Origin: Streptomyces sp. NL15-2K
GTDB taxonomy: Bacteria > Actinomycetota > Actinomycetes > Streptomycetales > Streptomycetaceae
DNA: 64,000 nucleotides
Assembly (NCBI RefSeq): GCF_030551255.1
Contig: NZ_CP130630.1
Span: 8,289,501-8,353,500 of the forward strand
Direction: 5' to 3'
Shown: positions 1 through 64,000 of the stretch, one piece after another
How positions within the stretch are numbered: the stretch's first letter is position 1
How the letters are laid out: every line of letters begins with the position of its first letter
The notes under the pieces: model-generated
What the model saw: the letters and a program-made list of their open reading frames with translations, nothing else
Told to the model about the DNA's origin: nothing
Database searches by the model: none
Program-made: the position numbers and the translations under genes

Positions 1-1
1 T

Positions 2-1138
2 GCCAACTCCCCGGGCGTCTGGAACCGCCTCGACCACCGCCCGCTGGAGGGCTTCGTCTACGCGATCACGCCGTTCAACTTCACGGCGATCGCGGGCAAC
101 CTGCCGACCGCGCCCGCGCTCATGGGCAACGTGGTGGTGTGGAAGCCGAGCCCGACCCAGACGCACGCCGCGGTGCTGCTGATGCAGCTGCTGGAGGAGG
201 CCGGCCTGCCCAAGGGCGTCATCAACCTGCTGACCGGTGACGGCATCGAGGTCTCCAAGGTCGCCCTGGAGCACCGCGACCTCGCCGGCATCCACTTCAC
301 CGGCTCGACCAAGACCTTCCAGTACCTGTGGAAGACGGTCGGCAACAACATCGAGAAGTACCGCACGTACCCGCGGATGGTCGGCGAGACCGGCGGCAAG
401 GACTTCGTCGTCGCCCACCCGAGCGCCGACCCCGCCGTGCTGAAGACCGCGCTGACCCGGGGCGCCTTCGAGTACCAGGGCCAGAAGTGTTCGGCGACCT
501 CCCGGGCGTACATCCCGGCGTCGATCTGGAACTCCGGCTTCAAGGAGGAGTTCGCGGCCGAGGTCGACGGCATCGCGATGGGCGACGTCACCGACCTGTC
601 GAACTTCATCGGCTCCGTCATCGACGAGCGCGCCTTCGCCAAGAACAAGGCGGCGATCGACCGCGCGAAGTCCGACCCGTCCTGCACGGTCGTCGCGGGC
701 GGCAGCTACGACGACTCGGTCGGCTACTTCGTCCGCCCGACCGTCGTCGAGTGCGACGACCCGGCCAACGAGGTCTTCACCACCGAGTACTTCGGCCCGA
801 TCCTCGCCGTGCACGTCTACGAGGACGACAAGTACGAGGAGATGCTGACGCAGATGGAGTCGGTGACCGACTACGCGCTCACCGGCTCGGTCATCGCCGG
901 CGACCGCTCGGCGGCGGCCCACACGATGCACAAGCTCCGCTACGCGGCCGGCAACTTCTACATCAACGACAAGTCGACCGGCGCCGTCGTCGGCCAGCAG
1001 CCCTTCGGCGGCGGCCGCGCCTCCGGCACCAACGACAAGGCCGGCGCCCCGCAGAACCTGATGCGCTGGACGCTGACCCGCTCCATCAAGGAGACGCTGG
1101 TCCCGCCGACCGACTACACGTACCCGCACATGGGCTGA
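2..1138 (+). CDS. pruA: Delta-1-pyrroline-5-carboxylate dehydrogenase, 5' end missing
   Basis: The frame is open from the first bases of the window, so the N-terminus lies outside it; 378 residues plus stop are present. The product oxidises glutamate-5-semialdehyde/P5C to glutamate with NAD+, the second step of proline catabolism, in the cytosol. Visible aldehyde dehydrogenase features are the ITPFNFTAIAGNLPTAPAL segment, the NAD-site stretch GNVVVWKPSPTQ, HFTGST, the catalytic Glu region GETGGKDFVV and the catalytic Cys in GQKCSATSRAY. The C-terminal QQPFGGGRASGTNDKAG is typical of the P5CDH branch rather than of generic ALDHs. A strong hairpin follows 25 bp after the stop, so this is probably the last gene of its transcript. 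Family assignment is firm; proline dehydrogenase is expected just upstream, outside the window. Confidence 0.95.
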   Translation, partial: ANSPGVWNRLDHRPLEGFVYAITPFNFTAIAGNLPTAPALMGNVVVWKPSPTQTHAAVLLMQLLEEAGLPKGVINLLTGDGIEVSKVALEHRDLAGIHFTGSTKTFQYLWKTVGNNIEKYRTYPRMVGETGGKDFVVAHPSADPAVLKTALTRGAFEYQGQKCSATSRAYIPASIWNSGFKEEFAAEVDGIAMGDVTDLSNFIGSVIDERAFAKNKAAIDRAKSDPSCTVVAGGSYDDSVGYFVRPTVVECDDPANEVFTTEYFGPILAVHVYEDDKYEEMLTQMESVTDYALTGSVIAGDRSAAAHTMHKLRYAAGNFYINDKSTGAVVGQQPFGGGRASGTNDKAGAPQNLMRWTLTRSIKETLVPPTDYTYPHMG

Positions 1139-1162
1139 GATCCCCGGATCCAGGACAGCAGG

Positions 1163-1189
1163 ACGGGCCAGGTCGTCGACCTGGCCCGT
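1163..1189 (+). terminator. Terminator hairpin after pruA
   Basis: A perfect 12-bp inverted repeat (1163-1174 against 1178-1189) with a 3-nt loop lies 25 bp after the pruA stop. It has no U-tract, as is usual in Streptomyces. Confidence 0.75.
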
Positions 1190-1218
1190 TCGCGCGTCCG
1201 TCACGGCAGACTGCTCCT

Positions 1219-2077
1219 ATGACCACGACCACGACCATCACCACCGACGACGGCGTACGGCTGTGGGCGAGCCGGTCGGGCAGGGAGGGCGGCACCCCGC
1301 TGGTGCTGTGCCACGGCGGGCCCGGACTGTGGGACATGTTCGAGGACGTGGCCGCGATGCTCGAAGACGACGCCATGGTGGTCCGCTGTGACCAGCGCGG
1401 CTGCGGGCGCTCACAGCCGTGCGCGGGGCCGTGGACCAGCGACCGGTTCGTGGCGGATCTGGACGCCGTACGACGGCACTTCGGGCTGGATCGGATGGTG
1501 CTGCTCGGCCATTCCTGGGGCGCGCAGCTGGCGTTGAGCCATGCGCTGGCCCATCCGGAGCGGGTCGACGCGCTGGTCTACGTGAGCGGCACGGGCACCG
1601 GACGCCGACTGGCATCCCGCCTTCAAGACCAACTTCCGCGACCGGCTCGGTGAGGACCGCCATCGGCTCTCCCGCTGGCGGGAGTTGACGGACCATCCGC
1701 AGCTCGATGAGGAGGAGGACCGGGAGCGCGCGATCCTCCAGTGGTCCATCGAGTTCGAGGACCGCGAACGAGCACTGGAGCACGCCGGGCGCATGGCCGA
1801 GCCCTGGTTCGGGATCAACCACGAATGCAACAAGGCGCTGAACGCCGAACGCAGACGGCTGTGGGGCACACCCGAGCTGTACGCCGCCTGCCAGGCCCTC
1901 GACCTGCCCGTGCTCATCGTCGACGGTGAGCGGGACATCCGCCCGCGCTCGGCGATCGACTCGCTGGAGCGGGCCCTGCCGCGCGTACGGCGGGTGATCC
2001 TGCCGGAGGCCGGGCACCTGCCGTGGGTCGAGGACCCGAAGGGCTTCCGGGCGGCGGTGACGGCCGCTCTGCGGTGA
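1219..2077 (+). pseudogene. Alpha/beta hydrolase (prolyl aminopeptidase-like), frameshifted
   Basis: Two open frames together make one alpha/beta hydrolase of about 285 residues. The first (ATG 1219) carries the oxyanion motif LCHGGPGLWD, CDQRGCGRS and the nucleophile elbow LLGHSWGAQLAL. The second resumes near 1607 with DWHPAF and carries the catalytic Asp region LIVDGERDIRPR and the catalytic His in PEAGHLPWVEDP. The frames differ by one base, and removing one C of the pair at 1605-1606 rejoins them. All three triad residues survive, so the lesion is either recent or a sequencing error. HGGPG and DQRGCGRS are typical of proline iminopeptidase-type enzymes, but the substrate cannot be fixed. 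It follows the pruA terminator and so needs its own promoter. Confidence 0.75.
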
Positions 2078-2084
2078 GCCGCCG

Positions 2085-2291
2085 CTACTCGGCGATCTCC
2101 GTCCGCTCCCACCACTCGTACACGGGCAGCCGGCCCTCCGGGGTGTCCGCGGCGCGCTCGGTCGCCCTGAAGTGCTCGTAGCCACCTCGGAGCTTGATCT
2201 TCACGTCCGTTCCCGGGGGCGGGGTCGGGACGATCCGTTCGGGGAGGTCTTCCGGGCCGCCTTCGAGAAGTGCTTTGGCCTTGTCGTTCAT
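2085..2291 (-). CDS. Small conserved protein, DUF5988-like
   Basis: A 68-residue acidic protein starting MNDKAKALLEGGPEDLPERI and containing RGGYEHFRAT and a terminal YEWWERTEIAE. The LEGGP...LP...GGYEHF pattern matches, from memory, the short actinobacterial DUF5988 family; the function is unknown. The ATG at 2291 has an AAGGGA ribosome site about 10 nt upstream. It converges with the frameshifted hydrolase, with stops only 7 bp apart, and is divergent from the interrupted acetyltransferase gene, so both presumably share the 2292-2381 promoter region. No signal peptide or membrane segment is visible. Confidence 0.6.
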   Translation of the reverse strand: MNDKAKALLEGGPEDLPERIVPTPPPGTDVKIKLRGGYEHFRATERAADTPEGRLPVYEWWERTEIAE

Positions 2292-2381
2292 GACGTCAGG
2301 GTTCCCTTTACCGGCAACCCGATGTCGCAAGCCGCGCGGAGGATCAGTCGGGTGGGCGAGTCGCGTACCGATACTGGCCCG

Positions 2382-3152
2382 ATGACGAGCCCCACCGGAA
2401 CCCTGCGCACCGCCCACACCGCCGACCTCACCCGGGCCGAACTGCAAGCCGTCCGCGCCCTCCTGGACACCGCCTTCGACGGCGACTTCACCGACGAGGA
2501 CTTCGACCACGGCCTCGGCGGCATGCACGCCCTGATCCACGACCGGCACGGACTCGCCGCCCACGGCTCGGTGGTGATGCGCCGGGTGCGGTACCGGGGG
2601 CGCGGGGCCTGTCCGGCGGATCAGGTCGCAGGAAATCGGCGGCGGCTGGTAGGCGCCGGTGAGCGGGGTCTGGTGCGTCCAGCTGCAAGGCGGAGGAGGG
2701 AGTCGACGCGATGGGGGTCCCCCCGCTCGAGCGAAGCCGAGAGTGGGGGAGTCGGCGACCGACGACAACGCGGCAGATGGGCGTGCCAGGCCCCGCGTCT
2801 GCGGCATGATCCGCCGGACAGGCCCTAACTGCGGGTCGGATACGTCGAGGCCGTGGCCGTACGACCGGACGTGCGCCGCACCGGACTCGCCGGCCGGGTG
2901 ATGGGCGAACTGGAGCGGATCGTCGAGCGGGCCTACGACCTCGGCGCGCTCTCCGCGAGCGACGAGGGCGCCCGTCTGTACGCCGCTCGCGGCTGGCAGC
3001 TGTGGTCCGGCCGGGTCTGCGCCCTCGGGCCCGACGGGATCGTCCATCTGCCGGAAGAGGAGGACAGCACGTACGTCCGCCCCGCGCTCGCCGGTCCGCT
3101 CGATCCGGCGTACGAGCTGGTCTTCGACTGGCGGGACGGGGATGTGCTCTGA
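2382..3152 (+). pseudogene. Aminoglycoside 2'-N-acetyltransferase AAC(2')-I, split by an inserted element
   Basis: The 5' part (2382-2604) encodes TADLTRAELQAVRALLDTAF, GDFTDEDFDH and GGMHALI. The 3' part (2829-3152) encodes LRVGYVEAVAVRPD, LGALSASDEGARLYAARGW and a terminal FDWRDGDVL. These blocks match in order the mycobacterial AAC(2')-Ic family, a GNAT fold that acetylates the 2'-amino group of gentamicin/tobramycin-type drugs. Between them lies a 221-bp inverted-repeat element. Removing 2605-2826 (222 bp) rejoins the gene in frame as R-G-R-E-L-R-V-G-Y. As it stands, translation enters the element and ends at TAA 2826-2828, so the acetyl-CoA-binding half is lost. A GATACT box 6 nt before the ATG suggests the intact gene was expressed from a leaderless transcript. 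Confidence 0.85.
2605..2825. mobile_element. MITE-like element, type A ends, inside aac(2')
   Basis: 221 bp with perfect 19-bp terminal inverted repeats (2605-2623 and 2807-2825; ends read GGGCCTGTCCGGCGGATCA). It encodes no transposase. A second copy with the same ends and closely similar interior sits at 41472-41770 in the opposite orientation. The interior contains the motif GGTCTGGTGCGT and a run around GATGGGGGTCCCCC that is also shared with the element at 7873-8085. No convincing target-site duplication is visible beyond one extra base on the right. It is probably mobilised in trans by an IS transposase with matching ends. Confidence 0.8.
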
Positions 3153-3356
3153 CCTGCACCGTCTCAGATAGTAGGAAGTCCGAGTAATTGTGGAGACAGG
3201 AGCGCGTTCCTCGCTTAGCTTTGTAGGAGCCGAACGTCTCGCTCGACCAAGCGAATGGCGGTCGTGAGCCGGGCCCCGTGCAGGCAACCCCTGCGGCACC
3301 GCTCCCCGCCCCTTCCGGCGTCTCGTAACCCCTTTTCCAGAAGGAGTCGATTTTCC
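3153..3356 (+). promoter_or_regulatory. Upstream region of the 43-aa protein; unusually low GC at its start
   Basis: The stretch 3165-3235 is markedly less GC-rich than its surroundings and contains TAATTGTGG (about 3183) and TTAGCTTTG (about 3216). These could be promoter elements, but no standard spacing is convincing. About 120 nt follow before the AAGGAG ribosome site at 3341-3346. No longer reading frame is credible here, so this looks like a promoter plus a long 5' leader. Confidence 0.35.
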
Positions 3357-3488
3357 ATGGCCGAGACGACCGTCCGCCGTCGAGTCCGTCACCTCTCCCG
3401 TACGACCGAGTCCGACCGCAAGAACGCCGCAGCCGCCCTCCAGCGCGCCCTCGACCGCCGGGACAACGGCGGCGAGACCGGCCACTGA
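3357..3488 (+). CDS. 43-residue basic conserved small protein
   Basis: Begins MAETTVRRRVRHLSRTTESD and continues with the helix-forming stretch KNAAAALQRALDRRDNGGE. It is rich in Arg with no membrane segment. The start is fixed by an AAGGAG box 10 nt upstream of ATG 3357. Similar very short basic proteins recur in Streptomyces genomes but I know no function for them. It stands alone between the broken acetyltransferase gene and a convergent phosphatase, behind a long AT-richer leader. The codon pattern is normal for the genome, which supports real translation. Confidence 0.6.
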   Translation: MAETTVRRRVRHLSRTTESDRKNAAAALQRALDRRDNGGETGH

Positions 3489-3538
3489 GCAGCGGCGGTG
3501 AGCCGGCAGTGACCCATTAGCCGGGAGCCGCACCCGAA

Positions 3539-3579
3539 CGAGGTGCGGCGCGAGACCTCAAGCTCCGCGCCGCACCTCG
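3539..3579. terminator. Bidirectional hairpin between convergent genes
   Basis: A perfect 14-bp inverted repeat (3539-3552 against 3566-3579) with a 13-nt loop. The right arm lies inside the last codons of the minus-strand phosphatase (stop at 3558-3560), so the phosphatase 3' end doubles as a terminator arm. Confidence 0.6.
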
Positions 3580-5123
3580 AAATGGTCGATGCGCTCACCG
3601 CTCGACGCGAGCGCCGACACCTTCAGCTTCGGGGCCGACCCGCTCTCCGCCTCCACCGAGAGGAAGGAGAAGCCCCGGTAGCGCACCCGCGACCACTCCA
3701 CGGTCTCCTTCCTGGACTGCTTCGACTTCGTCCACTGGAAGGTCTCGACGGACTCGCGGCCGGTGACGTGCCCCTCGTAGCTCTCCTTCACGCCCGAGGG
3801 GAAGCCGTACAGGTCCTTGCCGCCGCCGCCCGCCGTGACGTACACGATCCCGTCGCGAGTCGGGTCGGTCGCGGCGCCGATCGGGACCGGCCTGCCGACC
3901 TCGTCGTTCTTGATGGCGTCGGTGCGCTCGTAGACGTGGTTGTGCCCGTTGATCACCAGGTCCACCTGGTGCCGGGCGAACAGCGGCAGCCACTGAGCGC
4001 GTACGCCCCCGTCGGAGGCGTGCGTGGAGGTCGAGTAGGCGCAGTGGTGGAAGAAGACGACGATGAAGTCGATGTCCTTCGCCGCCCGCAGCTCACCCAG
4101 CTTCCGGTCCAGCCACGCCGTCTGCTTCCCGTCCGTGTAGCCGAAGTTGGCGGGGATCTCGTACGAGACGTCGTTCGCGTCCAGGGCGACGAAGCCGACG
4201 TTGCCGTAGGTGAACGCGTACACGCCCGGTGCCGTGCGCGGGTCGAAGCCGTTGTCCGGGAGGGACCAGCGGGCCCGCTGCCCGCCGTAGCCCTCCGGCG
4301 AGTACCAGGCCTCCATGTCGTGGTTGCCGGTCGTCACCATCCACGGGACCGACCTCGTCACCGGCTCGTTCTGCTTGAGGAACAGGTCCCAGAAGGCGGG
4401 GTCGTAGCCGTCCGACTTCTCGCCCTTGCCGTTGACGTCGGCGTAGCAGATGTCGCCCGCGTGGAGGTGGAAGGCCGGGTCCCGGCGCAGCAGGACGTGG
4501 TCGTTGGCGGCCGCCGCCCGGCTCACCCCCTGGTCACCGAAGGCGGTGAACACGAACCGCTCGGGGGCCGCCGGTGCCGTACGGAACGAGCCGATCGTCG
4601 CACGCCGCTGCGGCGAGGCCGGGTCGAAGCCGTCGTGGCCGACGCCGTAGTAGTACGTCGTGCCCGGCCGCAGTCCGTCCAGGGCCGCGTGCAGGTAGTA
4701 CTGGTCGAGTGCCGGCCGCACCCCCGTCACCCCCGGCGTGTGCAGGTCGCGCACCTCGGCCTCGATGCTCCGGCTCAGGTCGTCGGGCCGCAGGCCCACG
4801 CGGAGGTACGGCCGCCGCACCGCGAGCGGCACCTGCCAGGAGATCCGCATCTGTGTCTTCGGGTCGGCGCCGAAGGCGAGATGCCGGCCGAAGGGGGCGA
4901 CGACGGAACCGTGCACCCGGGACGCGGAGGGGCTCGTGGCCGTACTCGGCGTCGTGCTCGGCGATCCGCTGCCCGAACAGCCCGTCAGCAGCCCGCCCGC
5001 CACCGCGCCCGCCGTCACCAGCGTGCGGCGCCGGGACAGCTTGGTGCGCAGGTACTCGTACTGCTCGGCCATGCTCATCCGGCGCGCGAGCTGATGCGGA
5101 ATGCCGCAGTCGGGTGTCTCCAT
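3558..5123 (-). CDS. Exported purple acid phosphatase-type metallophosphoesterase
   Basis: 521 residues. The N-terminus has a twin-arginine signal (SRRRTLVTAGAVAGG) followed by the lipobox LLTGC, so it is probably a Tat-exported lipoprotein. Next comes a fibronectin-like purple acid phosphatase N-domain (MRISWQVP... YYYGVGHDGFD). The metallophosphoesterase core has the ligands FTAFGDQG, HLHAGDICYAD, TTGNHDME, FVIVFFHHCAYS-type VVFFHHCAY and NGHNHVYERT. The start at 5123 is supported by a GGAAG box 9 nt upstream; a shorter start at 5078 is possible. The enzyme would hydrolyse phosphomonoesters outside the cell. It is divergent from leuB across 142 bp. No Pho-box was recognised. Confidence 0.9.
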   Translation of the reverse strand: METPDCGIPHQLARRMSMAEQYEYLRTKLSRRRTLVTAGAVAGGLLTGCSGSGSPSTTPSTATSPSASRVHGSVVAPFGRHLAFGADPKTQMRISWQVPLAVRRPYLRVGLRPDDLSRSIEAEVRDLHTPGVTGVRPALDQYYLHAALDGLRPGTTYYYGVGHDGFDPASPQRRATIGSFRTAPAAPERFVFTAFGDQGVSRAAAANDHVLLRRDPAFHLHAGDICYADVNGKGEKSDGYDPAFWDLFLKQNEPVTRSVPWMVTTGNHDMEAWYSPEGYGGQRARWSLPDNGFDPRTAPGVYAFTYGNVGFVALDANDVSYEIPANFGYTDGKQTAWLDRKLGELRAAKDIDFIVVFFHHCAYSTSTHASDGGVRAQWLPLFARHQVDLVINGHNHVYERTDAIKNDEVGRPVPIGAATDPTRDGIVYVTAGGGGKDLYGFPSGVKESYEGHVTGRESVETFQWTKSKQSRKETVEWSRVRYRGFSFLSVEAESGSAPKLKVSALASSGERIDHFEVRRGA

Positions 5124-5207
5124 GCGGGTGAACTTCCCAGCGCAGCCCAACACCCGCTCTACGTACGGGTGAACGCGAGCTGACGGACTGACGCCGTCCC
5201 CCGCGCG

Positions 5208-5228
5208 GGTGTCCGTATCGCGGACACC
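5208..5228. promoter_or_regulatory. Palindromic operator candidate upstream of leuB
   Basis: A perfect 8-bp inverted repeat GGTGTCCG / CGGACACC with a 5-nt spacer TATCG, centred 48 bp before the leuB ATG in the leuB/phosphatase intergenic region. Its position suits a repressor or activator site. The binding protein is unknown; I see no matching palindrome at ndgR-leuC. Confidence 0.4.
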
Positions 5229-5265
5229 GCGTGTCATTCCATGGGACAAGGAGTACGGTGCCGAC

Positions 5266-6309
5266 ATGTCTCGCAGCATCAATCTCGCAGTGATCCCCGG
5301 TGACGGCATCGGCCAGGAGGTCGTGGCCGAAGGCCTGAAGGTCCTCTCCGCCGTCCTTCCGCAGGATGTGAAGCTGGAGACCAAGGACTACGACTTCGGC
5401 GCCCAGCGTTACCACGCCACCGGTGAGACCCTCACCGACGCCGACCTCGACGCCCTGAAGAAGCACGACGCCATCCTGCTCGGCGCCATCGGTGACCCGA
5501 GCGTCCCCTCCGGCGTCCTGGAGCGCGGCTTCCTGCTCAAGCTCCGCTTCGCCTTCGACCACCACGTCAACCTGCGGCCCTCGAAGCTCCTGCCGGGTGT
5601 CGCCACCCCGCTCGCGGGCGAGCCGCAGATCGACTTCGTCGTCGTCCGCGAGGGCACCGAGGGCCCGTACACCGGCAACGGCGGCACGATCCGCAAGGGC
5701 ACCGAGCACGAGGTCGCCACCGAGGTCTCCGTCAACACGGCCTTCGGTGTGGAGCGCGTGGTCCGCGACGCCTTCGCCCGTGCCCAGGCCCGCCCGCGCA
5801 AGAAGCTGGCGCTGATCCACAAGAACAACGTGCTGACCTTCGCGGGTCACCTGTGGACCAACATCTTCAACAAGGTGGCCGCGGAGTTCCCCGACGTCAC
5901 CACCGAGTACATGCACGTGGACGCGGCGACCATCTACCTGGTCACGCAGCCCGAGCGCTTCGACGTGATCGTCACCGACAACCTCTTCGGCGACATCATC
6001 ACCGACCTCGCCGCGGCCGTCTCCGGCGGCATCGGCGTCGCCGCGAGCGGGAACATCAACCCCTCCGGCGAGTTCCCCTCGATGTTCGAGCCCGTGCACG
6101 GCTCGGCCCCGGACATCGCCGGCCAGGGCAAGGCCGACCCCACCGCCACGGTCCTGTCCGTCGCCCTCCTCCTGCGCCACCTCGGCTACGACGCCCAGGC
6201 CACCCGCATCGAGGACGCCGTCTCCGCCGACCTCGCGGAGCGCACCGGCAAGCCCGCCCGCTCCACCGCGGAAATCGGCGACGCGCTCGCCGTACGAGTA
6301 GCCGGCTGA
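5266..6309 (+). CDS. leuB: 3-isopropylmalate dehydrogenase
   Basis: 347 residues, the usual length of actinobacterial LeuB. Converts 3-isopropylmalate to 2-ketoisocaproate with NAD+ in leucine synthesis, as a cytosolic dimer. Visible features are the N-terminal [12 protein letters not shown], the Arg/substrate segment [13 protein letters not shown], the Lys region [12 protein letters not shown], the metal-binding Asp region [20 protein letters not shown] and the NAD-adenine loop [23 protein letters not shown] 5266 has AAGGAG 12 nt upstream. It stands alone, separated from ilvE by a terminator, so leucine genes here are dispersed (leuCD at 47 kb). Confidence 0.97.
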
Positions 6310-6351
6310 CCCCGCCGCGCCACTCGATCTCTCTTTCGCGAGATTCTTGTC

Positions 6352-6386
6352 GAAGCCGCCGGGTCGCATCCGCACCCGGCGGCTTC
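6352..6386 (+). terminator. Terminator between leuB and ilvE
   Basis: A perfect 13-bp stem (6352-6364 with 6374-6386) and 9-nt loop, 43 bp after the leuB stop. It indicates that ilvE has its own promoter in 6387-6579; nothing else was recognised in that stretch. Confidence 0.75.
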
Positions 6387-6579
6387 CCCATGTCCCCGCC
6401 GGGTGCCACCATCGATCCCTGGGTCGCCTTCACCCCGATTCCTTCCACCGTCACCCCCGCGCGATAATCGAACGCGGAGCCGCGGATTGAGGGAATGCTC
6501 GGACGTCCTAGCACTGGCCACTGGCCGTACGGGCGTGAGCGCGGCCCGTCACTCAACAACCGGTGAAGGACACCCACTC

Positions 6580-7668
6580 ATGACGACGCCCACGATCGAG
6601 CTCAAGCCCTCCGCCAGCCCGCTCTCCGCCGCCGAGCGCGAGGCGATCCTGGCCAACCCCGGGTTCGGCCGCCACTTCACCGACCACATGGTGACCATCA
6701 AGTGGACCGAGGGCCGCGGCTGGCACGAGGCACAGCTCGTCCCGTACGGGCCGATCTCCCTCGACCCCTCCACCCACGTCCTCCACTACGGCCAGGAGAT
6801 CTTCGAGGGCCTCAAGGCCTACCGCCAGGCCGACGGCTCGGTCGCCGTCTTCCGTCCCGAGGCCAACGCCCGCCGCTTCCGCAACTCCGCCCGCCGCATG
6901 GCGATGGCCGAGCTGCCCGAGGAGCTGTTCATCGCGGCCCTGGACGCGCTGCTCGCCCAGGACGCCGCCTGGGTCCCGCCGCACGGCGGCGAGGAGTCCC
7001 TCTACCTGCGCCCGTTCATGTTCGCGACGGAGGCCGCGCTCGGGGTGCACCCGGCGAACGAGTACCTGTTCATGCTGATCGCCTCCCCCTCGGGCGCGTA
7101 CTTCGCCGGCGGCGTCAAGCCGGTCACCATCTGGGTCTCCGAGGACTACGTCCGTGCCGTCCCCGGCGGCACCGGCGACGCCAAGACGGGCGGCAACTAC
7201 GCGGCCTCCCTGCTGCCGCAGGCCGAGGCCGCCAAGAACGGCTGCGACCAGGTCGTCTACCTCGACGCGGTGACCCGCACCAAGGTCGAGGAGAGCGGCA
7301 GCATGAACATCGCCTTCGTCTACGGCGACCGGATCGTCACGCCGGCCCTCACCGGCTCGATCCTGGAGGGCATCACCCGCGACTCCCTCCTCCAGGTCGC
7401 CCGCGACCTCGGCTACACCGCCGAGGAGGGCGTCGTCACCCTCCAGCAGTGGCGCGAGGACGCCGCCTCCGGCGCCCTGACCGAGGTCTTCGCCTGCGGC
7501 ACGGCGGCCGTGGTCACGCCCATCGGCCACGCCAAGACCAAGGACGCCGCCTGGACCCACGGCGACGGCACCCCCGGCCCGGTCACCCTGCGTCTGCGCG
7601 AGGCGCTGCTCGGCATCCAGCGGGGTGTCACTCAGGACAAGCACGGCTGGATGCACAAGCTGGGCTAG
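6580..7668 (+). CDS. ilvE: Branched-chain amino acid aminotransferase
   Basis: 362 residues, class IV PLP aminotransferase. Interconverts Leu/Ile/Val and their 2-keto acids with glutamate/2-oxoglutarate; in Streptomyces it also feeds branched-chain starter units for fatty acids. Visible features are [36 protein letters not shown], the Schiff-base Lys in [16 protein letters not shown], and the late motifs [27 protein letters not shown] and [18 protein letters not shown] 6580 follows GGTGAAGGA. It is preceded by its own 5' region and followed by a strong hairpin, so it appears to be monocistronic. Confidence 0.97.
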
Positions 7669-7685
7669 TTTCGACCGTGCTGCTC

Positions 7686-7720
7686 AGGGCCGCCTCGGAC
7701 TTCGTGTCCGTGGCGGCCCT
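7686..7720 (+). terminator. Terminator after ilvE
   Basis: A long near-perfect hairpin (AGGGCCGCC...GGCGGCCCT ends with an inner CGGAC/GTCCG stem) 17 bp after the ilvE stop. Confidence 0.75.
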
Positions 7721-7872
7721 GTCGCGCACGAGCGACCGGGCGCAAGTTTTCGGCCACGTACGGGAGTTCCTCGACCAGGTCCTCTCGCGGACGCTTGAGC
7801 CGGTGCCCGGGTTGTACTCAATTCGGGTGATTGACCCTGTGGTGGGTGATGCGTTTGCCTTTGGCGAGCCCT
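7721..7872. other. Intergenic stretch, no gene recognised
   Basis: Between the ilvE terminator and the element at 7873. It includes a locally AT-richer run around 7812-7862 (TTGTACTCAATTCGGGTGAT and following). A frame reads through to a stop at 7872-7874, but its product resembles nothing I recognise and it lacks a ribosome site. It may be debris from an older insertion. Confidence 0.3.
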
Positions 7873-8085
7873 AGGCCCTGCCGTCAAGCTCCCGCCTGCC
7901 TCGCGGCGTCTGGCACGCACGCTCGCCGCGTTGCCGAACCGCCCACGTGGCTCCTCCCCCACGCTCGAACAACCTCGCGCGGGGGGACCCCCATCGAGGG
8001 CGGCTCCGGCGCCTTGCGATCGCACGCACCAGACGCCGCGAGGCCCGCCCTTCGGGCGGACGACGGGAGCTTGACGGCAGGGCCT
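7873..8085. mobile_element. MITE-like element, type B ends
   Basis: 213 bp with perfect 22-bp terminal inverted repeats (7873-7894 and 8064-8085; left end begins AGGCCCTGCCGTCAAGC). No transposase frame. The interior shares motifs with the type A elements, such as CACGCTCGAACA, GCGCGGG...ACCCCCATCG and GCACGCACCAGAC, although the termini are unrelated. It lies 47 bp upstream of the next gene and probably sits in its promoter or leader. Confidence 0.75.
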
Positions 8086-8132
8086 GCGCGGGGCCGGGGG
8101 AGAAGCGCTCACGGGGAAACAGGGGGAAGTAC

Positions 8133-9398
8133 ATGACCAGCACCACGAGAGGCTCGGCCGTCGCGCTCGGCGCGGCCTTGGCCGTCGCACTCGGGGGCGT
8201 CGCCGCGCTGCCCGCGGCCGCCGCACCGGCGCCGGCGCCGCGCACCGAGAAGGCGAGCGTGGCACCGGACGGGACGGACGGCAACGGCGTCTCCAACGGG
8301 CAGAGCCTGAGCGCGGACGGCCGTTATCTGGCCTTCGTCTCCGACGCCGACAACCTCGTCGCGGGCGACACCAACGGTCTCACCGACGCCTTCGTCCGCG
8401 ACCTGAAGACCGGCACCACCCGCCTGGCGAGCACCGCCGAGGACGGCGGCCCGGGGGACCGCACCGTCCTGGACGTCTCACTGAGTGCCAACGGCCGGTA
8501 TCTGGCGTTCAGCTCCACCCGCACCGACAACACCGACGACACCCATGTCTGGGTCAAGGACCTGAAGACCGGCGCCCTCCAGCGGCTCGACGACGCCGTG
8601 GACAAGGGCTACAGCGCCGCCGGCAGCCCCGCCCTCAGCGCCGACGGCCGCTATGTCGCCTTCATCGCCGGGCGCACCGGCGACGCGCCGTCGGGGGACG
8701 GCTGGAACCGGGTCTACCGCGTCGACCGCAAGACCGGCGAGGCCGTCCGGATCAGCCAGGTACCCGGCGAGGGCGCCTGGAAGGCCGCCGTCACCCGCCC
8801 GTCCATCAGCGCGGACGGCAGCCGGGTCGGCTACCAGTTCTTCGTTCCGCACCCCAGCCGGGGCGACTGGAGCGACGCCTACGTCCGTGACGTGCCGAGC
8901 GGTGAACTGTTCCAGGTCGACAAGGCGCCGGACGGCAAGGTGTCCGACGGGCAGACCGAGTTCCCGCAGGTCAGCGCCGACGGCCGGTACGCGGTCTTCA
9001 ACTCGCTGGACTCGCAGTTGACGCCGGGCGACACCAACGGCTCGCACAACGTCTTCATCCGCGACCTGAAGACGGGGGAACTGCGCCGCATCGACGCCGC
9101 CGACCCGTCCGCCCACACCGCCCACCCGTCGCTCAGCGCCGACGGCCGGCACCTCGCCTTCGTCTCCTCCGACCCGGGCGACCCGAACCACACCACGCGT
9201 GGGTACGTGCGCGATCTGCGGACCGGGCGCACGGTTCTGGCCAACCCCAACACCCAGGGCGGCCCGAGCGCCTCCTCGGTCTGGTTCCCCGTGATCGACC
9301 GGCACGGCCGCACGGTCGCCTTCAGCAGCTGGGCCACCGACCTCGTGCCCGGCGACACCGACGACACCACGCACGTGTACATCCGTCACCTCAGGTGA
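8133..9398 (+). CDS. Secreted TolB-like PD40 beta-propeller protein
   Basis: 421 residues. An N-terminal signal peptide (hydrophobic ALGAALAVALGGVAALPAAAAP) predicts export. The rest consists of about six PD40/TolB-like repeats, each with LSADGRYLAFVS or a variant followed by GDTNG..DAFVRDLKTG; recognisable copies begin near 8308, 8482, 8635, 8806, 8965 and 9130. PD40 propellers usually bind proteins or sugars; no catalytic domain is present. GTGACTCGG-type starts are absent and ATG 8133 follows AGGGGGAAG at good spacing. It is a single gene after a MITE-like element. The specific role is unknown. Confidence 0.85.
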   Translation: MTSTTRGSAVALGAALAVALGGVAALPAAAAPAPAPRTEKASVAPDGTDGNGVSNGQSLSADGRYLAFVSDADNLVAGDTNGLTDAFVRDLKTGTTRLASTAEDGGPGDRTVLDVSLSANGRYLAFSSTRTDNTDDTHVWVKDLKTGALQRLDDAVDKGYSAAGSPALSADGRYVAFIAGRTGDAPSGDGWNRVYRVDRKTGEAVRISQVPGEGAWKAAVTRPSISADGSRVGYQFFVPHPSRGDWSDAYVRDVPSGELFQVDKAPDGKVSDGQTEFPQVSADGRYAVFNSLDSQLTPGDTNGSHNVFIRDLKTGELRRIDAADPSAHTAHPSLSADGRHLAFVSSDPGDPNHTTRGYVRDLRTGRTVLANPNTQGGPSASSVWFPVIDRHGRTVAFSSWATDLVPGDTDDTTHVYIRHLR

Positions 9399-9444
9399 CC
9401 GACCGCATCCTGAGACAATCGTGAGCGAGGCGCGGGGGCTGTGC

Positions 9445-9456
9445 CAGACTGCCTCC
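9445..9456 (+). promoter_or_regulatory. Candidate -10 box giving a leaderless leader-peptide transcript
   Basis: CAGACT at 9445-9450 resembles a -10 hexamer and lies 6 nt before the GTG at 9457. A weak GTGAGC (9421-9426) sits 18 bp upstream in -35 position. Transcription would begin at or next to the leader-peptide start codon, which lacks any Shine-Dalgarno sequence. Confidence 0.4.
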
Positions 9457-9507
9457 GTGCTCTCGTTCGCCACGATTATTGGCAGCAGGCGCGCCGGTCC
9501 GCAGTGA
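9457..9507 (+). CDS. Putative attenuation leader peptide of cimA (MLSFATIIGSRRAGPQ)
   Basis: A 16-codon frame, GTG start and TGA stop, containing two adjacent Ile codons, both ATT (9475-9480). ATT is very rare in high-GC Streptomyces. About 55 nt downstream is a hairpin followed by a U-tract, and then cimA, the first committed enzyme of the citramalate route to isoleucine. Scarcity of charged tRNA-Ile would stall a ribosome on the ATT-ATT pair. No ribosome site is visible, consistent with leaderless initiation. The alternative is a chance frame; the Ile pair, the terminator and the gene function together argue against that. Confidence 0.55.
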   Translation: MLSFATIIGSRRAGPQ

Positions 9508-9561
9508 CCGCCACGTACGACCAGGTACGGGCGGACACCGTCGTCCTCGACCCGCGCGCAG

Positions 9562-9596
9562 ACCTCTCGCACCCGCGAGGGGTTTTTCGCTTTTCT
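9562..9596 (+). terminator. Intrinsic terminator (attenuator) in the cimA leader
   Basis: A 9-bp stem with one G-U pair (9562-9570 with 9575-9583), 4-nt loop, followed directly by TTTTTCGCTTTT. Classical U-tract terminators are uncommon in Streptomyces. This one ends about 100 nt before cimA ATG and lies inside its leader, so it should act in cis as an attenuator. Confidence 0.6.
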
Positions 9597-9698
9597 GGCC
9601 CACCCGCAGCCGGAGGCGAGAGCGCGAGGGACCATGTGGGGACGGTGGAGCCGGTCATTCCGGTAAAGACCGAGATCCGACACAGGAGCCTTCAGACC

Positions 9699-11303
9699 AT
9701 GACCGAAACCAGCGAGCTCGACGATTCGTTCCACGTCTTCGACACCACCCTGCGCGACGGCGCCCAGCGTGAGGGCATCAACCTCACCGTCGCCGACAAG
9801 CTCGCCATCGCGCGGCACCTGGACGAGTTCGGCGTGGGCTTCATCGAGGGCGGCTGGCCCGGCGCCAACCCGCGCGACACCGAGTTCTTCGCCCGCGCCC
9901 AGCAGGAGATCGACTTCCAGCACGCCGAGCTGGTCGCCTTCGGCGCCACGCGCCGGGCGGGCGCGAAAGCGGCTCAGGACCCGCAGGTCAAGGCACTTCT
10001 GGACTCCGGCGCCCCGGTGGTCACCCTGGTGGCGAAGTCCCACGACCGCCACGTCGAGCTCGCCCTGCGCACCACGCTGGACGAGAACCTCGAGATGGTC
10101 CGCGACACGGTGTCCTTCCTGAAGGAGCAGGGCCGCCGCGTCTTCGTCGACTGCGAGCACTTCTTCGACGGCTACCGCGCGAACCCGGAGTACGCCAAGG
10201 CCGTCGTACGGGCCGCGTCCGAGGCGGGCGCCGACGTCGTCATCCTCTGCGACACCAACGGCGGCATGCTCCCCGCCCAGGTCCAGGCGGTCGTCGGCAC
10301 GGTCCTCGCCGACACCGGCGCCCGGCTCGGCATCCACGCCCAGGACGACACGGGCTGCGCGGTGGCCAACACGCTGGCCGCGGTGGACGCGGGCGCCACC
10401 CACGTCCAGTGCACGGCCAACGGCTACGGCGAGCGGGTCGGCAACGCCAACCTGTTCCCGGTGGTGGCGGCCCTGGAACTCAAGTACGGCAAGAAGGTCC
10501 TCCCCGACGGCAAGCTCCGCGAGATGACCCGCATCTCGCACGCGATCGCGGAGGTCGTGAACCTCACCCCCTCCACCCACCAGCCCTACGTCGGCGTCTC
10601 CGCCTTCGCCCACAAGGCCGGCCTGCACGCCTCCGCCATCAAGATCGACCCGGACCTGTACCAGCACATCGACCCCGAACTGGTCGGCAACACCATGCGG
10701 ATGCTGGTCTCCGACATGGCGGGCCGCGCGTCGGTCGAGCTCAAGGGCAAGGAACTCGGCATCGACCTGGGCGGCGACCGCGAACTGGTCGGCCGGGTGG
10801 TCGACCGGGTGAAGGAGCGCGAGCTCAAGGGCTACACATACGAGGCGGCGGACGCCTCCTTCGAACTCCTCCTCCGGGCGGAGGTCGAGGGCAAGCCCCT
10901 GAAGTACTTCCAGGTCGAGTCCTGGCGCGCGATCGTCGAGGACCGCCCCGACGGCACCCACGCCAACGAGGCCACGGTCAAGCTCTGGGCCAAGAGCGAG
11001 CGCATCGTCGCCACGGCCGAGGGCAACGGCCCGGTCAACGCCCTGGACCGGGCGCTGAGGGTGGCGCTGGAGAGGATCTACCCGCAGCTCGCCAAGCTCG
11101 ACCTGGTCGACTACAAGGTCCGCATCCTGGAGGGCGTGCACGGCACCCAGTCCACGACGAGGGTCCTGATCTCCACGTCCGACGGGGCGGGGGAGTGGTC
11201 CACGGTCGGCGTCGCCGAGAACGTCATCGCCGCGTCCTGGCAGGCGCTGGAGGACGCTTACACGTACGGGCTGCTGCGGGCAGGGGTGGAGCCGGCGGAG
11301 TAG
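9699..11303 (+). CDS. cimA: Citramalate synthase
   Basis: 534 residues. Condenses pyruvate with acetyl-CoA to (R)-citramalate, the threonine-independent entry to 2-ketobutyrate and isoleucine; LeuCD and LeuB then act on its products. DRE-TIM metallolyase domain: FDTTLRDGAQREGINL, the metal His pair in GIHAQDDTGCAVANTL, FVDCEHFFDGY, and a CTANGYGERVGNANL loop. The C-terminal 130 residues form a LeuA-type allosteric domain, expected to bind isoleucine. The length and the RDGAQREG variant fit the CimA/LeuA2 branch rather than alpha-isopropylmalate synthase LeuA. ATG 9699 follows ACAGGAG. Transcription is probably controlled by the attenuator at 9457-9596. Confidence 0.88.
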   Translation: MTETSELDDSFHVFDTTLRDGAQREGINLTVADKLAIARHLDEFGVGFIEGGWPGANPRDTEFFARAQQEIDFQHAELVAFGATRRAGAKAAQDPQVKALLDSGAPVVTLVAKSHDRHVELALRTTLDENLEMVRDTVSFLKEQGRRVFVDCEHFFDGYRANPEYAKAVVRAASEAGADVVILCDTNGGMLPAQVQAVVGTVLADTGARLGIHAQDDTGCAVANTLAAVDAGATHVQCTANGYGERVGNANLFPVVAALELKYGKKVLPDGKLREMTRISHAIAEVVNLTPSTHQPYVGVSAFAHKAGLHASAIKIDPDLYQHIDPELVGNTMRMLVSDMAGRASVELKGKELGIDLGGDRELVGRVVDRVKERELKGYTYEAADASFELLLRAEVEGKPLKYFQVESWRAIVEDRPDGTHANEATVKLWAKSERIVATAEGNGPVNALDRALRVALERIYPQLAKLDLVDYKVRILEGVHGTQSTTRVLISTSDGAGEWSTVGVAENVIAASWQALEDAYTYGLLRAGVEPAE

Positions 11304-11404
11304 TCAACCCGACGCCGCACACGTCATCTTGACGGCTTCCGGGACTGCCGGTGGAGTTGTGGGTCCAGCGCAGTGCGATTCCCGAGCCGCCCGGAGGGAC
11401 GTTC

Positions 11405-14400
11405 ATGCGAAGAACCGCCCTGCTCCTCTCCACCGCCTTACTGACCGGCTTACTGCCCCTGGCCTCCGCGGGATCCGCCGCGGGGGCCGGCGTGGCCGAG
11501 GACCCCGCCCCCGTCCCCGTCGACCGCTTCGAGGGCGAGGTCCCCTTCGCCGCCCCGCCCGCCGAAGGCATCTTCACCTGGGGCAGCGACAACGACGACC
11601 CGCCCGCCCTTCAGCTGACCACCCGCGAGGACGCCCCCGAGGGCGACAAGGTCCTCACCGGCACCTACGACATCAGCGGCTACGGCGGCTTCACCCACGG
11701 CTTCGCCTCCGCCGAGCCCGCCCACGACTGGTCCGCCCACCAGGGCATCCGCTTCTGGTGGGACGGCCAGGACAACGGCAAGAAGATCGCCTTCGAGATC
11801 AGGGACGGCGGCGCCAACGGCGAGGCCTCCGAACTGTGGACGACCTCCTTCACCGACGACTTCGCCGGCTGGAAGCAGGTGGAGATCCCCTTCACCGACT
11901 TCACCTACCGCACCGACTACCAGCCCGTCGGCGGCATCGACCAGGTCCTCGGCCTCACCGAGATGTGGGGCTACGCCATTACTCTCCCCGTCGGCGCCAA
12001 GGGCGAGTTCGCCATGGACGGCGTCGAGTTGTACGGCAGGGCCGACCAGTCGCTGCGCGCCTCCGTCACCACCGACGCGGCCGTGTACCCGGTCGAGGAG
12101 GGCGGGACGGCGGCCGTGCGGGTCACCGTCGCCACCACCGGCTCCGCCCCGATCGACGAACCCGTGACCGTCGCCTATGAGACGAGCACGACCGGCACCG
12201 CGGACCCCGGCAAGGATTACACCCCGGTCAGCGGCACCCTCACCTTCCCCGCGGGCACCACATCCGGCACTTCCCGCACGCTTCGCCTCCCCACCCTCCA
12301 GGACAGGTCCGCCGAGTCCGCCGAGACGATCCCGCTGAAGCTCACGGTCACCGGCGCCAAGGCCCCGGCCGAGAACCCCCAGGTCGTCGTCGACGCGCAC
12401 GGACTGCCCTATCTGAACAGCAGGTTGCCGGTGAAGCAGCGCGTCGCCGACCTCCTCTCCCGTATGTCCCTGGCGGAGAAGGCCGGCCAGATGACCCAGG
12501 CCGAGCGCGGCGCCATCACGGCTGCGGGCGACATCGCCGCGTACGACCTCGGTTCGCTGCTGTCCGGCGGGGGTTCCACTCCGACGCCCAACACCCCCGA
12601 AGCCTGGGCCAAGATGATCGACGCCTTCCAACTCCGGGCGCAGGCGACGCGGTTCCAGATCCCGCTGATCTACGGCGTCGACGCGGTGCACGGCCACAAC
12701 AACCTGGTCGGGGCCACGATCACGCCGCACAACATCGGGATCGGGGCGGCCAGGGACCCCCAACTCGCCTACAGGACAGCCGCGGTGACCGCCGCCGAGG
12801 TCCGCGCCACCGGCATCCCCTGGGACTTCGCCCCCTGCCTCTGCGTCACCCGCGACGACCGCTGGGGCCGCGCCTACGAGGCCTTCGGCGAGGACCCGGC
12901 CCTCGTGGACGCCATGGAGACCGTGATCCAGGGCCTGCAAGGCGCCCCGGACGGACGAGACTTGAAGCGCTCCGACAAGGTCCTCGCCACCGCCAAGCAC
13001 TTCGTCGGCGACGGCGGCACCGAGTACGGCTCCTCCACCACCGGCACGTACACCATCGACCAGGGCGTCACCAAGGTCACCCGGCAGCAGCTGGAGGCCG
13101 TCCACCTGGCGCCGTACACCACGGCCGTCGACCGGGGTGTCGGCACGGTCATGCCCTCCTTCTCCTCGCTCGACATCGCGGGCGACGGCCAGGGTCCGGT
13201 GAAGATGCACGCCCGCGCCGACATGATCAACGGCGTGCTGAAGGGCCGTATGGACTTCGACGGCTTCGTCATCAGCGACTGGGCCGCCATCGACCAGCTT
13301 CCCGGCGACTACGCCTCCGACGTCCGTACGTCGGTCAACGCGGGCCTGGACATGATCATGGTCCCGTACGCGTACAAGGACTTCCACGCCGCCCTGGTCG
13401 ACGAGGTCGAGGCCGGCCGGGTCAGTGAGCGGCGGATCGACGACGCCGTCGCGCGCATCCTCACGCAGAAGTTCCGGCTCGGGCTGTTCGAGAAGCCGTA
13501 CGCCGACACCAGCGGTGCCTCCGAGATCGGCTCCGCCGGACACCGGGCCGTCGCCCGGCAGGCGGCCGCCGAGTCGCAGGTGCTGCTGAAGAACGCGGGC
13601 GGTGTGCTGCCGCTGAAGAAGGCGCAGAAGGTCTACGTCGCCGGCTCCAACGCCGACGACATCGGCAACCAGACCGGCGGCTGGACCGTCACCTGGCAGG
13701 GCTCGTCCGGAGACATCACGCCCGGCACGACCATCCTGGAGGGGATGCGGAACGCCGGGGGAGACGTCACCTACTCCAAGGACGCCTCCGCTTCGACCAG
13801 CGGTCACGACGTCGGGGTGGTCGTCGTCGGCGAGACCCCGTACGCCGAGGGCATGGGTGATGTCGGCAACGGTCATGACCTGGAGCTGAGTCCCGCCGAC
13901 AAGACGGCCGTCGACAAGGTGTGCGCCGCCATGAAGTGCGCGGTGCTGATCGTCTCCGGGCGTCCTCAGCTCGTCGGCGACCGGCTCGCGAGCATCGACG
14001 CCCTGGTCGCCTCCTGGCTGCCGGGCACGGAGGGCGACGGTGTGGCCGACGTCCTTTACGGCAGGCGGCCCTTCACCGGGCAGCTCCCCGTGACCTGGCC
14101 GAAGTCCGAGGCGCAGCTGCCGATCAACGTCGGTGACACGGCGTACGACCCGCAGTACCCGTACGGCTGGGGCCTGACGACCCTGACCAAGGCGCCGGAA
14201 GGCGGCCCGGCGACGCTGAAGGCGCTCGGCATCGCGGCAAGAGCGGCGGAGAAGGCCGGCGCCCAGGCGGCGGGTCGCGCGCTTGTCACCAAGGCGCGGC
14301 TGATCGTCCAGCAGAAGGTGGGCCAGTCCATCACGGCAGAGGTCGCGAAGCCCTTCGCCGACGCGGACCATCTGCTGCTGACGGGACGGTACGGAGAGGC

Positions 14401-14437
14401 GGTGGAGAAGCTGACGGCGGCCTATCGGGCGGCTTGA
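11405..14437 (+). CDS. Secreted multidomain family 3 glycoside hydrolase
   Basis: 1010 residues. After the signal peptide (about 1-28) is a CIA30/CBM11-like beta-sandwich (FEGE...WGSDNDD...GIRFWWDG...FAMDGVELYG), then a Calx-beta-type segment (about 220-325; TGTADPGKDYTPVSGTL). The GH3 N-domain follows with VKQRVADLLSRMSLAEKAGQM, IPLIYGVDAVHGHN, KHFVGDGGTEYG and the nucleophile Asp625 in GFVISDWAAI. The GH3 C-domain contains VLLKNAGGVLPLKK and GWTVTWQG, ending near PYGWGL. About 85 residues of helix follow. Likely an exo-beta-glucosidase acting on exogenous beta-glucans; the specificity is inferred only. ATG 11405 has a GGAGGGAC ribosome site. Transcribed alone. Confidence 0.92.
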   Translation: MRRTALLLSTALLTGLLPLASAGSAAGAGVAEDPAPVPVDRFEGEVPFAAPPAEGIFTWGSDNDDPPALQLTTREDAPEGDKVLTGTYDISGYGGFTHGFASAEPAHDWSAHQGIRFWWDGQDNGKKIAFEIRDGGANGEASELWTTSFTDDFAGWKQVEIPFTDFTYRTDYQPVGGIDQVLGLTEMWGYAITLPVGAKGEFAMDGVELYGRADQSLRASVTTDAAVYPVEEGGTAAVRVTVATTGSAPIDEPVTVAYETSTTGTADPGKDYTPVSGTLTFPAGTTSGTSRTLRLPTLQDRSAESAETIPLKLTVTGAKAPAENPQVVVDAHGLPYLNSRLPVKQRVADLLSRMSLAEKAGQMTQAERGAITAAGDIAAYDLGSLLSGGGSTPTPNTPEAWAKMIDAFQLRAQATRFQIPLIYGVDAVHGHNNLVGATITPHNIGIGAARDPQLAYRTAAVTAAEVRATGIPWDFAPCLCVTRDDRWGRAYEAFGEDPALVDAMETVIQGLQGAPDGRDLKRSDKVLATAKHFVGDGGTEYGSSTTGTYTIDQGVTKVTRQQLEAVHLAPYTTAVDRGVGTVMPSFSSLDIAGDGQGPVKMHARADMINGVLKGRMDFDGFVISDWAAIDQLPGDYASDVRTSVNAGLDMIMVPYAYKDFHAALVDEVEAGRVSERRIDDAVARILTQKFRLGLFEKPYADTSGASEIGSAGHRAVARQAAAESQVLLKNAGGVLPLKKAQKVYVAGSNADDIGNQTGGWTVTWQGSSGDITPGTTILEGMRNAGGDVTYSKDASASTSGHDVGVVVVGETPYAEGMGDVGNGHDLELSPADKTAVDKVCAAMKCAVLIVSGRPQLVGDRLASIDALVASWLPGTEGDGVADVLYGRRPFTGQLPVTWPKSEAQLPINVGDTAYDPQYPYGWGLTTLTKAPEGGPATLKALGIAARAAEKAGAQAAGRALVTKARLIVQQKVGQSITAEVAKPFADADHLLLTGRYGEAVEKLTAAYRAA

Positions 14438-14510
14438 TCACCGGTTCCGCCCACGTTTTCCGGCTCGCCCTGATGGGTCATTTTTGTCGGCTTTCGGGTA
14501 GCTTCTAAGT

Positions 14511-15887
14511 ATGAAGGTCGCACTATCGACCCGAAACTTTGCCGGACTGCTGACCGCGCTGGCGCTCGCCGTCCTGACGGCGATGGCCGTCCTGATGGCG
14601 GGCGCCCCGCGCGCGGAAGCGGCCACCAGCGTCTCGACGATCGCCGAGGCCCTGCGTGAGGACCCGGTCTACGTCGATCCGGCCGCGTCCGACCAGGTGT
14701 CGGAGTCCGAGGCGGACGCCCTGGCCAAGCAGATCGAGGGCGCCGACAAGCCCCTCTTCGTCGCTGTCCTGCCCGACGACTATCCGAAGCAGGACCTGTT
14801 CACGGACCTGCGTACCGCCACCGGCGTGACCGGCCTGTACGCGATCCGCCTCGGCGACGACTTCGACGCCCGGGCCGACTCCGCGGTCCTGTCGCAGGCC
14901 GCCGTGCAGAACCTCGTCAGCAGCGTCCGGGGTGAGGACGACGCGGGGACCCAGCTCGACGACTTCACCGACCGTGCCCTGACCAACATGGGCGGCTCTG
15001 CCCCCTCCTCCTGGGACACCTCCGACGACGGCAGCGGGGTGTCGACCGCCGCGCTGATCACCGCTGGCACGGTCCTCGTGGCGGGCGGCACGGGCGCGTA
15101 CGCGATCGTCCGGCGCAACCGGCGCCGGCACGAGGAGGAGCAGCGGGCCGCGCTGGAGAAGCTGCGGGTCGTCGTCGACGAGGACATCACCGCCTTCGGC
15201 GAGGAGCTCGACCGCCTCGACTTCCATCCGGGGGAACCGGGCGCGGACGACGCCATGCGGGCGGACTACGAGCAGGGGCTGGACCAGTACGAGAAGGCGA
15301 AGAAGTTCATGGCCGAGGCCCGCAAGCCGGAGGACGTGCGGGCCGTCACGCAGGCCCTGGACGACGGCCGCTTCTCGCTCGCCCGGCTGGCCGCCCGTCG
15401 CGAGGGCCGCCCGCTGCCCGATCGGCGCCCGCCCTGCTTCTTCGACCCCCGCCACGGTCCCTCGGTCGCCGACGCGACCTGGATGCCGCCCGGCGGCGAA
15501 CCCCGCGAGGTCCCGGTCTGCGCGGCCGACCGGACCCGTCTGGCCGACGGCCGCGACCCGGTGATGCGCGAGGTCGACACCGAGCAGGGCCGCCGCCCGT
15601 ACTGGGAGGCGGGACCCGCCTACGGGCCCTGGGCGGGCGGCTACTTCGGCGGCGGCATCCTGCCCGGCCTGCTCATCGGCACGCTGCTCGGCAGCATGAT
15701 GGCCAGCCCGGCCTACGCGGCCGACTACGGCTCCGGCTACGGCGACTTCGGTGCCGCCGGCTACGAGGGCGGCGACGTCTCCGGCGCGGACTTCCAGAGC
15801 GACGACTTCAGCGGCGGCTTCGGCGGCGGGGACTACGGGGGCGGTGGGGACTTCGGCGGGGGCGGGGACTTCGGCGGCGGATTCTGA
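14511..15887 (+). CDS. Membrane-anchored protein with extracytoplasmic N-domain and Gly-rich tail
   Basis: 458 residues. An N-terminal signal peptide/anchor (LLTALALAVLTAMAVLMAG) precedes a domain of about 130 residues (IAEALREDPVYVDPAASDQVS...) of the kind seen in actinobacterial proteins annotated DUF5129-like. A second membrane segment (TAALITAGTVLVAGGTGAYAIV, about residue 180) is followed by RRNRRRHEEEQ, so the segment after it should be cytoplasmic, with a coiled-coil-prone stretch. A third hydrophobic stretch is GGYFGGGILPGLLIGTLLGSMM. The C-terminus is a low-complexity Gly/Asp/Phe tail with repeated GGGDFGGG. ATG 14511. No enzymatic motif is visible and the function is unknown. The gene ends next to a tetranucleotide repeat and a strong terminator. 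Confidence 0.75.
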   Translation: MKVALSTRNFAGLLTALALAVLTAMAVLMAGAPRAEAATSVSTIAEALREDPVYVDPAASDQVSESEADALAKQIEGADKPLFVAVLPDDYPKQDLFTDLRTATGVTGLYAIRLGDDFDARADSAVLSQAAVQNLVSSVRGEDDAGTQLDDFTDRALTNMGGSAPSSWDTSDDGSGVSTAALITAGTVLVAGGTGAYAIVRRNRRRHEEEQRAALEKLRVVVDEDITAFGEELDRLDFHPGEPGADDAMRADYEQGLDQYEKAKKFMAEARKPEDVRAVTQALDDGRFSLARLAARREGRPLPDRRPPCFFDPRHGPSVADATWMPPGGEPREVPVCAADRTRLADGRDPVMREVDTEQGRRPYWEAGPAYGPWAGGYFGGGILPGLLIGTLLGSMMASPAYAADYGSGYGDFGAAGYEGGDVSGADFQSDDFSGGFGGGDYGGGGDFGGGGDFGGGF

Positions 15888-15906
15888 CGGCCCGGAGCAG
15901 ACTCGG

Positions 15907-15966
15907 GGCAGGCAGGCAGGCAGGCAGGCAGGCGGGCGGGCGGGCAGGCAGACAGGCAGGCAGGGC
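15907..15966. repeat. GGCA tetranucleotide microsatellite
   Basis: About 15 units of GGCA or one-base variants (GGCG, GACA) in 60 bp, just after the Gly-rich gene stop and before the convergent terminator. It is not translated in the annotated frames. Confidence 0.85.
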
Positions 15967-15981
15967 GGGAACGGGCACGGG

Positions 15982-16015
15982 CACGGGCCCGGCGCGGAAC
16001 TGCGCCGGGCCCGTG
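15982..16015. terminator. Strong bidirectional terminator between convergent genes
   Basis: A perfect 14-bp GC stem (15982-15995 with 16002-16015), 6-nt loop, between the convergent membrane protein gene and the trypsin gene. Confidence 0.8.
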
Positions 16016-16048
16016 GGACGTCGTACGAAGTGCTGGGGCGCGCGTCGG

Positions 16049-17383
<1,335 letters not shown>

Positions 17384-17387
<4 letters not shown>

Positions 17388-18586
17388 GCGGACCATGATG
17401 CGGGAGTACGACCCTGATCCGCGCCCCTTTTCTTCCGGGCACGGGTGCGCCGCACGCCCGCCGCCCCGCTCGCCATGACGAGGGACAGGGCGACCAGGCC
17501 CGCGCTGACCCACAGCGGCGACCGGTAGCCGCCCCCGGCGCCGATCGCCGTACCGCCGAGCCAGGGTCCGAACGCGGCGCCCACATTGAAGGCAGCCGTC
17601 GCGAAGCCGCCGGCCAGGGTGGGAGCACCGGGGGCCGCGTAGAGGACCTGGGAGATCAGGGTGGATCCGACGCCGAAGGAGAGGGCGCCGAGGACGGGGA
17701 CGAGCCCGAGCGCCACGACCGGCTCTCCCGCGCCGAGCGCGAAACCGGACCATCCGGCGCACAGCACCAGGCCGCCCGCCCCCACCACCAGCACGGGCCG
17801 CCGGTCGGCGTACCGTCCCCCGACCCGGACCCCGACGAACGCCCCGAAGCCGAACAGCGCGAGGACGACCGGCACCCAACCGCCGTCCAGTCCCGTGACG
17901 TTGGTGGCGAGAGGCGCGAGGTAGGTGAAGCTGCAGAAGGTGGCACCGTTCACGAGCGCTCCGAGCAGCAGGGTGACCAGCAGCCGAGGGCTGCGCAGGG
18001 ACCGCAACTCGCCCCGCAGCGAAGGTCGTACCGACTCGGCGGCCCCGCCCGGCACCGACCGCGCCACCGCCACCACGGCGGGCACGGACACGACCGCCAC
18101 CGCCCAGAACGCCGAACGCCAGCCCCAGAACTGCCCGAGCAGCGCCCCTGCGGGCACCCCCACGACACACGCCAGCGTGACCCCGCCCAGCAGCATGGAC
18201 GTGGCCCGCCCCTTGGCATCCGGCTCCACCATCCCGACGGCGGCCACCAGGGCGACCGCCAGGAACCCGGCGTTGGCGAGCGCCCCCACGACCCGCGTGG
18301 CGAGCAGCACCCCGAAACTGTCGGTCACCGCACCGACGACATGAACGCCGAGAAAGACCAGGAGGAACCCCAGCAAGGCCCCGCGCCGGGACCACCGCCG
18401 GGCAAGCCCCGCCATCAAGGGCGCCCCGACCACCATCCCCACGGCAAAGGCGGAGGTCAGCGCCCCCGCGGCAGGGACGGACACCTGGAGGTCCCGGGCG
18501 ATGTCCGGCACCAGCCCGGACAGCATGAACTCGGACGTCCCCTGGGCGAACACGGCAACGCCCAGCAGAAACAAAGCGAACGGCAT
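17384..18586 (-). CDS. MFS drug exporter, chloramphenicol resistance (Cml/Cmx) type
   Basis: 400 residues, twelve predicted transmembrane segments, major facilitator superfamily DHA1. The N-terminus MPFALFLLGVAVFAQGTSEF and the following MLSGLVPDIARDLQVSVPAA match the Cml/CmrA/Cmx chloramphenicol exporters of Streptomyces and Corynebacterium. Motif A-like RRWSRRGALL, DAKGRATSMLLGGVTLACV and GVPAGALLGQFWGWRSAFW are also characteristic. It would expel chloramphenicol or related phenicols by proton antiport at the cytoplasmic membrane; whether it confers resistance is inference. ATG 18586 follows GGAG at 7 nt. It is translationally coupled (ATGA) to the interrupted small gene downstream. Confidence 0.88.
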
Positions 18587-19046
18587 GAAGAACTCCGCAC
18601 CCCGAAGTCGAAGAAGTCGTACACGACACGACGACCCGGCGGTCCGGCGGCGGCGTCAGCCCGACCTCAGCCCGACATCACGAACAGCCACCGGAGAGCC
18701 GGTGGCCGGAGTCTGGACGCTTCGGGGCTGGACACGGAGGCAGGGTATCACGGGGCGGTGTTCACTGTGGTGCAATCAGCCTTTTGTGGCACTTTCCGGT
18801 GAACTGTTTATCGTGAGGTGCGGGAGCGTGATGGTGCATTCGGTAGCGTGCGTGTCACTGCGAGGCCGGTGAGAGCAGCAGTCACGATTCCGGTCTCCTT
18901 GAGAATCCGCCCCGTGCCCAGGAAAGCGACGCGGGGTCCCCGCCCCGCCCGGGTCCACACCGGGCGGAAAGCGTCCGGCGGGGCGAATACCGCAGCCTCC
19001 GAATCGCCGCAGCCGGCGGCGCCACAGGCGGCAGGTACCGCACACG
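18587..19046. other. Intergenic region upstream of the MFS gene
   Basis: Contains an AT-richer window at about 18755-18860 (for example TTTTGTGGCACTTTCCGG and CTGTTTATCGTGAGG) likely to hold the MFS promoter. No reading frame in 18600-19040 looks like a protein I recognise. Confidence 0.35.
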
Positions 19047-19424
19047 ATGAGCACCCGCACCGCACCCGGCGGCGACGGCCCACGGTCCCACGGCAGGCGT
19101 CCAAACCCCGCCCAGCACGACGGACCACTTCCCGGCATCCAGGATCACCCAGGATCGTCCAGGGAACCTCAGCTCATCAGCGACGCTAACGGGAGCCGGG
19201 GAGCGGACGGTCGCTGCGCGGCGGCATACGAGTCGCAGCGGGAGGCCACGATTCCCGACGACCTCGCCGCCGCGCTGGATCAGAACCCGCGCGCCGGGGC
19301 GGCCTTCGAAAGCCTCGGCAGGACGGACCAGTACCTCACCATGCTCCCCCTCCTGCGCGCCCGCACCCCGGACGAGCGTGCGACCCAACTGGCGGCGGCC
19401 ATCGCCAGACTGACGCGGGGATGA
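19047..19424 (+). pseudogene. Remnant of a YdeI/OmpD-associated family protein
   Basis: Only the last roughly 70 residues (from about 19215) look like a protein family: CAAAYESQREATIPDDLAAA, then LDQNPRAGAAFESL and a basic helical end. This follows the C-terminal pattern of YdeI/OmpD-associated (bacteriocin-protection) proteins, WAAAYxPQ...VPxDLxAALxxNPxAxxFFxxL. The N-terminal two thirds of the family, including its substrate-pocket motifs, are absent, and the sequence before 19215 is unrelated, Pro/Arg-rich and probably not coding. Conserved positions such as the NRY of the family are changed. It is best read as a decaying fragment. Confidence 0.5.
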
Positions 19425-19437
19425 CACGCTGCCGCAA

Positions 19438-19460
19438 CGGCGGGAAAGGCGATCCCGCCG
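19438..19460. terminator. Short hairpin between convergent genes
   Basis: An 8-bp stem (CGGCGGGA at 19438-19445 with TCCCGCCG at 19453-19460), 7-nt loop, immediately before the YceI stop codon on the minus strand. Confidence 0.4.
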
Positions 19461-19465
19461 CGGGC

Positions 19466-20023
19466 TCACGCGTTCTTGATCGCCGAGATGTCGAAGTTCA
19501 GCTTGATCTTGTCGGAGATCAGGACACCGCCCGTCTCCAGCGCCGCGTTCCACGTCAGGCCGAACTCCGAGCGCAGGATCTGGGCCTTGCCCTCGAAGCC
19601 GACGCGCTCGTTGCCGAAGGGGTCCTTCGCGGCGCCGTTGAACTCGAGGTCGATGATGATCGGCTTGGTGACGCCGAGGATGCTCAGGTCGCCGGTGATG
19701 CGGTAGTCGTCGCCGCCCAGGGACTCCGCCTTGGTGGAGCGGAAGGTCATGGTCGGGAACTCGTCCGTCTTGAAGAAGTCCGCGCTCTTGAGGTGACCGT
19801 CGCGGTCCGGGGACCCGGTGTCGATGCTCTCCATCTTGACGTCGATGGAGGCCGTGGACGCGCTCGGGTCGGCGCCGTCCAGACGCAGCGAGCCGCTGAA
19901 GTCGAGGAACTTGCCCTTGACGTTGGTGACCATGGCGTGGCGCGCGACGAAGCCGAGCGTGGAATGGGCGGGGTCGATCGTGTAGTCGCCGGTCAGTGCG
20001 GTGAGGTCGGGGTTCGTGCTCAT
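19466..20023 (-). CDS. YceI family lipid-binding protein
   Basis: 185 residues covering the complete YceI domain: GDYTIDPAHSTLGFVARHAM at the start, DVKMESIDTGSPDRDGHLKS, ADFFKTDEFPTMTFRSTKAE, GDLSILGVTKPIIIDLEF and a final DKIKLNFDISAIKNA. The lipocalin-like barrel binds polyisoprenoid or other long-chain molecules. No signal peptide is present, so unlike Gram-negative YceI it is probably cytoplasmic, as is usual in Streptomyces. ATG 20023 has GGAGCAGG upstream. Its upstream region contains GTTGA-type repeats suggestive of a MarR-family operator. The specific role is unknown. Confidence 0.9.
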   Translation of the reverse strand: MSTNPDLTALTGDYTIDPAHSTLGFVARHAMVTNVKGKFLDFSGSLRLDGADPSASTASIDVKMESIDTGSPDRDGHLKSADFFKTDEFPTMTFRSTKAESLGGDDYRITGDLSILGVTKPIIIDLEFNGAAKDPFGNERVGFEGKAQILRSEFGLTWNAALETGGVLISDKIKLNFDISAIKNA

Positions 20024-20040
20024 GGCCTGCTCCCATCGAT

Positions 20041-20105
20041 GATGTTGAATGTTGAACTAGTCAACGACGCCGACGGTAGACCTATTCCGTGCATGTTTCA
20101 ACATC
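20041..20105. promoter_or_regulatory. Operator-like repeats upstream of the YceI gene
   Basis: GATGTTGAA (20041-20049) is matched by an inverted TTCAACATC (20097-20105), and an inner palindrome GTTGA-N5-TCAAC spans 20051-20065. The AT-rich repeats flank the likely promoter between YceI (minus) and the glycosyltransferase (plus). They resemble MarR-type operators. Confidence 0.5.
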
Positions 20106-20199
20106 ATGGGCGCAGTGTGTCGGAGAGTTCGCGGTGTAGACGACGTGCGCCCGTGCGGAGGGCCGATTGGATCTCCGGCCGGGGTGGTATCCAGAGGTC

Positions 20200-21537
20200 A
20201 TGACCTCGGTCGCGGTGCTGGTCGAGCTGCTGCGCACGGACACGGCAGGCGGCCACGTCAAGTGCTGGGAGCGCTTCGCGGAGAGCGCCGCCCGACTCCC
20301 GGAACCCGTAGTCGGCGGCCCGGACGGGCCGGGCCTTGATCTGACCGTCTACTTCCTCGGCGAGCCGGAGCGGGTCGAGACCCTCTCGCCGCGCGTACGA
20401 CTCGTCATGCTGCCGCCGGTGCTCAGCACGACCGCGCTGATGTCCGCGGACGGCGCGGAGGACATCTGCGACCTCGCCCCCCACCACCCCCGCCTGGCCG
20501 CGCTGCTCCCGCGGCACGACGTCTGGCACCTGACGCACAACTTCGCCTACGCCGCCACCGCCGTCCGGCTCGCCCGGCGCGCGGCCCGCAAGGGTGCCCG
20601 GGCGCCGCGACTCGTGGGCTCCGTGCACACCGACGTGCCGTTGCTGGCCTCGGTCTACGCCCGCTACCTGGCCGAGCGGTGGCTGCCCGGCACGCACCGG
20701 GCCGTGGACGATTTCCTGGCGGAGCGGGTGGAGACCTGGCTGCGCCGACGGCGTGACCGGATGCTGGACAGCTGCGCACGGGTTCTCGTGCCCACTCCGG
20801 CCGGCCGCGCGGAACTGGCCCCGGCATTCGGCCCCCACCGGGTCTCCCTCCTCCGCCGCGGCGTCGACCACGAGCGCTTCCGGCCCGACGGCACGGCCCG
20901 GGCCTGGCTCACGGGGGAGTACGGCGTGCCGACGGACCGTCCGCTGGTGCTGTTCGCCGGCCGGCTGGACGCCACCAAGGGGGTGCCGTTGCTGGCGGAG
21001 AGCGTGCGCCTGGTGCGGCGGCGGGGGAGGGCGGTGCACCTCGTCATGGCCGGCTCCGGCGCGGAGGCGGCCGAGGTCCGACGGTCCCTCGGTCCGGACG
21101 TCACCCTGCTCGGTCCGCTCCCGCAGGACCGGCTGGCGCGGGTGTACGCGGGCTGCGACATCTTCGCCTTCCCGTCCCGCACGGAGACCTGCGGCAACGT
21201 CGTCGCCGAGGCGATGGCGAGCGGCCTGGCGGTCGTGCTGCCCGAGCACGCGCGCACCACGCAGTGGCTGGCCGCGCCGGGCCAGGACGGCGTCGTCGTA
21301 CGACGTGACGACCCGCGGGACTGGTCGGATGCCCTGTGCGCGCTGGTCGACCGGCCGTGGCTGCTGGCGGCGGTGCGGCGCCGGGCGGCGGCCACGGCCG
21401 GGCAGACGCACCCGTCGTGGGACCGGGTGCTGACGGAGGACCTCCTGTCGGTCTGGCTCCCACGGGCCCCGTCGGGCCGGCGTCCCGCCGCGTGGTCCGA
21501 CGCGATCCGCGCGGGGCCCCGGACGCTCACCCGGTGA
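20200..21537 (+). CDS. GT4-type glycosyltransferase
   Basis: 445 residues with a GT-B arrangement. The N-domain holds the acceptor side, including TDTAGGHVKCWERFAESAAR and a VGSVHTDVPLLASVYARYLAER motif like mannosyltransferases of the PimB/MgtA type. The C-domain carries SLLRRGVDHERFRP, LVLFAGRLDATKGVPLLAES and the donor-phosphate EX7E motif at FPSRTETCGNVVAEAMASGLAVV. It should transfer a hexose from a nucleotide sugar to a lipid or glycan at the inner membrane face; donor and acceptor cannot be set. ATG 20200. No other glycan genes are nearby. The stop codon lies at the outer edge of a long inverted repeat. Confidence 0.88.
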   Translation: MTSVAVLVELLRTDTAGGHVKCWERFAESAARLPEPVVGGPDGPGLDLTVYFLGEPERVETLSPRVRLVMLPPVLSTTALMSADGAEDICDLAPHHPRLAALLPRHDVWHLTHNFAYAATAVRLARRAARKGARAPRLVGSVHTDVPLLASVYARYLAERWLPGTHRAVDDFLAERVETWLRRRRDRMLDSCARVLVPTPAGRAELAPAFGPHRVSLLRRGVDHERFRPDGTARAWLTGEYGVPTDRPLVLFAGRLDATKGVPLLAESVRLVRRRGRAVHLVMAGSGAEAAEVRRSLGPDVTLLGPLPQDRLARVYAGCDIFAFPSRTETCGNVVAEAMASGLAVVLPEHARTTQWLAAPGQDGVVVRRDDPRDWSDALCALVDRPWLLAAVRRRAAATAGQTHPSWDRVLTEDLLSVWLPRAPSGRRPAAWSDAIRAGPRTLTR

Positions 21538-21612
21538 TTGGCAGATCTGTTCCACCGGTACGGCCGCATCACCTGGGGTTTTCCTTCGTGGAGGTGGAAC
21601 AGATCTGCCAAT
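21537..21612. repeat. Long inverted repeat between convergent genes
   Basis: Perfect 20-bp arms (21537-21556 and 21593-21612) separated by 36 bp, starting at the last base of the glycosyltransferase stop and ending 8 bp before the stop of the convergent transporter gene. It can act as a bidirectional terminator, but the long spacer is unusual for one. Confidence 0.65.
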
Positions 21613-21620
21613 TACCCCAG

Positions 21621-22517
21621 TCACCCCGCCCCGCTCCCCTCCCCACCCCCGTCGAATCTCCTGTCATGCAGTGCGGCCACCAGTGGCGACGAGTCCAGGG
21701 TCGCGATCCCGGCGGTCACCACGGCCAGCCCGGCGACGGTGATCGCGCTCACCGGCCAGCCGGTGTGGATGGCCTCGCCGAAGACCGTCATGCCCACCGT
21801 CACCGCCACCACCGGCTCCGTGGCGTCGAGCACCGTCATGCTCGCGGCCAGCGGGCCCTGCTGGAAGGCGCTCTGGATCAGCAGCAACCCGCCCACGCTC
21901 GCGACGACGAACGCGTACGGCAGCCAGGAGGCCAGCGCGGTGAGGGGCCCGTGCCGGAACCGGTCCACCGTCGCGGCCAGCAGGACGGACTGGACGCCCA
22001 TGACCGCTCCGGCCGCCAGCGCGGTAGCCGACGCCCGCCACGGCCCGGACACCCACCGCGCGGCCGTCAGAGAACCGCAGACCAGGGCGACGGTCGCGCC
22101 CAGGATCAGCAGCCAGGACGACAGTTCCGCCGCCCCGGGACGGCCTCCGTGCGGACGCGCGGAGACCAGGGCCAGCGCCAGTCCGGCGGCCACCGCGAGG
22201 GTGCCGAGCCACTCCCGAGGGCCCAGTGCCATACGGTGCAGCCGCGCCGACAGCGGGACCGCGAAGATCAACTCGGCGACGATCAGCGGCTGCACGAGGC
22301 TGAGCGGCCCGAACGCCAGGGCCAGCGACTGGAAGCCGTAGGCGAGCACGGCCAGCCCGATGCCGTACCGCCACCACCGGTCCCGTACCAGATGGGCCAG
22401 CAGGCGCCAGGTGAGCGCCTCCTCGTCCGGCCGTGCCCCGGCCGCCCACTGCTGGAGCACCCCCGCGACGGCGAAACAGACACCCGCGGCGAGCGCGGCG
22501 GCAACGGCGACCGGCAC
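21621..22517 (-). CDS. DMT/EamA-superfamily transporter
   Basis: 298 residues, about nine or ten hydrophobic segments in the drug/metabolite transporter pattern. It starts directly with a membrane helix (VAVAAALAAGVCFAVAGVLQ), continues with PLSLVQPLIVAELIFAVPLS, and has a second EamA-like half ending VLDATEPVVAVTVGMTVFGE, which is the usual position of the conserved Glu-Pro pair. The substrate is unknown; related Streptomyces proteins are annotated as Mg2+ or metabolite exporters without proof. The start lies 13 bp beyond the stop of the radical SAM gene, so the two are likely one minus-strand operon with the transporter second. Confidence 0.8.
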   Translation of the reverse strand: MPVAVAAALAAGVCFAVAGVLQQWAAGARPDEEALTWRLLAHLVRDRWWRYGIGLAVLAYGFQSLALAFGPLSLVQPLIVAELIFAVPLSARLHRMALGPREWLGTLAVAAGLALALVSARPHGGRPGAAELSSWLLILGATVALVCGSLTAARWVSGPWRASATALAAGAVMGVQSVLLAATVDRFRHGPLTALASWLPYAFVVASVGGLLLIQSAFQQGPLAASMTVLDATEPVVAVTVGMTVFGEAIHTGWPVSAITVAGLAVVTAGIATLDSSPLVAALHDRRFDGGGEGSGAG

Positions 22518-22530
22518 GCCAGGACCTGTC

Positions 22531-24027
22531 CTAGTCCGTGTCGGCCCGGCTCGGCGCCCGCGTCGATCCCCGGGTGTGTACGTACAGCCCGCGTCGGTCC
22601 CCGACGTCGATGTGCTGGGGGAGCGGGAGTTCGTAGCGGACGGGGCGGCTGTGGTCGGCGAGTTGGCGGCGCGGGTTGTAGACCTGGTTGAACTTCCACA
22701 GCATGCGGGCGAAGTTGGTCTGGCCGTGCAGGAGGTTGCGGCCGAGGATGCGCGCCGCGCCGAACGCGTTCCGCAGGCCCAGGTGCTTGCGGTTGATCAC
22801 CGCCTGGGTGCGCACGAGTTCCTCGTAGAAGCGCTCCAGGGGAAGCTTTGTGGGGACCACCGCGTGCTGGATGTCGAAGAGGCGGTAGTCGCGCGTGGTG
22901 AGCCGACGCGACTCCGTGTGCCAGATCTCCGTACCGGGATACGGCGTCATCACGGTGAAGTGGACGATCTCCGGTACGGACAGCGCGAACTCCCGGACCA
23001 CCCGGAAGCGTTCCTCGTCCCAGGCCGGGTCCACGATCAGGTTGAGAGCGACGTTGATGCCCAGCTTGCGCGCCGTCTCCAGCGCCCGGAGGTTCTCGTC
23101 GGGGCTGACCCTCTTGCGGTACAGCTCCAGCCCCTCCGCGTCGATGGCCTCCATCCCGAGGAACATGTAGCGCAGCCCCAGCCGCGCCCACCGTTCGAAG
23201 ACCTCGGGGTGGCGCAGCAGCACGTCGCTGCGTGTCTCCAGGTAGTACTGCTTGCGGATCCGGCGGCGTTCCACCTCGGCGGCGATCGCGTTCCCGTGCT
23301 CGGGCCGGATGAAGGCGACGTCGTCGACGATGAACACGTTGGGCTCACGGATCCGCGCCAGGTCCTCGGCCGCCGCCTCGGGCGACGCCTTGCGGTAGCT
23401 GCGGCCGTAGAACGTCCACGCGGAGCAGAACGAACAGTCCCACGGACAGCCGCGGGTGAACTCGATGGAGGCGCACGGGTCGAGCTCGCCGATGAAGTAC
23501 CGGCGGCGGCTCCGCATCAGGTCCCGCGCCGGGAGTGGGGCGTCGATGCTGTGCAGCATGAGCGGCGCGGGGCCCCGGCCGGCCGGGGTGACGATCCCCG
23601 GGACGCCGTCCACCCCTCCGTCGCGGACCGCCTCCAGCAACGGGGCGACCACCGGCTCGCCCTCGCCGCGGACCACCGCGTCCACCGCGCCCTTCGCCTG
23701 TTCCAGGACATCCTCCGCCACGAAGGACACACTGTGGCCGCCGAAGAACACGAAGCAGCCCGGTACGGCCCGCTTGACGTCCGCGGCCAGCTCGATCGCC
23801 TCCGGGATGTTGGCCAGGTAGTTCAGCGAGACGCCGAGCGCCTCCGGCCGGAAGGACGCGACCTCGCCGCGCAGCCGGTCCCGGCCGAGCACCTGGAGAT
23901 CCACGACGCGGACCTCGTGGCCGGCGTCACGGGCGGCGCCCGCCACCCGCTCCAGGCCGAGGGGTTCGAGCCGCAGGAAGATCTCGGAGTACATCAGGGC
24001 GCTTGGGTGGACGAGCAGCACACGCAT
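22531..24027 (-). CDS. B12-binding radical SAM methylase, HpnR-like
   Basis: 498 residues. Residues about 1-130 form a cobalamin-binding Rossmann domain (LLVHPSALMYSEIFLRLEP, GVSLNYLANIPEAIELA). The radical SAM core has its 4Fe-4S cluster Cys in FTRGCPWDCSFCSAW (CX3CX2C), followed by VFIVDDVAFIRPEHG, KQYYLETRSDVLLRHPEVF and YMFLGMEAIDAEGLELYRKR. From memory this pattern matches the hopanoid C-3 methylase HpnR group, which methylates bacteriohopanepolyols. Hopanoid synthesis genes are not in this window, so the substrate remains inferred. ATG 24027 follows GAGGT. It is divergent from the SDR operon and cotranscribed with the DMT transporter. Confidence 0.82.
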   Translation of the reverse strand: MRVLLVHPSALMYSEIFLRLEPLGLERVAGAARDAGHEVRVVDLQVLGRDRLRGEVASFRPEALGVSLNYLANIPEAIELAADVKRAVPGCFVFFGGHSVSFVAEDVLEQAKGAVDAVVRGEGEPVVAPLLEAVRDGGVDGVPGIVTPAGRGPAPLMLHSIDAPLPARDLMRSRRRYFIGELDPCASIEFTRGCPWDCSFCSAWTFYGRSYRKASPEAAAEDLARIREPNVFIVDDVAFIRPEHGNAIAAEVERRRIRKQYYLETRSDVLLRHPEVFERWARLGLRYMFLGMEAIDAEGLELYRKRVSPDENLRALETARKLGINVALNLIVDPAWDEERFRVVREFALSVPEIVHFTVMTPYPGTEIWHTESRRLTTRDYRLFDIQHAVVPTKLPLERFYEELVRTQAVINRKHLGLRNAFGAARILGRNLLHGQTNFARMLWKFNQVYNPRRQLADHSRPVRYELPLPQHIDVGDRRGLYVHTRGSTRAPSRADTD

Positions 24028-24229
24028 GGTCAACCTCGCCACGGGAGCGGGACGGAACCGGAGGAACCGGAACGGAAGGTGCCCCCTTCGTATCCGGCGA
24101 ACCCGCGCCGCGCACCGCCCGTACCGCCGCATGGCGGCACCGAGCGGCCCGCAGGAGTGGTCCTGCCGCGTCGGATACGGGACCGAAGGCGCGCCTGCCC
24201 CGCAGACCGGCCCCGGAGGAACGGGCGTC

Positions 24230-24361
24230 GTGTCGGATGAGCTCGCCCTGGACGCACGGTCAGAACTGGCGCGGGAGACCGGGGAAGCGGTGTTCTGGAA
24301 GCAGCGGATCCGTATCGAGCACCGAGGATCCGGAAGACAGCGCAGGGAGACCGACTCGTGA
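24230..24361 (+). CDS. 43-residue micro-ORF coupled to the SDR gene
   Basis: GTG 24230 is preceded by GGAGGA at 9 nt spacing, a strong ribosome site. The product reads VSDELALDARSELARETGEA then VFWKQRIRIEHRG and a basic end. Its TGA overlaps the GTG start of the SDR by 4 bp (GTGA), the classical arrangement for translational coupling. The middle looks like one amphipathic helix followed by a strand. I recognise no family. Support comes from the ribosome site, the coupling and the codon pattern, not from homology. It may only serve to deliver ribosomes to the SDR. Confidence 0.5.
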   Translation: MSDELALDARSELARETGEAVFWKQRIRIEHRGSGRQRRETDS

Positions 24362-25212
24362 CCCACACCGGCTCCGGCTCCACCTACGACCCCGAGAAGG
24401 GCGCCGTACGCCGTCTCGTCGCAACCAGCTCGTCCGCGGCCCGGGAGCACCGGGTGACGCCGCGCCGGGACACGCCCGTGGCCCTCGTCACCGGGGCCTC
24501 CTCGGGCATCGGCGCCGCCACGGCACGGCGCTTCGCCGCGGGCGGCTGGCGGCTGGTCCTCAGCGGGCGGGACCGGCACGCTCTGGAGGAGACGGCCGCC
24601 GGCACCTCGGCCGTCGTCCTGCCCGCCGACCTCGCCGCCCCGGACGCTCCACGGCTGCTGGCCGAGTCGGCGCTGCGCGCGACCGGCAGGATCGACGCCC
24701 TCGTCGCCGGGGCGGGCATCGGCTGGGCCGGCCCCTTCGTCACCATGCCGCCCGCCGCCATCGACCAGGTGCTGAACGTGGACCTCACGGCCACCCTCCA
24801 CCTCGTACGGGAGGTATTGCCCGCCATGGTGGCGGCCGGCCGGGGGCGTGTGGTGCTCGTCGGCTCGGTCGCGGGCTGTGTGGGCGTGCGGAACGAAGCG
24901 GTGTACTCCGCCGCCAAGTCGGGGGTGGCCGCGTTCGCCGAGGCGCTGCGGCAGGAACTGCGGGGGACCGGCGTGGGCGTGACGCTCGTGACGCCCGGGC
25001 CCGTGGACACGGCCTTCTTCGACCGGCGCGGCACCCCCTACCAGCGGTCCCGGCCCCGCCCCACCTCGCCCGGCCGCGTCGCCGGCGCGGTCTGGGACGC
25101 CGTACGGCTCGGCCGTGACGACGTGTACGTGCCCGGCTGGCTGACGCTCCCGGGCCGGGTGCGCGGCCTCGCCCCCTCGCTGTACCGCCGACTGCTGCAC
25201 CGCTTCGGCTGA
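24358..25212 (+). CDS. Short-chain dehydrogenase/reductase
   Basis: 284 residues with the classical SDR signature: NAD(P)-binding VALVTGASSGIGAATARRF, an NAG variant at LVAGAGIGWAG, catalytic Ser in VVLVGSVAGCVG and the YxxxK pair in NEAVYSAAKSGVAAF. The last 60 residues extend beyond the core and contain a hydrophobic region seen in membrane-associated SDRs (SDR family 7/DHRS-like). Two starts are possible: GTG 24358 (AGGGAG at 8 nt, coupled to the micro-ORF) or GTG 24454 (GGGAG at 6 nt), the latter giving a standard short N-terminus. I keep 24358 because of the coupling. Substrate unknown. Confidence 0.85.
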   Translation: MTHTGSGSTYDPEKGAVRRLVATSSSAAREHRVTPRRDTPVALVTGASSGIGAATARRFAAGGWRLVLSGRDRHALEETAAGTSAVVLPADLAAPDAPRLLAESALRATGRIDALVAGAGIGWAGPFVTMPPAAIDQVLNVDLTATLHLVREVLPAMVAAGRGRVVLVGSVAGCVGVRNEAVYSAAKSGVAAFAEALRQELRGTGVGVTLVTPGPVDTAFFDRRGTPYQRSRPRPTSPGRVAGAVWDAVRLGRDDVYVPGWLTLPGRVRGLAPSLYRRLLHRFG

Positions 25213-25245
25213 CGTGAGGCCGCTTCAGCCGGTAGAAGGCAGGTC

Positions 25246-27615
25246 ATGACCCCACAGCGTCGTGCCTTCCCGTTCCGCGCGCACCGGGCGCCCCGCCTCA
25301 CCCGCCGGGCCGTCCTGCTCGCGGCGGTCCTGGCGGCGGCGTCCGGTGCCACGCCGCACTCCTCCCGCACCTTCCCCCGCACGGCCGACGCCGACCCGTA
25401 CGACACCCTCCGCCGACGCTGGCTCGACATCGCCCTCGGCACCGGCTACGACCCCACCGCCGAGCCGTACGCCTCCCGCCTCGCCCAGACCGGCGAACTC
25501 GCCCGCGGCTTCGGCGCCACCATGGCCCCCACCGCCACCTCCCTCTGGCCCGGCCTCGCCTACGACCCGCCCGCCGGCATCACCCGCAGCTACGCCCGCC
25601 TGTGGACCATGACCCGCGCGTACGTCCAGCCCGGCACCGGCTCGACCGCCGACCCAGCCCTCCTGACCGGCATCCTCCGCGGCCTCGACCACCTCTCCGC
25701 CACGGTCTACAACCCGTCCACCACCCGCTACGGCAACTGGTGGGAATGGCAGATCGGCAGCCCCCGCCTCCTGATGGACATCACGGCCGCCCTCCACGAC
25801 CAGCTCACCGACGCCCGACGAGCCGCCGCCTGCGCCGCCGTCGACCATTTCGTCCCGGCCACGATGCTCACCGACTACTCCGGCACCTCCACCGGCGCCA
25901 ACCGCGTCGACCTGTGCCGCTCCGTCGCCCTGCGCGGCATCCTCGGCCGGACACCCGCCAAGATCGCCCTCGCCCGGGACGCGCTCTCACCGGTCTTCCC
26001 GTACGTCACGACGGGCGACGGCCTCTACGCCGACGGCTCCTTCGTCCAGCACACCTGGGTCGCCTACTCCGGGACGTACGGCCAGGTCATGCTCGACGGA
26101 CTCGGCCGCCTCTTCGCCCTGCTCGCCGGATCCGCCTGGGAGGTGACCGACCCCCACCGGCAGATCGTCCTCGACAGCGTCGAGCACGCCTACGCGCCGC
26201 TGATCCACGACGGCCTGGTGATGGACAGCGTCAACGGCCGTGCCATCAGCCGCGGTCACCTCAAGAGCGACGACCGTCACGTCCTGCGCGGCGACCACTA
26301 CCACGGGCAGGGGATCATCGCGGCGATCGCCCTGCTCGCCGACGGAGCGAGCGCGAGGGAACGCGACAGCTGGCACGCACGCATCAAGGGCTGGATCGAA
26401 CGGGACACTGTTTCCCCGGTCCTGACGGCCCCGCAGTTCGACGTGGCCGACCTCGCCCGGCTGCACAGGGTCGCCGCATCACCGCTCCCGGCCGCGCCCG
26501 AACCCACCGGCCACCGCCTCTTCCCGGCCATGGACCGAGCCGTCCACCGCCGCCCCGGCTTCACCGCGAACATCGCCATGGCCAGCGACCGCATCGCGTA
26601 CTACGAGTGCGGCAACGGCGAGAACCCACGGGGCTGGCACACCGGCGCCGGAATGCTGTACTGGTGGCCCGGCGGCCGCGGTGACCAGTACACGGACTGG
26701 TACTGGCCCACCGTCGACTGGTACCGCCTCCCCGGCACCACCGTCTCCACCAAGCGGCTCCCCGACCGGGCGGGCGGCGAATGGGGCGAGCCCAAACCGG
26801 ACGCACGGTGGGTCGGCGGTACCACCGACGGCGAGTACGCGGCGATCGGCCAGCACCTCAAGGGGCTGGACTCCACCCTGGATGCCCGCACATCGTGGTT
26901 CTGCGTGGATGACTCGGTGATCTGCCTCGGCGCCGGCATCACCTGCACCGACGGGGTCCCCGTCGAGACGGTCGTCGACAACCGCAACCTGGGGGAGGGC
27001 GGCACGCAGTCCTTCGTACGGGGCCCTGGCTGGGCCCACCTGGAGGACCACGGCGGCTGGATCGTGCCCGACGGAAAGCTGCGGACCCTCCGCGAGGACC
27101 GCACCGGCGCCTGGTCCGACATCAACACCAGCGGTACGACCGAGCGCCGCACCCGCCGCTGGCAGACCCTCCTGCTGAGCCACGGCACCGACCCCACGGA
27201 CGCCTCGTACGTCTACGTGCTCATGCCCGGCGCGTCCCTTCGTACGGTCGCCGCCCGCGCCGCCGACCGCCACTGGCTGTCGATCCTCGCCAACGACAGC
27301 CGGTGCCAGGCCGTCCACGTCCCCTCCCTCCACCTGACCGCCGCCAACTTCTGGCAGGCCGCTTCGGCTGGCCCACTGACCGCGTCCGCGGGCGCGAGCG
27401 TGCTGGTCCGCCGCAGCGGCCGTACGGCTACGCTCTGCGTCAGCGAACCACCCCGAACGGGCGAACCCCTGGAGATCATCTGGGACCACCCGGTACGCGG
27501 AGTCGTCCGGGCCGACGACACCGTGGAAGTGGTGGAGACGGGCCGCCGACTGCGCCTCCGCGTCACTCCGGGGAAGGCATGCGCGACGCATGAATGTGAG
27601 GCGGCTCTCATGTGA
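25246..27615 (+). CDS. Secreted polysaccharide lyase family 8 (hyaluronate/chondroitin/xanthan lyase)
   Basis: 789 residues. The N-terminus has a Tat-like signal (RLTRRAVLLAAVLAAASG). An alpha/alpha toroid (about 50-400) carries the PL8 catalytic set: aromatic patch NWWEWQIGSP, Asn219 (STGANRVDL), His269 (SFVQHTW) and Tyr278 (SGTYGQV). The spacings 50 and 9 are the same as in pneumococcal hyaluronate lyase (Asn349, His399, Tyr408). The middle beta-sandwich contains MASDRIAYYECGNGENPRGWHTG, and a C-terminal beta domain closes the protein. It eliminates uronic acid-containing glycans outside the cell; hyaluronan is the most likely substrate among Streptomyces PL8 enzymes. ATG 25246, 33 bp after the SDR stop. 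Confidence 0.92.
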   Translation: MTPQRRAFPFRAHRAPRLTRRAVLLAAVLAAASGATPHSSRTFPRTADADPYDTLRRRWLDIALGTGYDPTAEPYASRLAQTGELARGFGATMAPTATSLWPGLAYDPPAGITRSYARLWTMTRAYVQPGTGSTADPALLTGILRGLDHLSATVYNPSTTRYGNWWEWQIGSPRLLMDITAALHDQLTDARRAAACAAVDHFVPATMLTDYSGTSTGANRVDLCRSVALRGILGRTPAKIALARDALSPVFPYVTTGDGLYADGSFVQHTWVAYSGTYGQVMLDGLGRLFALLAGSAWEVTDPHRQIVLDSVEHAYAPLIHDGLVMDSVNGRAISRGHLKSDDRHVLRGDHYHGQGIIAAIALLADGASARERDSWHARIKGWIERDTVSPVLTAPQFDVADLARLHRVAASPLPAAPEPTGHRLFPAMDRAVHRRPGFTANIAMASDRIAYYECGNGENPRGWHTGAGMLYWWPGGRGDQYTDWYWPTVDWYRLPGTTVSTKRLPDRAGGEWGEPKPDARWVGGTTDGEYAAIGQHLKGLDSTLDARTSWFCVDDSVICLGAGITCTDGVPVETVVDNRNLGEGGTQSFVRGPGWAHLEDHGGWIVPDGKLRTLREDRTGAWSDINTSGTTERRTRRWQTLLLSHGTDPTDASYVYVLMPGASLRTVAARAADRHWLSILANDSRCQAVHVPSLHLTAANFWQAASAGPLTASAGASVLVRRSGRTATLCVSEPPRTGEPLEIIWDHPVRGVVRADDTVEVVETGRRLRLRVTPGKACATHECEAALM

Positions 27616-27769
27616 CGACTTTGTACGACCCCTACAAGCGCGACGCCCTCTGAGCAGTCGGAACGGCTGCATGCCGCCCAGGTTCTGTTCAGGGGTACCA
27701 GGAAAACGGGCCGGACACTGTTCGGAGTCGACGGCTCGCAATCCCTGCCGCGCTTCGTAAGGTCACTAC

Positions 27770-29353
27770 ATGACCGTTTTGGATGAGGCGCCGGGTGAGC
27801 CGACGGACGCGCGCGGCCGGGTGGCCGAGCTGCACGAGATCCGTGCGCAGGCGCTGGCCGGCCCGAGCGAGAAGGCGACCGAGGCGCAGCACGCCAAGGG
27901 CAAGCTGACCGCGCGGGAGCGGATCGAGCTGCTGCTCGATGAGGGTTCGTTCCGGGAGGTCGAGCAGTTGCGGCGGCACCGGGCGACCGGGTTCGGGCTG
28001 GAGGCGAAGAAGCCGTACACGGACGGTGTGATCACCGGCTGGGGCACGGTGGAGGGCCGGACGGTCTTCGTCTACGCCCATGACTTCCGCATCTTCGGCG
28101 GGGCGCTGGGCGAGGCCCACGCCACGAAGATCCACAAGATCATGGACATGGCCATCGCGGCCGGTGCGCCGCTGGTGTCGCTCAACGACGGCGCAGGTGC
28201 CCGCATCCAGGAGGGCGTGTCCGCGCTCGCGGGCTACGGCGGCATCTTCCAGCGCAACACCAAGGCGTCCGGTGTCATCCCGCAGATCAGCGTCATGCTG
28301 GGCCCGTGCGCGGGTGGGGCGGCCTACTCGCCGGCGTTGACGGACTTCGTGTTCATGGTCCGTGACACTTCGCAGATGTTCATCACCGGCCCGGACGTGG
28401 TCAAGGCGGTGACGGGCGAGGAGATCACCCAGAACGGCCTCGGTGGCGCGGACGTGCACGCCGAGACGAGCGGTGTGTGCCACTTCGCCTACGACGACGA
28501 GGAGACGTGCCTGGCGGAGGTGCGTTACCTGCTGTCGATGCTGCCGCAGAACAACCGGGAGAACCCGCCGCGGGTGGAGGTCACCGACGCCGCCGACCGC
28601 CGCTCGGACGTCCTTCTCGACCTGGTCCCGGCGGACGGCAACCGGCCGTACGACATGGCGAAGGTGATCGAGGAGATCGTCGACGACGGCGACTACCTGG
28701 AGGTCCACGAGCGGTGGGCGCGTAACATCATCTGCGCGCTGGCCCGTCTGGACGGCCAGGTGGTGGGCATCGTGGCGAACCAGCCGCAGAGCCTGGCCGG
28801 GGTGCTGGACATCGAGGCGTCCGAGAAGGCCGCACGGTTCGTGCAGATGTGCGACGCGTTCAACATCCCGATCGTCACGTTCCTGGACGTGCCCGGCTTC
28901 CTGCCGGGCGTGGACCAGGAGCACGGCGGGATCATCCGGCACGGCGCGAAGCTGCTGTACGCGTACTGCAACGCCACCGTGCCCCGGATCTCCCTGATCC
29001 TGCGCAAGGCGTACGGCGGTGCCTACATCGTCATGGACAGCCAGTCCATCGGCGCGGACCTGACCTACGCCTGGCCGACGAACGAGATCGCGGTGATGGG
29101 CGCGGAAGGCGCGGCGAATGTCATCTTCCGCCGGCAGATCGCCGACGCCGAGGACCCCGAGGCCATGCGCCAGAAGATGGTCAAGGAGTACAAGTCCGAG
29201 CTGATGCACCCGTACTACGCGGCCGAGCGCGGCCTGGTCGACGACGTCATCGACCCCGCCGAGACCCGCGAGGTGCTGATCAAGTCCCTGGCGATGCTGC
29301 ACACCAAGCACGCCGACCTGCCCTCCCGCAAACACGGCAACCCCCCGCAGTAA
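27770..29353 (+). CDS. accB: Acyl-CoA carboxylase beta subunit (carboxyltransferase)
   Basis: 527 residues with two crotonase-fold carboxyltransferase halves. Forms the hexameric core that, with a biotinylated AccA subunit and AccE, carboxylates acetyl- and propionyl-CoA to malonyl- and methylmalonyl-CoA for fatty acids and polyketides. Motifs: acetyl-CoA loop SLNDGAGARIQEGVSALAGY, ISVMLGPCAGGAAYSPALTD, and the biotin-side LDVPGFLPGVDQEHGGIIRHGAK. Residue 420 is Ile (GGAYIVMDSQSIG), where the propionyl-specific PccB carries Asp (GGAYDVM); Ile is reported for the AccB type that also accepts acetyl-CoA. It precedes accE by 57 bp. Regulation by AccR is known in S. coelicolor; no operator was identified here. 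Confidence 0.95.
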   Translation: MTVLDEAPGEPTDARGRVAELHEIRAQALAGPSEKATEAQHAKGKLTARERIELLLDEGSFREVEQLRRHRATGFGLEAKKPYTDGVITGWGTVEGRTVFVYAHDFRIFGGALGEAHATKIHKIMDMAIAAGAPLVSLNDGAGARIQEGVSALAGYGGIFQRNTKASGVIPQISVMLGPCAGGAAYSPALTDFVFMVRDTSQMFITGPDVVKAVTGEEITQNGLGGADVHAETSGVCHFAYDDEETCLAEVRYLLSMLPQNNRENPPRVEVTDAADRRSDVLLDLVPADGNRPYDMAKVIEEIVDDGDYLEVHERWARNIICALARLDGQVVGIVANQPQSLAGVLDIEASEKAARFVQMCDAFNIPIVTFLDVPGFLPGVDQEHGGIIRHGAKLLYAYCNATVPRISLILRKAYGGAYIVMDSQSIGADLTYAWPTNEIAVMGAEGAANVIFRRQIADAEDPEAMRQKMVKEYKSELMHPYYAAERGLVDDVIDPAETREVLIKSLAMLHTKHADLPSRKHGNPPQ

Positions 29354-29410
29354 CCCAGTGGATCCTGCGCGGTACCCCCGCGGAAACCTCTCTCAGGGAG
29401 ACTGACGCTC

Positions 29411-29602
29411 ATGAACAACCCTGACATCCGTGTCGAGAAGGGCCACGCCGAGCCCGAGGAAGTCGCCGCCATCACGGCGATCCTCCTGGCCCGCGCCGCC
29501 GCCCAGCCGTCCACCACCCCGGCCCACCGAGGCCGCGCCAAGGCCGGCTGGCGCCGCCTGGAGCGCGAGCCCGGCTTCCGCGCCCCGCACAGCTGGCGCT
29601 GA
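29411..29602 (+). CDS. accE: Acyl-CoA carboxylase epsilon subunit
   Basis: 63 residues. The start MNNPDIRVEKGHAEPEEVAA and the remainder (ILLARAA..., GWRRLEREPGFRAPHSWR) are typical of actinobacterial AccE/PccE. This subunit forms a helix plus tail that stabilises the AccB-AccA complex and raises its activity. ATG 29411 is 57 bp after accB in the same orientation, with an AGGGAG box. It ends in a strong terminator 10 bp on, so the operon is accB-accE only. Confidence 0.93.
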   Translation: MNNPDIRVEKGHAEPEEVAAITAILLARAAAQPSTTPAHRGRAKAGWRRLEREPGFRAPHSWR

Positions 29603-29612
29603 GCCCCCTACG

Positions 29613-29654
29613 ACGCGGAAGGGCCCCTCTCGCAGGAGAGGGGCCCTTCCGCGT
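29613..29654. terminator. Terminator of the accBE operon
   Basis: A perfect 19-bp stem (29613-29631 with 29636-29654) and 4-nt loop, 10 bp after the accE stop. Confidence 0.9.
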
Positions 29655-29656
29655 CC

Positions 29657-29825
29657 CTAGTGCCCCGGCAGGCAACATTCGCCCCGTCGCGACGCCCGGC
29701 ACGCACTCTCGCCGCACCGGCCGAAAGCCCAAGTACGTCCAGTACGAGGGCTTTCGGCCGGCACGCCGAGAGCACGCACCGGACGCCGCTCCTTAACGGG
29801 CGAACGTTGCCTGCCGGGGCACTAG
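29657..29825. mobile_element. MITE-like palindromic element with CTAG ends
   Basis: 169 bp with 28-bp terminal inverted repeats carrying one mismatch (29657-29684 and 29798-29825). A second nested inverted repeat of 14 bp lies inside (29717-29730 and 29748-29761), so the whole element can fold on itself. It encodes no protein. Both ends are CTAG, compatible with a TA target duplication as produced by IS630/Tc1-type transposases. It lies between the terminators of two convergent operons. No similarity to the other elements in this window was seen. Confidence 0.75.
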
Positions 29826-29865
29826 GGCCGACCAAGGCAAGCTCGAAAGACGCCTCGACAAAGAC

Positions 29866-29897
29866 GCAGGGCCCCCTCCACGCGGAGAGGGCCCTGC
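29866..29897. terminator. Terminator of the left conservon
   Basis: A hairpin with 9-bp outer stem GCAGGGCCC / GGGCCCTGC (29866-29874 with 29889-29897), 15 bp beyond the cvnD stop on the minus strand. Confidence 0.7.
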
Positions 29898-29912
29898 ACC
29901 ACGTACAGGCGA

Positions 29913-30494
29913 CTACCGCAGCCGCGCCATCAGCGCGTGCTCCACCAGCGTGATCAGCGCCGACTTGGCGTCCGCGCGGTGGCGGGCGTCCGTCGTGATG
30001 ATCGGGGTGTCGGGGCCGATCTGGAGCGCCTCGCGGACCTCGTCCGGCGAGTACGGCTGGTTGCCGTCGAAGCCGTTGAGGGCGATCACGAAGGGCAGGC
30101 CGCTGTTCTCGAAGTAGTCGACCGCGGGGAAGCAGTCGGCGAGGCGCCGGGTGTCCACCAGGACGATCGCGCCGATGGCGCCGCGCACCAGGTCGTCCCA
30201 CATGAACCAGAAGCGGTCCTGGCCCGGCGTACCGAAGAGGTAGAGGATCAGGTCCTGGTCGAGCGTGATGCGGCCGAAGTCCATGGCGACCGTGGTGGTC
30301 GTCTTGTCCCCGGTGTGGGTGAGATCGTCGATGCCCGCGCTCGCGGACGTCATCACGGCCTCTGTGCGCAGCGGGTTGATCTCCGAGACGGCGCCGACGA
30401 ACGTGGTCTTGCCCACGCCGAAGCCGCCCGCCACCACGATCTTCGCGGACGTGGTGGAGCGGGAAGGCCCTCCGCTAGAGCTTGCGAAGTCCAC
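29913..30494 (-). CDS. cvnD2: Conservon CvnD GTPase (left conservon)
   Basis: 193 residues, MglA/Rab-like small GTPase. Motifs: P-loop GGFGVGKTTFVGAVSEI, switch region GRITLDQDLILYLFGTPGQDRF with GTPGQ in place of the usual DTAGQ, and a guanine-specificity variant ALNGFDG. It should cycle with the CvnB roadblock protein and CvnC at the membrane-bound CvnA sensor. It starts at GTG 30494, overlapping the end of cvnC by 20 bp, so translation is coupled. The copy number (2) follows the S. coelicolor naming in which two conservons are adjacent; the exact number is from memory. It shares 135-bp and 119-bp perfectly identical tracts with the right-hand copy. Confidence 0.92.
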   Translation of the reverse strand: MDFASSSGGPSRSTTSAKIVVAGGFGVGKTTFVGAVSEINPLRTEAVMTSASAGIDDLTHTGDKTTTTVAMDFGRITLDQDLILYLFGTPGQDRFWFMWDDLVRGAIGAIVLVDTRRLADCFPAVDYFENSGLPFVIALNGFDGNQPYSPDEVREALQIGPDTPIITTDARHRADAKSALITLVEHALMARLR

Positions 30495-31065
30495 TGAGCA
30501 CCCTTTCGAGCAAAGTCACGTCTGGCTGGCCGCCGGCGTTCTCGTCGCCGCCGGGCTGATGGATGGCGACCAGGCCCGCCTCCGCCAAGTCGGCGACGAG
30601 GATCCTGGCCACGCCGAGAGGGATTGTCAGGAGGGCCGAGATCTCGGCTACCGACTTGATCTCACGGCAGAGGTTGCAGATCCGCTGATGCTCGGGCAGC
30701 TGGCCCTGCATCTGGTGCGGCTGCGCGGTGGTGTGCACCAGCGCCTCGATGGCGAGCTGGTAACGCGGGCGGGTCCGTCCGCCGGTCATGGCGTACGGAC
30801 GCACCAGCGGGTTGTTCGACGACCCTGCGGGCGCCGGCTCGGGGGCGCGTCGCTGCGGCTGCACCGGCTGGATGCGTGGAGCCGGCGGCTGGTCGTACGG
30901 CGACGGCCCGGGACCCTGCGGGCCCTGGGGTGCGTACGGCTGCCGCCGATGGCTCGGTGCGGAGGGGAAGTTGTAACGGTTCGGGTTCTGGGAACCGTCG
31001 CCCTGGCCCTGGGCAGGGCCGTACGACCAGTTGCCCGAAGGTGAACCGCCTGGGGGTGTTGCCAC
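30475..31065 (-). CDS. cvnC2: Conservon CvnC, DUF742 protein with Pro-rich extension
   Basis: 196 residues. The C-terminal 110 form the DUF742 domain: LVRPYAMTGGRTRPRYQLAI, LPEHQRICNLCREIKSVAEI, SALLTIPLGVARILVADLAE and DVTLLERVLSGLRKL. It has a winged-helix-like helical pattern and is a partner of the conservon GTPase and kinase. The first 85 residues are an extension rich in Pro, Gln and Tyr (PSHRRQPYAPQGPQGPGPSP), absent from the right-hand copy and probably disordered. Start GTG 31065; 97 bp separate it from cvnB. Two Cys in NLCRE-type context do not form an obvious metal site. Confidence 0.88.
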   Translation of the reverse strand: MATPPGGSPSGNWSYGPAQGQGDGSQNPNRYNFPSAPSHRRQPYAPQGPQGPGPSPYDQPPAPRIQPVQPQRRAPEPAPAGSSNNPLVRPYAMTGGRTRPRYQLAIEALVHTTAQPHQMQGQLPEHQRICNLCREIKSVAEISALLTIPLGVARILVADLAEAGLVAIHQPGGDENAGGQPDVTLLERVLSGLRKL

Positions 31066-31162
31066 TTTCTTTCCTCCTCCGACTGTGCCGGGGCACCCAT
31101 CACTGTGGAGCCGCGTCCCGAAACCTTACGGCCACGGGACGCCAAAACGCACCGTCTGTCTG

Positions 31163-31585
31163 TTAGTTGAGCAGGCTCCCTTGGAGCTCCGCCCGCAGAT
31201 CGGGCGTCAGGACCGTACCGGCACGGTCCACCAGAAGCGCCATCTCGTACCCGATGAGACCGATGTCCGCCTCCGGATGTGCGAGAACCGCGAGCGAGGA
31301 ACCATCGGAAATGGACATGATGAAGAGGAATCCTCGCTCCATCTCCACAACCGTCTGGTTCACGCTGCCGCCCTCGAAGATGCGCGAGGCGCCGGCGGTC
31401 AGTGAGGTCAGACCGGAGGCGACGGCCGCGAGCTGGTCGGCGCGGTCGCGGGGAAAGCCTTCGGACATCGCCAGAAGGAGTCCGTCGGCGGAGACCACCA
31501 CCGTGTGAGACACCCCGGGGGTGTTGTCCACGAAATTGGTGATCAACCAGTTCAGGTTCTGTGCCGCCTGGCTCATCGGGCTCAC
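31163..31585 (-). CDS. cvnB2: Conservon CvnB, roadblock/LC7 protein
   Basis: 140 residues, a complete roadblock/LC7 (MglB-like) domain: LNWLITNFVDNTPGVSHTVV, VSADGLLLAMSEGFPRDRAD, LTSLTAGASRIFEGGSVNQT and DIGLIGYEMALLVDRAG. MglB-like proteins act as GAP or scaffold for the cognate small GTPase, here CvnD. The start is placed at GTG 31585 because AGGAG (inside the end of cvnA) is then 7 nt away; the other copy has TTG at the same codon, and both are followed by an in-frame ATG three codons later (31576). It lies 1 bp after the cvnA stop, so it is coupled. Confidence 0.9.
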   Translation of the reverse strand: MSPMSQAAQNLNWLITNFVDNTPGVSHTVVVSADGLLLAMSEGFPRDRADQLAAVASGLTSLTAGASRIFEGGSVNQTVVEMERGFLFIMSISDGSSLAVLAHPEADIGLIGYEMALLVDRAGTVLTPDLRAELQGSLLN

Positions 31586-31586
31586 A

Positions 31587-34500
31587 CTAACGCTCCTGGT
31601 TGTAGGTGCTGTCAGGACCACTGTGTTGATTCCTAGTGGCCTGGCCGTTCGTTTCACTACCTGCGTTGCGTCCCCGCTGGACACCGCGGCGCAGGTTGCT
31701 CAGCCTGCCCCGGACGTCCTCGGGAGCGCGGGAGACCTGTGGGCCTCCCTGGGGGGTGGCTTCGGCGGCTCCCTCGACCAGGTTGGCCTTGGGTACCCGC
31801 CGCGGCAGGCCGGAGGAGGTCACCCCGCCCGCCTTGGGCTTCCGGAGCTGCGAGGCCTGCTGCCACCGAGCGTCGTTGGACGAGCGCCAGTCGCCGCTGC
31901 CGTTGCTCTCCGGTGCGGAAGCCGACGGCTCGTGGTTCACGTGCCGCGCGCCGCCCGTGCCGCTCGCGGTGGGTCCGCGGCGCGGGAGCCCGGCGTCGGT
32001 CATGTCGTGAGCGGCGGAGGGGGTCGGCCCCGGACGGTCGAAGCCTACGCGGTTCTGCTCGCTCACGTCAGCGGCCTGCGCAGATTCCGCTTCGGGAGCG
32101 TACTGGTCCGGGTACCCGTTCCGGTAGCCGTCCTGCTGCGGCCAGTCATCCTGGTAGCGCCGCTCTTCGAAGGCCGGGAAGGACTCCGGGGCGGCGGAGT
32201 GGGCCGGTGCGGGCTCCTCCTGACCCTGCTCCGCATACGGGGGCTCGGGGTAGCCGCCGTTGGACGAGAAGGTGTCGTTCTGCGGCAGACCGCCGTTCGG
32301 CGCGTAGTACGACTCGTCGTACGACGGCCGCTGCGGCTCCTCGTAGGCGGTGCGCTGCTGCTCCTCGTACGACGCCTGCTGCCGCTCCTCGTACGACGTC
32401 TGCGCCTGCTGGTCGTAGCCGGTGGGCTGCTGCTCCTGGTAGCCGGGCCCGGCGTCGAAGCCATCGGCGTAGCCGCCTGGCGTCTCCTGACCCTGCTGGC
32501 CGGGGTTCTGGGCCTCCAGGGCCGCGCGGCGCTCCTCGCGCATCAGGGAGCGGCCCACCGGGTCCAGCTCGCGTATGTCGTCCGGCACCTCGGTGTAGCG
32601 GCTGTCGTCGAAGCCGAGCTCCGCCGCCGTACGCATCGGCAGGCCGTTGTTGAAGTTCTCGCCCTGGAAGTTCTGCTCCGGGATGATCTGCGAGACGGTG
32701 AACTCGTCACCGGCGGGCTGCTGGTCGCCGCCACCGCCGTGCGTGATCGCGTCGGGCAGCATGACCAGCGAGGTCGTGCCGGCCTGCTCGCCGGAGGGGC
32801 GCAGCTGGACGCGGATGCCGTGCCGGTCGGACAGCCGGCCGACCACGAACAGGCCCATGCGCTGGGAGATCGCGGCGTCCACGGTCGGCGGGTTGGCCAG
32901 CTTGTGGTTGATGTCCGCGAAGTCCTCGGCGGTGAGGCCGATGCCCTTGTCGTGGATCTCGATCATGATGCGGCCGTCGGGGAGACGGGTCGCGGTGACG
33001 CGGACCTTCGTCTGGGGTGAGGAGAACGTGGTGGCGTTCTCCAGGAGCTCGGCCAGCAGGTGCACGAGGTCGGTCACGGCGCGGCCGTGGATCTCGGCCT
33101 CCGGGACGCCGGACAGCTCGATGCGCTCGTACTGCTCCACCTCGGAGGAGGCGGCGCGCAGCACGTCGACCAGCGGGACCGGCTGGTCCCAGCGGCGGCC
33201 GGGCTCCTCGCCGGCGAGGACCAGGAGGTTCTCGCCGTTGCGGCGCATACGGGTGGCCAGGTGGTCCAGCTTGAAGAGGTTCTCCAGCTGGTCCGGCTCG
33301 GCCTCGTTGTTCTCCAGGTCGGTGATCAGGGTCAGCTGGCCCTCGATCAGCGACTGGTTGCGGCGCGACAGGTTGGTGAAGATCGCGTTGATGTTGCCCC
33401 GCAGCAGGGCCTGCTCGGCGGCGAGCCGGACGGCCTCGCGGTGGACCTGGTCGAAGGCCCGGGCGACCTCGCCGATCTCGTCCTTGGTGGTGATCGGGAT
33501 CGGGGAGACGCGGGTGTCGACGCGGCCGGGGTCGGTGCGCGAGAGCTGGTCGACCAGCATCGGCAGGCGCTGCTCGGCGATGCCGAAGGCGGCGTTGCGC
33601 AGTTGGCGCATCGCGCGGCTCATCTGGCGGGCCACCATGCCGGCCAGGATGTAGGCGGCGAGCAGCGCGAACACGACGGCGGCACCGGTGATGAAGGCGT
33701 CGCGCCGGGCGTTGTCGGAGATGCCGGCGGCCTCGTTCACCGCGGTGTCGGTCAGCTCGGATTCGATCTGGTGGTAGGCGTTGAACTTCAGGGTGTTGAC
33801 CGCCCACCAGTTCTCCGCGGTGATGCCCTTCCGGGCGAGGGCCTCACGCTCGGAGGCGTCCGTGCTCTCCAGCGCCGACATGGCCTTGATCATGTCGGTC
33901 GGGTCGGACGGCGGCGGCACGTAGGTCTCGCCCTTGGCCCTGGCCTCCTGGGCGGCCTTCTGGGCCATGGCCGTGCCGTCGGCCTGGATCTGCTTCTTGG
34001 CCGCGTCCAGCTTGGCGATGTCCTGCGCGGTACCGCCGCTCTCGTACTCCTGGATGGCGATGCCCTCCAGGTAGGCGTACGAGGTCAGGGCGACGCGCTG
34101 CTGGGCCAGGCTCGCGGCGCTGGTGCCCGGCTTGATCAGCAGGTGCATGCCGATGGAGCGCTCCAGAGACAGAGCGCCCTTGGTGAGCGAGATGGCGTAG
34201 ACCGTGCGGCCGTAGCTGGTGATGTTGCCGGTGCCCAGGCCGAGCTCGTTGGAGAACTCGAGCAGCTTGTGCTCGACGTCGACGTAACCCTCTTCGGTCT
34301 TCACGCCCGTGAGGCTGGGGCCGTAGGCGGCCGCGCGGAGCTTCGCCAGCCCCGGCTCCACCTCGCGGAAGCGGGCGAGGCGCCGCTCGAGGTTGGGCCG
34401 GTCCGGCATGCTCTTGGCGGCCTCGTCGAAGGCGTCGGCGGCCCGGTCCGTGTTCCGGCGGGCCTGGACGACGGTCGCGTCGTCCTGGCCCTTGCCCTCC

Positions 34501-34847
34501 AGCAGGGGGGCGGCGGTGACGTCACGCTCGACGAGCAGCTCGTTGCTGTAGGTCAGCGCCGCGCGCACCAGACGAGCGGTGTTCTCCGCGTCCTCGGCCT
34601 CCTGCCAGGTGTCGATCGAGCCCTTCACCTGGAAGCCGCCCATGACGAGGCCGACCAGCACGGGTATGAGCAGGATCGCGTTCAGCCGGGTCGGCACCCG
34701 CCAGTTGCGCGGGGAGAAACGACCGCCGCCGGATGCGGGCGCGGCCGTCTGCTCCGAACCGGGCACAGGGGCAGGCGCCGCTCCGCGCGGCGGCGGGGTG
34801 AAGTTGCCCCGTGCCGACGGCTCGGGACCGTTCTTGCTTCGCCTCAC
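31587..34847 (-). CDS. cvnA2: Conservon CvnA, sensor histidine kinase-like protein (nitrate-sensing type)
   Basis: 1086 residues. After a 50-residue proline-rich cytoplasmic start come TM1 (LNAILLIPVLVGLVMGGF), a roughly 300-residue extracellular NIT-like helical domain (LVRAALTYSNELLVERDVTA, ISLTKGALSLERSIGMHLLI), TM2 (ITGAAVVFALLAAYILAGMV), and a HAMP segment. A helical dimer region follows (HREAVRLAAEQALLRGNINA; LFKLDHLATRMRRNGENLLV) and then a GHKL ATPase with HLLAELLENATTFSSP, HDKGIGLTAEDF and RMGLFVVGRLSDRHGI. The last 330 residues are disordered: Tyr/Gln repeats such as TSYEERQQ and ASYEEQQ, then a conserved end block GLPRRVPKANLV ... DVRGRLSNLRRGV. It is the membrane sensor of the conservon. 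Confidence 0.92.
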   Translation of the reverse strand: MRRSKNGPEPSARGNFTPPPRGAAPAPVPGSEQTAAPASGGGRFSPRNWRVPTRLNAILLIPVLVGLVMGGFQVKGSIDTWQEAEDAENTARLVRAALTYSNELLVERDVTAAPLLEGKGQDDATVVQARRNTDRAADAFDEAAKSMPDRPNLERRLARFREVEPGLAKLRAAAYGPSLTGVKTEEGYVDVEHKLLEFSNELGLGTGNITSYGRTVYAISLTKGALSLERSIGMHLLIKPGTSAASLAQQRVALTSYAYLEGIAIQEYESGGTAQDIAKLDAAKKQIQADGTAMAQKAAQEARAKGETYVPPPSDPTDMIKAMSALESTDASEREALARKGITAENWWAVNTLKFNAYHQIESELTDTAVNEAAGISDNARRDAFITGAAVVFALLAAYILAGMVARQMSRAMRQLRNAAFGIAEQRLPMLVDQLSRTDPGRVDTRVSPIPITTKDEIGEVARAFDQVHREAVRLAAEQALLRGNINAIFTNLSRRNQSLIEGQLTLITDLENNEAEPDQLENLFKLDHLATRMRRNGENLLVLAGEEPGRRWDQPVPLVDVLRAASSEVEQYERIELSGVPEAEIHGRAVTDLVHLLAELLENATTFSSPQTKVRVTATRLPDGRIMIEIHDKGIGLTAEDFADINHKLANPPTVDAAISQRMGLFVVGRLSDRHGIRVQLRPSGEQAGTTSLVMLPDAITHGGGGDQQPAGDEFTVSQIIPEQNFQGENFNNGLPMRTAAELGFDDSRYTEVPDDIRELDPVGRSLMREERRAALEAQNPGQQGQETPGGYADGFDAGPGYQEQQPTGYDQQAQTSYEERQQASYEEQQRTAYEEPQRPSYDESYYAPNGGLPQNDTFSSNGGYPEPPYAEQGQEEPAPAHSAAPESFPAFEERRYQDDWPQQDGYRNGYPDQYAPEAESAQAADVSEQNRVGFDRPGPTPSAAHDMTDAGLPRRGPTASGTGGARHVNHEPSASAPESNGSGDWRSSNDARWQQASQLRKPKAGGVTSSGLPRRVPKANLVEGAAEATPQGGPQVSRAPEDVRGRLSNLRRGVQRGRNAGSETNGQATRNQHSGPDSTYNQER

Positions 34848-35236
34848 TCGACCAACAACCTTCCGGCGGTCGGCACCTTACTTTGTGCCGCAGTGTCTCA
34901 GAGCCCAGTTCGTCGCCCAGTTCGTCATCGACTGTGAGTACGTCTTTGACTATTGGGCAGTTCAGGCATTCCAGCACGTCGGCCTGTACACCTCCAAACA
35001 GTGGAGTGCAGGGATTCGAAGTGATGTAAGCCCCAGATAAAACGGTCATAAAGAGCGAGCCCCGTCAAAAGACGGGGCTTTTGTGCGCGCAGCGGCACCG
35101 GTTGACCGCGACGCGTGGCCGTACCATCCGATTCCTCTGCCGAAACGTTATGAACACTCGGGCCGACCGTGTCAAAGGACACAGCCGGCTCCGGAGCGAC
35201 TACGACAACTGCCGTACGGCACTGCCGACTTGGGTT
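34848..35236. other. Intergenic region between the two conservons
   Basis: 389 bp. It holds the likely promoter of the left conservon (AT-richer stretch at about 34920-35050 read on the minus strand) and a terminator at 35058-35083. No protein frame is convincing. Confidence 0.5.
35058..35083. terminator. U-tract terminator between the conservons
   Basis: A perfect 9-bp stem AGCCCCGTC / GACGGGGCT (35058-35066 with 35071-35079), AAAA loop, followed by TTTT on the plus strand. On the minus strand it lies 155 bp beyond the right cvnD stop. Confidence 0.75.
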
Positions 35237-35812
35237 TTAGCGCAGCCGTGCCATGAGCGCGTGCTCCACCAGCGTGATCAGCGCGCTCTTGGCGTCGGAA
35301 CGGTGCCGGGCGTCCGTCGTGATGATCGGGGTGTCCGGGCCGATCTGCAGGGCCTCGCGCACCTCCTCGGGCGCGTACGGCTGGTGCCCGTCGAAGCCGT
35401 TGAGGGCGACGACGAAGGGCAGGCCGCTGTTCTCGAAGTAGTCGACCGCGGGGAAGCAGTCGGCGAGGCGTCGGGTGTCCACCAGGACGACGGCACCGAT
35501 GGCGCCGCGCACCAGGTCGTCCCACATGAACCAGAAGCGGTCCTGGCCCGGCGTACCGAAGAGGTAGAGGATCAGGTCCTGGTCGAGCGTGATGCGGCCG
35601 AAGTCCATGGCGACCGTGGTGGTCGTCTTGCCCCCGGTGTGGGTCAGGTCGTCGATGCCCGCGCTCGCGGACGTCATCACGGCCTCTGTGCGCAGCGGGT
35701 TGATCTCCGAGACGGCGCCGACGAACGTGGTCTTGCCCACGCCGAAGCCGCCCGCCACCACGATCTTGGCGGAGGTGGTCGCCCGGCCTCCGTCAGAGCT
35801 TGCGTAGTCCAC
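35237..35812 (-). CDS. cvnD1: Conservon CvnD GTPase (right conservon)
   Basis: 191 residues, almost identical in sequence to the left CvnD: P-loop GGFGVGKTTFVGAVSEI, GTPGQDRFWFMWDDLVRGAI and ALNGFDGHQPYAPEEVREAL. Differences cluster at the N-terminus (MDYASSDGGRATTSAK) and in the last third. It starts at GTG 35812 and overlaps the end of cvnC by 20 bp, the same geometry as the left copy. Predicted to be the switch of a GPCR-like signalling complex with CvnA, B and C; conservon 1 numbering is from memory of S. coelicolor. Confidence 0.92.
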   Translation of the reverse strand: MDYASSDGGRATTSAKIVVAGGFGVGKTTFVGAVSEINPLRTEAVMTSASAGIDDLTHTGGKTTTTVAMDFGRITLDQDLILYLFGTPGQDRFWFMWDDLVRGAIGAVVLVDTRRLADCFPAVDYFENSGLPFVVALNGFDGHQPYAPEEVREALQIGPDTPIITTDARHRSDAKSALITLVEHALMARLR

Positions 35813-36188
35813 TGAGCACCCTTTCGAGCAGTGTCACGTCCGGAGCGCCGGTGCTCTCGTCGCCGCCCGGCTGGTGGATGGCGACGAGTCCGGCCTCCGC
35901 GAGGTCCGCGACGAGAATGCGGGCCACGCCCAACGGCATGGCCAGGAGCGCCGAGACCTCGGCGACCGACTTCACCTCGCGGCACAGGTGGCAGATCCGC
36001 TGGTGCTCAGGGAGCAGCCCCATGAGCGCCGCCGGGTCGGCCGTGGTGCTGATCAGGGCTTCGATGGCGAGCTGGTAGCGCGGCCGGGTCCGGCCGCCGG
36101 TCATCGCGTAGGGGCGTACCAGCGGCTGGTCGCCCTCATCCTCGTACGGCTCCGCGTACGGATCATGAGAGGCGGTGGGCGGGGTCAT
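35793..36188 (-). CDS. cvnC1: Conservon CvnC, DUF742 protein (right conservon)
   Basis: 131 residues with the DUF742 domain: PLVRPYAMTGGRTRPRYQLA, LLPEHQRICHLCREVKSVAE, SALLAMPLGVARILVADLAE and DVTLLERVLSGLRKL. The N-terminal part is only about 23 residues (MTPPTASHDPYAEPYEDEGD), acidic instead of the Pro/Gln-rich extension of the left copy. The start at ATG 36188 is chosen because GGAGG lies just upstream; an upstream ATG at 36236 has no ribosome site. It is 110 bp downstream of cvnB. Confidence 0.9.
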   Translation of the reverse strand: MTPPTASHDPYAEPYEDEGDQPLVRPYAMTGGRTRPRYQLAIEALISTTADPAALMGLLPEHQRICHLCREVKSVAEVSALLAMPLGVARILVADLAEAGLVAIHQPGGDESTGAPDVTLLERVLSGLRKL

Positions 36189-36298
36189 GAATCCTCCGGG
36201 CGGGACAGCAAGTCGGGCAGTCAAGCCGTCTGACATGGCCGGTGGGGGGATTGTGGCGGCCGGACGGTGATTTGGTGAGGCGGGTGGATCCTGCTGAA

Positions 36299-36721
36299 TC
36301 AGTGGAGCAGACTGCCCTGGAGCTCGGCGCGCAGGTCGGGCGTGAGTACTGCGCCCGCGCGGTCGACCAGGAGCGCCATCTCGTAGCCGACGAGGCCGAT
36401 GTCGCAGTCGGGGTGGGCTAGAACGGCCAGGGACGACCCGTCCGAGATGGACATGAGGAAGAGGAACCCCCTCTCCATCTCGACGACCGTCTGTGCCACG
36501 GTGCCGCCCTCGAAAATCCGGGAGGCACCGGCTGTCAGTGACGTCAGTCCCGACGCGACGGCCGCCAGCTGGTCGGCACGGTCGCGGGGGAAACCCTCGG
36601 ACATTGCCAGCAGGAGGCCGTCGGCGGACACGACGACGGTGTGGGACACCCCGGGGGTGTTGTCCACGAAGTTGGTGATCAACCAGTTGAGATTCTGTGC
36701 CGCCTGGCTCATCGGACTCAA
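36299..36721 (-). CDS. cvnB1: Conservon CvnB, roadblock/LC7 protein (right conservon)
   Basis: 140 residues, differing from the left CvnB at only a few positions (for example GGTVAQT for GGSVNQT, PDCDIGLVGYE for PEADIGLIGYE). Full roadblock/LC7 fold. The start codon is probably TTG 36721 with AGGAG at 6 nt, the equivalent codon being GTG in the left copy; an ATG follows three codons in. Its start directly abuts the cvnA stop (36722), so the two are translationally coupled. Confidence 0.9.
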   Translation of the reverse strand: MSPMSQAAQNLNWLITNFVDNTPGVSHTVVVSADGLLLAMSEGFPRDRADQLAAVASGLTSLTAGASRIFEGGTVAQTVVEMERGFLFLMSISDGSSLAVLAHPDCDIGLVGYEMALLVDRAGAVLTPDLRAELQGSLLH

Positions 36722-39700
36722 CTAACGCTCCTGCTGGTGAGTGGGGCTCGGGAAGCTGCCGGTCTGGCCGGTACCGGCCTGTCGACCTTGCGCGATGCCC
36801 CGACGGAGATTGGTCAGCCGGCCGCGTACGTCGTCAGGCGCACGCGAGACCTGCGGACCGGCTTGGTGCTGTTGCTGCTGAGCCGTGCCCGGGACGAGGT
36901 TCGCCCGGGGCACCCGGCGCGGCAGGCCGGAGGTGGTGACGCCGCCCGCGGCCGGCTGCCGTACGCGCTCTGCCTGCCGGACGAGTTCGTCGTTCGGCGA
37001 GCTGCGCCAGGAGCTGGCGACGGGACGTTGAGGGGCCGCGGGAGCCTGCGGCTGCTGCGGGGCCGCCGGAGCCGGAGCCGAGCCGTTGCTCTGCTCCCGG
37101 TCCTGCTGGCCCTGCTGACCCTGACCGTGGAACCAGTTCGTCTCCAGCGTGTCGTACAGCGGAGTACGACCGTCCCCAGGACCGGCGGGCGGCAGCTCCC
37201 ACCCGTCGCCCGACCGACCCTCGTCGGGTCGCTGCGCGGCGCCCCTGTCGGTCGGCTCCGGACGGGCGGCGGGCCGCTGCTGCGGACGCTGCGGGGCCGG
37301 CGGACGCGGGGCACCGAAGTCGGCGCCGTGCGTGCCGTTGACCTGCGGGCGCTCGAACTGACCCGTGGAGGAGCCGTTGTCGTAGCCCGGAGTGGGGAAC
37401 TGGTCGGTGGAGTTGCTGTCCTGGCCGGGCCGGTTGAACTGGCCGGTGGAGTTGCTGTCCTGGCCCGGCCGGGGGAACTGGCCGGTGGAGCCGTTGTCGT
37501 AGGCCTGCGGGACCGAGAACTGGCCCGTGGTCGACGGCGTGGAAGGGGCCGGCGGGTTGGTCCGCCCGGTCGGTGCGCCGAAGACGTCCGAGCGGACGAA
37601 CTGACCGGAGTTCTGCACGCCGTTCGCACCCGGGCGCGGGTACTGGCCGGAGCTCTGCGGGTTGCCGGGAGCCGGGGCGTCGAAGTCCGGGCGGGCGAAC
37701 TCGGACGTGGAGCCGGGGCCCATACGGTCGTCGGGCCGCGGCGGGATCGCCGGCATCTCCGACGTCGCGCCCGGACCTTGCCGGTCGTCGATCCGCGGCA
37801 TCGGCGAGGTCTGCTCCGGGCCCTGCTCGTCGTGGCCGCGCGGGGCGTCCAGCGAGGCGCGCGGCACCGGCGGCTGCGCGTTCTCGTCGCTCCAGCTGGG
37901 CACGCGGGGCTGCTGGTTGCCACCGGGCAGCTCGGCCCGCGGGCCGCCGCGCCCCGGCAGCTGCGGCCGACGGCGCCGGCCCTGCTGCTCGCCCGCCGAG
38001 TTCGACGACTGCGCCTGACCGGGCGCGGCGCCACGGCCGCCCCCGAAGGCGTCCTGGCCCTGCGGCGCTCCCGTGCCCGCGGCCTGCAGGCCCTGCGGGG
38101 CACCAGGCGCCTGGCCGCCGAAACCGGCGCCCGCGCCGGCCGGAGCCGGACGGCCCTGCTGCGGCGCGCCGGGACCCAGCGGTCCGCGCGCTCCACCGGG
38201 GGCACCCGGGCGACCGCCGCCGTCACGTCCGGGCAGCGCGGCCCGCGGGCCCTGACCGGCATTGAGCCGACCACCCGAGGGCGGTGCACCGAGAGCACCG
38301 GCACTTGCCGGGGCGCCGCCGAGGGCGCCACCGCCTGCTTGACCGTTTCCGCGCCGGGCGGCTGCCACACCGGCGGCGGCCGCCGCGGCGGCACCGCCAC
38401 CGGAAGCGGCGCCCTGACCCGGCTTGGGCTGCGGCTTCTTGCCGCCCTGGGCGACGTCGACGGGCAGCATGACCAGCGCGGTCGTACCGCCGGAGTCGGA
38501 GGGGCGCAGCTGGATGCGGATGCCGTGGCGCTGCGAAAGGCGGCCGACCACGAACAGACCCATGCGGCGGGAGACCGAGACGTCCACGGTGGGCGGCGAG
38601 GCGAGCCGCTCGTTGATCGCCGCGAGGTCCTCGGGGGAGAGGCCGATACCGGTGTCGTGGATCTCGATCAGCACACGGCCGTCGGGCAGTGCGTGACCGG
38701 TGACCTTGACCTTGGTCTGCGGGGAGGAGAACGAGGTCGCGTTCTCCAGCAGCTCGGCGAGCAGGTGCACGAGGTCGTTGACCACGCGGCCGGCCACTTC
38801 GGTGGTGGGCACGGAGGCCAGCTCGATGCGCTCGTACTGCTCCACCTCGGACGCGGCGGCACGCAGCACGTCGACCAGCGGGACCGGGCGGGTCCAGCGG
38901 CGGCCGGGCTCCTCGCCCGCGAGGACGAGGAGGTTTTCGCCGTTCCGGCGCATACGGGTGGCGAGGTGGTCCAGCTTGAACAGCGAGGACAGCTGGTCCG
39001 GGTCGGCCTCGCGGGACTCCAGTTCGGAGATCAGCGACAGCTGGCGCTGGATCAGACCCTGGGAGCGGCGCGAGAGGTTGGTGAACATCGCGTTGACGTT
39101 GCCCCGCAGCAGGGCCTGCTCGGCGGCGAGGCGGACCGCCTCGCGGTGCACGTCGTCGAAGGCCGCGGCCACCTGGCCGATCTCGTCCCGGGAGTGCACA
39201 CCGACCGACTCCACGGAGGTGTCGACGTCCTGCGGGTCGGACTCCGACAGCTGCTTGACCAGCTCGGGCAGCCGGTCCTGCGCGACCTTGGTCGCGGTCT
39301 CCTGCAGGCGGCGCAGCGAGCGGATCATGGACCGGGCCACGACGAACGCGCCGACCAGCGAGACGCCGAGCACGAGCAGGATCAGCGCACCGGAGATGAT
39401 CGCTTCCTGCTCGGACTCGTTGCGCAGCTGGCGGGCCTTCTGCTCCATGTCCTCGAGCAGCGTGTGCTCGATGTTGCCCATCTGGTCGATCTTGGTCGAG
39501 CTGTCGTCGACCCAGTCCTTGTAGGAACGCTTGTCCAGACCGGCCAGGCCGTCCGTCCGGCCGAAGGCGCGGCCGGCGTAGAGGTCGGTGTCCTGGATGG
39601 TGGGGTTGCCCTCTTCGATGGGCTTGAGGAGCTCGGGAGCCTGTTCCGTGCCGTAGATGCTGCGGAAGCTGGAGAGCTCGGACTGCCCGCTCTGCAGAGC

Positions 39701-40600
39701 GCCCTCGGCGTAGAGCCGGTCGCTCTCGGAGAGGTTGCCCGGGGAGGTGTTGCTGGCGGGCAGCGCCGCCGCGAGGATCGCGCGCTGGATGGAGGCGTAC
39801 TCCTTGGCGGACGAGAAGGCCGACAGGGCGCGCGTGCGCTGGATCATCTCGGGGTTGGAGGTGGCCTCCGCCATGTCCTGCGAGAGGTCGAGCAGGTGGG
39901 TGATGAGGCGGTGGTAGCCCTCGACCGTCTGGGAGGCGTTGTTCTTGGTCTCGTAAGCGTTGCTGCGGATCGCCGACAGGCCGGCCAGGTCGCGGACGAG
40001 GCCGACCAGGCTCTCGCGGACGCCCTGGAGGTTGCCGTCCCGGTTGGAGGCGTCGACCTCCTCGGCGGCGTCCTGGAAGGCGGTCACGGCACGGTTCGTC
40101 TTGTCCCGGTAGCCCTTGACCGTGTAGTCGGTCGCCTTCGCGCCGTGCGCCAGGGGGCCGGCCGACTGGTCGCGCTCCTCCTGGAGCGCCGCGGCCAGCT
40201 CGGTGGCCTGCTTGGTCATCTCCGTCAGCAGCTTCATGTTGTCGAGCTGCTGGATGTCGTCCATGGACTGGTTGATGCGCAGCGCGCCCAGCGAGGTGGC
40301 CGCGACCACCGGGAGCGTCAGCAGCGCCACCAGACGGGTGGAGATGCGCCAGTTGCGCAGGGCTATTCGCGGACCGGGGCCGGACGGGCCTTTCGGCGGC
40401 TTCACCGGCACGGTCGGAGCGGCGGGGCCGGCAGACCCCGAGGGTGCCGACGCGCCGAGGCGCCCGGAGCGCTCACCCCCGTCGCCCGACGGGCCCGGGC
40501 CCGGGTTCTGGGCGTGCTGGGGCGAGGAACCGCGGTCGGTCCCGCCGTGCGGCTCCGACTCCGCCGAAGCGCTGCCATCCCTCTTGAAACGTCCCTGCAC
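36722..40600 (-). CDS. cvnA1: Conservon CvnA, sensor histidine kinase-like protein with long repetitive tail
   Basis: 1292 residues. A 105-residue charged/Pro-rich N-terminus, TM1 (LVALLTLPVVAATSLGALRI), a NIT-like extracellular domain (ELAAALQEERDQSAGPLAHG; ILAAALPASNTSPGNLSESD), TM2 (AIISGALILLVLGVSLVGAF), HAMP, the helical segment HREAVRLAAEQALLRGNVNA and a GHKL ATPase (HLLAELLENATSFSSP, HDTGIGLSPEDL, RMGLFVVGRLSQRHGI). The tail of about 550 residues is Gly/Pro/Gln-rich and contains repeated units of the type NSTGQFxRPGQD. It ends with GLPRRVPRANLV ... DVRGRLTNLRRGI, shared with the left CvnA. GTG 40600 is chosen because MQGRFKRDGS is a plausible conserved start; the frame stays open upstream to 40855. 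Confidence 0.9.
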   Translation of the reverse strand: MQGRFKRDGSASAESEPHGGTDRGSSPQHAQNPGPGPSGDGGERSGRLGASAPSGSAGPAAPTVPVKPPKGPSGPGPRIALRNWRISTRLVALLTLPVVAATSLGALRINQSMDDIQQLDNMKLLTEMTKQATELAAALQEERDQSAGPLAHGAKATDYTVKGYRDKTNRAVTAFQDAAEEVDASNRDGNLQGVRESLVGLVRDLAGLSAIRSNAYETKNNASQTVEGYHRLITHLLDLSQDMAEATSNPEMIQRTRALSAFSSAKEYASIQRAILAAALPASNTSPGNLSESDRLYAEGALQSGQSELSSFRSIYGTEQAPELLKPIEEGNPTIQDTDLYAGRAFGRTDGLAGLDKRSYKDWVDDSSTKIDQMGNIEHTLLEDMEQKARQLRNESEQEAIISGALILLVLGVSLVGAFVVARSMIRSLRRLQETATKVAQDRLPELVKQLSESDPQDVDTSVESVGVHSRDEIGQVAAAFDDVHREAVRLAAEQALLRGNVNAMFTNLSRRSQGLIQRQLSLISELESREADPDQLSSLFKLDHLATRMRRNGENLLVLAGEEPGRRWTRPVPLVDVLRAAASEVEQYERIELASVPTTEVAGRVVNDLVHLLAELLENATSFSSPQTKVKVTGHALPDGRVLIEIHDTGIGLSPEDLAAINERLASPPTVDVSVSRRMGLFVVGRLSQRHGIRIQLRPSDSGGTTALVMLPVDVAQGGKKPQPKPGQGAASGGGAAAAAAAGVAAARRGNGQAGGGALGGAPASAGALGAPPSGGRLNAGQGPRAALPGRDGGGRPGAPGGARGPLGPGAPQQGRPAPAGAGAGFGGQAPGAPQGLQAAGTGAPQGQDAFGGGRGAAPGQAQSSNSAGEQQGRRRRPQLPGRGGPRAELPGGNQQPRVPSWSDENAQPPVPRASLDAPRGHDEQGPEQTSPMPRIDDRQGPGATSEMPAIPPRPDDRMGPGSTSEFARPDFDAPAPGNPQSSGQYPRPGANGVQNSGQFVRSDVFGAPTGRTNPPAPSTPSTTGQFSVPQAYDNGSTGQFPRPGQDSNSTGQFNRPGQDSNSTDQFPTPGYDNGSSTGQFERPQVNGTHGADFGAPRPPAPQRPQQRPAARPEPTDRGAAQRPDEGRSGDGWELPPAGPGDGRTPLYDTLETNWFHGQGQQGQQDREQSNGSAPAPAAPQQPQAPAAPQRPVASSWRSSPNDELVRQAERVRQPAAGGVTTSGLPRRVPRANLVPGTAQQQQHQAGPQVSRAPDDVRGRLTNLRRGIAQGRQAGTGQTGSFPSPTHQQER

Positions 40601-41201
40601 TAGCGTCGCAACCTCTGGACCAGGCGCCCCTCCGCGTGAACGGAAGGACGGTGTCGGCGTCGTAGGGGGCGTCCTGAATACGCACCCTGATGGTCGTGAG
40701 TAACCGGCGCTGGCTCCCCCTGTCTCGCCGCCACTCGGCGCTTCTCTGCGCCCCCTGTGCGCCGGCTCGATTCCTGCGGCGGTCCGTGGAATTCCAGCAC
40801 AGTGCCGGATCTCCAACAAGGCCCGTAGGCCATGCCGTGACATACGTGACACCACGTGAGTGGTGCGTCACCGGTCGTAGAAAGGGATCCGCTTCATAAC
40901 GGACTTTTACCCGCGAGTCACCCGGAACGGAGGGGTGTCCCAGTCGCCATGATCAGGAGCGGAATGATGGCTTCAGGGGCCTAATGTCCGTTTCGTTGGG
41001 GTGATACGTAGGTTCGATTTGACCGCTTTGCCCATACCCTCGTGAGCAAACTCACACGCGGATCATTGAGTCTGTGCGCGGCGCAGGGGAATTGCATGTT
41101 TAGCCTGACGCTTTACAGAGATGGCAAATCCGACAACCCGCGCCGGTCCGGAGGTCCTTGGACCCTCCCGGCGCCCGCACAGGACAGGATCTCGCACAAC
41201 C
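40601..41201. other. Intergenic region upstream of cvnA1 and of the 62-aa protein
   Basis: 600 bp without a convincing gene. It should hold the promoter of the right conservon (minus) and that of the small gene at 41202 (plus). An AT-richer zone runs from about 40985 to 41120. A small palindrome, GTGAG-CAAA-CTCAC, lies at 41042-41055. Confidence 0.45.
41042..41055. promoter_or_regulatory. GTGAG-N4-CTCAC palindrome
   Basis: A perfect 5-bp inverted repeat with a 4-nt centre, 147 bp before the 62-aa gene. The spacing and symmetry are those of small dimeric regulators (for example GntR-like), but the regulator is unknown. Confidence 0.3.
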
Positions 41202-41390
41202 GTGAAGACGACGATGATGTTCCACAAGATCGCCAACCCGCGGCGCACGACGCTGGCGCACCTGAAGGACGCCGACGAACTGCGGATCCCGGAACAGCCG
41301 GAGCACTCCGTCGCCCTCCCCGAGCAGACCGCCAACCCCCGGCGCACCGTGCTCATGGAGATCCCCGCCGCGGCCTCCGCCGAGAAGTAG
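41202..41390 (+). CDS. 62-residue protein with duplicated ANPRRT motif
   Basis: The frame contains IANPRRTTLAHLKDADELRI and, after PEQPEHSVALPEQ, a second copy TANPRRTVLMEIP, then a short Ala-rich end. The two ANPRRTxL blocks are 31 residues apart and suggest a duplicated recognition or processing segment. Possible starts are GTG 41202 or one of two tandem ATGs at 41214 and 41217; no strong ribosome site singles one out. No membrane segment. I know no family or function. It is followed by a MITE-like element and is preceded by a long promoter region with a palindrome. Confidence 0.55.
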   Translation: MKTTMMFHKIANPRRTTLAHLKDADELRIPEQPEHSVALPEQTANPRRTVLMEIPAAASAEK

Positions 41391-41471
41391 ATCACCAAGC
41401 AGGAGTAGATCACCAAGGCCCACAGCGATGTCAAGGGCGCCCAGCGCAGATGCGCGAGGCGCCCGCCGCTC

Positions 41472-41770
41472 GGGCCTGTCCGGCGGATCCTGCCGCAGAC
41501 GCGGGCGCGCAGTGACACCAGCCGCTCGCGGCGGGCGCCCATCTGCCGCGTTCTCGTCACGCTCCCCACGCTCGAACAGGGCTCGCGCGGGCACCCCCAT
41601 CCCCCCCACTCTCGACTTCGCTCGAGCGGGGGACCCCCATCGCGCCGCCCGCCGCGGCAGCGGCTGATGTCACAGCCTCCTCCGACTTGCAGCCGCACGC
41701 ACCAGACCCCGCTCACCGGCGTTCATGGGGCAACGCCGCTTTCCTCCGGCCTGATCCGCCGGACAGGCCC
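41472..41770. mobile_element. MITE-like element, type A ends (second copy)
   Basis: 299 bp bounded by the same 18-bp inverted repeats as the element at 2605-2825 (41472-41489 and 41753-41770). Read on the opposite strand it aligns with that copy along most of its length, with extra inserts around 41500-41650. No transposase frame. It lies between the small ANPRRT gene and the FAH-family gene and ends 59 bp before the latter, so it may overlap that gene's promoter. Confidence 0.8.
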
Positions 41771-41829
41771 AGCCGCGCTAGCCTGGAGCGTCAGACTCCA
41801 GCCAGCTCAGTGAGGGGCGCAAGGATCCC

Positions 41830-42606
41830 GTGCGCATCGCCAGATTCTCCATCGACGGGAACGTCGCCTTCGGCGCGGTCGAGGGTGACAGGCCGGACGA
41901 ACTCGTCCTCGACATCATCAAGGGCATCCCGTTCGCGGACTTCGAGCTCTCCGGTACGAAGGTCCCGCTGAGCAAGGTACGGCTACTGCCACCGGTGCTG
42001 CCCAACAAGGTCGTGGCCTTCGGCCGCAACTACGCCGAGCACGCGAAAGAACTCGGCAACGAGGTGCCCGACGCCCCGTTCGCCTTCTTCAAGCCGTCCA
42101 CCTCGGTGATCGGCTCCGGCGACGAGATCCAGTACCCCACCTTCTCCGCGGACCTGCACCACGAGGCCGAACTGGCCGTCGTCATCGGCCGCATGTGCCG
42201 CGAGGTCCCGCGCGAGCGCGTCAAGGACGTCATCCTCGGCTACACCTGCGCCAACGACATCACCGCCCGCGACGTCCAAAAGCGCGAGAAGCAGTGGGCG
42301 CGGGCCAAGGGCTTCGACACCTCCTGCCCGCTCGGCCCCTGGGTGGAGACCGACCTGGACCCGAGCGATCTAACGATCCAGCTCACGGTCAACGGCCAGC
42401 AGCGCCAGCTCGGCCGGACCAGCGAGATGATCCACCCGATCGAGGATCTGATCGTGAACATCTCCGAGGCCATGACGCTGCTCCCCGGCGACGTGATCCT
42501 CACGGGCACCCCGGCAGGCGTCGGGCCCCTCACCGTCGGCGACGAGGTCGCCGTCACCATCGAAGGCATCGGCACTCTCACCAACAAGGTTGTCAAGCGT
42601 GGCTAG
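41830..42606 (+). CDS. Fumarylacetoacetate hydrolase (FAH) family protein
   Basis: 258 residues. The FAH C-terminal fold contains [40 protein letters not shown], metal ligands Glu/Glu/Asp in [11 protein letters not shown] and [13 protein letters not shown], the lid segment [17 protein letters not shown], and [21 protein letters not shown]. Members hydrolyse C-C or decarboxylate 2-oxo acids (acylpyruvase, oxaloacetate decarboxylase, OHED hydratase); the exact reaction here is not decidable. GTG 41830 with AAGGA upstream. It overlaps gltX by 8 bp and so is the first gene of an operon with it, a linkage conserved, from memory, in Streptomyces. Confidence 0.88.
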
Positions 42607-44083
42607 CGCACCCGTCCGCGTACGTTTCTGCCCGTCGCCCACCGGTAACCCCCACGTGGGCCTGGTCCGCACGGCCCTGTTCAACTGGGCGTTCGCCCGG
42701 CACCACCAGGGCAGCGGTGCTCAATTCGTATTCCGTATCGAGGACACCGACGCGGCCCGCGACTCCGAGGAGTCCTACGAGCAGCTCCTCGACTCGATGC
42801 GCTGGCTCGGCTTCGACTGGGACGAGGGCCCCGAGGTCGGCGGCCCCCACGCGCCCTACCGCCAGTCGCAGCGCATGGACCTGTACAAGGACGTCGCGCA
42901 GAAGCTGATCGAGGGCGGTCACGCCTATTACTGCTACTGCTCCCAGGAGGAGCTGGACACCCGCCGCGAGGCCGCCCGCGCCGCAGGCCGGCCGTCCGGC
43001 TACGACGGCCACTGCCGTGACCTGACCGCACAGCAGGTCGCGGAGTACCAGGCCCAGGACCGCACCCCGATCGTCCGCTTCCGCATGCCCGACGAGACGA
43101 TCACCTTCACGGACCTGGTCCGCGGCGAGCTGACGTTCACGCCGGAGAACGTCCCGGACTACGGCATCGTCCGCGCGAACGGCGCGCCCCTCTACACGCT
43201 CGTCAACCCGGTCGACGACGCCCTGATGGAGATCACCCACGTCCTGCGCGGCGAGGACCTGCTGTCCTCGACGCCCCGTCAGATCGCCCTGTACAAGGCG
43301 CTGATGGAGCTGGGCGTCGCAAAGCAGATCCCGTCCTTCGGCCACCTGCCGTACGTGATGGGCGAGGGCAACAAGAAGCTCTCCAAGCGGGACCCGCAGT
43401 CGTCGCTGAACCTCTACCGCGAGCGCGGCTTCCTGCCCGAGGGCCTCCTCAACTACCTTTCCCTCCTCGGCTGGTCGCTCTCCGCCGACCAGGACATCTT
43501 CACGATGGACGAGATGATCGCGGCCTTCGACATCGCGGACGTGAACCCCAACCCGGCCCGCTTCGACCTGAAGAAGTGCGAGGCGATCAACGGCGACCAC
43601 ATCCGCCTGCTGGACGTGAAGGACTTCACGGAGCGCTGCCGCCCGTGGCTCCAGGCCCCGTTCGCGCCGTGGGCCCCGGAGGCCTTCGACGAGGTGAAGT
43701 GGCAGGCGATCGCCCCGCACGCGCAGACCCGTCTCAAGGTCCTCTCCGAGATCACGGACAACGTCGACTTCCTGTTCCTCCCGGAGCCGGTCTTCGACGA
43801 GCCGTCCTGGACGAAGGCCATGAAGGAAGGCTCGGACGCCCTCCTGCGCACCGCTCGTGAGAAGCTCGAGTCGGCCGACTGGACGTCCCCGGACTCCCTG
43901 AAGGAGGCCGTCCTGGCCGCCGGCGAGACCCACGGCCTCAAGCTCGGCAAGGCCCAGGCCCCGGTCCGCGTGGCCGTCACCGGCCGCACGGTCGGCCTGC
44001 CCCTCTTCGAGTCCCTGGAGGTCCTGGGCAAGGAGAAGACGCTGACCCGGATCGACGCGGCGCTGGCGAGGCTCGCGGCGTAA
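42599..44083 (+). CDS. gltX: Glutamyl-tRNA synthetase
   Basis: 494 residues, class I aminoacyl-tRNA synthetase. HIGH motif as [11 protein letters not shown], then [27 protein letters not shown], and the KMSKS motif as [12 protein letters not shown] 42599 with AAGG at 9 nt; the start overlaps the FAH gene. It charges tRNA-Glu in the cytosol. In actinobacteria the same enzyme usually also misacylates tRNA-Gln for GatCAB correction, and three tRNA-Glu plus two tRNA-Gln genes lie just downstream. It ends in a strong hairpin. Confidence 0.97.
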
Positions 44084-44094
44084 CCCGGGCACGC

Positions 44095-44134
44095 GTGAGG
44101 GGCGGCACCCGGGTCACCGGGGGCCGCCCCTCAC
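44095..44134. terminator. Terminator between gltX and a convergent gene
   Basis: A perfect 12-bp stem GTGAGGGGCGGC / GCCGCCCCTCAC (44095-44106 with 44123-44134), 11 bp after the gltX stop and 8 bp before the stop of the convergent gene. Confidence 0.8.
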
Positions 44135-44142
44135 GACATTCG

Positions 44143-44427
44143 TCATACGGCGTCGTTCTCGTCGATCAGGTAGGCGCTCTCGTCGAAGATCTCCACAACG
44201 ACGACGACCATGATCGCGCCGGCCACCATGTACTCCAGCACCACACCGGGGGCCACGTACGCCTTGCGCAGATTCTCGTCAGGACCCAGCTGAGCGGTCG
44301 AGTGCTTGCGGAAGGGGTCACGGGCCAGTATCCGCACAGCCCTGTCCAACTGGGCCTGACGTTCTCCGGGCAGAGCGTCGTACGCCGCGCGGGCCTCGAC
44401 GGTGAACTGGACGCGGTACTCGGTCAT
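44143..44427 (-). CDS. RelE/ParE-fold protein without a partner
   Basis: 94 residues. The pattern MTEYRVQFTVEARAAYDALP, then a helix (QAQLDRAVRILARDPF) and strands ending LEYMVAGAIMVVVVVEIFDE fits the RelE/ParE toxin fold. The usual cognate antitoxin gene is absent on both sides, and the basic catalytic residues of RelE are not obvious, so a housekeeping or regulatory role is as likely as toxicity. ATG 44427. It converges with gltX and is divergent from the HAD phosphatase gene across 111 bp. Confidence 0.65.
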   Translation of the reverse strand: MTEYRVQFTVEARAAYDALPGERQAQLDRAVRILARDPFRKHSTAQLGPDENLRKAYVAPGVVLEYMVAGAIMVVVVVEIFDESAYLIDENDAV

Positions 44428-44538
44428 GGCTGTGGCTCGCTCTTTCGCTCGTCGGTCCCACCAAATTACGGCATGCCGGGCTGCGGGGGCTCCGGAAAGC
44501 GACGGACGAGGTCACCGGCACCGGGTTACCGTCAGATC

Positions 44539-45270
44539 ATGAGCATCCGAGCCGTGATCTGGGACGTCGACGACACCCTCTTCGACTACACGACCGCGGA
44601 CCGCGAGGGCATGCGCAGTCACCTGGCCGCCGAGGGCCTGCTCACCGGAGACGAGACTCCGGAGCAGGCCCTTCTGCGGTGGCGGCAGGTCACCGACGCC
44701 CAGTGGGCGCGCTTCGCGGCGGGTGAGGTGAGCTTCGAGGGGCAGCGGAGGGACCGCGTACGGGTCTTCCTGGGCGAGCAGCTGAGCGACACGGACGCCG
44801 ACGCGTGGTTCGCGCGGTACATCACGCACTACGAGTCCGTGTGGGCCCTCTTCCCGGACGTCCTGCCGGTCCTGGACGCCCTCGCCGTGAGCCACCGACA
44901 CGCCGTGCTGTCCAACTCGAGTATTCACGTTCAGGACCGCAAGCTGCGCGTGCTCGGCGTGCACGATCGCTTCGAGGTCATCCTGTGCGCAGCGGAGCTC
45001 GGCATGTCCAAACCGGAGGCCGGCGCCTTCCACGCGGCCTGCGACGCGCTGGAGCTCGCGCCGCACCAAGTGGCGTACGTGGGCGACCATCCGGAGATCG
45101 ACGGACGGGGTGCCGCCGACGCCGGACTGCTGTCGGTGTGGATCAACCGGGACGGGGTGTACACCGGCGTCGACGCACCCGCCGGACCGCACCGGATCGC
45201 CTCCCTCACCGAACTACCGGCACTCCTCGGCACGGATAGTCGTTTTGGAGCCCCGTCCACCTTCGGGTAA
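44539..45270 (+). CDS. HAD-superfamily hydrolase
   Basis: 243 residues with the four HAD motifs: nucleophile VIWDVDDTLFDYTTADREGM (DxD), motif II AVLSNSS, motif III Lys near CAAELGMSKPEAGAF, and motif IV YVGDHPEIDGRGAADAGL. The C1-type helical cap (about 18-90) suggests a small-molecule phosphatase such as a phosphoglycolate phosphatase-like or nucleotidase enzyme; the substrate is unknown. ATG 44539. A promoter for the tRNA cluster appears to start within its last codons. Confidence 0.88.
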   Translation: MSIRAVIWDVDDTLFDYTTADREGMRSHLAAEGLLTGDETPEQALLRWRQVTDAQWARFAAGEVSFEGQRRDRVRVFLGEQLSDTDADAWFARYITHYESVWALFPDVLPVLDALAVSHRHAVLSNSSIHVQDRKLRVLGVHDRFEVILCAAELGMSKPEAGAFHAACDALELAPHQVAYVGDHPEIDGRGAADAGLLSVWINRDGVYTGVDAPAGPHRIASLTELPALLGTDSRFGAPSTFG

Positions 45271-45273
45271 TGT
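45245..45273 (+). promoter_or_regulatory. Predicted promoter of the tRNA cluster
   Basis: TTGGAG (45245-45250) and TAATGT (45268-45273) are separated by 17 bp, a good housekeeping-type promoter. It overlaps the end of the HAD gene and lies about 85 bp upstream of the first tRNA. Confidence 0.5.
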
Positions 45274-45360
45274 TCTTCCTGCGCCGCCGCGGATCGGGCC
45301 GAAAGGCCGGACCCGGAGGAGCAAGCTAGAACAAGATCCCCTCAGGGGCTTGCGTTCCAG

Positions 45361-45432
45361 TGGCCTATGGTGTAATTGGCAGCACGACTGATTCTGGTTC
45401 AGTTAGTCTTGGTTCGAGTCCAGGTAGGCCAG
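45361..45432 (+). tRNA. tRNA-Gln(CTG), copy 1
   Basis: 72-nt cloverleaf: acceptor TGGCCTA pairs with TAGGCCA plus discriminator G, anticodon CTG in the loop of CTGATTCTGGTTCAG, T-arm GGTTCGAGTCC. CCA is not encoded. Confidence 0.95.
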
Positions 45433-45454
45433 CTCGCAGAGCTCATCTGCAAAA

Positions 45455-45527
45455 GCCCCCGTTGTGTAGCGGCCTAGCACGCTGCCCTCTCAAGGCAGTA
45501 GCGCCGGTTCGAATCCGGTCGGGGGTA
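45455..45527 (+). tRNA. tRNA-Glu(CTC), copy 1
   Basis: 73-nt cloverleaf: acceptor GCCCCCG pairs with CGGGGGT, discriminator A, anticodon CTC in CTGCCCTCTCAAGGCAG, T-arm CGGTTCGAATCCG. It differs from the next two copies by one anticodon-stem base pair (CTGCC/GGCAG against CCGCC/GGCGG). Confidence 0.95.
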
Positions 45528-45556
45528 CTGATTCCGATCTTCTCGGGATCGCTAGG

Positions 45557-45629
45557 GCCCCCGTTGTGTAGCGGCCTAGCACGCCGCCCTCTCAAGGCGG
45601 TAGCGCCGGTTCGAATCCGGTCGGGGGTA
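45557..45629 (+). tRNA. tRNA-Glu(CTC), copy 2
   Basis: 73 nt, acceptor GCCCCCG/CGGGGGT, anticodon CTC. Identical to copy 3. Confidence 0.95.
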
Positions 45630-45649
45630 CTGACTGGTCTAAACCACAT

Positions 45650-45721
45650 TGGTCTATGGTGTAATTGGCAGCACGACTGATTCTGGTTCAGTTAGTCTTG
45701 GTTCGAGTCCAGGTAGACCAG
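45650..45721 (+). tRNA. tRNA-Gln(CTG), copy 2
   Basis: 72 nt, anticodon CTG. Identical to copy 1 except for one compensated acceptor pair (TGGTCTA/TAGACCA). Confidence 0.95.
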
Positions 45722-45749
45722 CTCGGACCTGCGGAAACGCAGAGTCCAC

Positions 45750-45822
45750 GCCCCCGTTGTGTAGCGGCCTAGCACGCCGCCCTCTCAAGGCGGTAGCGCC
45801 GGTTCGAATCCGGTCGGGGGTA
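45750..45822 (+). tRNA. tRNA-Glu(CTC), copy 3
   Basis: 73 nt, acceptor GCCCCCG/CGGGGGT, anticodon CTC; the last gene of the Gln-Glu-Glu-Gln-Glu cluster. A short GGGCC...-type stem (GATGGGCCTCC / GGGGGCCCATC, about 45831-45860) follows and may terminate transcription. Confidence 0.95.
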
Positions 45823-45930
45823 CGTAGATCGATGGGCCTCCACTTCGGTGGGGGCCCATCGGCGTGTCCAAGTCCTCGACGCCGCACGGGTGTCCAATTC
45901 ATCGCTTGCGCCCTCTCTTGGGGAGTGGCA

Positions 45931-45959
45931 CTATCCAAGGGTGGATAGCGATGCTATCC
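45931..45959. promoter_or_regulatory. Triple half-site operator upstream of the DUF4188 gene
   Basis: CTATCC (45931-45936), GGATAG (45943-45948) and CTATCC (45954-45959) form two overlapping palindromes with 6-nt and 5-nt spacers, ending 23 bp before ATG 45983. The site should block or overlap the promoter. The cognate regulator is not adjacent. Confidence 0.55.
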
Positions 45960-45982
45960 AGCGATGGTGGATGGGGGACATC

Positions 45983-46465
45983 ATGAGCAAACCGATCGAA
46001 GGGCGCATGACCGCCGCGAGCGAGGACGAGATCGTCGTCTTCCTCATCGGGATGCGCTTCAACAGCTTCATGTCGCCGCGGAGTTGGTGGCCGGTCGCCA
46101 GGGCCATGCCCGCCATGCTCGCGGAGCTCTCGCGCGAGAAGGGCGACGGACTGCTGGAGTACCAGTACCTGCTGGGCTTCCCGCGAGTGGTGTACCTCGT
46201 GCAGTACTGGGACTCGAAGGAGAAGCTCCTCGCGTACGCCTCGGCGCCGGACAAGCGGCACCGCCCGGCCTGGGCCGCCTTCAACCGGCGGCTGCGCGCG
46301 GGAAGGGGAAAGGTCGGCTTCTGGCACGAGACGTACGTCGTGCCCGCCGGGTCCTACGAGTCGGTCTACGTGAACATGCCCGAGTTCGGCCTGGGCCGGG
46401 CCACCGGAGTCGTGCCGGTCGCCCGGCGCGGCGACCGGGCGGCCGATCGACTCAAGGTGAAGTGA
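45983..46465 (+). CDS. DUF4188 family protein
   Basis: 160 residues. Family-type stretches: VVFLIGMRFNSFMSPRSWWP, LLGFPRVVYLVQYWDSKEKL, RHRPAWAAFNRRLRAGRGKV and GFWHETYVVPAGSYESVYVN then MPEFGLGRATG. Predicted dimeric alpha/beta-barrel fold related to small monooxygenases, with conserved His in WHETY. The function is unproven; such genes are often repressed by a local PadR/MarR regulator, consistent with the strong palindromic operator upstream. ATG 45983 behind GGGGGA. No regulator gene lies adjacent. It converges with ndgR. Confidence 0.8.
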   Translation: MSKPIEGRMTAASEDEIVVFLIGMRFNSFMSPRSWWPVARAMPAMLAELSREKGDGLLEYQYLLGFPRVVYLVQYWDSKEKLLAYASAPDKRHRPAWAAFNRRLRAGRGKVGFWHETYVVPAGSYESVYVNMPEFGLGRATGVVPVARRGDRAADRLKVK

Positions 46466-46538
46466 GCGGGACGGACGTCGGGGGACAGGGCCTGCCGCGG
46501 CGTTGAGGCGAGCCCTCTTCCCGATCGCCGGCCGCTGG

Positions 46539-47255
46539 TCAGCCGGTGCGGCGCAGGGCCTCGGAGAGGCGGGCGGCGGCGTCGATGACCGCCTGGGCGT
46601 GCATACGGCCCGGGTGGCGCGTCAGGCGCTCGATGGGGCCGGAGACCGAGACAGCGGCCACCACCCGGTTGGAGGGGCCGCGTACGGGCGCGGAGACGGA
46701 GGCGACGCCCGGCTCGCGCTCGCCGATGGACTGGGCCCAGCCCCGACGCCGTACGCCGGAGAGCGCCGTGGCCGTGAAGCGGGCGCCCTGGAGGCCGCGG
46801 TGCAGGCGCTCCGGCTCCTCCCAGGCCATCAGGATCTGGGCCGAGGAGCCGGCCTTCATCGTGAGCGTCGAGCCGACCGGAACCGTGTCCCGCAGGCCGG
46901 ACAGGCGCTCCGCCGCGGCGACGCAGATACGCATGTCGCCCTGGCGGCGGTAGAGCTGCGCGCTCTCGCCCGTGATGTCACGGAGGTGGGTGAGCACCGG
47001 GCCTGCGGTGGCGAGGAGGCGGTCCTCACCCGCGGCCGCCGCCAGTTCCGCCAGGCGGGGGCCGAGAATGAAACGGCCCTGCATGTCGCGCGCCACCATG
47101 CGGTGGTGTTCCAGAGCCACGGCCAACCGGTGGGCCGTGGGTCGTGCCAGCCCGGTGGCCGAGACCAGACCCGCGAGGGTGGCCGGACCGGACTCCAGGG
47201 CGCTCAGGACAAGGGCTGCCTTGTCCAGAACGCCGACGCCGCTACTGTTGTCCAT
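46539..47255 (-). CDS. ndgR: IclR-family regulator of leuCD (NdgR)
   Basis: 238 residues. N-terminal winged HTH: VLDKAALVLSALESGPATLA, GLARPTAHRLAVALEHHRMV. The C-terminal IclR effector domain contains LRDITGESAQLYRRQGDMRI, GSTLTMKAGSSAQILMAW, GWAQSIGEREPGVASVSAPV and AVSVSGPIERLTRHPGRM. In S. coelicolor NdgR binds the ndgR-leuC intergenic region, activates leucine genes and influences antibiotic production. It is divergent from leuC by 188 bp, the conserved arrangement. ATG 47255; no strong ribosome site is visible. Confidence 0.95.
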   Translation of the reverse strand: MDNSSGVGVLDKAALVLSALESGPATLAGLVSATGLARPTAHRLAVALEHHRMVARDMQGRFILGPRLAELAAAAGEDRLLATAGPVLTHLRDITGESAQLYRRQGDMRICVAAAERLSGLRDTVPVGSTLTMKAGSSAQILMAWEEPERLHRGLQGARFTATALSGVRRRGWAQSIGEREPGVASVSAPVRGPSNRVVAAVSVSGPIERLTRHPGRMHAQAVIDAAARLSEALRRTG

Positions 47256-47443
47256 GCAACGATACTCGCGTCTCACTCTGTGAAACGCAAGTTCAATTTT
47301 CGGTGGAACACGCCACTCTTGAAGACACAGCGGCCCGCATTTCAAGGGGCCCGGCGGCGGATGCCCGAATACAGGGGCGCGGGCAGCTGTCTCCTCAAGA
47401 TCTCTAGTTGGGCCGGAGCCGTTTTCCGGCCGGAGGGAAAGCG
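47256..47443. promoter_or_regulatory. Divergent ndgR-leuC promoter region
   Basis: 188 bp, AT-richer at 47260-47340 (GTGAAACGCAAGTTCAATTT and following), expected to contain the NdgR operator and both promoters. I could not set the operator boundaries by eye. Confidence 0.6.
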
Positions 47444-48874
47444 ATGGGTAGGACACTCGCGGAGAAGGTCTGGGACGATCACGTCGTCCGGCGCGCCGAG
47501 GGCGAGCCCGACCTCCTCTTCATCGATCTGCACCTGCTGCACGAGGTGACCAGCCCGCAGGCCTTCGACGGCCTTCGCAAGAGCGGTCGCCGGGTGCGTC
47601 GACTCGACCTGACCATCGCCACCGAGGACCACAACACCCCGACCCTCGACATCGACAAGCCGATCGCGGACCCGGTCTCCCGCGTCCAGCTGGAGACGCT
47701 GCGCAAGAACTGCGCCGACTTCGGTGTGCGCCTGCACCCGCTCGGTGACGTCGAGCAGGGCGTCGTACACGTCGTCGGCCCGCAGCTGGGTCTGACGCAG
47801 CCGGGCATGACGGTCGTCTGCGGCGACTCGCACACCTCCACGCACGGTGCCTTCGGCGGCCTGGCCTTCGGCATCGGAACCTCCCAGGTCGAGCACGTGC
47901 TGGCCACGCAGACGCTGCCCATGGCCCGGCCCAAGACCATGGCCATCACCGTCAACGGCGAACTGCCCGACGGCGTCACCGCCAAGGACCTGATCCTGGC
48001 GATCATCGCCAGGATCGGTACGGGCGGCGGCCAGGGCTACGTCCTGGAGTACCGCGGCTCCGCCATCGAGAAGCTCTCGATGGAAGCCCGGATGACCATC
48101 TGCAACATGTCGATCGAGGCCGGCGCCCGCGCGGGCATGATCGCCCCCGACGAGACCACCTTCGCGTACCTCGATGGCCGCCCGCACGCCCCCAAGGGCG
48201 AGGACTGGGACGCGGCCGTCGCCTACTGGAAGACGCTGAGGACGGACGAGGACGCCGAGTTCGACGCCGAGGTCGTCATCGAGGCCGCCGAACTGTCGCC
48301 GTTCGTCACCTGGGGCACCAACCCCGGCCAGGGCGCGCCGCTTTCGGCCCACGTCCCCGATCCTGCTTCGTACGAAGACGCTTCGGAGCGCTTCGCCGCC
48401 GAAAAGGCCCTGGAATACATGGGGTTGGAGGCCGGACAGCCGCTGCGCTCCATCAAGGTGGACACCGTCTTCGTAGGCTCGTGCACCAACGGCCGTATCG
48501 AGGACCTGCGCGCTGCCGCGGAGATCATCAAGGACCGCAAAGTCGCCGACGGCGTACGGATGCTGGTCGTCCCGGGCTCCGCGCGCGTGGGTCTGCAGGC
48601 CGTCTCCGAGGGCCTGGACGTGGTCTTCAAGGAGGCCGGCGCCGAGTGGCGGCACGCGGGCTGTTCGATGTGTCTGGGCATGAACCCCGACCAGCTGGCC
48701 CCCGGTGAGCGCTCCGCGTCCACCTCCAACCGCAACTTCGAGGGCCGGCAGGGCAAGGGCGGTCGTACGCACCTGGTGTCGCCGCAGGTCGCGGCCGCTA
48801 CGGCGGTGCTGGGCCACCTGGCCTCCCCGGCCGACCTGTCCGACGCCGAGACCCGTACGCCCGCTGGAGTCTGA
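47444..48874 (+). CDS. leuC: 3-isopropylmalate dehydratase large subunit
   Basis: 476 residues. Isomerises 2-isopropylmalate to 3-isopropylmalate with LeuD, and also handles citramalate in the CimA route. Aconitase-type features: [33 protein letters not shown] and the 4Fe-4S ligands in [10 protein letters not shown] and [11 protein letters not shown]. The C-terminal [20 protein letters not shown] is diagnostic. ATG 47444 has GGAGGG at 7 nt. Followed after 6 bp by leuD. Confidence 0.97.
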
Positions 48875-48880
48875 TCAGTC

Positions 48881-49474
48881 ATGGAAGCATTCACCACGCA
48901 CACCGGCCGGGCCGTCCCGCTGCGCCGCAGCAACGTCGACACCGACCAGATCATCCCCGCCCACTGGCTCAAGAAGGTGACCAGGGACGGTTTCGAGGAC
49001 GGGCTGTTCGAGGCCTGGCGCAAGGACCCGTCGTTCGTCCTCAACCAGCCCGAGCGGCAGGGCGCCACCGTGCTGGTCGCCGGCCCCGACTTCGGCACCG
49101 GCTCCTCCCGTGAGCACGCCGTCTGGGCGCTGCAGAACTACGGCTTCAAGGCGGTCATCTCCTCTCGCTTCGCGGACATCTTCCGCGGCAACTCGCTCAA
49201 GAACGGCCTGCTCACGGTGGTTCTGGAGCAGAAGATCGTGGATGCGCTGTGGGAGCTCACCGAGAAGGACGTGCAAGCTGAGGTCACTGTGGACCTTGAG
49301 GCTCGTGAGGTGCGCGCCGAGGGCATCACGGCCGCCTTCGAACTCGACGAGAACGCCCGTTGGCGGCTGCTGAACGGGCTGGACGACATCTCCATCACCC
49401 TCCAGAACGAGGCCGACATCGCCGCCTACGAGGCCAAGCGGCCGTCGTACAAGCCGCGGACGCTTCAGGTCTGA
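48881..49474 (+). CDS. leuD: 3-isopropylmalate dehydratase small subunit
   Basis: 197 residues, the swivel domain partner of LeuC. The start is [20 protein letters not shown], then [12 protein letters not shown], the substrate loop [37 protein letters not shown] and a terminal [18 protein letters not shown] 48881 is 6 bp after leuC and probably coupled to it. The operon ends at the hairpin 49523-49555. Confidence 0.97.
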
Positions 49475-49522
49475 CGCTTCAGGGCCGGAACACGTCGAGT
49501 TTCGGCCACCGGAAGATCCCTT

Positions 49523-49555
49523 CAGTACCCCCGATCAGCCCGATCGGGGGTACTG
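49523..49555 (+). terminator. Terminator of leuCD
   Basis: A perfect 14-bp stem (49523-49536 with 49542-49555), 5-nt loop, 48 bp after the leuD stop. Confidence 0.8.
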
Positions 49556-49740
49556 CCGTGTCTGCACCCGAACGGCCCCGCCTGCGTCGACGCGGCTTGT
49601 CAACTTCCCACGTTACGACGGCTGTTGCCGGGGTACGCGAGGTGTGTGACCGCGGCTTCCGCGGACGCCCGAGAGGCCGTTTGAGGCGGCAGTTGCACCC
49701 TGAGCAGGCGACAACTCGCCCCAGATGGCACAATCTGTGC

Positions 49741-49971
49741 ATGGAACACGACGGCCAACTCCAGCTCTATGCGGCAGTCGCGGACCAACTCAAGGAAGCG
49801 CACGCAAGAGTGCGCGCACTGCAAGTCCCGGAGGGCGTACGGATGGCGCTGACCCGGAAGCTGCTGGTCATTACGGCCGCGGCCAAGCACGATCTCGCCG
49901 AAGCGACAAGGCGTCTGGAGAGGTTCAACGCGGACCTCGACGAGGGGCGAATCCCCGACGAGGAACGCTGA
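49741..49971 (+). CDS. Small conserved helical protein upstream of hupS
   Basis: 76 residues: MEHDGQLQLYAAVADQLKEA, then helices HARVRALQVPEGVRMALTRK and LLVITAAAKHDLAEATRRLE. It is entirely alpha-helical in appearance, without membrane segment or known motif; function unknown but, from memory, the gene is syntenic in Streptomyces. A CACAAT box ends 6 nt before ATG 49741 and there is no ribosome site, so the transcript may be leaderless. Confidence 0.7.
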   Translation: MEHDGQLQLYAAVADQLKEAHARVRALQVPEGVRMALTRKLLVITAAAKHDLAEATRRLERFNADLDEGRIPDEER

Positions 49972-50109
49972 GACACATCTGAGACTGCTGAGTCTGTTGC
50001 GGCACGAGGGTGATAAGCCCGTTTCGTGTTTGATTTGCGGTATATATCTGCCTAACGTGCGAAAAAGCTTGAACACTTTCGTTCTGGCGATGTCTCCGAA
50101 GGGGAAGAC

Positions 50110-50745
50110 GTGAACAAGGCGCAGCTCGTAGAAGCGATTGCCGACAAGATGGGCGGCCGCCAGCAGGCTGCCGATGCTGTCGACCACGTACTGGACGCCA
50201 TCGTCCGCGCGGTGGTCGGGGGTGAGCGGGTCTCGGTCACCGGCTTCGGTTCGTTCGAGAAGGTCGACCGTCCGGCTCGGTACGCCCGTAACCCTCAGAC
50301 AGGCGAGCGGGTTCGGGTCAAGAAGACCTCCGTACCGCGTTTCCGCGCGGGCCAGGGCTTCAAGGACCTGGTCAGCGGCTCGAAGAAGCTCCCGCGCGGT
50401 GGCGAAGTCGCCGTCAAGAAGGCGCCGAAGGGCAGCCTGACCGGTGCCGCGGCGCCGACGGTCAAGAAGGCCGCCGCCAAGAAGACCACCAAGGCGGCAG
50501 CAGCGAAGCGGACCACGGCGAAGAAGGCGGCGCCCGCGAAGCGGACCACGGCCGCCGCGAAGAAGGCCACCGCCAAGAAGACGACCGCCAAGAAGACCAC
50601 GGCGGCCGCCAAGAAGACCACCGCGGCGAAGAAGACCACCGCCAAGAAGGCGACGGCCAAGAAGGCCCCGGCGAAGAAGGCCCCGGCCAAGAAGTCGACG
50701 GGCCGCTCGACCACCGCCAAGAAGGCCACCTCCCGCACCAGGTAG
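50110..50745 (+). CDS. hupS: HU-type nucleoid protein with Lys/Ala tail (HupS)
   Basis: 211 residues. Residues 1-93 are a complete HU fold: VNKAQLVEAIADKMGGRQQA, ERVSVTGFGSFEKVDRPARY and ARNPQTGERVRVKKTSVPRF, ending GFKDLVSG. The remaining 118 residues are an H1-like tail of repeated AKKTT, AKKAP and AAKRTT units. The two-domain design is that of S. coelicolor HupS (Hup2), which compacts DNA in spores. GTG 50110 with GAAGGGG upstream. The promoter region at 50015-50080 is unusually AT-rich (GGTATATATCTGCC) for this genome. Confidence 0.95.
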   Translation: MNKAQLVEAIADKMGGRQQAADAVDHVLDAIVRAVVGGERVSVTGFGSFEKVDRPARYARNPQTGERVRVKKTSVPRFRAGQGFKDLVSGSKKLPRGGEVAVKKAPKGSLTGAAAPTVKKAAAKKTTKAAAAKRTTAKKAAPAKRTTAAAKKATAKKTTAKKTTAAAKKTTAAKKTTAKKATAKKAPAKKAPAKKSTGRSTTAKKATSRTR

Positions 50746-50761
50746 GGGCACAGGGGCACTC

Positions 50762-50805
50762 ACGCGCCGGGCCGGACTCCCCAGGGAGCCCGGCCCGCGG
50801 CGCGT
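50762..50805. terminator. Terminator between hupS and convergent small gene
   Basis: A long imperfect hairpin (outer ACGCGCCG/CGGCGCGT, inner GGGCCGGACTCC/GGAGCCCGGCCC) 17 bp after the hupS stop. Confidence 0.65.
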
Positions 50806-50828
50806 CTACGGGGGCTCGGTGCGGGGGT

Positions 50829-51032
50829 TCAGAGCGTCTGCAGCGTCACCAGGGTGATCCGGGGGCTGTCCTTGGCGCCCTCCACCTCGATCCGCACCCG
50901 CTGCCCGGGCCGCAGCAGCCGCAGCCCGCCCGCGTCGAACGCGGCGGCGTCGAAGGGGACGGGAGTGCCGTCGTCGAGCAGCACGCTGCCGCTGCGCGTC
51001 TCGGCGTCGTACGTGTATGCGGTCGCCTGCAT
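50829..51032 (-). CDS. Small OB-fold/cold-shock-like protein
   Basis: 67 residues: MQATAYTYDAETRSGSVLLD, DGTPVPFDAAAFDAGGLRLL, RPGQRVRIEVEG and a strand-rich end. The alternation of strands, the central VPFD segment and the L-RPGQRVRIE motif resemble an S1/cold-shock OB fold lacking the RNP aromatic clusters. Function unknown. It lies 9 bp beyond the cofC stop in the same orientation and is probably cotranscribed with cofC. Confidence 0.65.
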   Translation of the reverse strand: MQATAYTYDAETRSGSVLLDDGTPVPFDAAAFDAGGLRLLRPGQRVRIEVEGAKDSPRITLVTLQTL

Positions 51033-51041
51033 GACAGCAGC

Positions 51042-51680
51042 CTACTGCCCGGGTATCAGCAGCCGCGCGGCCTGCGCGGCCGTCCGTGGACCCACCCCCA
51101 GCGCCAGCGCGGCCCGCAGGTCGTCACCGGTGTCCACGTCCTGCCGTACGGAATCCACCGCGTCGAGGACGAGTTCCACGGCCCCGGAGGCGCGATGGCG
51201 GGCCCGGGAATCCGTGCCGAAGGCGGGCAGCAATTCCTGGTCTTCCCGGGCGGCCAGCAGAGTGGTGCCAATTGCGGCGGCATCCGGGAGAAAAGCACGG
51301 GGGAATTCCGCTGCCGCGTCCAGAACCCGGGCCAATTCCAGCGGGCGCAGCGCCGGAAGATCGGCGTTCAGGGCGGCCACGGCGCTGTCGGGGCGCGAAG
51401 CGCGGACGACGGCCGCCGCGTACGCCAGGGCCGTGTTGAGGCCGCCGCTCGGTTCGTCGGCGACGATCCGGGCGCCCAACGAGCCCAGTTCCCGGCCGGC
51501 CAGGGCGTCGTCCGTGACGACCGCCACATCCTTCACCGCCGGGCAGGCCAGCGCGGCCGCGACGGTGTCCTGGGCGAACGCGAGGGCCAGGCCGGGGCGC
51601 AGCCCGTCGGCGGCGGTGTCCGAGAGCCTGCTCTTGGCCCGCGTCAGAGGCTTCAGGGGTATGACCAAGGTCCACTGCAC
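51042..51680 (-). CDS. cofC: 2-phospho-L-lactate/phosphoenolpyruvate guanylyltransferase
   Basis: 212 residues. CofC/FbiD family: WTLVIPLKPLTRAKSRLSDT (nucleotide site), VAVVTDDALAGRELGSLGAR, EPSGGLNTALAYAA and the catalytic-type NADLPAL. It makes the GDP/GPP-activated C3 acid used to build the side chain of coenzyme F420, in the cytosol. GTG 51680. Other F420 genes (cofD/fbiA, cofE/fbiB, fbiC) are not in this window. It is divergent from the acyltransferase gene, with 154 bp between. Confidence 0.88.
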   Translation of the reverse strand: MQWTLVIPLKPLTRAKSRLSDTAADGLRPGLALAFAQDTVAAALACPAVKDVAVVTDDALAGRELGSLGARIVADEPSGGLNTALAYAAAVVRASRPDSAVAALNADLPALRPLELARVLDAAAEFPRAFLPDAAAIGTTLLAAREDQELLPAFGTDSRARHRASGAVELVLDAVDSVRQDVDTGDDLRAALALGVGPRTAAQAARLLIPGQ

Positions 51681-51834
51681 CAGCGTTCCGTCCCTCTCTT
51701 GTCGCGGCCATTGTCACTCAGCCGTCACCAGGGCCATCTGGTGGGCGCGGCACCGGGGCGTACGGTGTTCTCGACAGACCGGCGGCCTGGGGCGACACTT
51801 GTGCGGCCCCCAGGCCCTAGAGGAAGGTGTCCGC

Positions 51835-52605
51835 GTGCCCCGCCGCAGAATCGGGTTCTGGTACCGCTTCGCAGCGGTCCTGTGCAAACCGCCGCTGGTG
51901 GTGCTGATCAAGCGGGACTGGCGCGGAATGGAGCACATTCCGGCCGAGGGCGGATTTATCACCGCGGTGAACCACAATTCGCACATCGATCCCTTCGCTT
52001 ACGCGCACTTCCAGTACAACACCGGTCGTGTTCCGCGATTCCTGGCGAAGGCCAGTCTTTTCACCAAGGGATTCGTGGCCGCCGCGATGCGCGGCACCGG
52101 ACAGATCCCCGTCTACCGCGAGAGCACCGACGCGCTCAGCGCCTTCCGGGCCGCGATCGACGCCGTGGAGCGCGGCGAGTGCGTCGCCTTCTACCCCGAG
52201 GGCACCCTCACCCGCGACCCGAACGGCTGGCCCATGACCGGCAAGACGGGTGCCGCCCGGGTCGCCCTGCAGACCAAGTGCCCGGTGATCCCGGTCGCCC
52301 AGTGGGGCGCCAACGAACTGCTGCCGCCGTACGCCAAGAAGCCCGACATCCTTCCGCGCAAGACCCACCACGTGCTCGCGGGCCCCCCGGTGGACCTCAC
52401 GCGCTTCTACGACAAGGAGATGACCCCGGAGCTCCTGAAGGAGGCGACGGAGGTCATCATGGCCGCCATCACCCGCCAGCTGGAGCAGATCCGCGGCGAG
52501 AAGGCGCCCACGACGCCCTACGACCCGCGACGGGAGCGGATCGAGCAGCGGCGCCGGACACGGGCGAAGAACAAGGGCAAGCAGGCAGAAGGGCAGGGCA
52601 CGTGA
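51835..52605 (+). CDS. 1-acyl-glycerol-3-phosphate acyltransferase-type protein
   Basis: 256 residues. PlsC motifs: NHNSHIDPFAYAHFQ (HX4D), RFLAKASLFTKGFVAAAM, IPVYRESTDALSAFRAA and FYPEGTLTRDPNGWPMTGKT. The N-terminal RFAAVLCKPPLVVLIK is a membrane-associating segment, and the last 30 residues are a basic tail. It acylates lysophosphatidate at the membrane, next to GpsA, which makes glycerol-3-phosphate: a phospholipid operon. GTG 51835 follows AGGAAGG. Overlaps gpsA by 4 bp (GTGA). Confidence 0.9.
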   Translation: MPRRRIGFWYRFAAVLCKPPLVVLIKRDWRGMEHIPAEGGFITAVNHNSHIDPFAYAHFQYNTGRVPRFLAKASLFTKGFVAAAMRGTGQIPVYRESTDALSAFRAAIDAVERGECVAFYPEGTLTRDPNGWPMTGKTGAARVALQTKCPVIPVAQWGANELLPPYAKKPDILPRKTHHVLAGPPVDLTRFYDKEMTPELLKEATEVIMAAITRQLEQIRGEKAPTTPYDPRRERIEQRRRTRAKNKGKQAEGQGT

Positions 52606-53612
52606 GCAAGCCGGTCAAGGCGGCGGTCTTCAGCGCCGGTTCGTGGGGCACGGCGTTCGGCATGGTGCTCGCCGACGCGGGGTGCGAGGTCACCCTGTGG
52701 GCACGCCGGGCGGAGGTCGCGGAAGCGATCAACTCCACCCGGACGAACCCCGACTACTTTCCCGGCATCGAGCTGCCGGAGCACATGCGGGCCACCACGG
52801 ACGCGGCCGACGCCGCCGCCGGCGCCGACTTCACGATCCTGTCCGTCCCCTCGCAGACGCTGCGCGCCAACCTCGCCGAGTGGACGCCGCTGCTCGCGCC
52901 GAACACGATCCTCGTCTCGCTCATGAAGGGCGTCGAACTCGGTTCCGCCATGCGGATGAGCGAGGTCATCGAGGACGTCGCCAAGGTGGGGCAGGACCGC
53001 GTCGCCGTGGTCACCGGGCCCAACCTGGCCCGCGAGATCGCCGCGCGGATGCCGGCCGCCGCCGTGGTCGCCTGCACCGACGAGGCCGTCGCCCAGCGGC
53101 TCCAGGCCGCCTGCCACACGCCGTACTTCCGGCCGTACACCAACACGGACGTGGTGGGCTGCGAACTGGGCGGCGCGGTCAAGAACGTCATCGGCCTCGC
53201 CGTGGGCATCGCGGACGGCATGGGACTCGGCGACAACGCCAAGGGCTCGCTCATCACGCGCGGCCTCGCGGAGACCACCCGGCTGGGCCTCGTCATGGGC
53301 GCCGACCCGCTCACCTTCTCCGGACTCGCGGGCCTGGGTGACCTGGTGGCGACCTGCTCCTCGCCGCTGTCCCGCAACCACACCTTCGGCACCAACCTCG
53401 GCAAGGGCATGACCCTTCAGGAGACGATCGCGGTCACCAAGCAGACCGCCGAGGGCGTCAAGTCCTGTGAGTCCGTGCTGGATCTGGCCCGCCGGCACGG
53501 CGTCGACATGCCCATCACGGAGACGGTCGTGGGAATCGTCCATGAGGGCAAGCCCCCGGTGGTGGCTCTCAAGGAGCTGATGTCGCGCAGCGCGAAGGCG
53601 GAACGACGCTGA
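52602..53612 (+). CDS. gpsA: Glycerol-3-phosphate dehydrogenase [NAD(P)+]
   Basis: 336 residues. Reduces dihydroxyacetone phosphate to sn-glycerol-3-phosphate for phospholipid synthesis. NAD(P) loop reads FSAGSWGTAF; the usual first Gly of GxGxxG is Ser. TGPNLAREIA, catalytic Lys in CELGGAVKNVIGLAVGIADG, GDNAKGSLITRGLAE and SGLAGLGDLVATCSSPLSRN follow. GTG 52602 overlaps the acyltransferase stop (GTGA), which gives translational coupling. ddlA follows after 70 bp with its own promoter likely. Confidence 0.96.
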   Translation: MSKPVKAAVFSAGSWGTAFGMVLADAGCEVTLWARRAEVAEAINSTRTNPDYFPGIELPEHMRATTDAADAAAGADFTILSVPSQTLRANLAEWTPLLAPNTILVSLMKGVELGSAMRMSEVIEDVAKVGQDRVAVVTGPNLAREIAARMPAAAVVACTDEAVAQRLQAACHTPYFRPYTNTDVVGCELGGAVKNVIGLAVGIADGMGLGDNAKGSLITRGLAETTRLGLVMGADPLTFSGLAGLGDLVATCSSPLSRNHTFGTNLGKGMTLQETIAVTKQTAEGVKSCESVLDLARRHGVDMPITETVVGIVHEGKPPVVALKELMSRSAKAERR

Positions 53613-53682
53613 GCTACGGCAGCCAAATGGCCGCCAAGTGGTCGCTGACCAATCGGATACCAGCGGGTACTCTCAACGCGAT

Positions 53683-54840
53683 ATGAGCACCGAGAACCTC
53701 CCCCAGAGCCCTGAGCAGCCGCCTCGCAAGCCGCGCGTGGCCGTCGTGTTCGGCGGGCGCAGCTCCGAACACGGGATCTCCGTGGTCACCGCCGGCGCCG
53801 TCCTCAAGGCCATCGACCGGACGAAGTACGACGTCCTGCCGATCGGCATCACCCAGGACGGCCGCTGGGCGCTCACCGCCGACGAACCGGAACGCATGGC
53901 GATCACCGAGCGCCGTACGCCGAACGTCGAGGAGCTGGCCGAGTCGAGGGAGGGCGGCGTGGTGCTCCCCGTCGACCCCGGCAACCGCGAAGTCGTCTAC
54001 AGCGAGCCCGGATCGGTGCCCAAGGCGCTCGGCGAGGTCGACGTGGTCTTCCCCGTCCTGCACGGCCCGTACGGCGAGGACGGCACCCTCCAGGGCCTCC
54101 TGGAGCTGTCCGGCGTGCCGTACGTCGGTTCGGGCGTGCTCGCCTCGGCCGTCGGCCAGGACAAGGAGTACATGAAGCGGGTGTTCACCTCCTTCGGGCT
54201 CAGGGTCGGTCCGTACGTGGTGATCCGGCCGCGCGAGTGGGAGCGCGACGAGTCCGCCGCCCGCAAGAAGATCGTCGACTTCGCCGGGGAGCACGGCTGG
54301 CCGCTGTTCGTGAAGCCCGCGCGCGCGGGCTCGTCGATCGGCATCACCAAGGTCGACGACCTGGCGGGGCTCGACGAGGCGATCGCCGAGGCGCAGCGGC
54401 ACGACCCGAAGATCCTCGTGGAGGCGGCGCTGCGCGGCCGCGAGATCGAGTGCGGGGTGCTGGAGTTCGAGGACGGGCCCCGGGCGAGCGTGCCCTCGGA
54501 GATCCCGCCGGCGGACGCGCACGCGTACTACGACTTCGAGGCGAAGTACATCGACTCCACACCCGGTGTCGTGCCCGCCCCGCTGACCGAGGAGCAGACC
54601 GCCGAGGTGCGGCGGCTGGCGGTGGAGGCCTTCGAGGCCGCGTCCTGCGAGGGCCTGGTCCGCGCGGACTTCTTCCTCACCGAGGACGGCGAGTTCGTGA
54701 TCAACGAGATCAACACGATGCCCGGCATGACACCGATCTCGATGTACCCGCAGATGTGGCAGGCGAGCGGGGTCGCTTACCCGGAGCTGGTGGATCGTCT
54801 GATCCAGGCGGCGTTGCGCCGGTCGACGGGCCTGCGCTGA
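53683..54840 (+). CDS. ddlA: D-alanine--D-alanine ligase
   Basis: 385 residues, ATP-grasp enzyme that makes D-Ala-D-Ala for peptidoglycan. Motifs: VAVVFGGRSSEHGISVVTAG, FPVLHGPYGEDGTLQGLLEL, PYVGSGVLASAVGQDKEYMK, the ATP loop PLFVKPARAGSSIGITKV, EIECGVLEF and NEINTMPGMTPISMYPQMW. The Tyr of the D-Ala-D-Ala type (AYYDFEAKY) is present rather than the D-lactate substitution, so no vancomycin-resistance-type specificity is indicated. ATG 53683; the GGATAC and TACTCT boxes about 20-30 bp upstream may belong to its promoter. Confidence 0.96.
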   Translation: MSTENLPQSPEQPPRKPRVAVVFGGRSSEHGISVVTAGAVLKAIDRTKYDVLPIGITQDGRWALTADEPERMAITERRTPNVEELAESREGGVVLPVDPGNREVVYSEPGSVPKALGEVDVVFPVLHGPYGEDGTLQGLLELSGVPYVGSGVLASAVGQDKEYMKRVFTSFGLRVGPYVVIRPREWERDESAARKKIVDFAGEHGWPLFVKPARAGSSIGITKVDDLAGLDEAIAEAQRHDPKILVEAALRGREIECGVLEFEDGPRASVPSEIPPADAHAYYDFEAKYIDSTPGVVPAPLTEEQTAEVRRLAVEAFEAASCEGLVRADFFLTEDGEFVINEINTMPGMTPISMYPQMWQASGVAYPELVDRLIQAALRRSTGLR

Positions 54841-54852
54841 CCCTCGTACACC

Positions 54853-55368
54853 TCAGTCGGCGATCCCTTCGGGGATCGCCTTCTTGATCGCCGGGGCCAG
54901 GTCGATCAGCACCCCCGAGCTGTCGGGCCCCTTGGGCACCCGGACCTCGACGTAGGCCTCGCGGTTGGCGGTCGTGAAGCGGTACCCGCCGTCGCCCTGC
55001 TCCTCCATCAGCCAGTCGACCCCGTTCACTCCACCGGCCACCGCGTCCGGGTCCGCTCCCTCGGCGACCTTCGGGTCGATCATCTTCGGCGGCTGTACGA
55101 CACCGCAGCGAAGTATGATCGCCGGGCTGCCCCAGCCCGCCGTCAGCGCCGACGCGGGCTCGGGATCGTCGCGACTCTCACCGTCCACCTTCGCCGGCAG
55201 TACCTTGTCCAGGTTCCGGCACAGTTTCGCGACCGAGTGGTCCGGACTGGGAACCGCCGCCGACGCGCTGTCGTCTGCTGAGGAGCAGCCCGCGACGGTG
55301 ATCAGCAGAGCGACAGCGGGCAGGCGGATGACCGAGCGGTGCCGGTGACGGAACGAGTTCACCGGCAC
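54853..55368 (-). CDS. DUF3515 lipoprotein
   Basis: 171 residues. N-terminal signal with the lipobox region LPAVALLITVAGCSS, then the DUF3515-type core: HSVAKLCRNLDKVLPAKVDG, WGSPAIILRCGVVQPPKM, VNGVDWLMEEQGDGGYRFTT and NREAYVEVRVP. Actinobacterial family of unknown function, predicted to be anchored to the outer face of the membrane. Two Cys (KLCRNL and LRCGVV) could form a disulfide. GTG 55368 is used; GTG 55362 is an alternative. It converges with ddlA at 12 bp. Confidence 0.88.
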   Translation of the reverse strand: MPVNSFRHRHRSVIRLPAVALLITVAGCSSADDSASAAVPSPDHSVAKLCRNLDKVLPAKVDGESRDDPEPASALTAGWGSPAIILRCGVVQPPKMIDPKVAEGADPDAVAGGVNGVDWLMEEQGDGGYRFTTANREAYVEVRVPKGPDSSGVLIDLAPAIKKAIPEGIAD

Positions 55369-55382
55369 AGGGTAGACGGGGG

Positions 55383-55616
55383 CTACAGATGGACGACCGG
55401 GCAGGTCAGGGTGCGGGTGATGCCGTCCACTTGCTGGACCTTCGCGACCACCATGCGACCGAGATCGTCGACCGTGTCCGCCTGGGCACGCACAATCACG
55501 TCATACGGTCCTGTCACGTCCTCGGCCTGGATGACTCCAGGGATCTTGCTGATCGTTTCGGCGACGGTCGACGCCTTGCCGACCTCCGTCTGGATCAGGA
55601 TGTACGCCTGTACCAC
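55383..55616 (-). CDS. Stand-alone Lrp/AsnC ligand-binding (RAM) domain
   Basis: 77 residues: VVQAYILIQTEVGKASTVAE, TISKIPGVIQAEDVTGPYDV and IVRAQADTVDDLGRMVVAKV. A complete AsnC C-terminal domain without an HTH. Such small proteins bind amino acids and oligomerise, and may modulate full-length Lrp proteins. GTG 55616 follows GGAGG closely. It lies 14 bp upstream-to-downstream of the DUF3515 gene in the same orientation and is probably cotranscribed with it. Confidence 0.88.
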   Translation of the reverse strand: MVQAYILIQTEVGKASTVAETISKIPGVIQAEDVTGPYDVIVRAQADTVDDLGRMVVAKVQQVDGITRTLTCPVVHL

Positions 55617-55822
55617 GGAACCTCCAGGGCGGCCACGAGGATCATGTGGGGAAAAGGAACGCCACGGTATCGCGTCGCCGCTCGTCGCGGGGAGACCTGC
55701 GGGGACCGGGGCTCGCGCGCCGGGGTGCGGGCACGACAGAAGTTGACGGTCACCTCGACCGTATCGAGGACACTGGTGACGCGCGAGCGGGCACGGACAG
55801 GTACAGAAGGGGCGTAAGGGCA

Positions 55823-56788
55823 ATGAAGGGCACTGTTGGTGAGCTGGGCGAGTTCGGGCTCATCAGGGAGCTCACCTCCCGTCTCACCACCACCCCGGCG
55901 GTCCGGGTCGGCCCCGGCGACGACGCCGCGGTGGTCGCCGCGCCCGACCGGCGCGTCGTGGCCAGCACCGACATCCTCCTGGAGGGACGGCACTTCCGCC
56001 GTGACTGGTCCACCGCCTACGACGTGGGACGCAAGGCCGCCGCACAGAACCTCGCGGACATCGCCGCCATGGGCGCCGTACCGACCGCGCTGCTGCTCGG
56101 TCTCGTCGTCCCGGCCGAACTCCCGGTGACCTGGCCGGTCGAGCTGATGGACGGCCTGCGCGACGAGTGCCAGGTCGCGGGCGCGTCCGTGGTGGGCGGC
56201 GACGTCGTGCGCGGCGACACGATCATGGTGTCGATCACCGCGCTCGGCGACCTGCGCAACAACGAGCCGGTGACACGAGGGGGCGCGCAGCCCGGCGACC
56301 TCGTCGCGGTGACCGGCTGGCTGGGCTGGTCCGCGGCCGGCTACGCGGTGCTCTCCCGCGGTTTCCGCTCGCCGCGCGCCTTCGTGGAGGCGCACCGGCG
56401 CCCCGAGCCGCCGTACCACGCGGGACCGGCCGCCGCGGGGCTCGGAGCGACCGCGATGTGCGACGTGAGCGACGGGCTGATCGCCGACCTTGGGCACATC
56501 GCCGAGGCCAGCAAGGTCCGCATCGACATCCGTTCCGGCGCGATCGACATCCCCTCGCAGATGAACGACATCGGGCAGGCCGTCGGCGTCGACCCCATGC
56601 AGTGGGTGCTCACCGGGGGAGAGGACCACGCGATCGTGGCGACGTTCCCGCCGGACGTGAAGCTGCCGGCCCGCTGGAAGGTCATCGGCGAGGTGCTCAA
56701 CCCGTCGGCGCTGCCTCAGGTGACGGTCGACGGGGCGCCGTGGACCAAGAAGGGCGGCTGGGACCACTTCGGGGACATCGAGTCATGA
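55823..56788 (+). CDS. thiL: Thiamine-monophosphate kinase
   Basis: 321 residues. Phosphorylates thiamine monophosphate to the diphosphate cofactor. PurM-like fold: [108 protein letters not shown] and [19 protein letters not shown] 55823 after GTAAGGG. It overlaps thiD by 4 bp (ATGA), forming a thiamine salvage/activation operon. Confidence 0.96.
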
Positions 56789-57579
56789 GCCTTCCGAGGG
56801 TGCTGACCGTGGCGGGCTCCGACTCCGGTGGGGGCGCGGGCATTCAGGCCGACCTGAAGACGATGCTCGCGCTCGGCGTGCACGGCATGAGTGTCGTGAC
56901 AGCGGTCACCGCGCAGAACTCCCTCGGTGTGCAGGGGGCTTGGGAACTGCCGGTGGAGGCGGTGCGGGCGCAGTACCGCAGCGTGGTCGACGACATCGGC
57001 GTCCAGGCGGTGAAGACGGGGATGCTGGCCTCGGCGGCACTCGTGGAGCTGGTCGCCGAGTTGATCGGCGGGACGGACGCGCCCGCCGTCGTCGACCCGG
57101 TGGGCGTGTCCAAGCACGGGGACCCACTGCTGGCGGCCTCTGCGCTCGATTCCGTACGGACGAAGCTCCTGCCGGTCGCGACCGTGGCGACGCCGAACCT
57201 CGACGAGGTGGCGCAACTGACGGGTGTGCACGTCGACTCGGAGGCTCGGATGCGCGGGGCCGCGGCGGCCGTGCTGTCGTACGGGCCTCGGTGGGTGGTG
57301 ATCAAGGGAGGCCATCTGCCGGGCGAGGCCGTGGATCTGCTCACCGACGGTTCCGAGGAGCACTGGCTGCGAGCACCGAGGTACGACAACCGGCACACGC
57401 ACGGCACGGGGTGCACCCTCGCGTCGGCGATCGCGTCGGGACTCGCGAAGGGGCAGTCCGTGCCGGAGGCCGTGGCGGCGGCGAAGGAGTACGTCACCGG
57501 GGCGATCGCGGCCGGGTTCCCGCTGGGGGGCGGGGTCGGGCCGGTGGATCACGGGTGGCGGTTCCGGGCGGGCTCGTAG
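56785..57579 (+). CDS. thiD: Hydroxymethylpyrimidine/phosphomethylpyrimidine kinase
   Basis: 264 residues, ribokinase fold. Phosphorylates HMP and HMP-P for thiamine synthesis. [86 protein letters not shown] and the anion-hole motif [22 protein letters not shown] 56785 coupled to thiL. The last two codons and stop (GGC TCG TAG) are the first unit of a 16-bp tandem repeat that continues beyond the gene. Confidence 0.95.
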
Positions 57580-57651
57580 CTGTGCGGGCTCGTAGCTGTG
57601 CGGGCACGTAGCTGTGCGGGCACGTAGCTGTGCGGGCACGTAGCTGTGCGG
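57572..57651. repeat. Five-copy 16-bp tandem repeat overlapping the thiD stop
   Basis: Units GCTCGTAGCTGTGCGG (57572-57587, 57588-57603) then GCACGTAGCTGTGCGG (57604-57619, 57620-57635, 57636-57651), head to tail without gaps. Each unit carries TAG in the thiD frame only in the first copy. Confidence 0.95.
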
Positions 57652-57662
57652 GCACGGCAAAA

Positions 57663-57689
57663 AGCCGGTCCACACGAGGTGGACCGGCT
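57663..57689. terminator. Bidirectional terminator thiD / rpmB
   Basis: A perfect 11-bp stem AGCCGGTCCAC / GTGGACCGGCT (57663-57673 with 57679-57689), 5-nt loop, between the convergent thiD and rpmB genes. Confidence 0.85.
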
Positions 57690-57729
57690 CTGTGCAGCGA
57701 ACCAGCAGTGGCCGCGCGCTAGCTGAGCG

Positions 57730-57915
57730 TCAGCGCGAGACCTTGCCGGCCTTGATGCACGAGGTGCAAGCGTTCACGCGCTTCGGCGTCCCGCCCACCA
57801 CGGTACGTACACGCTGGATGTTCGGGTTCCAGCGGCGGGACGTACGGCGGTGCGAGTGCGAGATGTTGTTGCCGAAGCCCGGCCCCTTGCCGCAGACGTC
57901 GCAGTTGGCAGCCAC
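57730..57915 (-). CDS. rpmB: Ribosomal protein L28, zinc-binding (C+) type
   Basis: 61 residues: [20 protein letters not shown], then [20 protein letters not shown] and [14 protein letters not shown]. Two CxxC pairs (Cys5/Cys8 and Cys50/Cys53) make it the zinc-containing form; Zur-repressed paralogues in actinobacteria usually lack these Cys, so this is the zinc-replete version. ATG 57915 with TTGGAG upstream. It has its own predicted promoter and a leader with a hairpin. Confidence 0.96.
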
Positions 57916-57950
57916 GGGTCACTCCAAAGACTTCAGATGCACTTACGGTT

Positions 57951-57970
57951 GATCCCGGCAGGCCGGGATC
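57951..57970 (-). other. Hairpin in the rpmB 5' leader
   Basis: GATCCCGGC / GCCGGGATC (57951-57959 with 57962-57970), a near-continuous palindrome 36 bp upstream of the rpmB start on the minus strand. It may regulate translation, or be a terminator for an unseen transcript. Confidence 0.4.
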
Positions 57971-58040
57971 GAGATCGTAGGATCAGAGATCTGAGTGGCG
58001 TTGCCAGGGGGAGAGCCCGATCGGATCGGGCAACCGGAGC

Positions 58041-58070
58041 AGCATACAACGACTGCGCCCGTAGAACGAA
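58041..58070 (-). promoter_or_regulatory. Predicted rpmB promoter
   Basis: On the minus strand TTCGTT (58065-58070) and TATGCT (58041-58046) are separated by 18 bp, giving a leader of about 120 nt before rpmB. Confidence 0.4.
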
Positions 58071-58171
58071 ACTACCATGGCAGCTCAGGGGCCTGCTCCC
58101 GGCCCTCCTCCGGCGGACACCGGCCCGAGGTCTACGCTGCGTCCCACGTCCAGCAGCTCAGGGAGGCGCAG

Positions 58172-59944
58172 GTGGCGCAGGTGCCGCAGACATTCTTCGA
58201 TGCTCTCGCGGTGCGTACCTGGTGCGGTCTCGCGCTGGACGCGCTGGGGCGGGCGCGCGAGGAGATCGACGCGATCAACGTCTATCCCGTGGCCGACGGG
58301 GACACCGGCACGAACCTGTATCTGACCGTGGAGTCGGCCGTCGCGGCCGTCGAGGCTGTGTTCGCGGGGCACGCGATGGGGTCCATTAGCGCCGGTGCGG
58401 GCCCTGGGACGGGTGCGGGTCTGGGGGCTGCGGACGGGCCGTCGCTGGCCGACGCCGTGCGGGCGCTGGCCCATGGGGCGCTCATCGGGGCGCGGGGCAA
58501 CTCCGGGACGATCCTCGCGCAGCTGCTGCGGGGCATGGCACAGGTGCTCGCCGCCGACGGCGAGAGGGCTCACACCGACGGGCGGGGCCTCGGGCTCGCC
58601 CTCAGGCACGCGGCCGACTCCGCCCGCCAGGCCGTGGCCCATCCCGTCGAGGGCACGGTCCTCACCGTCGCCTCGGCCGCCGCCGACGCGGCCGGCGGAG
58701 CCGAGGGCGACTGCGCGTCGGTGGCCCGGGCGGCCTACGAGGGGGCGCGTGCGGCCCTCGCCGCGACCCCGGGCCAGCTGGCGGTCCTGGAGCGCGCGGG
58801 GGTGGTCGACGCCGGCGGGCGGGGGCTGGTGGCGGTCCTCGGTGCGTTGGTGGAGACCTTCACGGGGGAGGCGCAGGGCGGGGCTGTGGAGCCGGTTTCC
58901 GGGGTGCACGCGCGCGTGGAGCACACGGAGGGACGCGACGACGATCAGGTGTCCCACTCGCGCGTGGCCGCCGGTTCGGACGACGTGGGCGAGTGCGCGG
59001 ACGGGGTCCCGGCGGAGGGCGGGCCCGCCTTCGAGGTGATCTACCTCCTGGAGGCCGACGACGGGGCCGTGGCGCGGCTGCGGGAACGGCTCGACGCCCT
59101 CGGGGACTCGCTGGTGGTGGTCGGCGGCGACGGCCTGTGGAACGTCCATGTGCACGTCGACGACGCGGGCGCCGCCGTGGAGGCGGGTGTCGAGGCCGGG
59201 CGGCCGTACCGGATCCGGATCACGCACTTCGGGCTCGGTGATGTGCACACCACCGGCGCCGAGCGGCCGCCCCGGGAGCGGGCCCAGCGCGCCGTCGTGG
59301 CCGTCGTGCCCGGCGAGGGCCTGGCCGGGCTCTACGGCGAGGAAGGCGCGACCACCGTGCTCGCGCGCCCCGGGGAGCCGCCCGCGAGCGGGGAGCTCGT
59401 GGAGGCCGTACGGCGGGCCCACGCGCGCGAGGTGGTGCTGCTGCCCAACGACGCGGACCTGCGGCACACCGCGGCCGCGGCGGCCGAGCAGGCCCGGGCG
59501 GAGGGCATCCGCGTGGCTCTGATCCCGACGCGCTCCGCGGTCCAGGGGATCGCCGCGCTCGCCGTGCACGCGCCGGAGCGGCGCTTCGACGAGGACGTCG
59601 TGACGATGACCTCGGCGGCCGGCGCCACCCGCTACGCCGAGGTCGTCGTCGCGGAACGCCAGTCCTGGACCATGGCCGGCATCTGCCAGGCCGGAGACGT
59701 CCTCGGTCTCATCGACGGCGACGTGGCCGTGATCGGCTCGGACGTCACCGCCGCCGCTGAAACGGTTCTCGACCGGATGCTCGCGGCCGGCGGCGAACTG
59801 GTGACCCTCGTCCTGGGCGACGAGGCCCCCGAGTCCGTCGCCGACCACCTCGAGGCACGCGTGCGGGAGTCGTATCTCGCCGTCGACACGGTGGTGTACC
59901 GGGGCGGGCGGCAAGGGGCGCTGCTGCTCATCGGGGTCGAGTAG
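58172..59944 (+). CDS. DAK1/DegV-like protein (FakA-type, DhaL + phosphatase-like domains)
   Basis: 590 residues. The N-terminal DhaL/Dak2 domain has INVYPVADGDTGTNLYLTVE (ADP-Mg site), ALIGARGNSGTILAQLLRGM, HPVEGTVLTVASAAADAAGG and GVVDAGGRGLVAVLGALVET. A middle FakA-type domain (GPAFEVIYLLEADDGAVARL, VVVGGDGLWNVHVHVDDAGA) and a C-terminal domain ending LIGVE follow. FakA phosphorylates FakB-bound fatty acids; here a FakB (DegV) partner is not in view, so the function is inferred. GTG 58172 with GGGAGG at 6 nt is preferred to starts further upstream, which would overlap the rpmB leader. Confidence 0.88.
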   Translation: MAQVPQTFFDALAVRTWCGLALDALGRAREEIDAINVYPVADGDTGTNLYLTVESAVAAVEAVFAGHAMGSISAGAGPGTGAGLGAADGPSLADAVRALAHGALIGARGNSGTILAQLLRGMAQVLAADGERAHTDGRGLGLALRHAADSARQAVAHPVEGTVLTVASAAADAAGGAEGDCASVARAAYEGARAALAATPGQLAVLERAGVVDAGGRGLVAVLGALVETFTGEAQGGAVEPVSGVHARVEHTEGRDDDQVSHSRVAAGSDDVGECADGVPAEGGPAFEVIYLLEADDGAVARLRERLDALGDSLVVVGGDGLWNVHVHVDDAGAAVEAGVEAGRPYRIRITHFGLGDVHTTGAERPPRERAQRAVVAVVPGEGLAGLYGEEGATTVLARPGEPPASGELVEAVRRAHAREVVLLPNDADLRHTAAAAAEQARAEGIRVALIPTRSAVQGIAALAVHAPERRFDEDVVTMTSAAGATRYAEVVVAERQSWTMAGICQAGDVLGLIDGDVAVIGSDVTAAAETVLDRMLAAGGELVTLVLGDEAPESVADHLEARVRESYLAVDTVVYRGGRQGALLLIGVE

Positions 59945-59978
59945 ACCCGGACAGCCCCGGAAATGGACTCGGGCGCCG

Positions 59979-62900
59979 TCAGCCTTCCTGCTCCTCCTGC
60001 TGCTCCTCCATGAGCTGGAGCATCTGCTCGGCCTCGGTCCGCCGGGACTGTGCCGTCTCGTCGTCGGTGTCCCCGTCGCCGTAGGCCGCCAGCACCGCAC
60101 GCGCGCGTGCCGCCGCACGGGCGGCGTCTCCCAGGTCGGCCTCCAGCCAGCCCGCGGCGAGTTCGGCGCCGGTGCGGCTGTGCCGGGCCTCGTCCCCGAG
60201 GGAGCCGAAGACCGAGATCGCCTCATCCATCTGGGACAGCGCCTCCGCGAGCGTCGCCCGGATGGCGCCGTCGTCGGCGTCCTCGGCACTGGAGCGGGCG
60301 AGCAGGTCGCCGAACTGCCGGTGGGTGTGGCCGAGCTCGGCGACGAGCCGCTGCCGCGTGTCCTCGTCGTCCGCCGCGCTCAACGCCGCCACACACTCCC
60401 GGACGGCGCTCGCCATCAACTCCCGCGCGCTGGTCGCTCCGCCTTGCCAGGGCAAGCCGTCCTGCGCGCTGTCCGGCCCGGTTCTCGTGCCGGGCGAGTC
60501 CTGTGCGCCGACTGCGCCGACTGCGCCGACCGACCCGGCCGATCCCTCTTCCGTGCTGAGCGCGAACGAATCGCCGTCCGTTCCGCTCTCCGTGCTGCCC
60601 GCCGTGCCGAGCCCGTCCCGTTCGCGGTCGCTGCCCGGGCCGCCCTCCGCGCGAGGGACGCCCCGCGCGCCCTCCACGCCGCCTTCCGTAGCCGGTGCCT
60701 CGTCCACCCCGTCCTCCACCCGCAGCGCCAGCCACGCGCGGGCGCGCAAGGCGCGGACGAGGCCGTGGGTGTTGCCGAGTCCGTGCCAGAGGGCGCCCGC
60801 GCGCGCGTAGGCGCGGTCCGCCTCGGCGGGCAGGCCCGCGTGGGCGAGGGATTCCGCGGCGAGGTGGGCGAGGGTGGCGTGGTCGTGCTGTTCGGGCCAG
60901 TGCCGGGCGATCTCGGCGGCCTGGAGGCGCCGTTCGGCCGCCGCGCGGTGCTCGCCGAGCTCGCTCAGACAGTCCCCGAGCCACCACTGCGTCTGGACGA
61001 TCGCGCCGTCGCCGTGCGTCTGCGCGCTCAGGTCGGGCAGCGCCGACTCCAGCACCTCGGCCGCCTCGGCCCACCGCCCCTGCCGCAGCAGGAACCCGCC
61101 GAGCTGTTGCCGGGCCCAGGCGCCGAGCGTGGAACCCTCCCCGGCCTCGTCGGCCCAGTGCGCCGCCTCCAGGGCGTGCTCGGCCGCCTCCTGAGCCAGC
61201 CCCCGGCCGCCGACGACCTCGGCGAGCTGGAGGTGCAGCTGGGCCCGTCCGATGGCCTCCAGGTAAGGACCGCCGTGTTCCAGGGCCGCCCGCAGCGCCC
61301 GCTCGGCCTCCGCCGTGTCGCCGAGGTGGTGCGCGAGTCCGGCCAGCCGTGCCTCGTACTCCACCGCGAACCACGGCAGCCCCGCGCCGACGAACGCCCC
61401 CGCGGCCCGCGCGAACAACTCCGCGGCCGCCTCCACATCCCCCGTGAGCGTCGCCAGCTCCGCCCGAATCGCCTGCGCCTCGGCGGCCCGCGAGGCGAGC
61501 CGTACGTCGTCCCCGGTGTGCCCGTCGACGAGGGCCAGCACCTCCCGGGCGGCTGCCTCGGCGTCGGCCAGGGCCGGACCGACCGAGGCGCCGTCGGCCC
61601 CCGGGGAACCGTCGGCCTCATGCACCCGCCGCATCAGGATCCGCGCCCGCCCCATCAGCACGGACGCGGTCTGCCGTACGCCGGTGCCGCCCTCCGCGTA
61701 CAGCGCGAGGACCTCGTCGTACGGCTCGGCGACCGCCGCGAGCGCCTCGTCCACCCGGCCCGTGAGGGCGCGTACGTAGGCCGCACGCGCGCGTGCCGCC
61801 AGCGCTTCCCCGGGGTCGCCCGCCTCCGCGTACAGCCCGGCGGCGCGCTCGAACAGCTCGGCCCCCTCGGGCCCCAGGTCCATCGCCTTGTGCTCGGCGA
61901 TCTCCGCGCGGTCGCGCGCGTCCAGTTCGACGCCCCGGGCGGCCCGGGAGACGGCCGCCCACGCCTCCACGGCGTTCGGCCGCAGGGTGTCCGACAGCCG
62001 CCGCGCCTCGGCCAACAGCGCGGCCAGATCGGGCTCCTCGGTGGCCACGGCCACCGGTGGCGGTGTCACCGCGGGCGCGGCGGCCGACCGCGCCGAGCGC
62101 ACCCCCAGCGGCAGCCGCTCCACCAACGGCCGCTGCGCCATACGCGCGCGTGCCCGCTCGCTCACGTGCGCCGTGCCGTTGCGCGTGTCGAAGCGGGCGG
62201 CCAGCGCGAGGGCCTCCCCGCGCGCGTGGGCGGCGAGTTCCCGCGCGGTCCATGCCCGGCCGGCCGGCCCCGGCACCCGCTGGTCACCCAGCCCGAGCTC
62301 GGTCAGGCGGTCCATGAGCAGCGCGACCACGGCCATGAAATCCAGCTTGCTGCGCGGATGCCCGCCGTCCGTGAAGTACGCCGGCCGCTCCGCGAGCAGC
62401 TCCAGACCGCGCGCCTCGTTGCCCGTCAGCACGCAGAACTCCACATGGTCCGCGTAGGCGCCGCGCATGCTCTCCATGGCCCGCACGAGCCGGAAGCCGC
62501 GCAGATGGTGGGCGCGCGCCTCGTCCTCGCGGCCCAGCCGCAGCAGGGGTGCCAGGGACGACGCGAGCACCGTGTGCGGCTCGTGGGCGCACGTGAACTC
62601 GCCCTCCAGGACCGGCCCCCACAGCCGCAGCGCCTCCTCGTCCCGGCCGCGCTCCGCCTGCCACCAGCCCTGGCCGTGCAGCTCGCAGGCGTGACAGTCG
62701 GCCATGCCGTCCCGGTCGGCGGCCAGCCACGCGGTGTACGCCCGCTCGGCCCGCGCGACGTCCCCGATGTGCGCCGCCACGCTGAACTCGGCGCTGCGCA
62801 CCGCCCGTTCGGAGTGCCCTGCGAGCCGGTAGCGGTGCTCCATCTCGCCGAGCCACTTCTCGATGGAGGCGAGCGGGATGTGCGGCTGGTCGAGCATGCC

Positions 62901-63203
62901 GGACGACATCCACTTGAAGACCCAGTGCAGCGAGTGCGTCTCGTACTCGTCGAAGTCCTCGGGCCGCTCGTCCCACATGCGCAGCAGGCGCGCGAAGGGG
63001 ACGAACATCTTGTCCTTCTCGGAGCTGTAGTTGTAGACCTTCAGCTGGTGTCCGAGGGCCTCGATCACCGCCAGCGGGATGTTCAGCTTCTCGGCCTCGG
63101 CGAGCAGCTGCTCCGCGCGCGTGTTGCGGGCGGGTCCCTCCGGCTGCTCGGCGTTCTCCGCCATCGCCCGGCGCAGGGCGTCGAAGTCCGTGATCTCACC
63201 CAT
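59979..63203 (-). CDS. Large tetratricopeptide-repeat protein coupled to an Hsp90-family gene
   Basis: 1074 residues. It starts MGEITDFDALRRAMAENAEQ and consists almost wholly of helical TPR-like units, for example AERAYTAWLAADRDGMADCH, RGRDEEALRLWGPVLEGEFT, ARARAAYVRALTGRVDEALA, RALRAALEHGGPYLEAIGRA and QGRWAEAAEVLESALPDLSA. A Gly/Ser/Asp-rich linker of about 90 residues (near residues 830-920) separates the last repeats. The C-terminus is acidic and Gln/Glu-rich (MEEQQEEQEG). ATG 63203 shares one base with the TGA of the upstream Hsp90 gene (TGATG), so translation is coupled. No enzymatic domain. A role as Hsp90 co-chaperone or client adaptor is inferred from this linkage only. Confidence 0.75.
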   Translation of the reverse strand: MGEITDFDALRRAMAENAEQPEGPARNTRAEQLLAEAEKLNIPLAVIEALGHQLKVYNYSSEKDKMFVPFARLLRMWDERPEDFDEYETHSLHWVFKWMSSGMLDQPHIPLASIEKWLGEMEHRYRLAGHSERAVRSAEFSVAAHIGDVARAERAYTAWLAADRDGMADCHACELHGQGWWQAERGRDEEALRLWGPVLEGEFTCAHEPHTVLASSLAPLLRLGREDEARAHHLRGFRLVRAMESMRGAYADHVEFCVLTGNEARGLELLAERPAYFTDGGHPRSKLDFMAVVALLMDRLTELGLGDQRVPGPAGRAWTARELAAHARGEALALAARFDTRNGTAHVSERARARMAQRPLVERLPLGVRSARSAAAPAVTPPPVAVATEEPDLAALLAEARRLSDTLRPNAVEAWAAVSRAARGVELDARDRAEIAEHKAMDLGPEGAELFERAAGLYAEAGDPGEALAARARAAYVRALTGRVDEALAAVAEPYDEVLALYAEGGTGVRQTASVLMGRARILMRRVHEADGSPGADGASVGPALADAEAAAREVLALVDGHTGDDVRLASRAAEAQAIRAELATLTGDVEAAAELFARAAGAFVGAGLPWFAVEYEARLAGLAHHLGDTAEAERALRAALEHGGPYLEAIGRAQLHLQLAEVVGGRGLAQEAAEHALEAAHWADEAGEGSTLGAWARQQLGGFLLRQGRWAEAAEVLESALPDLSAQTHGDGAIVQTQWWLGDCLSELGEHRAAAERRLQAAEIARHWPEQHDHATLAHLAAESLAHAGLPAEADRAYARAGALWHGLGNTHGLVRALRARAWLALRVEDGVDEAPATEGGVEGARGVPRAEGGPGSDRERDGLGTAGSTESGTDGDSFALSTEEGSAGSVGAVGAVGAQDSPGTRTGPDSAQDGLPWQGGATSARELMASAVRECVAALSAADDEDTRQRLVAELGHTHRQFGDLLARSSAEDADDGAIRATLAEALSQMDEAISVFGSLGDEARHSRTGAELAAGWLEADLGDAARAAARARAVLAAYGDGDTDDETAQSRRTEAEQMLQLMEEQQEEQEG

Positions 63204-64000
63204 CAGTGACCGCCTCCCGCGGAGTCGGAGTCGGAACCTCCGTGCGTGGCCCATTCCAGGAGGCCGATGAACGCCCGGTTCAGCAGCGCCGAATCGGCGG
63301 GCCTGAGCGGCCGTTGCGCCATCAGCAGCGCCTGCCCGTACAGGGACTCCGTGGCGGTGCCGATCAGCTCCGGATCGCGCAGCGAACTGATGCGCCGGAT
63401 CAGCGGGTTGAGGTGGTTGAGCACCAGACGCGCGCGCGGGGCGCTGCCCCGCAGGGAGCCGAGGATGCCCGCCCACAGGTCGTCGGCCTGCTCCTCGGCC
63501 TCCGCCCGGGCCTGCTCGTGCCGGGCCGCCCGGTCGTCCAGGTGCAGCGCGGGCACGGACAGGGGATGGAAGGCGCGCAGTACGACGTCACAGCCCAGTG
63601 GGTCGAGTTTCGCCCGCGCGGCCGCCAGGAAGCCGGACAGGGCCAGCTCCTCGGCCGGATCGACCGCGTCGAGATGGGCGGTCACGGTGTCGGTGTCCAG
63701 CTCCGCGACCACCGTGCCCGGTCGCACCGACGGCAGCGCCTCGATCAGCTCGCTGTCGTACGTGTAACCGCCGTTGATGACGCCGACGCCCTGCGCGGAC
63801 GCGATCGGTGCGACCTGCCGGTACTCCTCGACCGTCCGCGTGAAGTGCACCACCGGGTGGCGCTGTGCGAACTCCTCCAGGGACAGCCGCCCGTCGGTCG
63901 TCTCGAAGGGCAGCCACGGCAGCATCGTGCGCAGCATCTCGTTGTCGTGCCGCGCCAGGGACTTCACGCCCAGGTGGTGCACGGACAAGAAGGCCGCGAG
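63203..64000 (-). CDS. Hsp90-family protein, 5' part outside the window
   Basis: The frame is open to the window end; 265 residues of the C-terminal part are visible. The sequence runs HHLGVKSLARHDNEMLRTML, PWLPFETTDGRLSLEEFAQR, VGVINGGYTYDSELIEALPS, then a helical C-terminal domain with LVLNHLNPLIRRISSLRDPE and YGQALLMAQRPLRPADSALL. From memory these features belong to the divergent actinobacterial proteins annotated HSP90 family, shorter than HtpG and without a recognisable client-binding C-terminal end. The GHKL ATPase domain would lie upstream, beyond the window. It is coupled to the TPR gene through TGATG. Confidence 0.75.
   Translation of the reverse strand, partial: LAAFLSVHHLGVKSLARHDNEMLRTMLPWLPFETTDGRLSLEEFAQRHPVVHFTRTVEEYRQVAPIASAQGVGVINGGYTYDSELIEALPSVRPGTVVAELDTDTVTAHLDAVDPAEELALSGFLAAARAKLDPLGCDVVLRAFHPLSVPALHLDDRAARHEQARAEAEEQADDLWAGILGSLRGSAPRARLVLNHLNPLIRRISSLRDPELIGTATESLYGQALLMAQRPLRPADSALLNRAFIGLLEWATHGGSDSDSAGGGH

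Follow-up and report, generated by a model that had tools for sequence, protein, structure and literature searches.

Isoleucine-codon leader peptides followed by an end-to-end hairpin and terminator upstream of cimA in Streptomyces and other actinobacteria

The window analyzed here is a stretch of 64,000 nucleotides (64 kb) from Streptomyces sp. NL15-2K, in which a gene on the + strand occupies positions 9699 to 11303. Its product carries the Pfam domains HMGL-like and LeuA_dimer and matches the NCBIfam equivalog TIGR00977 with 642.5 bits (cut-off, 450), which identifies it as citramalate synthase (CimA), as an earlier sequence-only reading of this DNA had claimed. cimA commits carbon to isoleucine through citramalate and, in antibiotic producers, is a source of precursors. 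The upstream gene, encoded on the same strand, ends at 9398, and between the two genes lies a short ORF (9457 to 9507, + strand) with a GTG start at 9457, 16 sense codons, and a TGA stop ending at 9507, predicted to be translated from a leaderless mRNA into the leader peptide MLSFATIIGSRRAGPQ. The putative control codons of this ORF, ATT ATT (Ile-Ile), stand at 9475 to 9480 (+ strand). In 24 coding-like ORFs of the window, which add up to 14,337 codons, 8 of 431 Ile codons are ATT, and the 64 kb contain a single ATTATT on the + strand and none on the other, in agreement with the rarity reported for this codon earlier. An extended −10 box, TGCCAGACT (9442 to 9450, + strand), is the likely leader promoter; its hexamer CAGACT (9445 to 9450) ends 6 nt upstream of the GTG and has TGC directly 5′ of it. 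As a simple sigma-70 scan of 9300 to 9760 found no promoter, this assignment rests on conservation.

The 5′ strand of a helix, P1 (GCGCGC-C-GGTC; 9489 to 9499, + strand), lies within the ORF and pairs in the minimum free energy (MFE) fold (z, −3.1) with a 3′ strand (GACC-C-GCGCGC) at 9549 to 9559 (+ strand). P1 encloses a nested hairpin, P2 (9508 to 9534, + strand), which takes CCGCC/GGCGG and CCACC/GGTGG forms in loci of the same genus, occurs in the same family, and is shorter or missing in compact elements. With 0 nt in between, P1 is followed by a predicted intrinsic terminator (9560 to 9587, + strand), consisting of an 11-bp hairpin, AGACCTCTCGC-ACCC-GCGAGGGGTTT (9560 to 9585), that overlaps the T's of the U-tract at 9583 to 9587. 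Terminator scan, fold, and covariation all point to it; the scan of 9300 to 9760 returned two overlapping sites against 0.1 expected in shuffled sequence, and the 11-bp site was taken as the candidate. The 16-codon frame with ATT-ATT, the −10-like box, and the terminator in the cimA leader thus lie where the sequence-only reading had placed them, and its hairpin and T-tract are present, with a hairpin of 11 bp rather than the 9 bp given. Several other candidates were tried and set aside. A T-box or other known Rfam element was rejected, as no match reached the gathering score in the window at 8000 to 12000 or in ten loci (only miRNA and snoRNA models appeared, far below gathering), and a mobile or phage element was rejected on the basis of 0 exact 32-nt matches in viral_contigs. 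Two alternative pairings, one of the P1 strands with the terminator loop, which both contain ACCCGCG, and one of GGUC with the GACC of the terminator, were judged by eye to be weaker than P1.

Searching with the CimA protein yielded 30 loci, namely that of the window and 29 from the same genus, and the ORF, an Ile codon, and the terminator were present in all 30. A 33-nt pattern with at most 3 mismatches was found in 194 of 246 same-genus genomes, this pattern missing loci that carry a 1-nt deletion described below. A first covariance model, built from 22 of the 30 loci and used for family and order genomes, matched 121 of 121 family genomes (17 of 17 genera) and 118 of 119 order genomes; the only genome missed (G051) has a completeness of 81%, and the cimA search gave it a best match with an E value of 2.5e-5. 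A second model, built from 64 loci and applied to the class at E values up to 0.01 with strict filters, matched 138 of 296 genomes and 62 of 114 genera, a count that includes matches preceding other genes, six or more genomes that lack cimA, and some weak matches that may be due to chance; cimA itself was found in 236 of the 296 genomes and 95 of the 114 genera. Among 35 hand-picked upstream regions from cimA genomes that were negative in this model search, the same layout was present in 17, all of which match the model when searched locally. The other 18 lack the element; among them are every one of the ten regions from family f20 and four from family f27 in which cimA directly follows an ilvE-like gene. 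Outside the class, 3 of 159 phylum-sample genomes matched (nine matches in all), before leuA, before ilvB, and before one gene that is unclear. The sequence-only reading had held that its case would fall if the Ile codons or the hairpin were not conserved in homologous leaders; across these loci the Ile codons, the helix, and the terminator are kept, and the helices covary. As a separate observation, eight element-less cimA leaders of f20 (L222, L223, L225, L226, L248, L258, L259, and L260) share a different conserved stretch, GGCGGYGAACCYGYCNNCGTCGCGCG; no Rfam match was found in five such regions scanned, and an exact copy of the stretch is present once in all 6 f20 genomes searched and in 0 of 3 other genomes.

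The general layout of these elements is a −10 box, 6 to 8 nt, an ATG or GTG, 8 to 23 codons, Ile-Ile(-Ile), a stop codon, P1, and the terminator. An nAnnnT box lies 6 to 8 nt 5′ of the start codon in 127 of 153 leaders and at 4 nt in 2, and it is absent in 24 (14 nt searched). Because the choice of frame in the set used for geometry looks for Ile, start codons were also picked from the spacing to the −10 box alone, blind to Ile, which gave a start in 133 of 145 cimA elements and left 12 without an anchored start. All 133 promoter-anchored cimA leader ORFs contain Ile in frame, 117 of them have two adjacent Ile residues, and the fraction of Ile in the leader stretch next to P1 is 0.51. Of 153 elements, 113 have ATT as the first Ile codon and 40 have ATC. 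ATT-ATG replaces Ile-Ile in 4 of 30 same-genus leaders, which indicates looser conservation of the second Ile than of the first. In 6 of 30 same-genus loci, a 1-nt deletion turns CAGGCGCG into CAGCGCG and changes the frame after Ile-Ile-Gly-Ser, so that the RNA and the Ile codons are retained and the peptide tail is not. In compact elements the stop codon lies 1 to 5 nt before P1, whereas in others, including the element of the window, translation runs through the 5′ strand of P1 to a stop codon within P1. Four loci of the same family (L141, L142, L145, and L147) have TAG right after Ile-Ile-Gly and before P1, a form intermediate between the long and the compact one. Two leaders that our script did not parse (L110 and L164, with ATC just before ATG) have Ile leaders visible by eye, and L131 (the second copy in G211), L257, and L244 (gene unclear) were left out before counting; L131 is a diverged second copy of the core with ATG ACG instead of the Ile codons, and no cimA was found downstream of it.

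Another account of the hairpin would be that it merely terminates the upstream gene and that cimA has its own promoter. The upstream gene does lie on the same strand; yet the hairpin is 160 nt past its end at 9398 and belongs together with the ORF to one conserved unit. Further, among 143 loci the cimA start is 16 to 35 nt 3′ of the end of the element in 25, leaving little room for a separate cimA promoter, and on this spacing we rejected the upstream-gene account, which we regard as extremely unlikely.

Both helices are supported by compensatory change. In the alignment of 64 loci, 7 of 10 P1 pairs show compensatory changes, with 97.7% of cells paired against 92.8% in shuffled and 28 to 57% in slid controls, and in the class-wide alignment A5 (83 of 169 elements), 16 of the 21 pairs in P1 and the terminator show changes in both partners, with 95.7% of cells paired against 83.8% shuffled and 36 to 63% slid; both alignments were fitted to a model of the P1/terminator structure, which favors pairing. 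The base of P1 is nearly invariant, the first two pairs being formed in 83 of 83 rows, and in this structure, folded as far as the U-tract, the Ile codons are unpaired and outside the covarying helices. Spacing is constrained as well in a set of 139 cimA elements, which omits four loci (L097, L099, L101, and L104) with a 3-bp helix round both hairpins in the MFE fold. The first Ile codon is 11 to 15 nt from P1 in 132 of the 139 and 7 to 10 nt in 7, and the linker between P1 and the terminator is 0 nt in 122, 1 nt in 11, and 2 nt in 6. As these alignments and distances show, the Ile codons sit at a fixed distance before P1, P1 lies flush against the terminator, and both helices covary.

The leading edge of a ribosome was taken to lie 13 nt from the A-site codon, and about 14 nt of RNA were taken to be inside RNA polymerase. 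With the ribosome on the first Ile codon and P1 folded, −3 to +3 nt would be left to the terminator in 149 of 153 elements (range, −6 to +3), whereas a ribosome at the stop codon, with P1 open, would leave 6 to 69 nt (median, 22; none below 6; 153 elements). In the stalled state the outer pairs of P1 had a mean of 0.83 and reached 0.5 in 136 of 153 elements. With the last Ile codon in the A site they were mostly masked, reaching 0.5 in only 22 of 153, and the stall would therefore have to be on the first Ile codon.

In textbook attenuation, a ribosome stalled in the leader would allow an antiterminator to capture the 5′ arm of the terminator, and the leader, control codons, and terminator of the cimA element are those of such an attenuator; moreover, the available text of PMC1262725 calls the leuS leaders of Streptomyces classical, with an antiterminator. 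We folded the RNA from the ribosome edge to the terminator loop and asked whether the 5′ arm of the terminator was already paired. Controls behaved as expected of classical attenuators, with arm capture of 0.62 in the stalled state and 0.01 at the stop codon for Escherichia coli trpL, 0.90 and 0.00 for thrL, and 0.81 and 0.17 for the trp leader of the genome from which the window comes. In these folds, by contrast, none of the 139 stalled cimA elements exceeded 0.5 (mean, 0.036), none of 14 related elements before another gene did (the ACT-type elements described below; mean, 0.003), and among eight leu and ilv relatives seven gave 0.0 to 0.1 in the stalled state, one ilvB relative (L243) giving 0.5. 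At the stop codon the arm of cimA elements showed some pairing with upstream sequence (mean, 0.34; 22 of 139 above 0.5), and the element of the window itself gave 0.02 stalled and 0.64 at the stop, the reverse of the classical pattern. Since the same test was positive for the trp and thr controls, an arm-capturing antiterminator for the cimA element seems not to exist as far as these folds can tell, and strand exchange of the textbook kind is unsupported; an exchange that folding programs miss because it is pseudoknotted, long-range, or kinetic is in our view unlikely. The attenuation proposed in the sequence-only reading is supported as to its leader, its Ile codons, and its terminator, all conserved, and lacks support as to the textbook antiterminator, with 0 of 139 in the stalled state. 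Of the features of a classical attenuator, the cimA element has the leader ORF with codons of the pathway and the intrinsic terminator before the gene, and it shows no arm-capturing antiterminator in these folds.

We put the probability that the cimA leader is an Ile-sensing attenuator at roughly 0.9, and it very probably lets actinobacteria turn on cimA when isoleucine is scarce. Taken loosely as a whole, the statement that it senses Ile with P1 gated by the position of the ribosome is likely. How the terminator is controlled is a more delicate matter, and for a mechanism in which P1 and a stalled ribosome together keep it open by proximity, suggested by the geometry, we see slightly less than even odds. 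Under this proximity mechanism, the leaderless mRNA would start at 9457 and be translated at once. When Ile-tRNA is sufficient, the ribosome would reach the stop codon and cover the 5′ strand of P1, leaving at least 6 nt of loose RNA before the terminator, which would close and turn cimA off. When Ile-tRNA is low, the ribosome would wait on the first Ile codon, P1 would fold against its leading edge, and the folded P1 would take up the loose RNA and draw the ribosome and RNA polymerase together, so that the terminator would be blocked and cimA would be on. With no ribosome, P1 and the terminator would be compatible and transcription would stop, leaving cimA off. The base of the terminator is inside the polymerase at the moment of action, and therefore of the two ribosome-bound states only that at the stop codon would let the terminator close. 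The end-to-end layout would also explain why neither the sequence-only reading nor folding programs find an antiterminator. In keeping with it, in modeling summarized in the available text of a review (PMC10953045), a collided ribosome-polymerase pair cannot respond to termination hairpins.

Several findings speak against the proximity mechanism. The two states are separated only by an assumed steric limit derived from the ribosome and polymerase footprints given above, and the energy model closes the terminator in both (probability, 0.98 stalled and 0.97 at the stop); the absence of P1 at the stop codon is a matter of geometry and not fold output. The partial pairing of the arm at the stop codon runs opposite to the classical pattern, and the masking of the outer P1 pairs with the last Ile codon in the A site also counts against it. 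Against the explanation as a whole, part of the class lacks the element (18 of the 35 upstream regions above). A different reading gives P1 the active role, either by hindering the terminator directly from its flush position or as a pause hairpin that holds the polymerase for the ribosome, which would only open or free P1. The linker of 0 to 2 nt in 139 of 139 elements and the formation of P1 ahead of terminator synthesis fit this; however, it predicts readthrough without any translation, and P1 coexists with the terminator in the folds, and we consider it rather unlikely.

Relatives of the element with the same P1-terminator layout precede other genes. Gene identity was established via NCBIfam for one representative per gene (L207, L210, and L196) and by visible sequence for the rest. 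Leu-Leu-Leu leader codons occur in three relatives before leuA (L207, L209, and L242) and two before leuS (L210 and L216), and Ile, Val, and Leu codons occur in three before ilvB (L201, L208, and L243), a further ilvB relative (L196) not being parsed; the leuS, leuA, and ilvB relatives share a common register of 14/11/8 nt from the control codons to P1. A pattern search for a leuS leader in the genome of the window found nothing. By codon content, the leader is tied to its pathway, with Ile for cimA, Leu for leuA and leuS, and Ile, Val, and Leu for ilvB. This bears on the possibility that a protein or some other factor binds the RNA, as has been suggested for the leuA LEU element, and that the ORF is not decisive. 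The nearly invariant base of P1, with its first two pairs in 83 of 83 rows, would suit such a site. So would the ilvB leader of Streptomyces coelicolor, where codon mutations were without effect on regulation, as cited in the available text of PMC1262725, a result that is at odds with codon-based attenuation. On the other side, the codons change with the pathway of the downstream gene over five gene types, exchange between ATT (113 of 153) and ATC (40 of 153) preserves Ile, and no Rfam family was found at gathering score (8000 to 12000 of the window; ten loci). We judge factor binding to be very unlikely. More tentatively than for the mechanism at cimA itself, we suggest that the relatives form a class-wide family of attenuators without an antiterminator, in which the ribosome edge, P1, and the terminator are placed end to end and a collided expressome is built in, with Ile, Leu, or Ile-Val-Leu as the signal.

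The cimA element resembles attenuators of the trp/his/thr type (E. coli; trp of Corynebacterium and Streptomyces) in its short ORF with codons of the pathway, its intrinsic terminator, and its switch by ribosome position. It differs from the trp/thr type in that the controls capture the arm at 0.62 to 0.90, as against 0 of 139 in cimA, where P1 and the terminator are neighbors and not alternatives. In pyrBI/pyrE attenuation of E. coli, a ribosome near the polymerase prevents the terminator, as in our proposal; there, UTP and polymerase pausing provide the signal and the ribosome gets as far as the terminator, whereas in the cimA proposal the ribosome would stall upstream and a hairpin would bridge the gap. 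Leaderless branched-chain leader peptides followed by a terminator have been described for ilvB and leuS of actinobacteria (PMC1262725; Streptomyces lividans TK24, PMC8079986), although the available text of these papers does not give cimA among the genes or describe a P1 flush against the terminator. As far as that text goes, PMC1262725 (Seliverstov 2005) describes leaders of trp, cys, ilvB, leuA, leuS, and ileS and reports that other amino acid pathways have no conserved structures upstream, and the eight leader peptides that PMC8079986 gives for S. lividans do not include one at cimA. The LEU element of leuA (PMC1262725, same proviso) likewise has a leader peptide with pathway codons within a conserved structured leader, but it forms a pseudoknot in whose base stem the Leu codons are paired with the Shine-Dalgarno sequence of leuA, whereas the cimA element has a terminator and its Ile codons lie outside the covarying helices. 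A cimA leader was not found in the main text of PMC4895711, PMC8780764, PMC6742748, PMC4681348, or PMC8914203, and the literature search, which covered the main text of openly accessible papers, returned no published description of one.

Conserved in many actinobacterial genera, an Ile leader would be the main transcriptional feedback on cimA. Its layout lends itself to asking whether a hairpin alone is enough for an upstream stalled ribosome to block a terminator, and it suggests a reason why antiterminators could not be found in branched-chain leaders of actinobacteria. If the proposal is true, the same end-to-end layout serves Ile (cimA and an ACT-like protein), Leu (leuA and leuS), and Ile/Val/Leu (ilvB). 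Fourteen elements with Ile leaders belong to a gene other than cimA, and in 13 loci (L106, L107, L108, L111, L112, L114, L116, L118, L119, L121, L122, L203, and L205) such a second copy of the element precedes the ACT-like protein, which has 75 to 114 amino acids; L123 was counted among these 14 ACT-type elements with its gene not assigned. The proteins match ACT or acetolactate synthase small-subunit models below the curated cut-offs, and a database search with one of them returned 41 relatives, mostly named hypothetical and some ACT domain-containing. Standing behind the same leader, this small protein is a new candidate for the isoleucine pathway and is probably an unrecognized regulatory subunit of it.

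A further conserved feature lies upstream of the leader promoter. In the window, a GAGAC box at 9412 to 9416 (+ strand) is 45 nt 5′ of the leader start. All 30 same-genus elements have GAGA[CT] 26 to 62 nt 5′ of the start, as do 49 of 54 family and order elements and 18 of 69 class elements, against 14 of 152 in a control window further upstream. The distance was 44 to 46 nt in 83 of the 97 boxes found, and the box may perhaps be an operator or an activator site.
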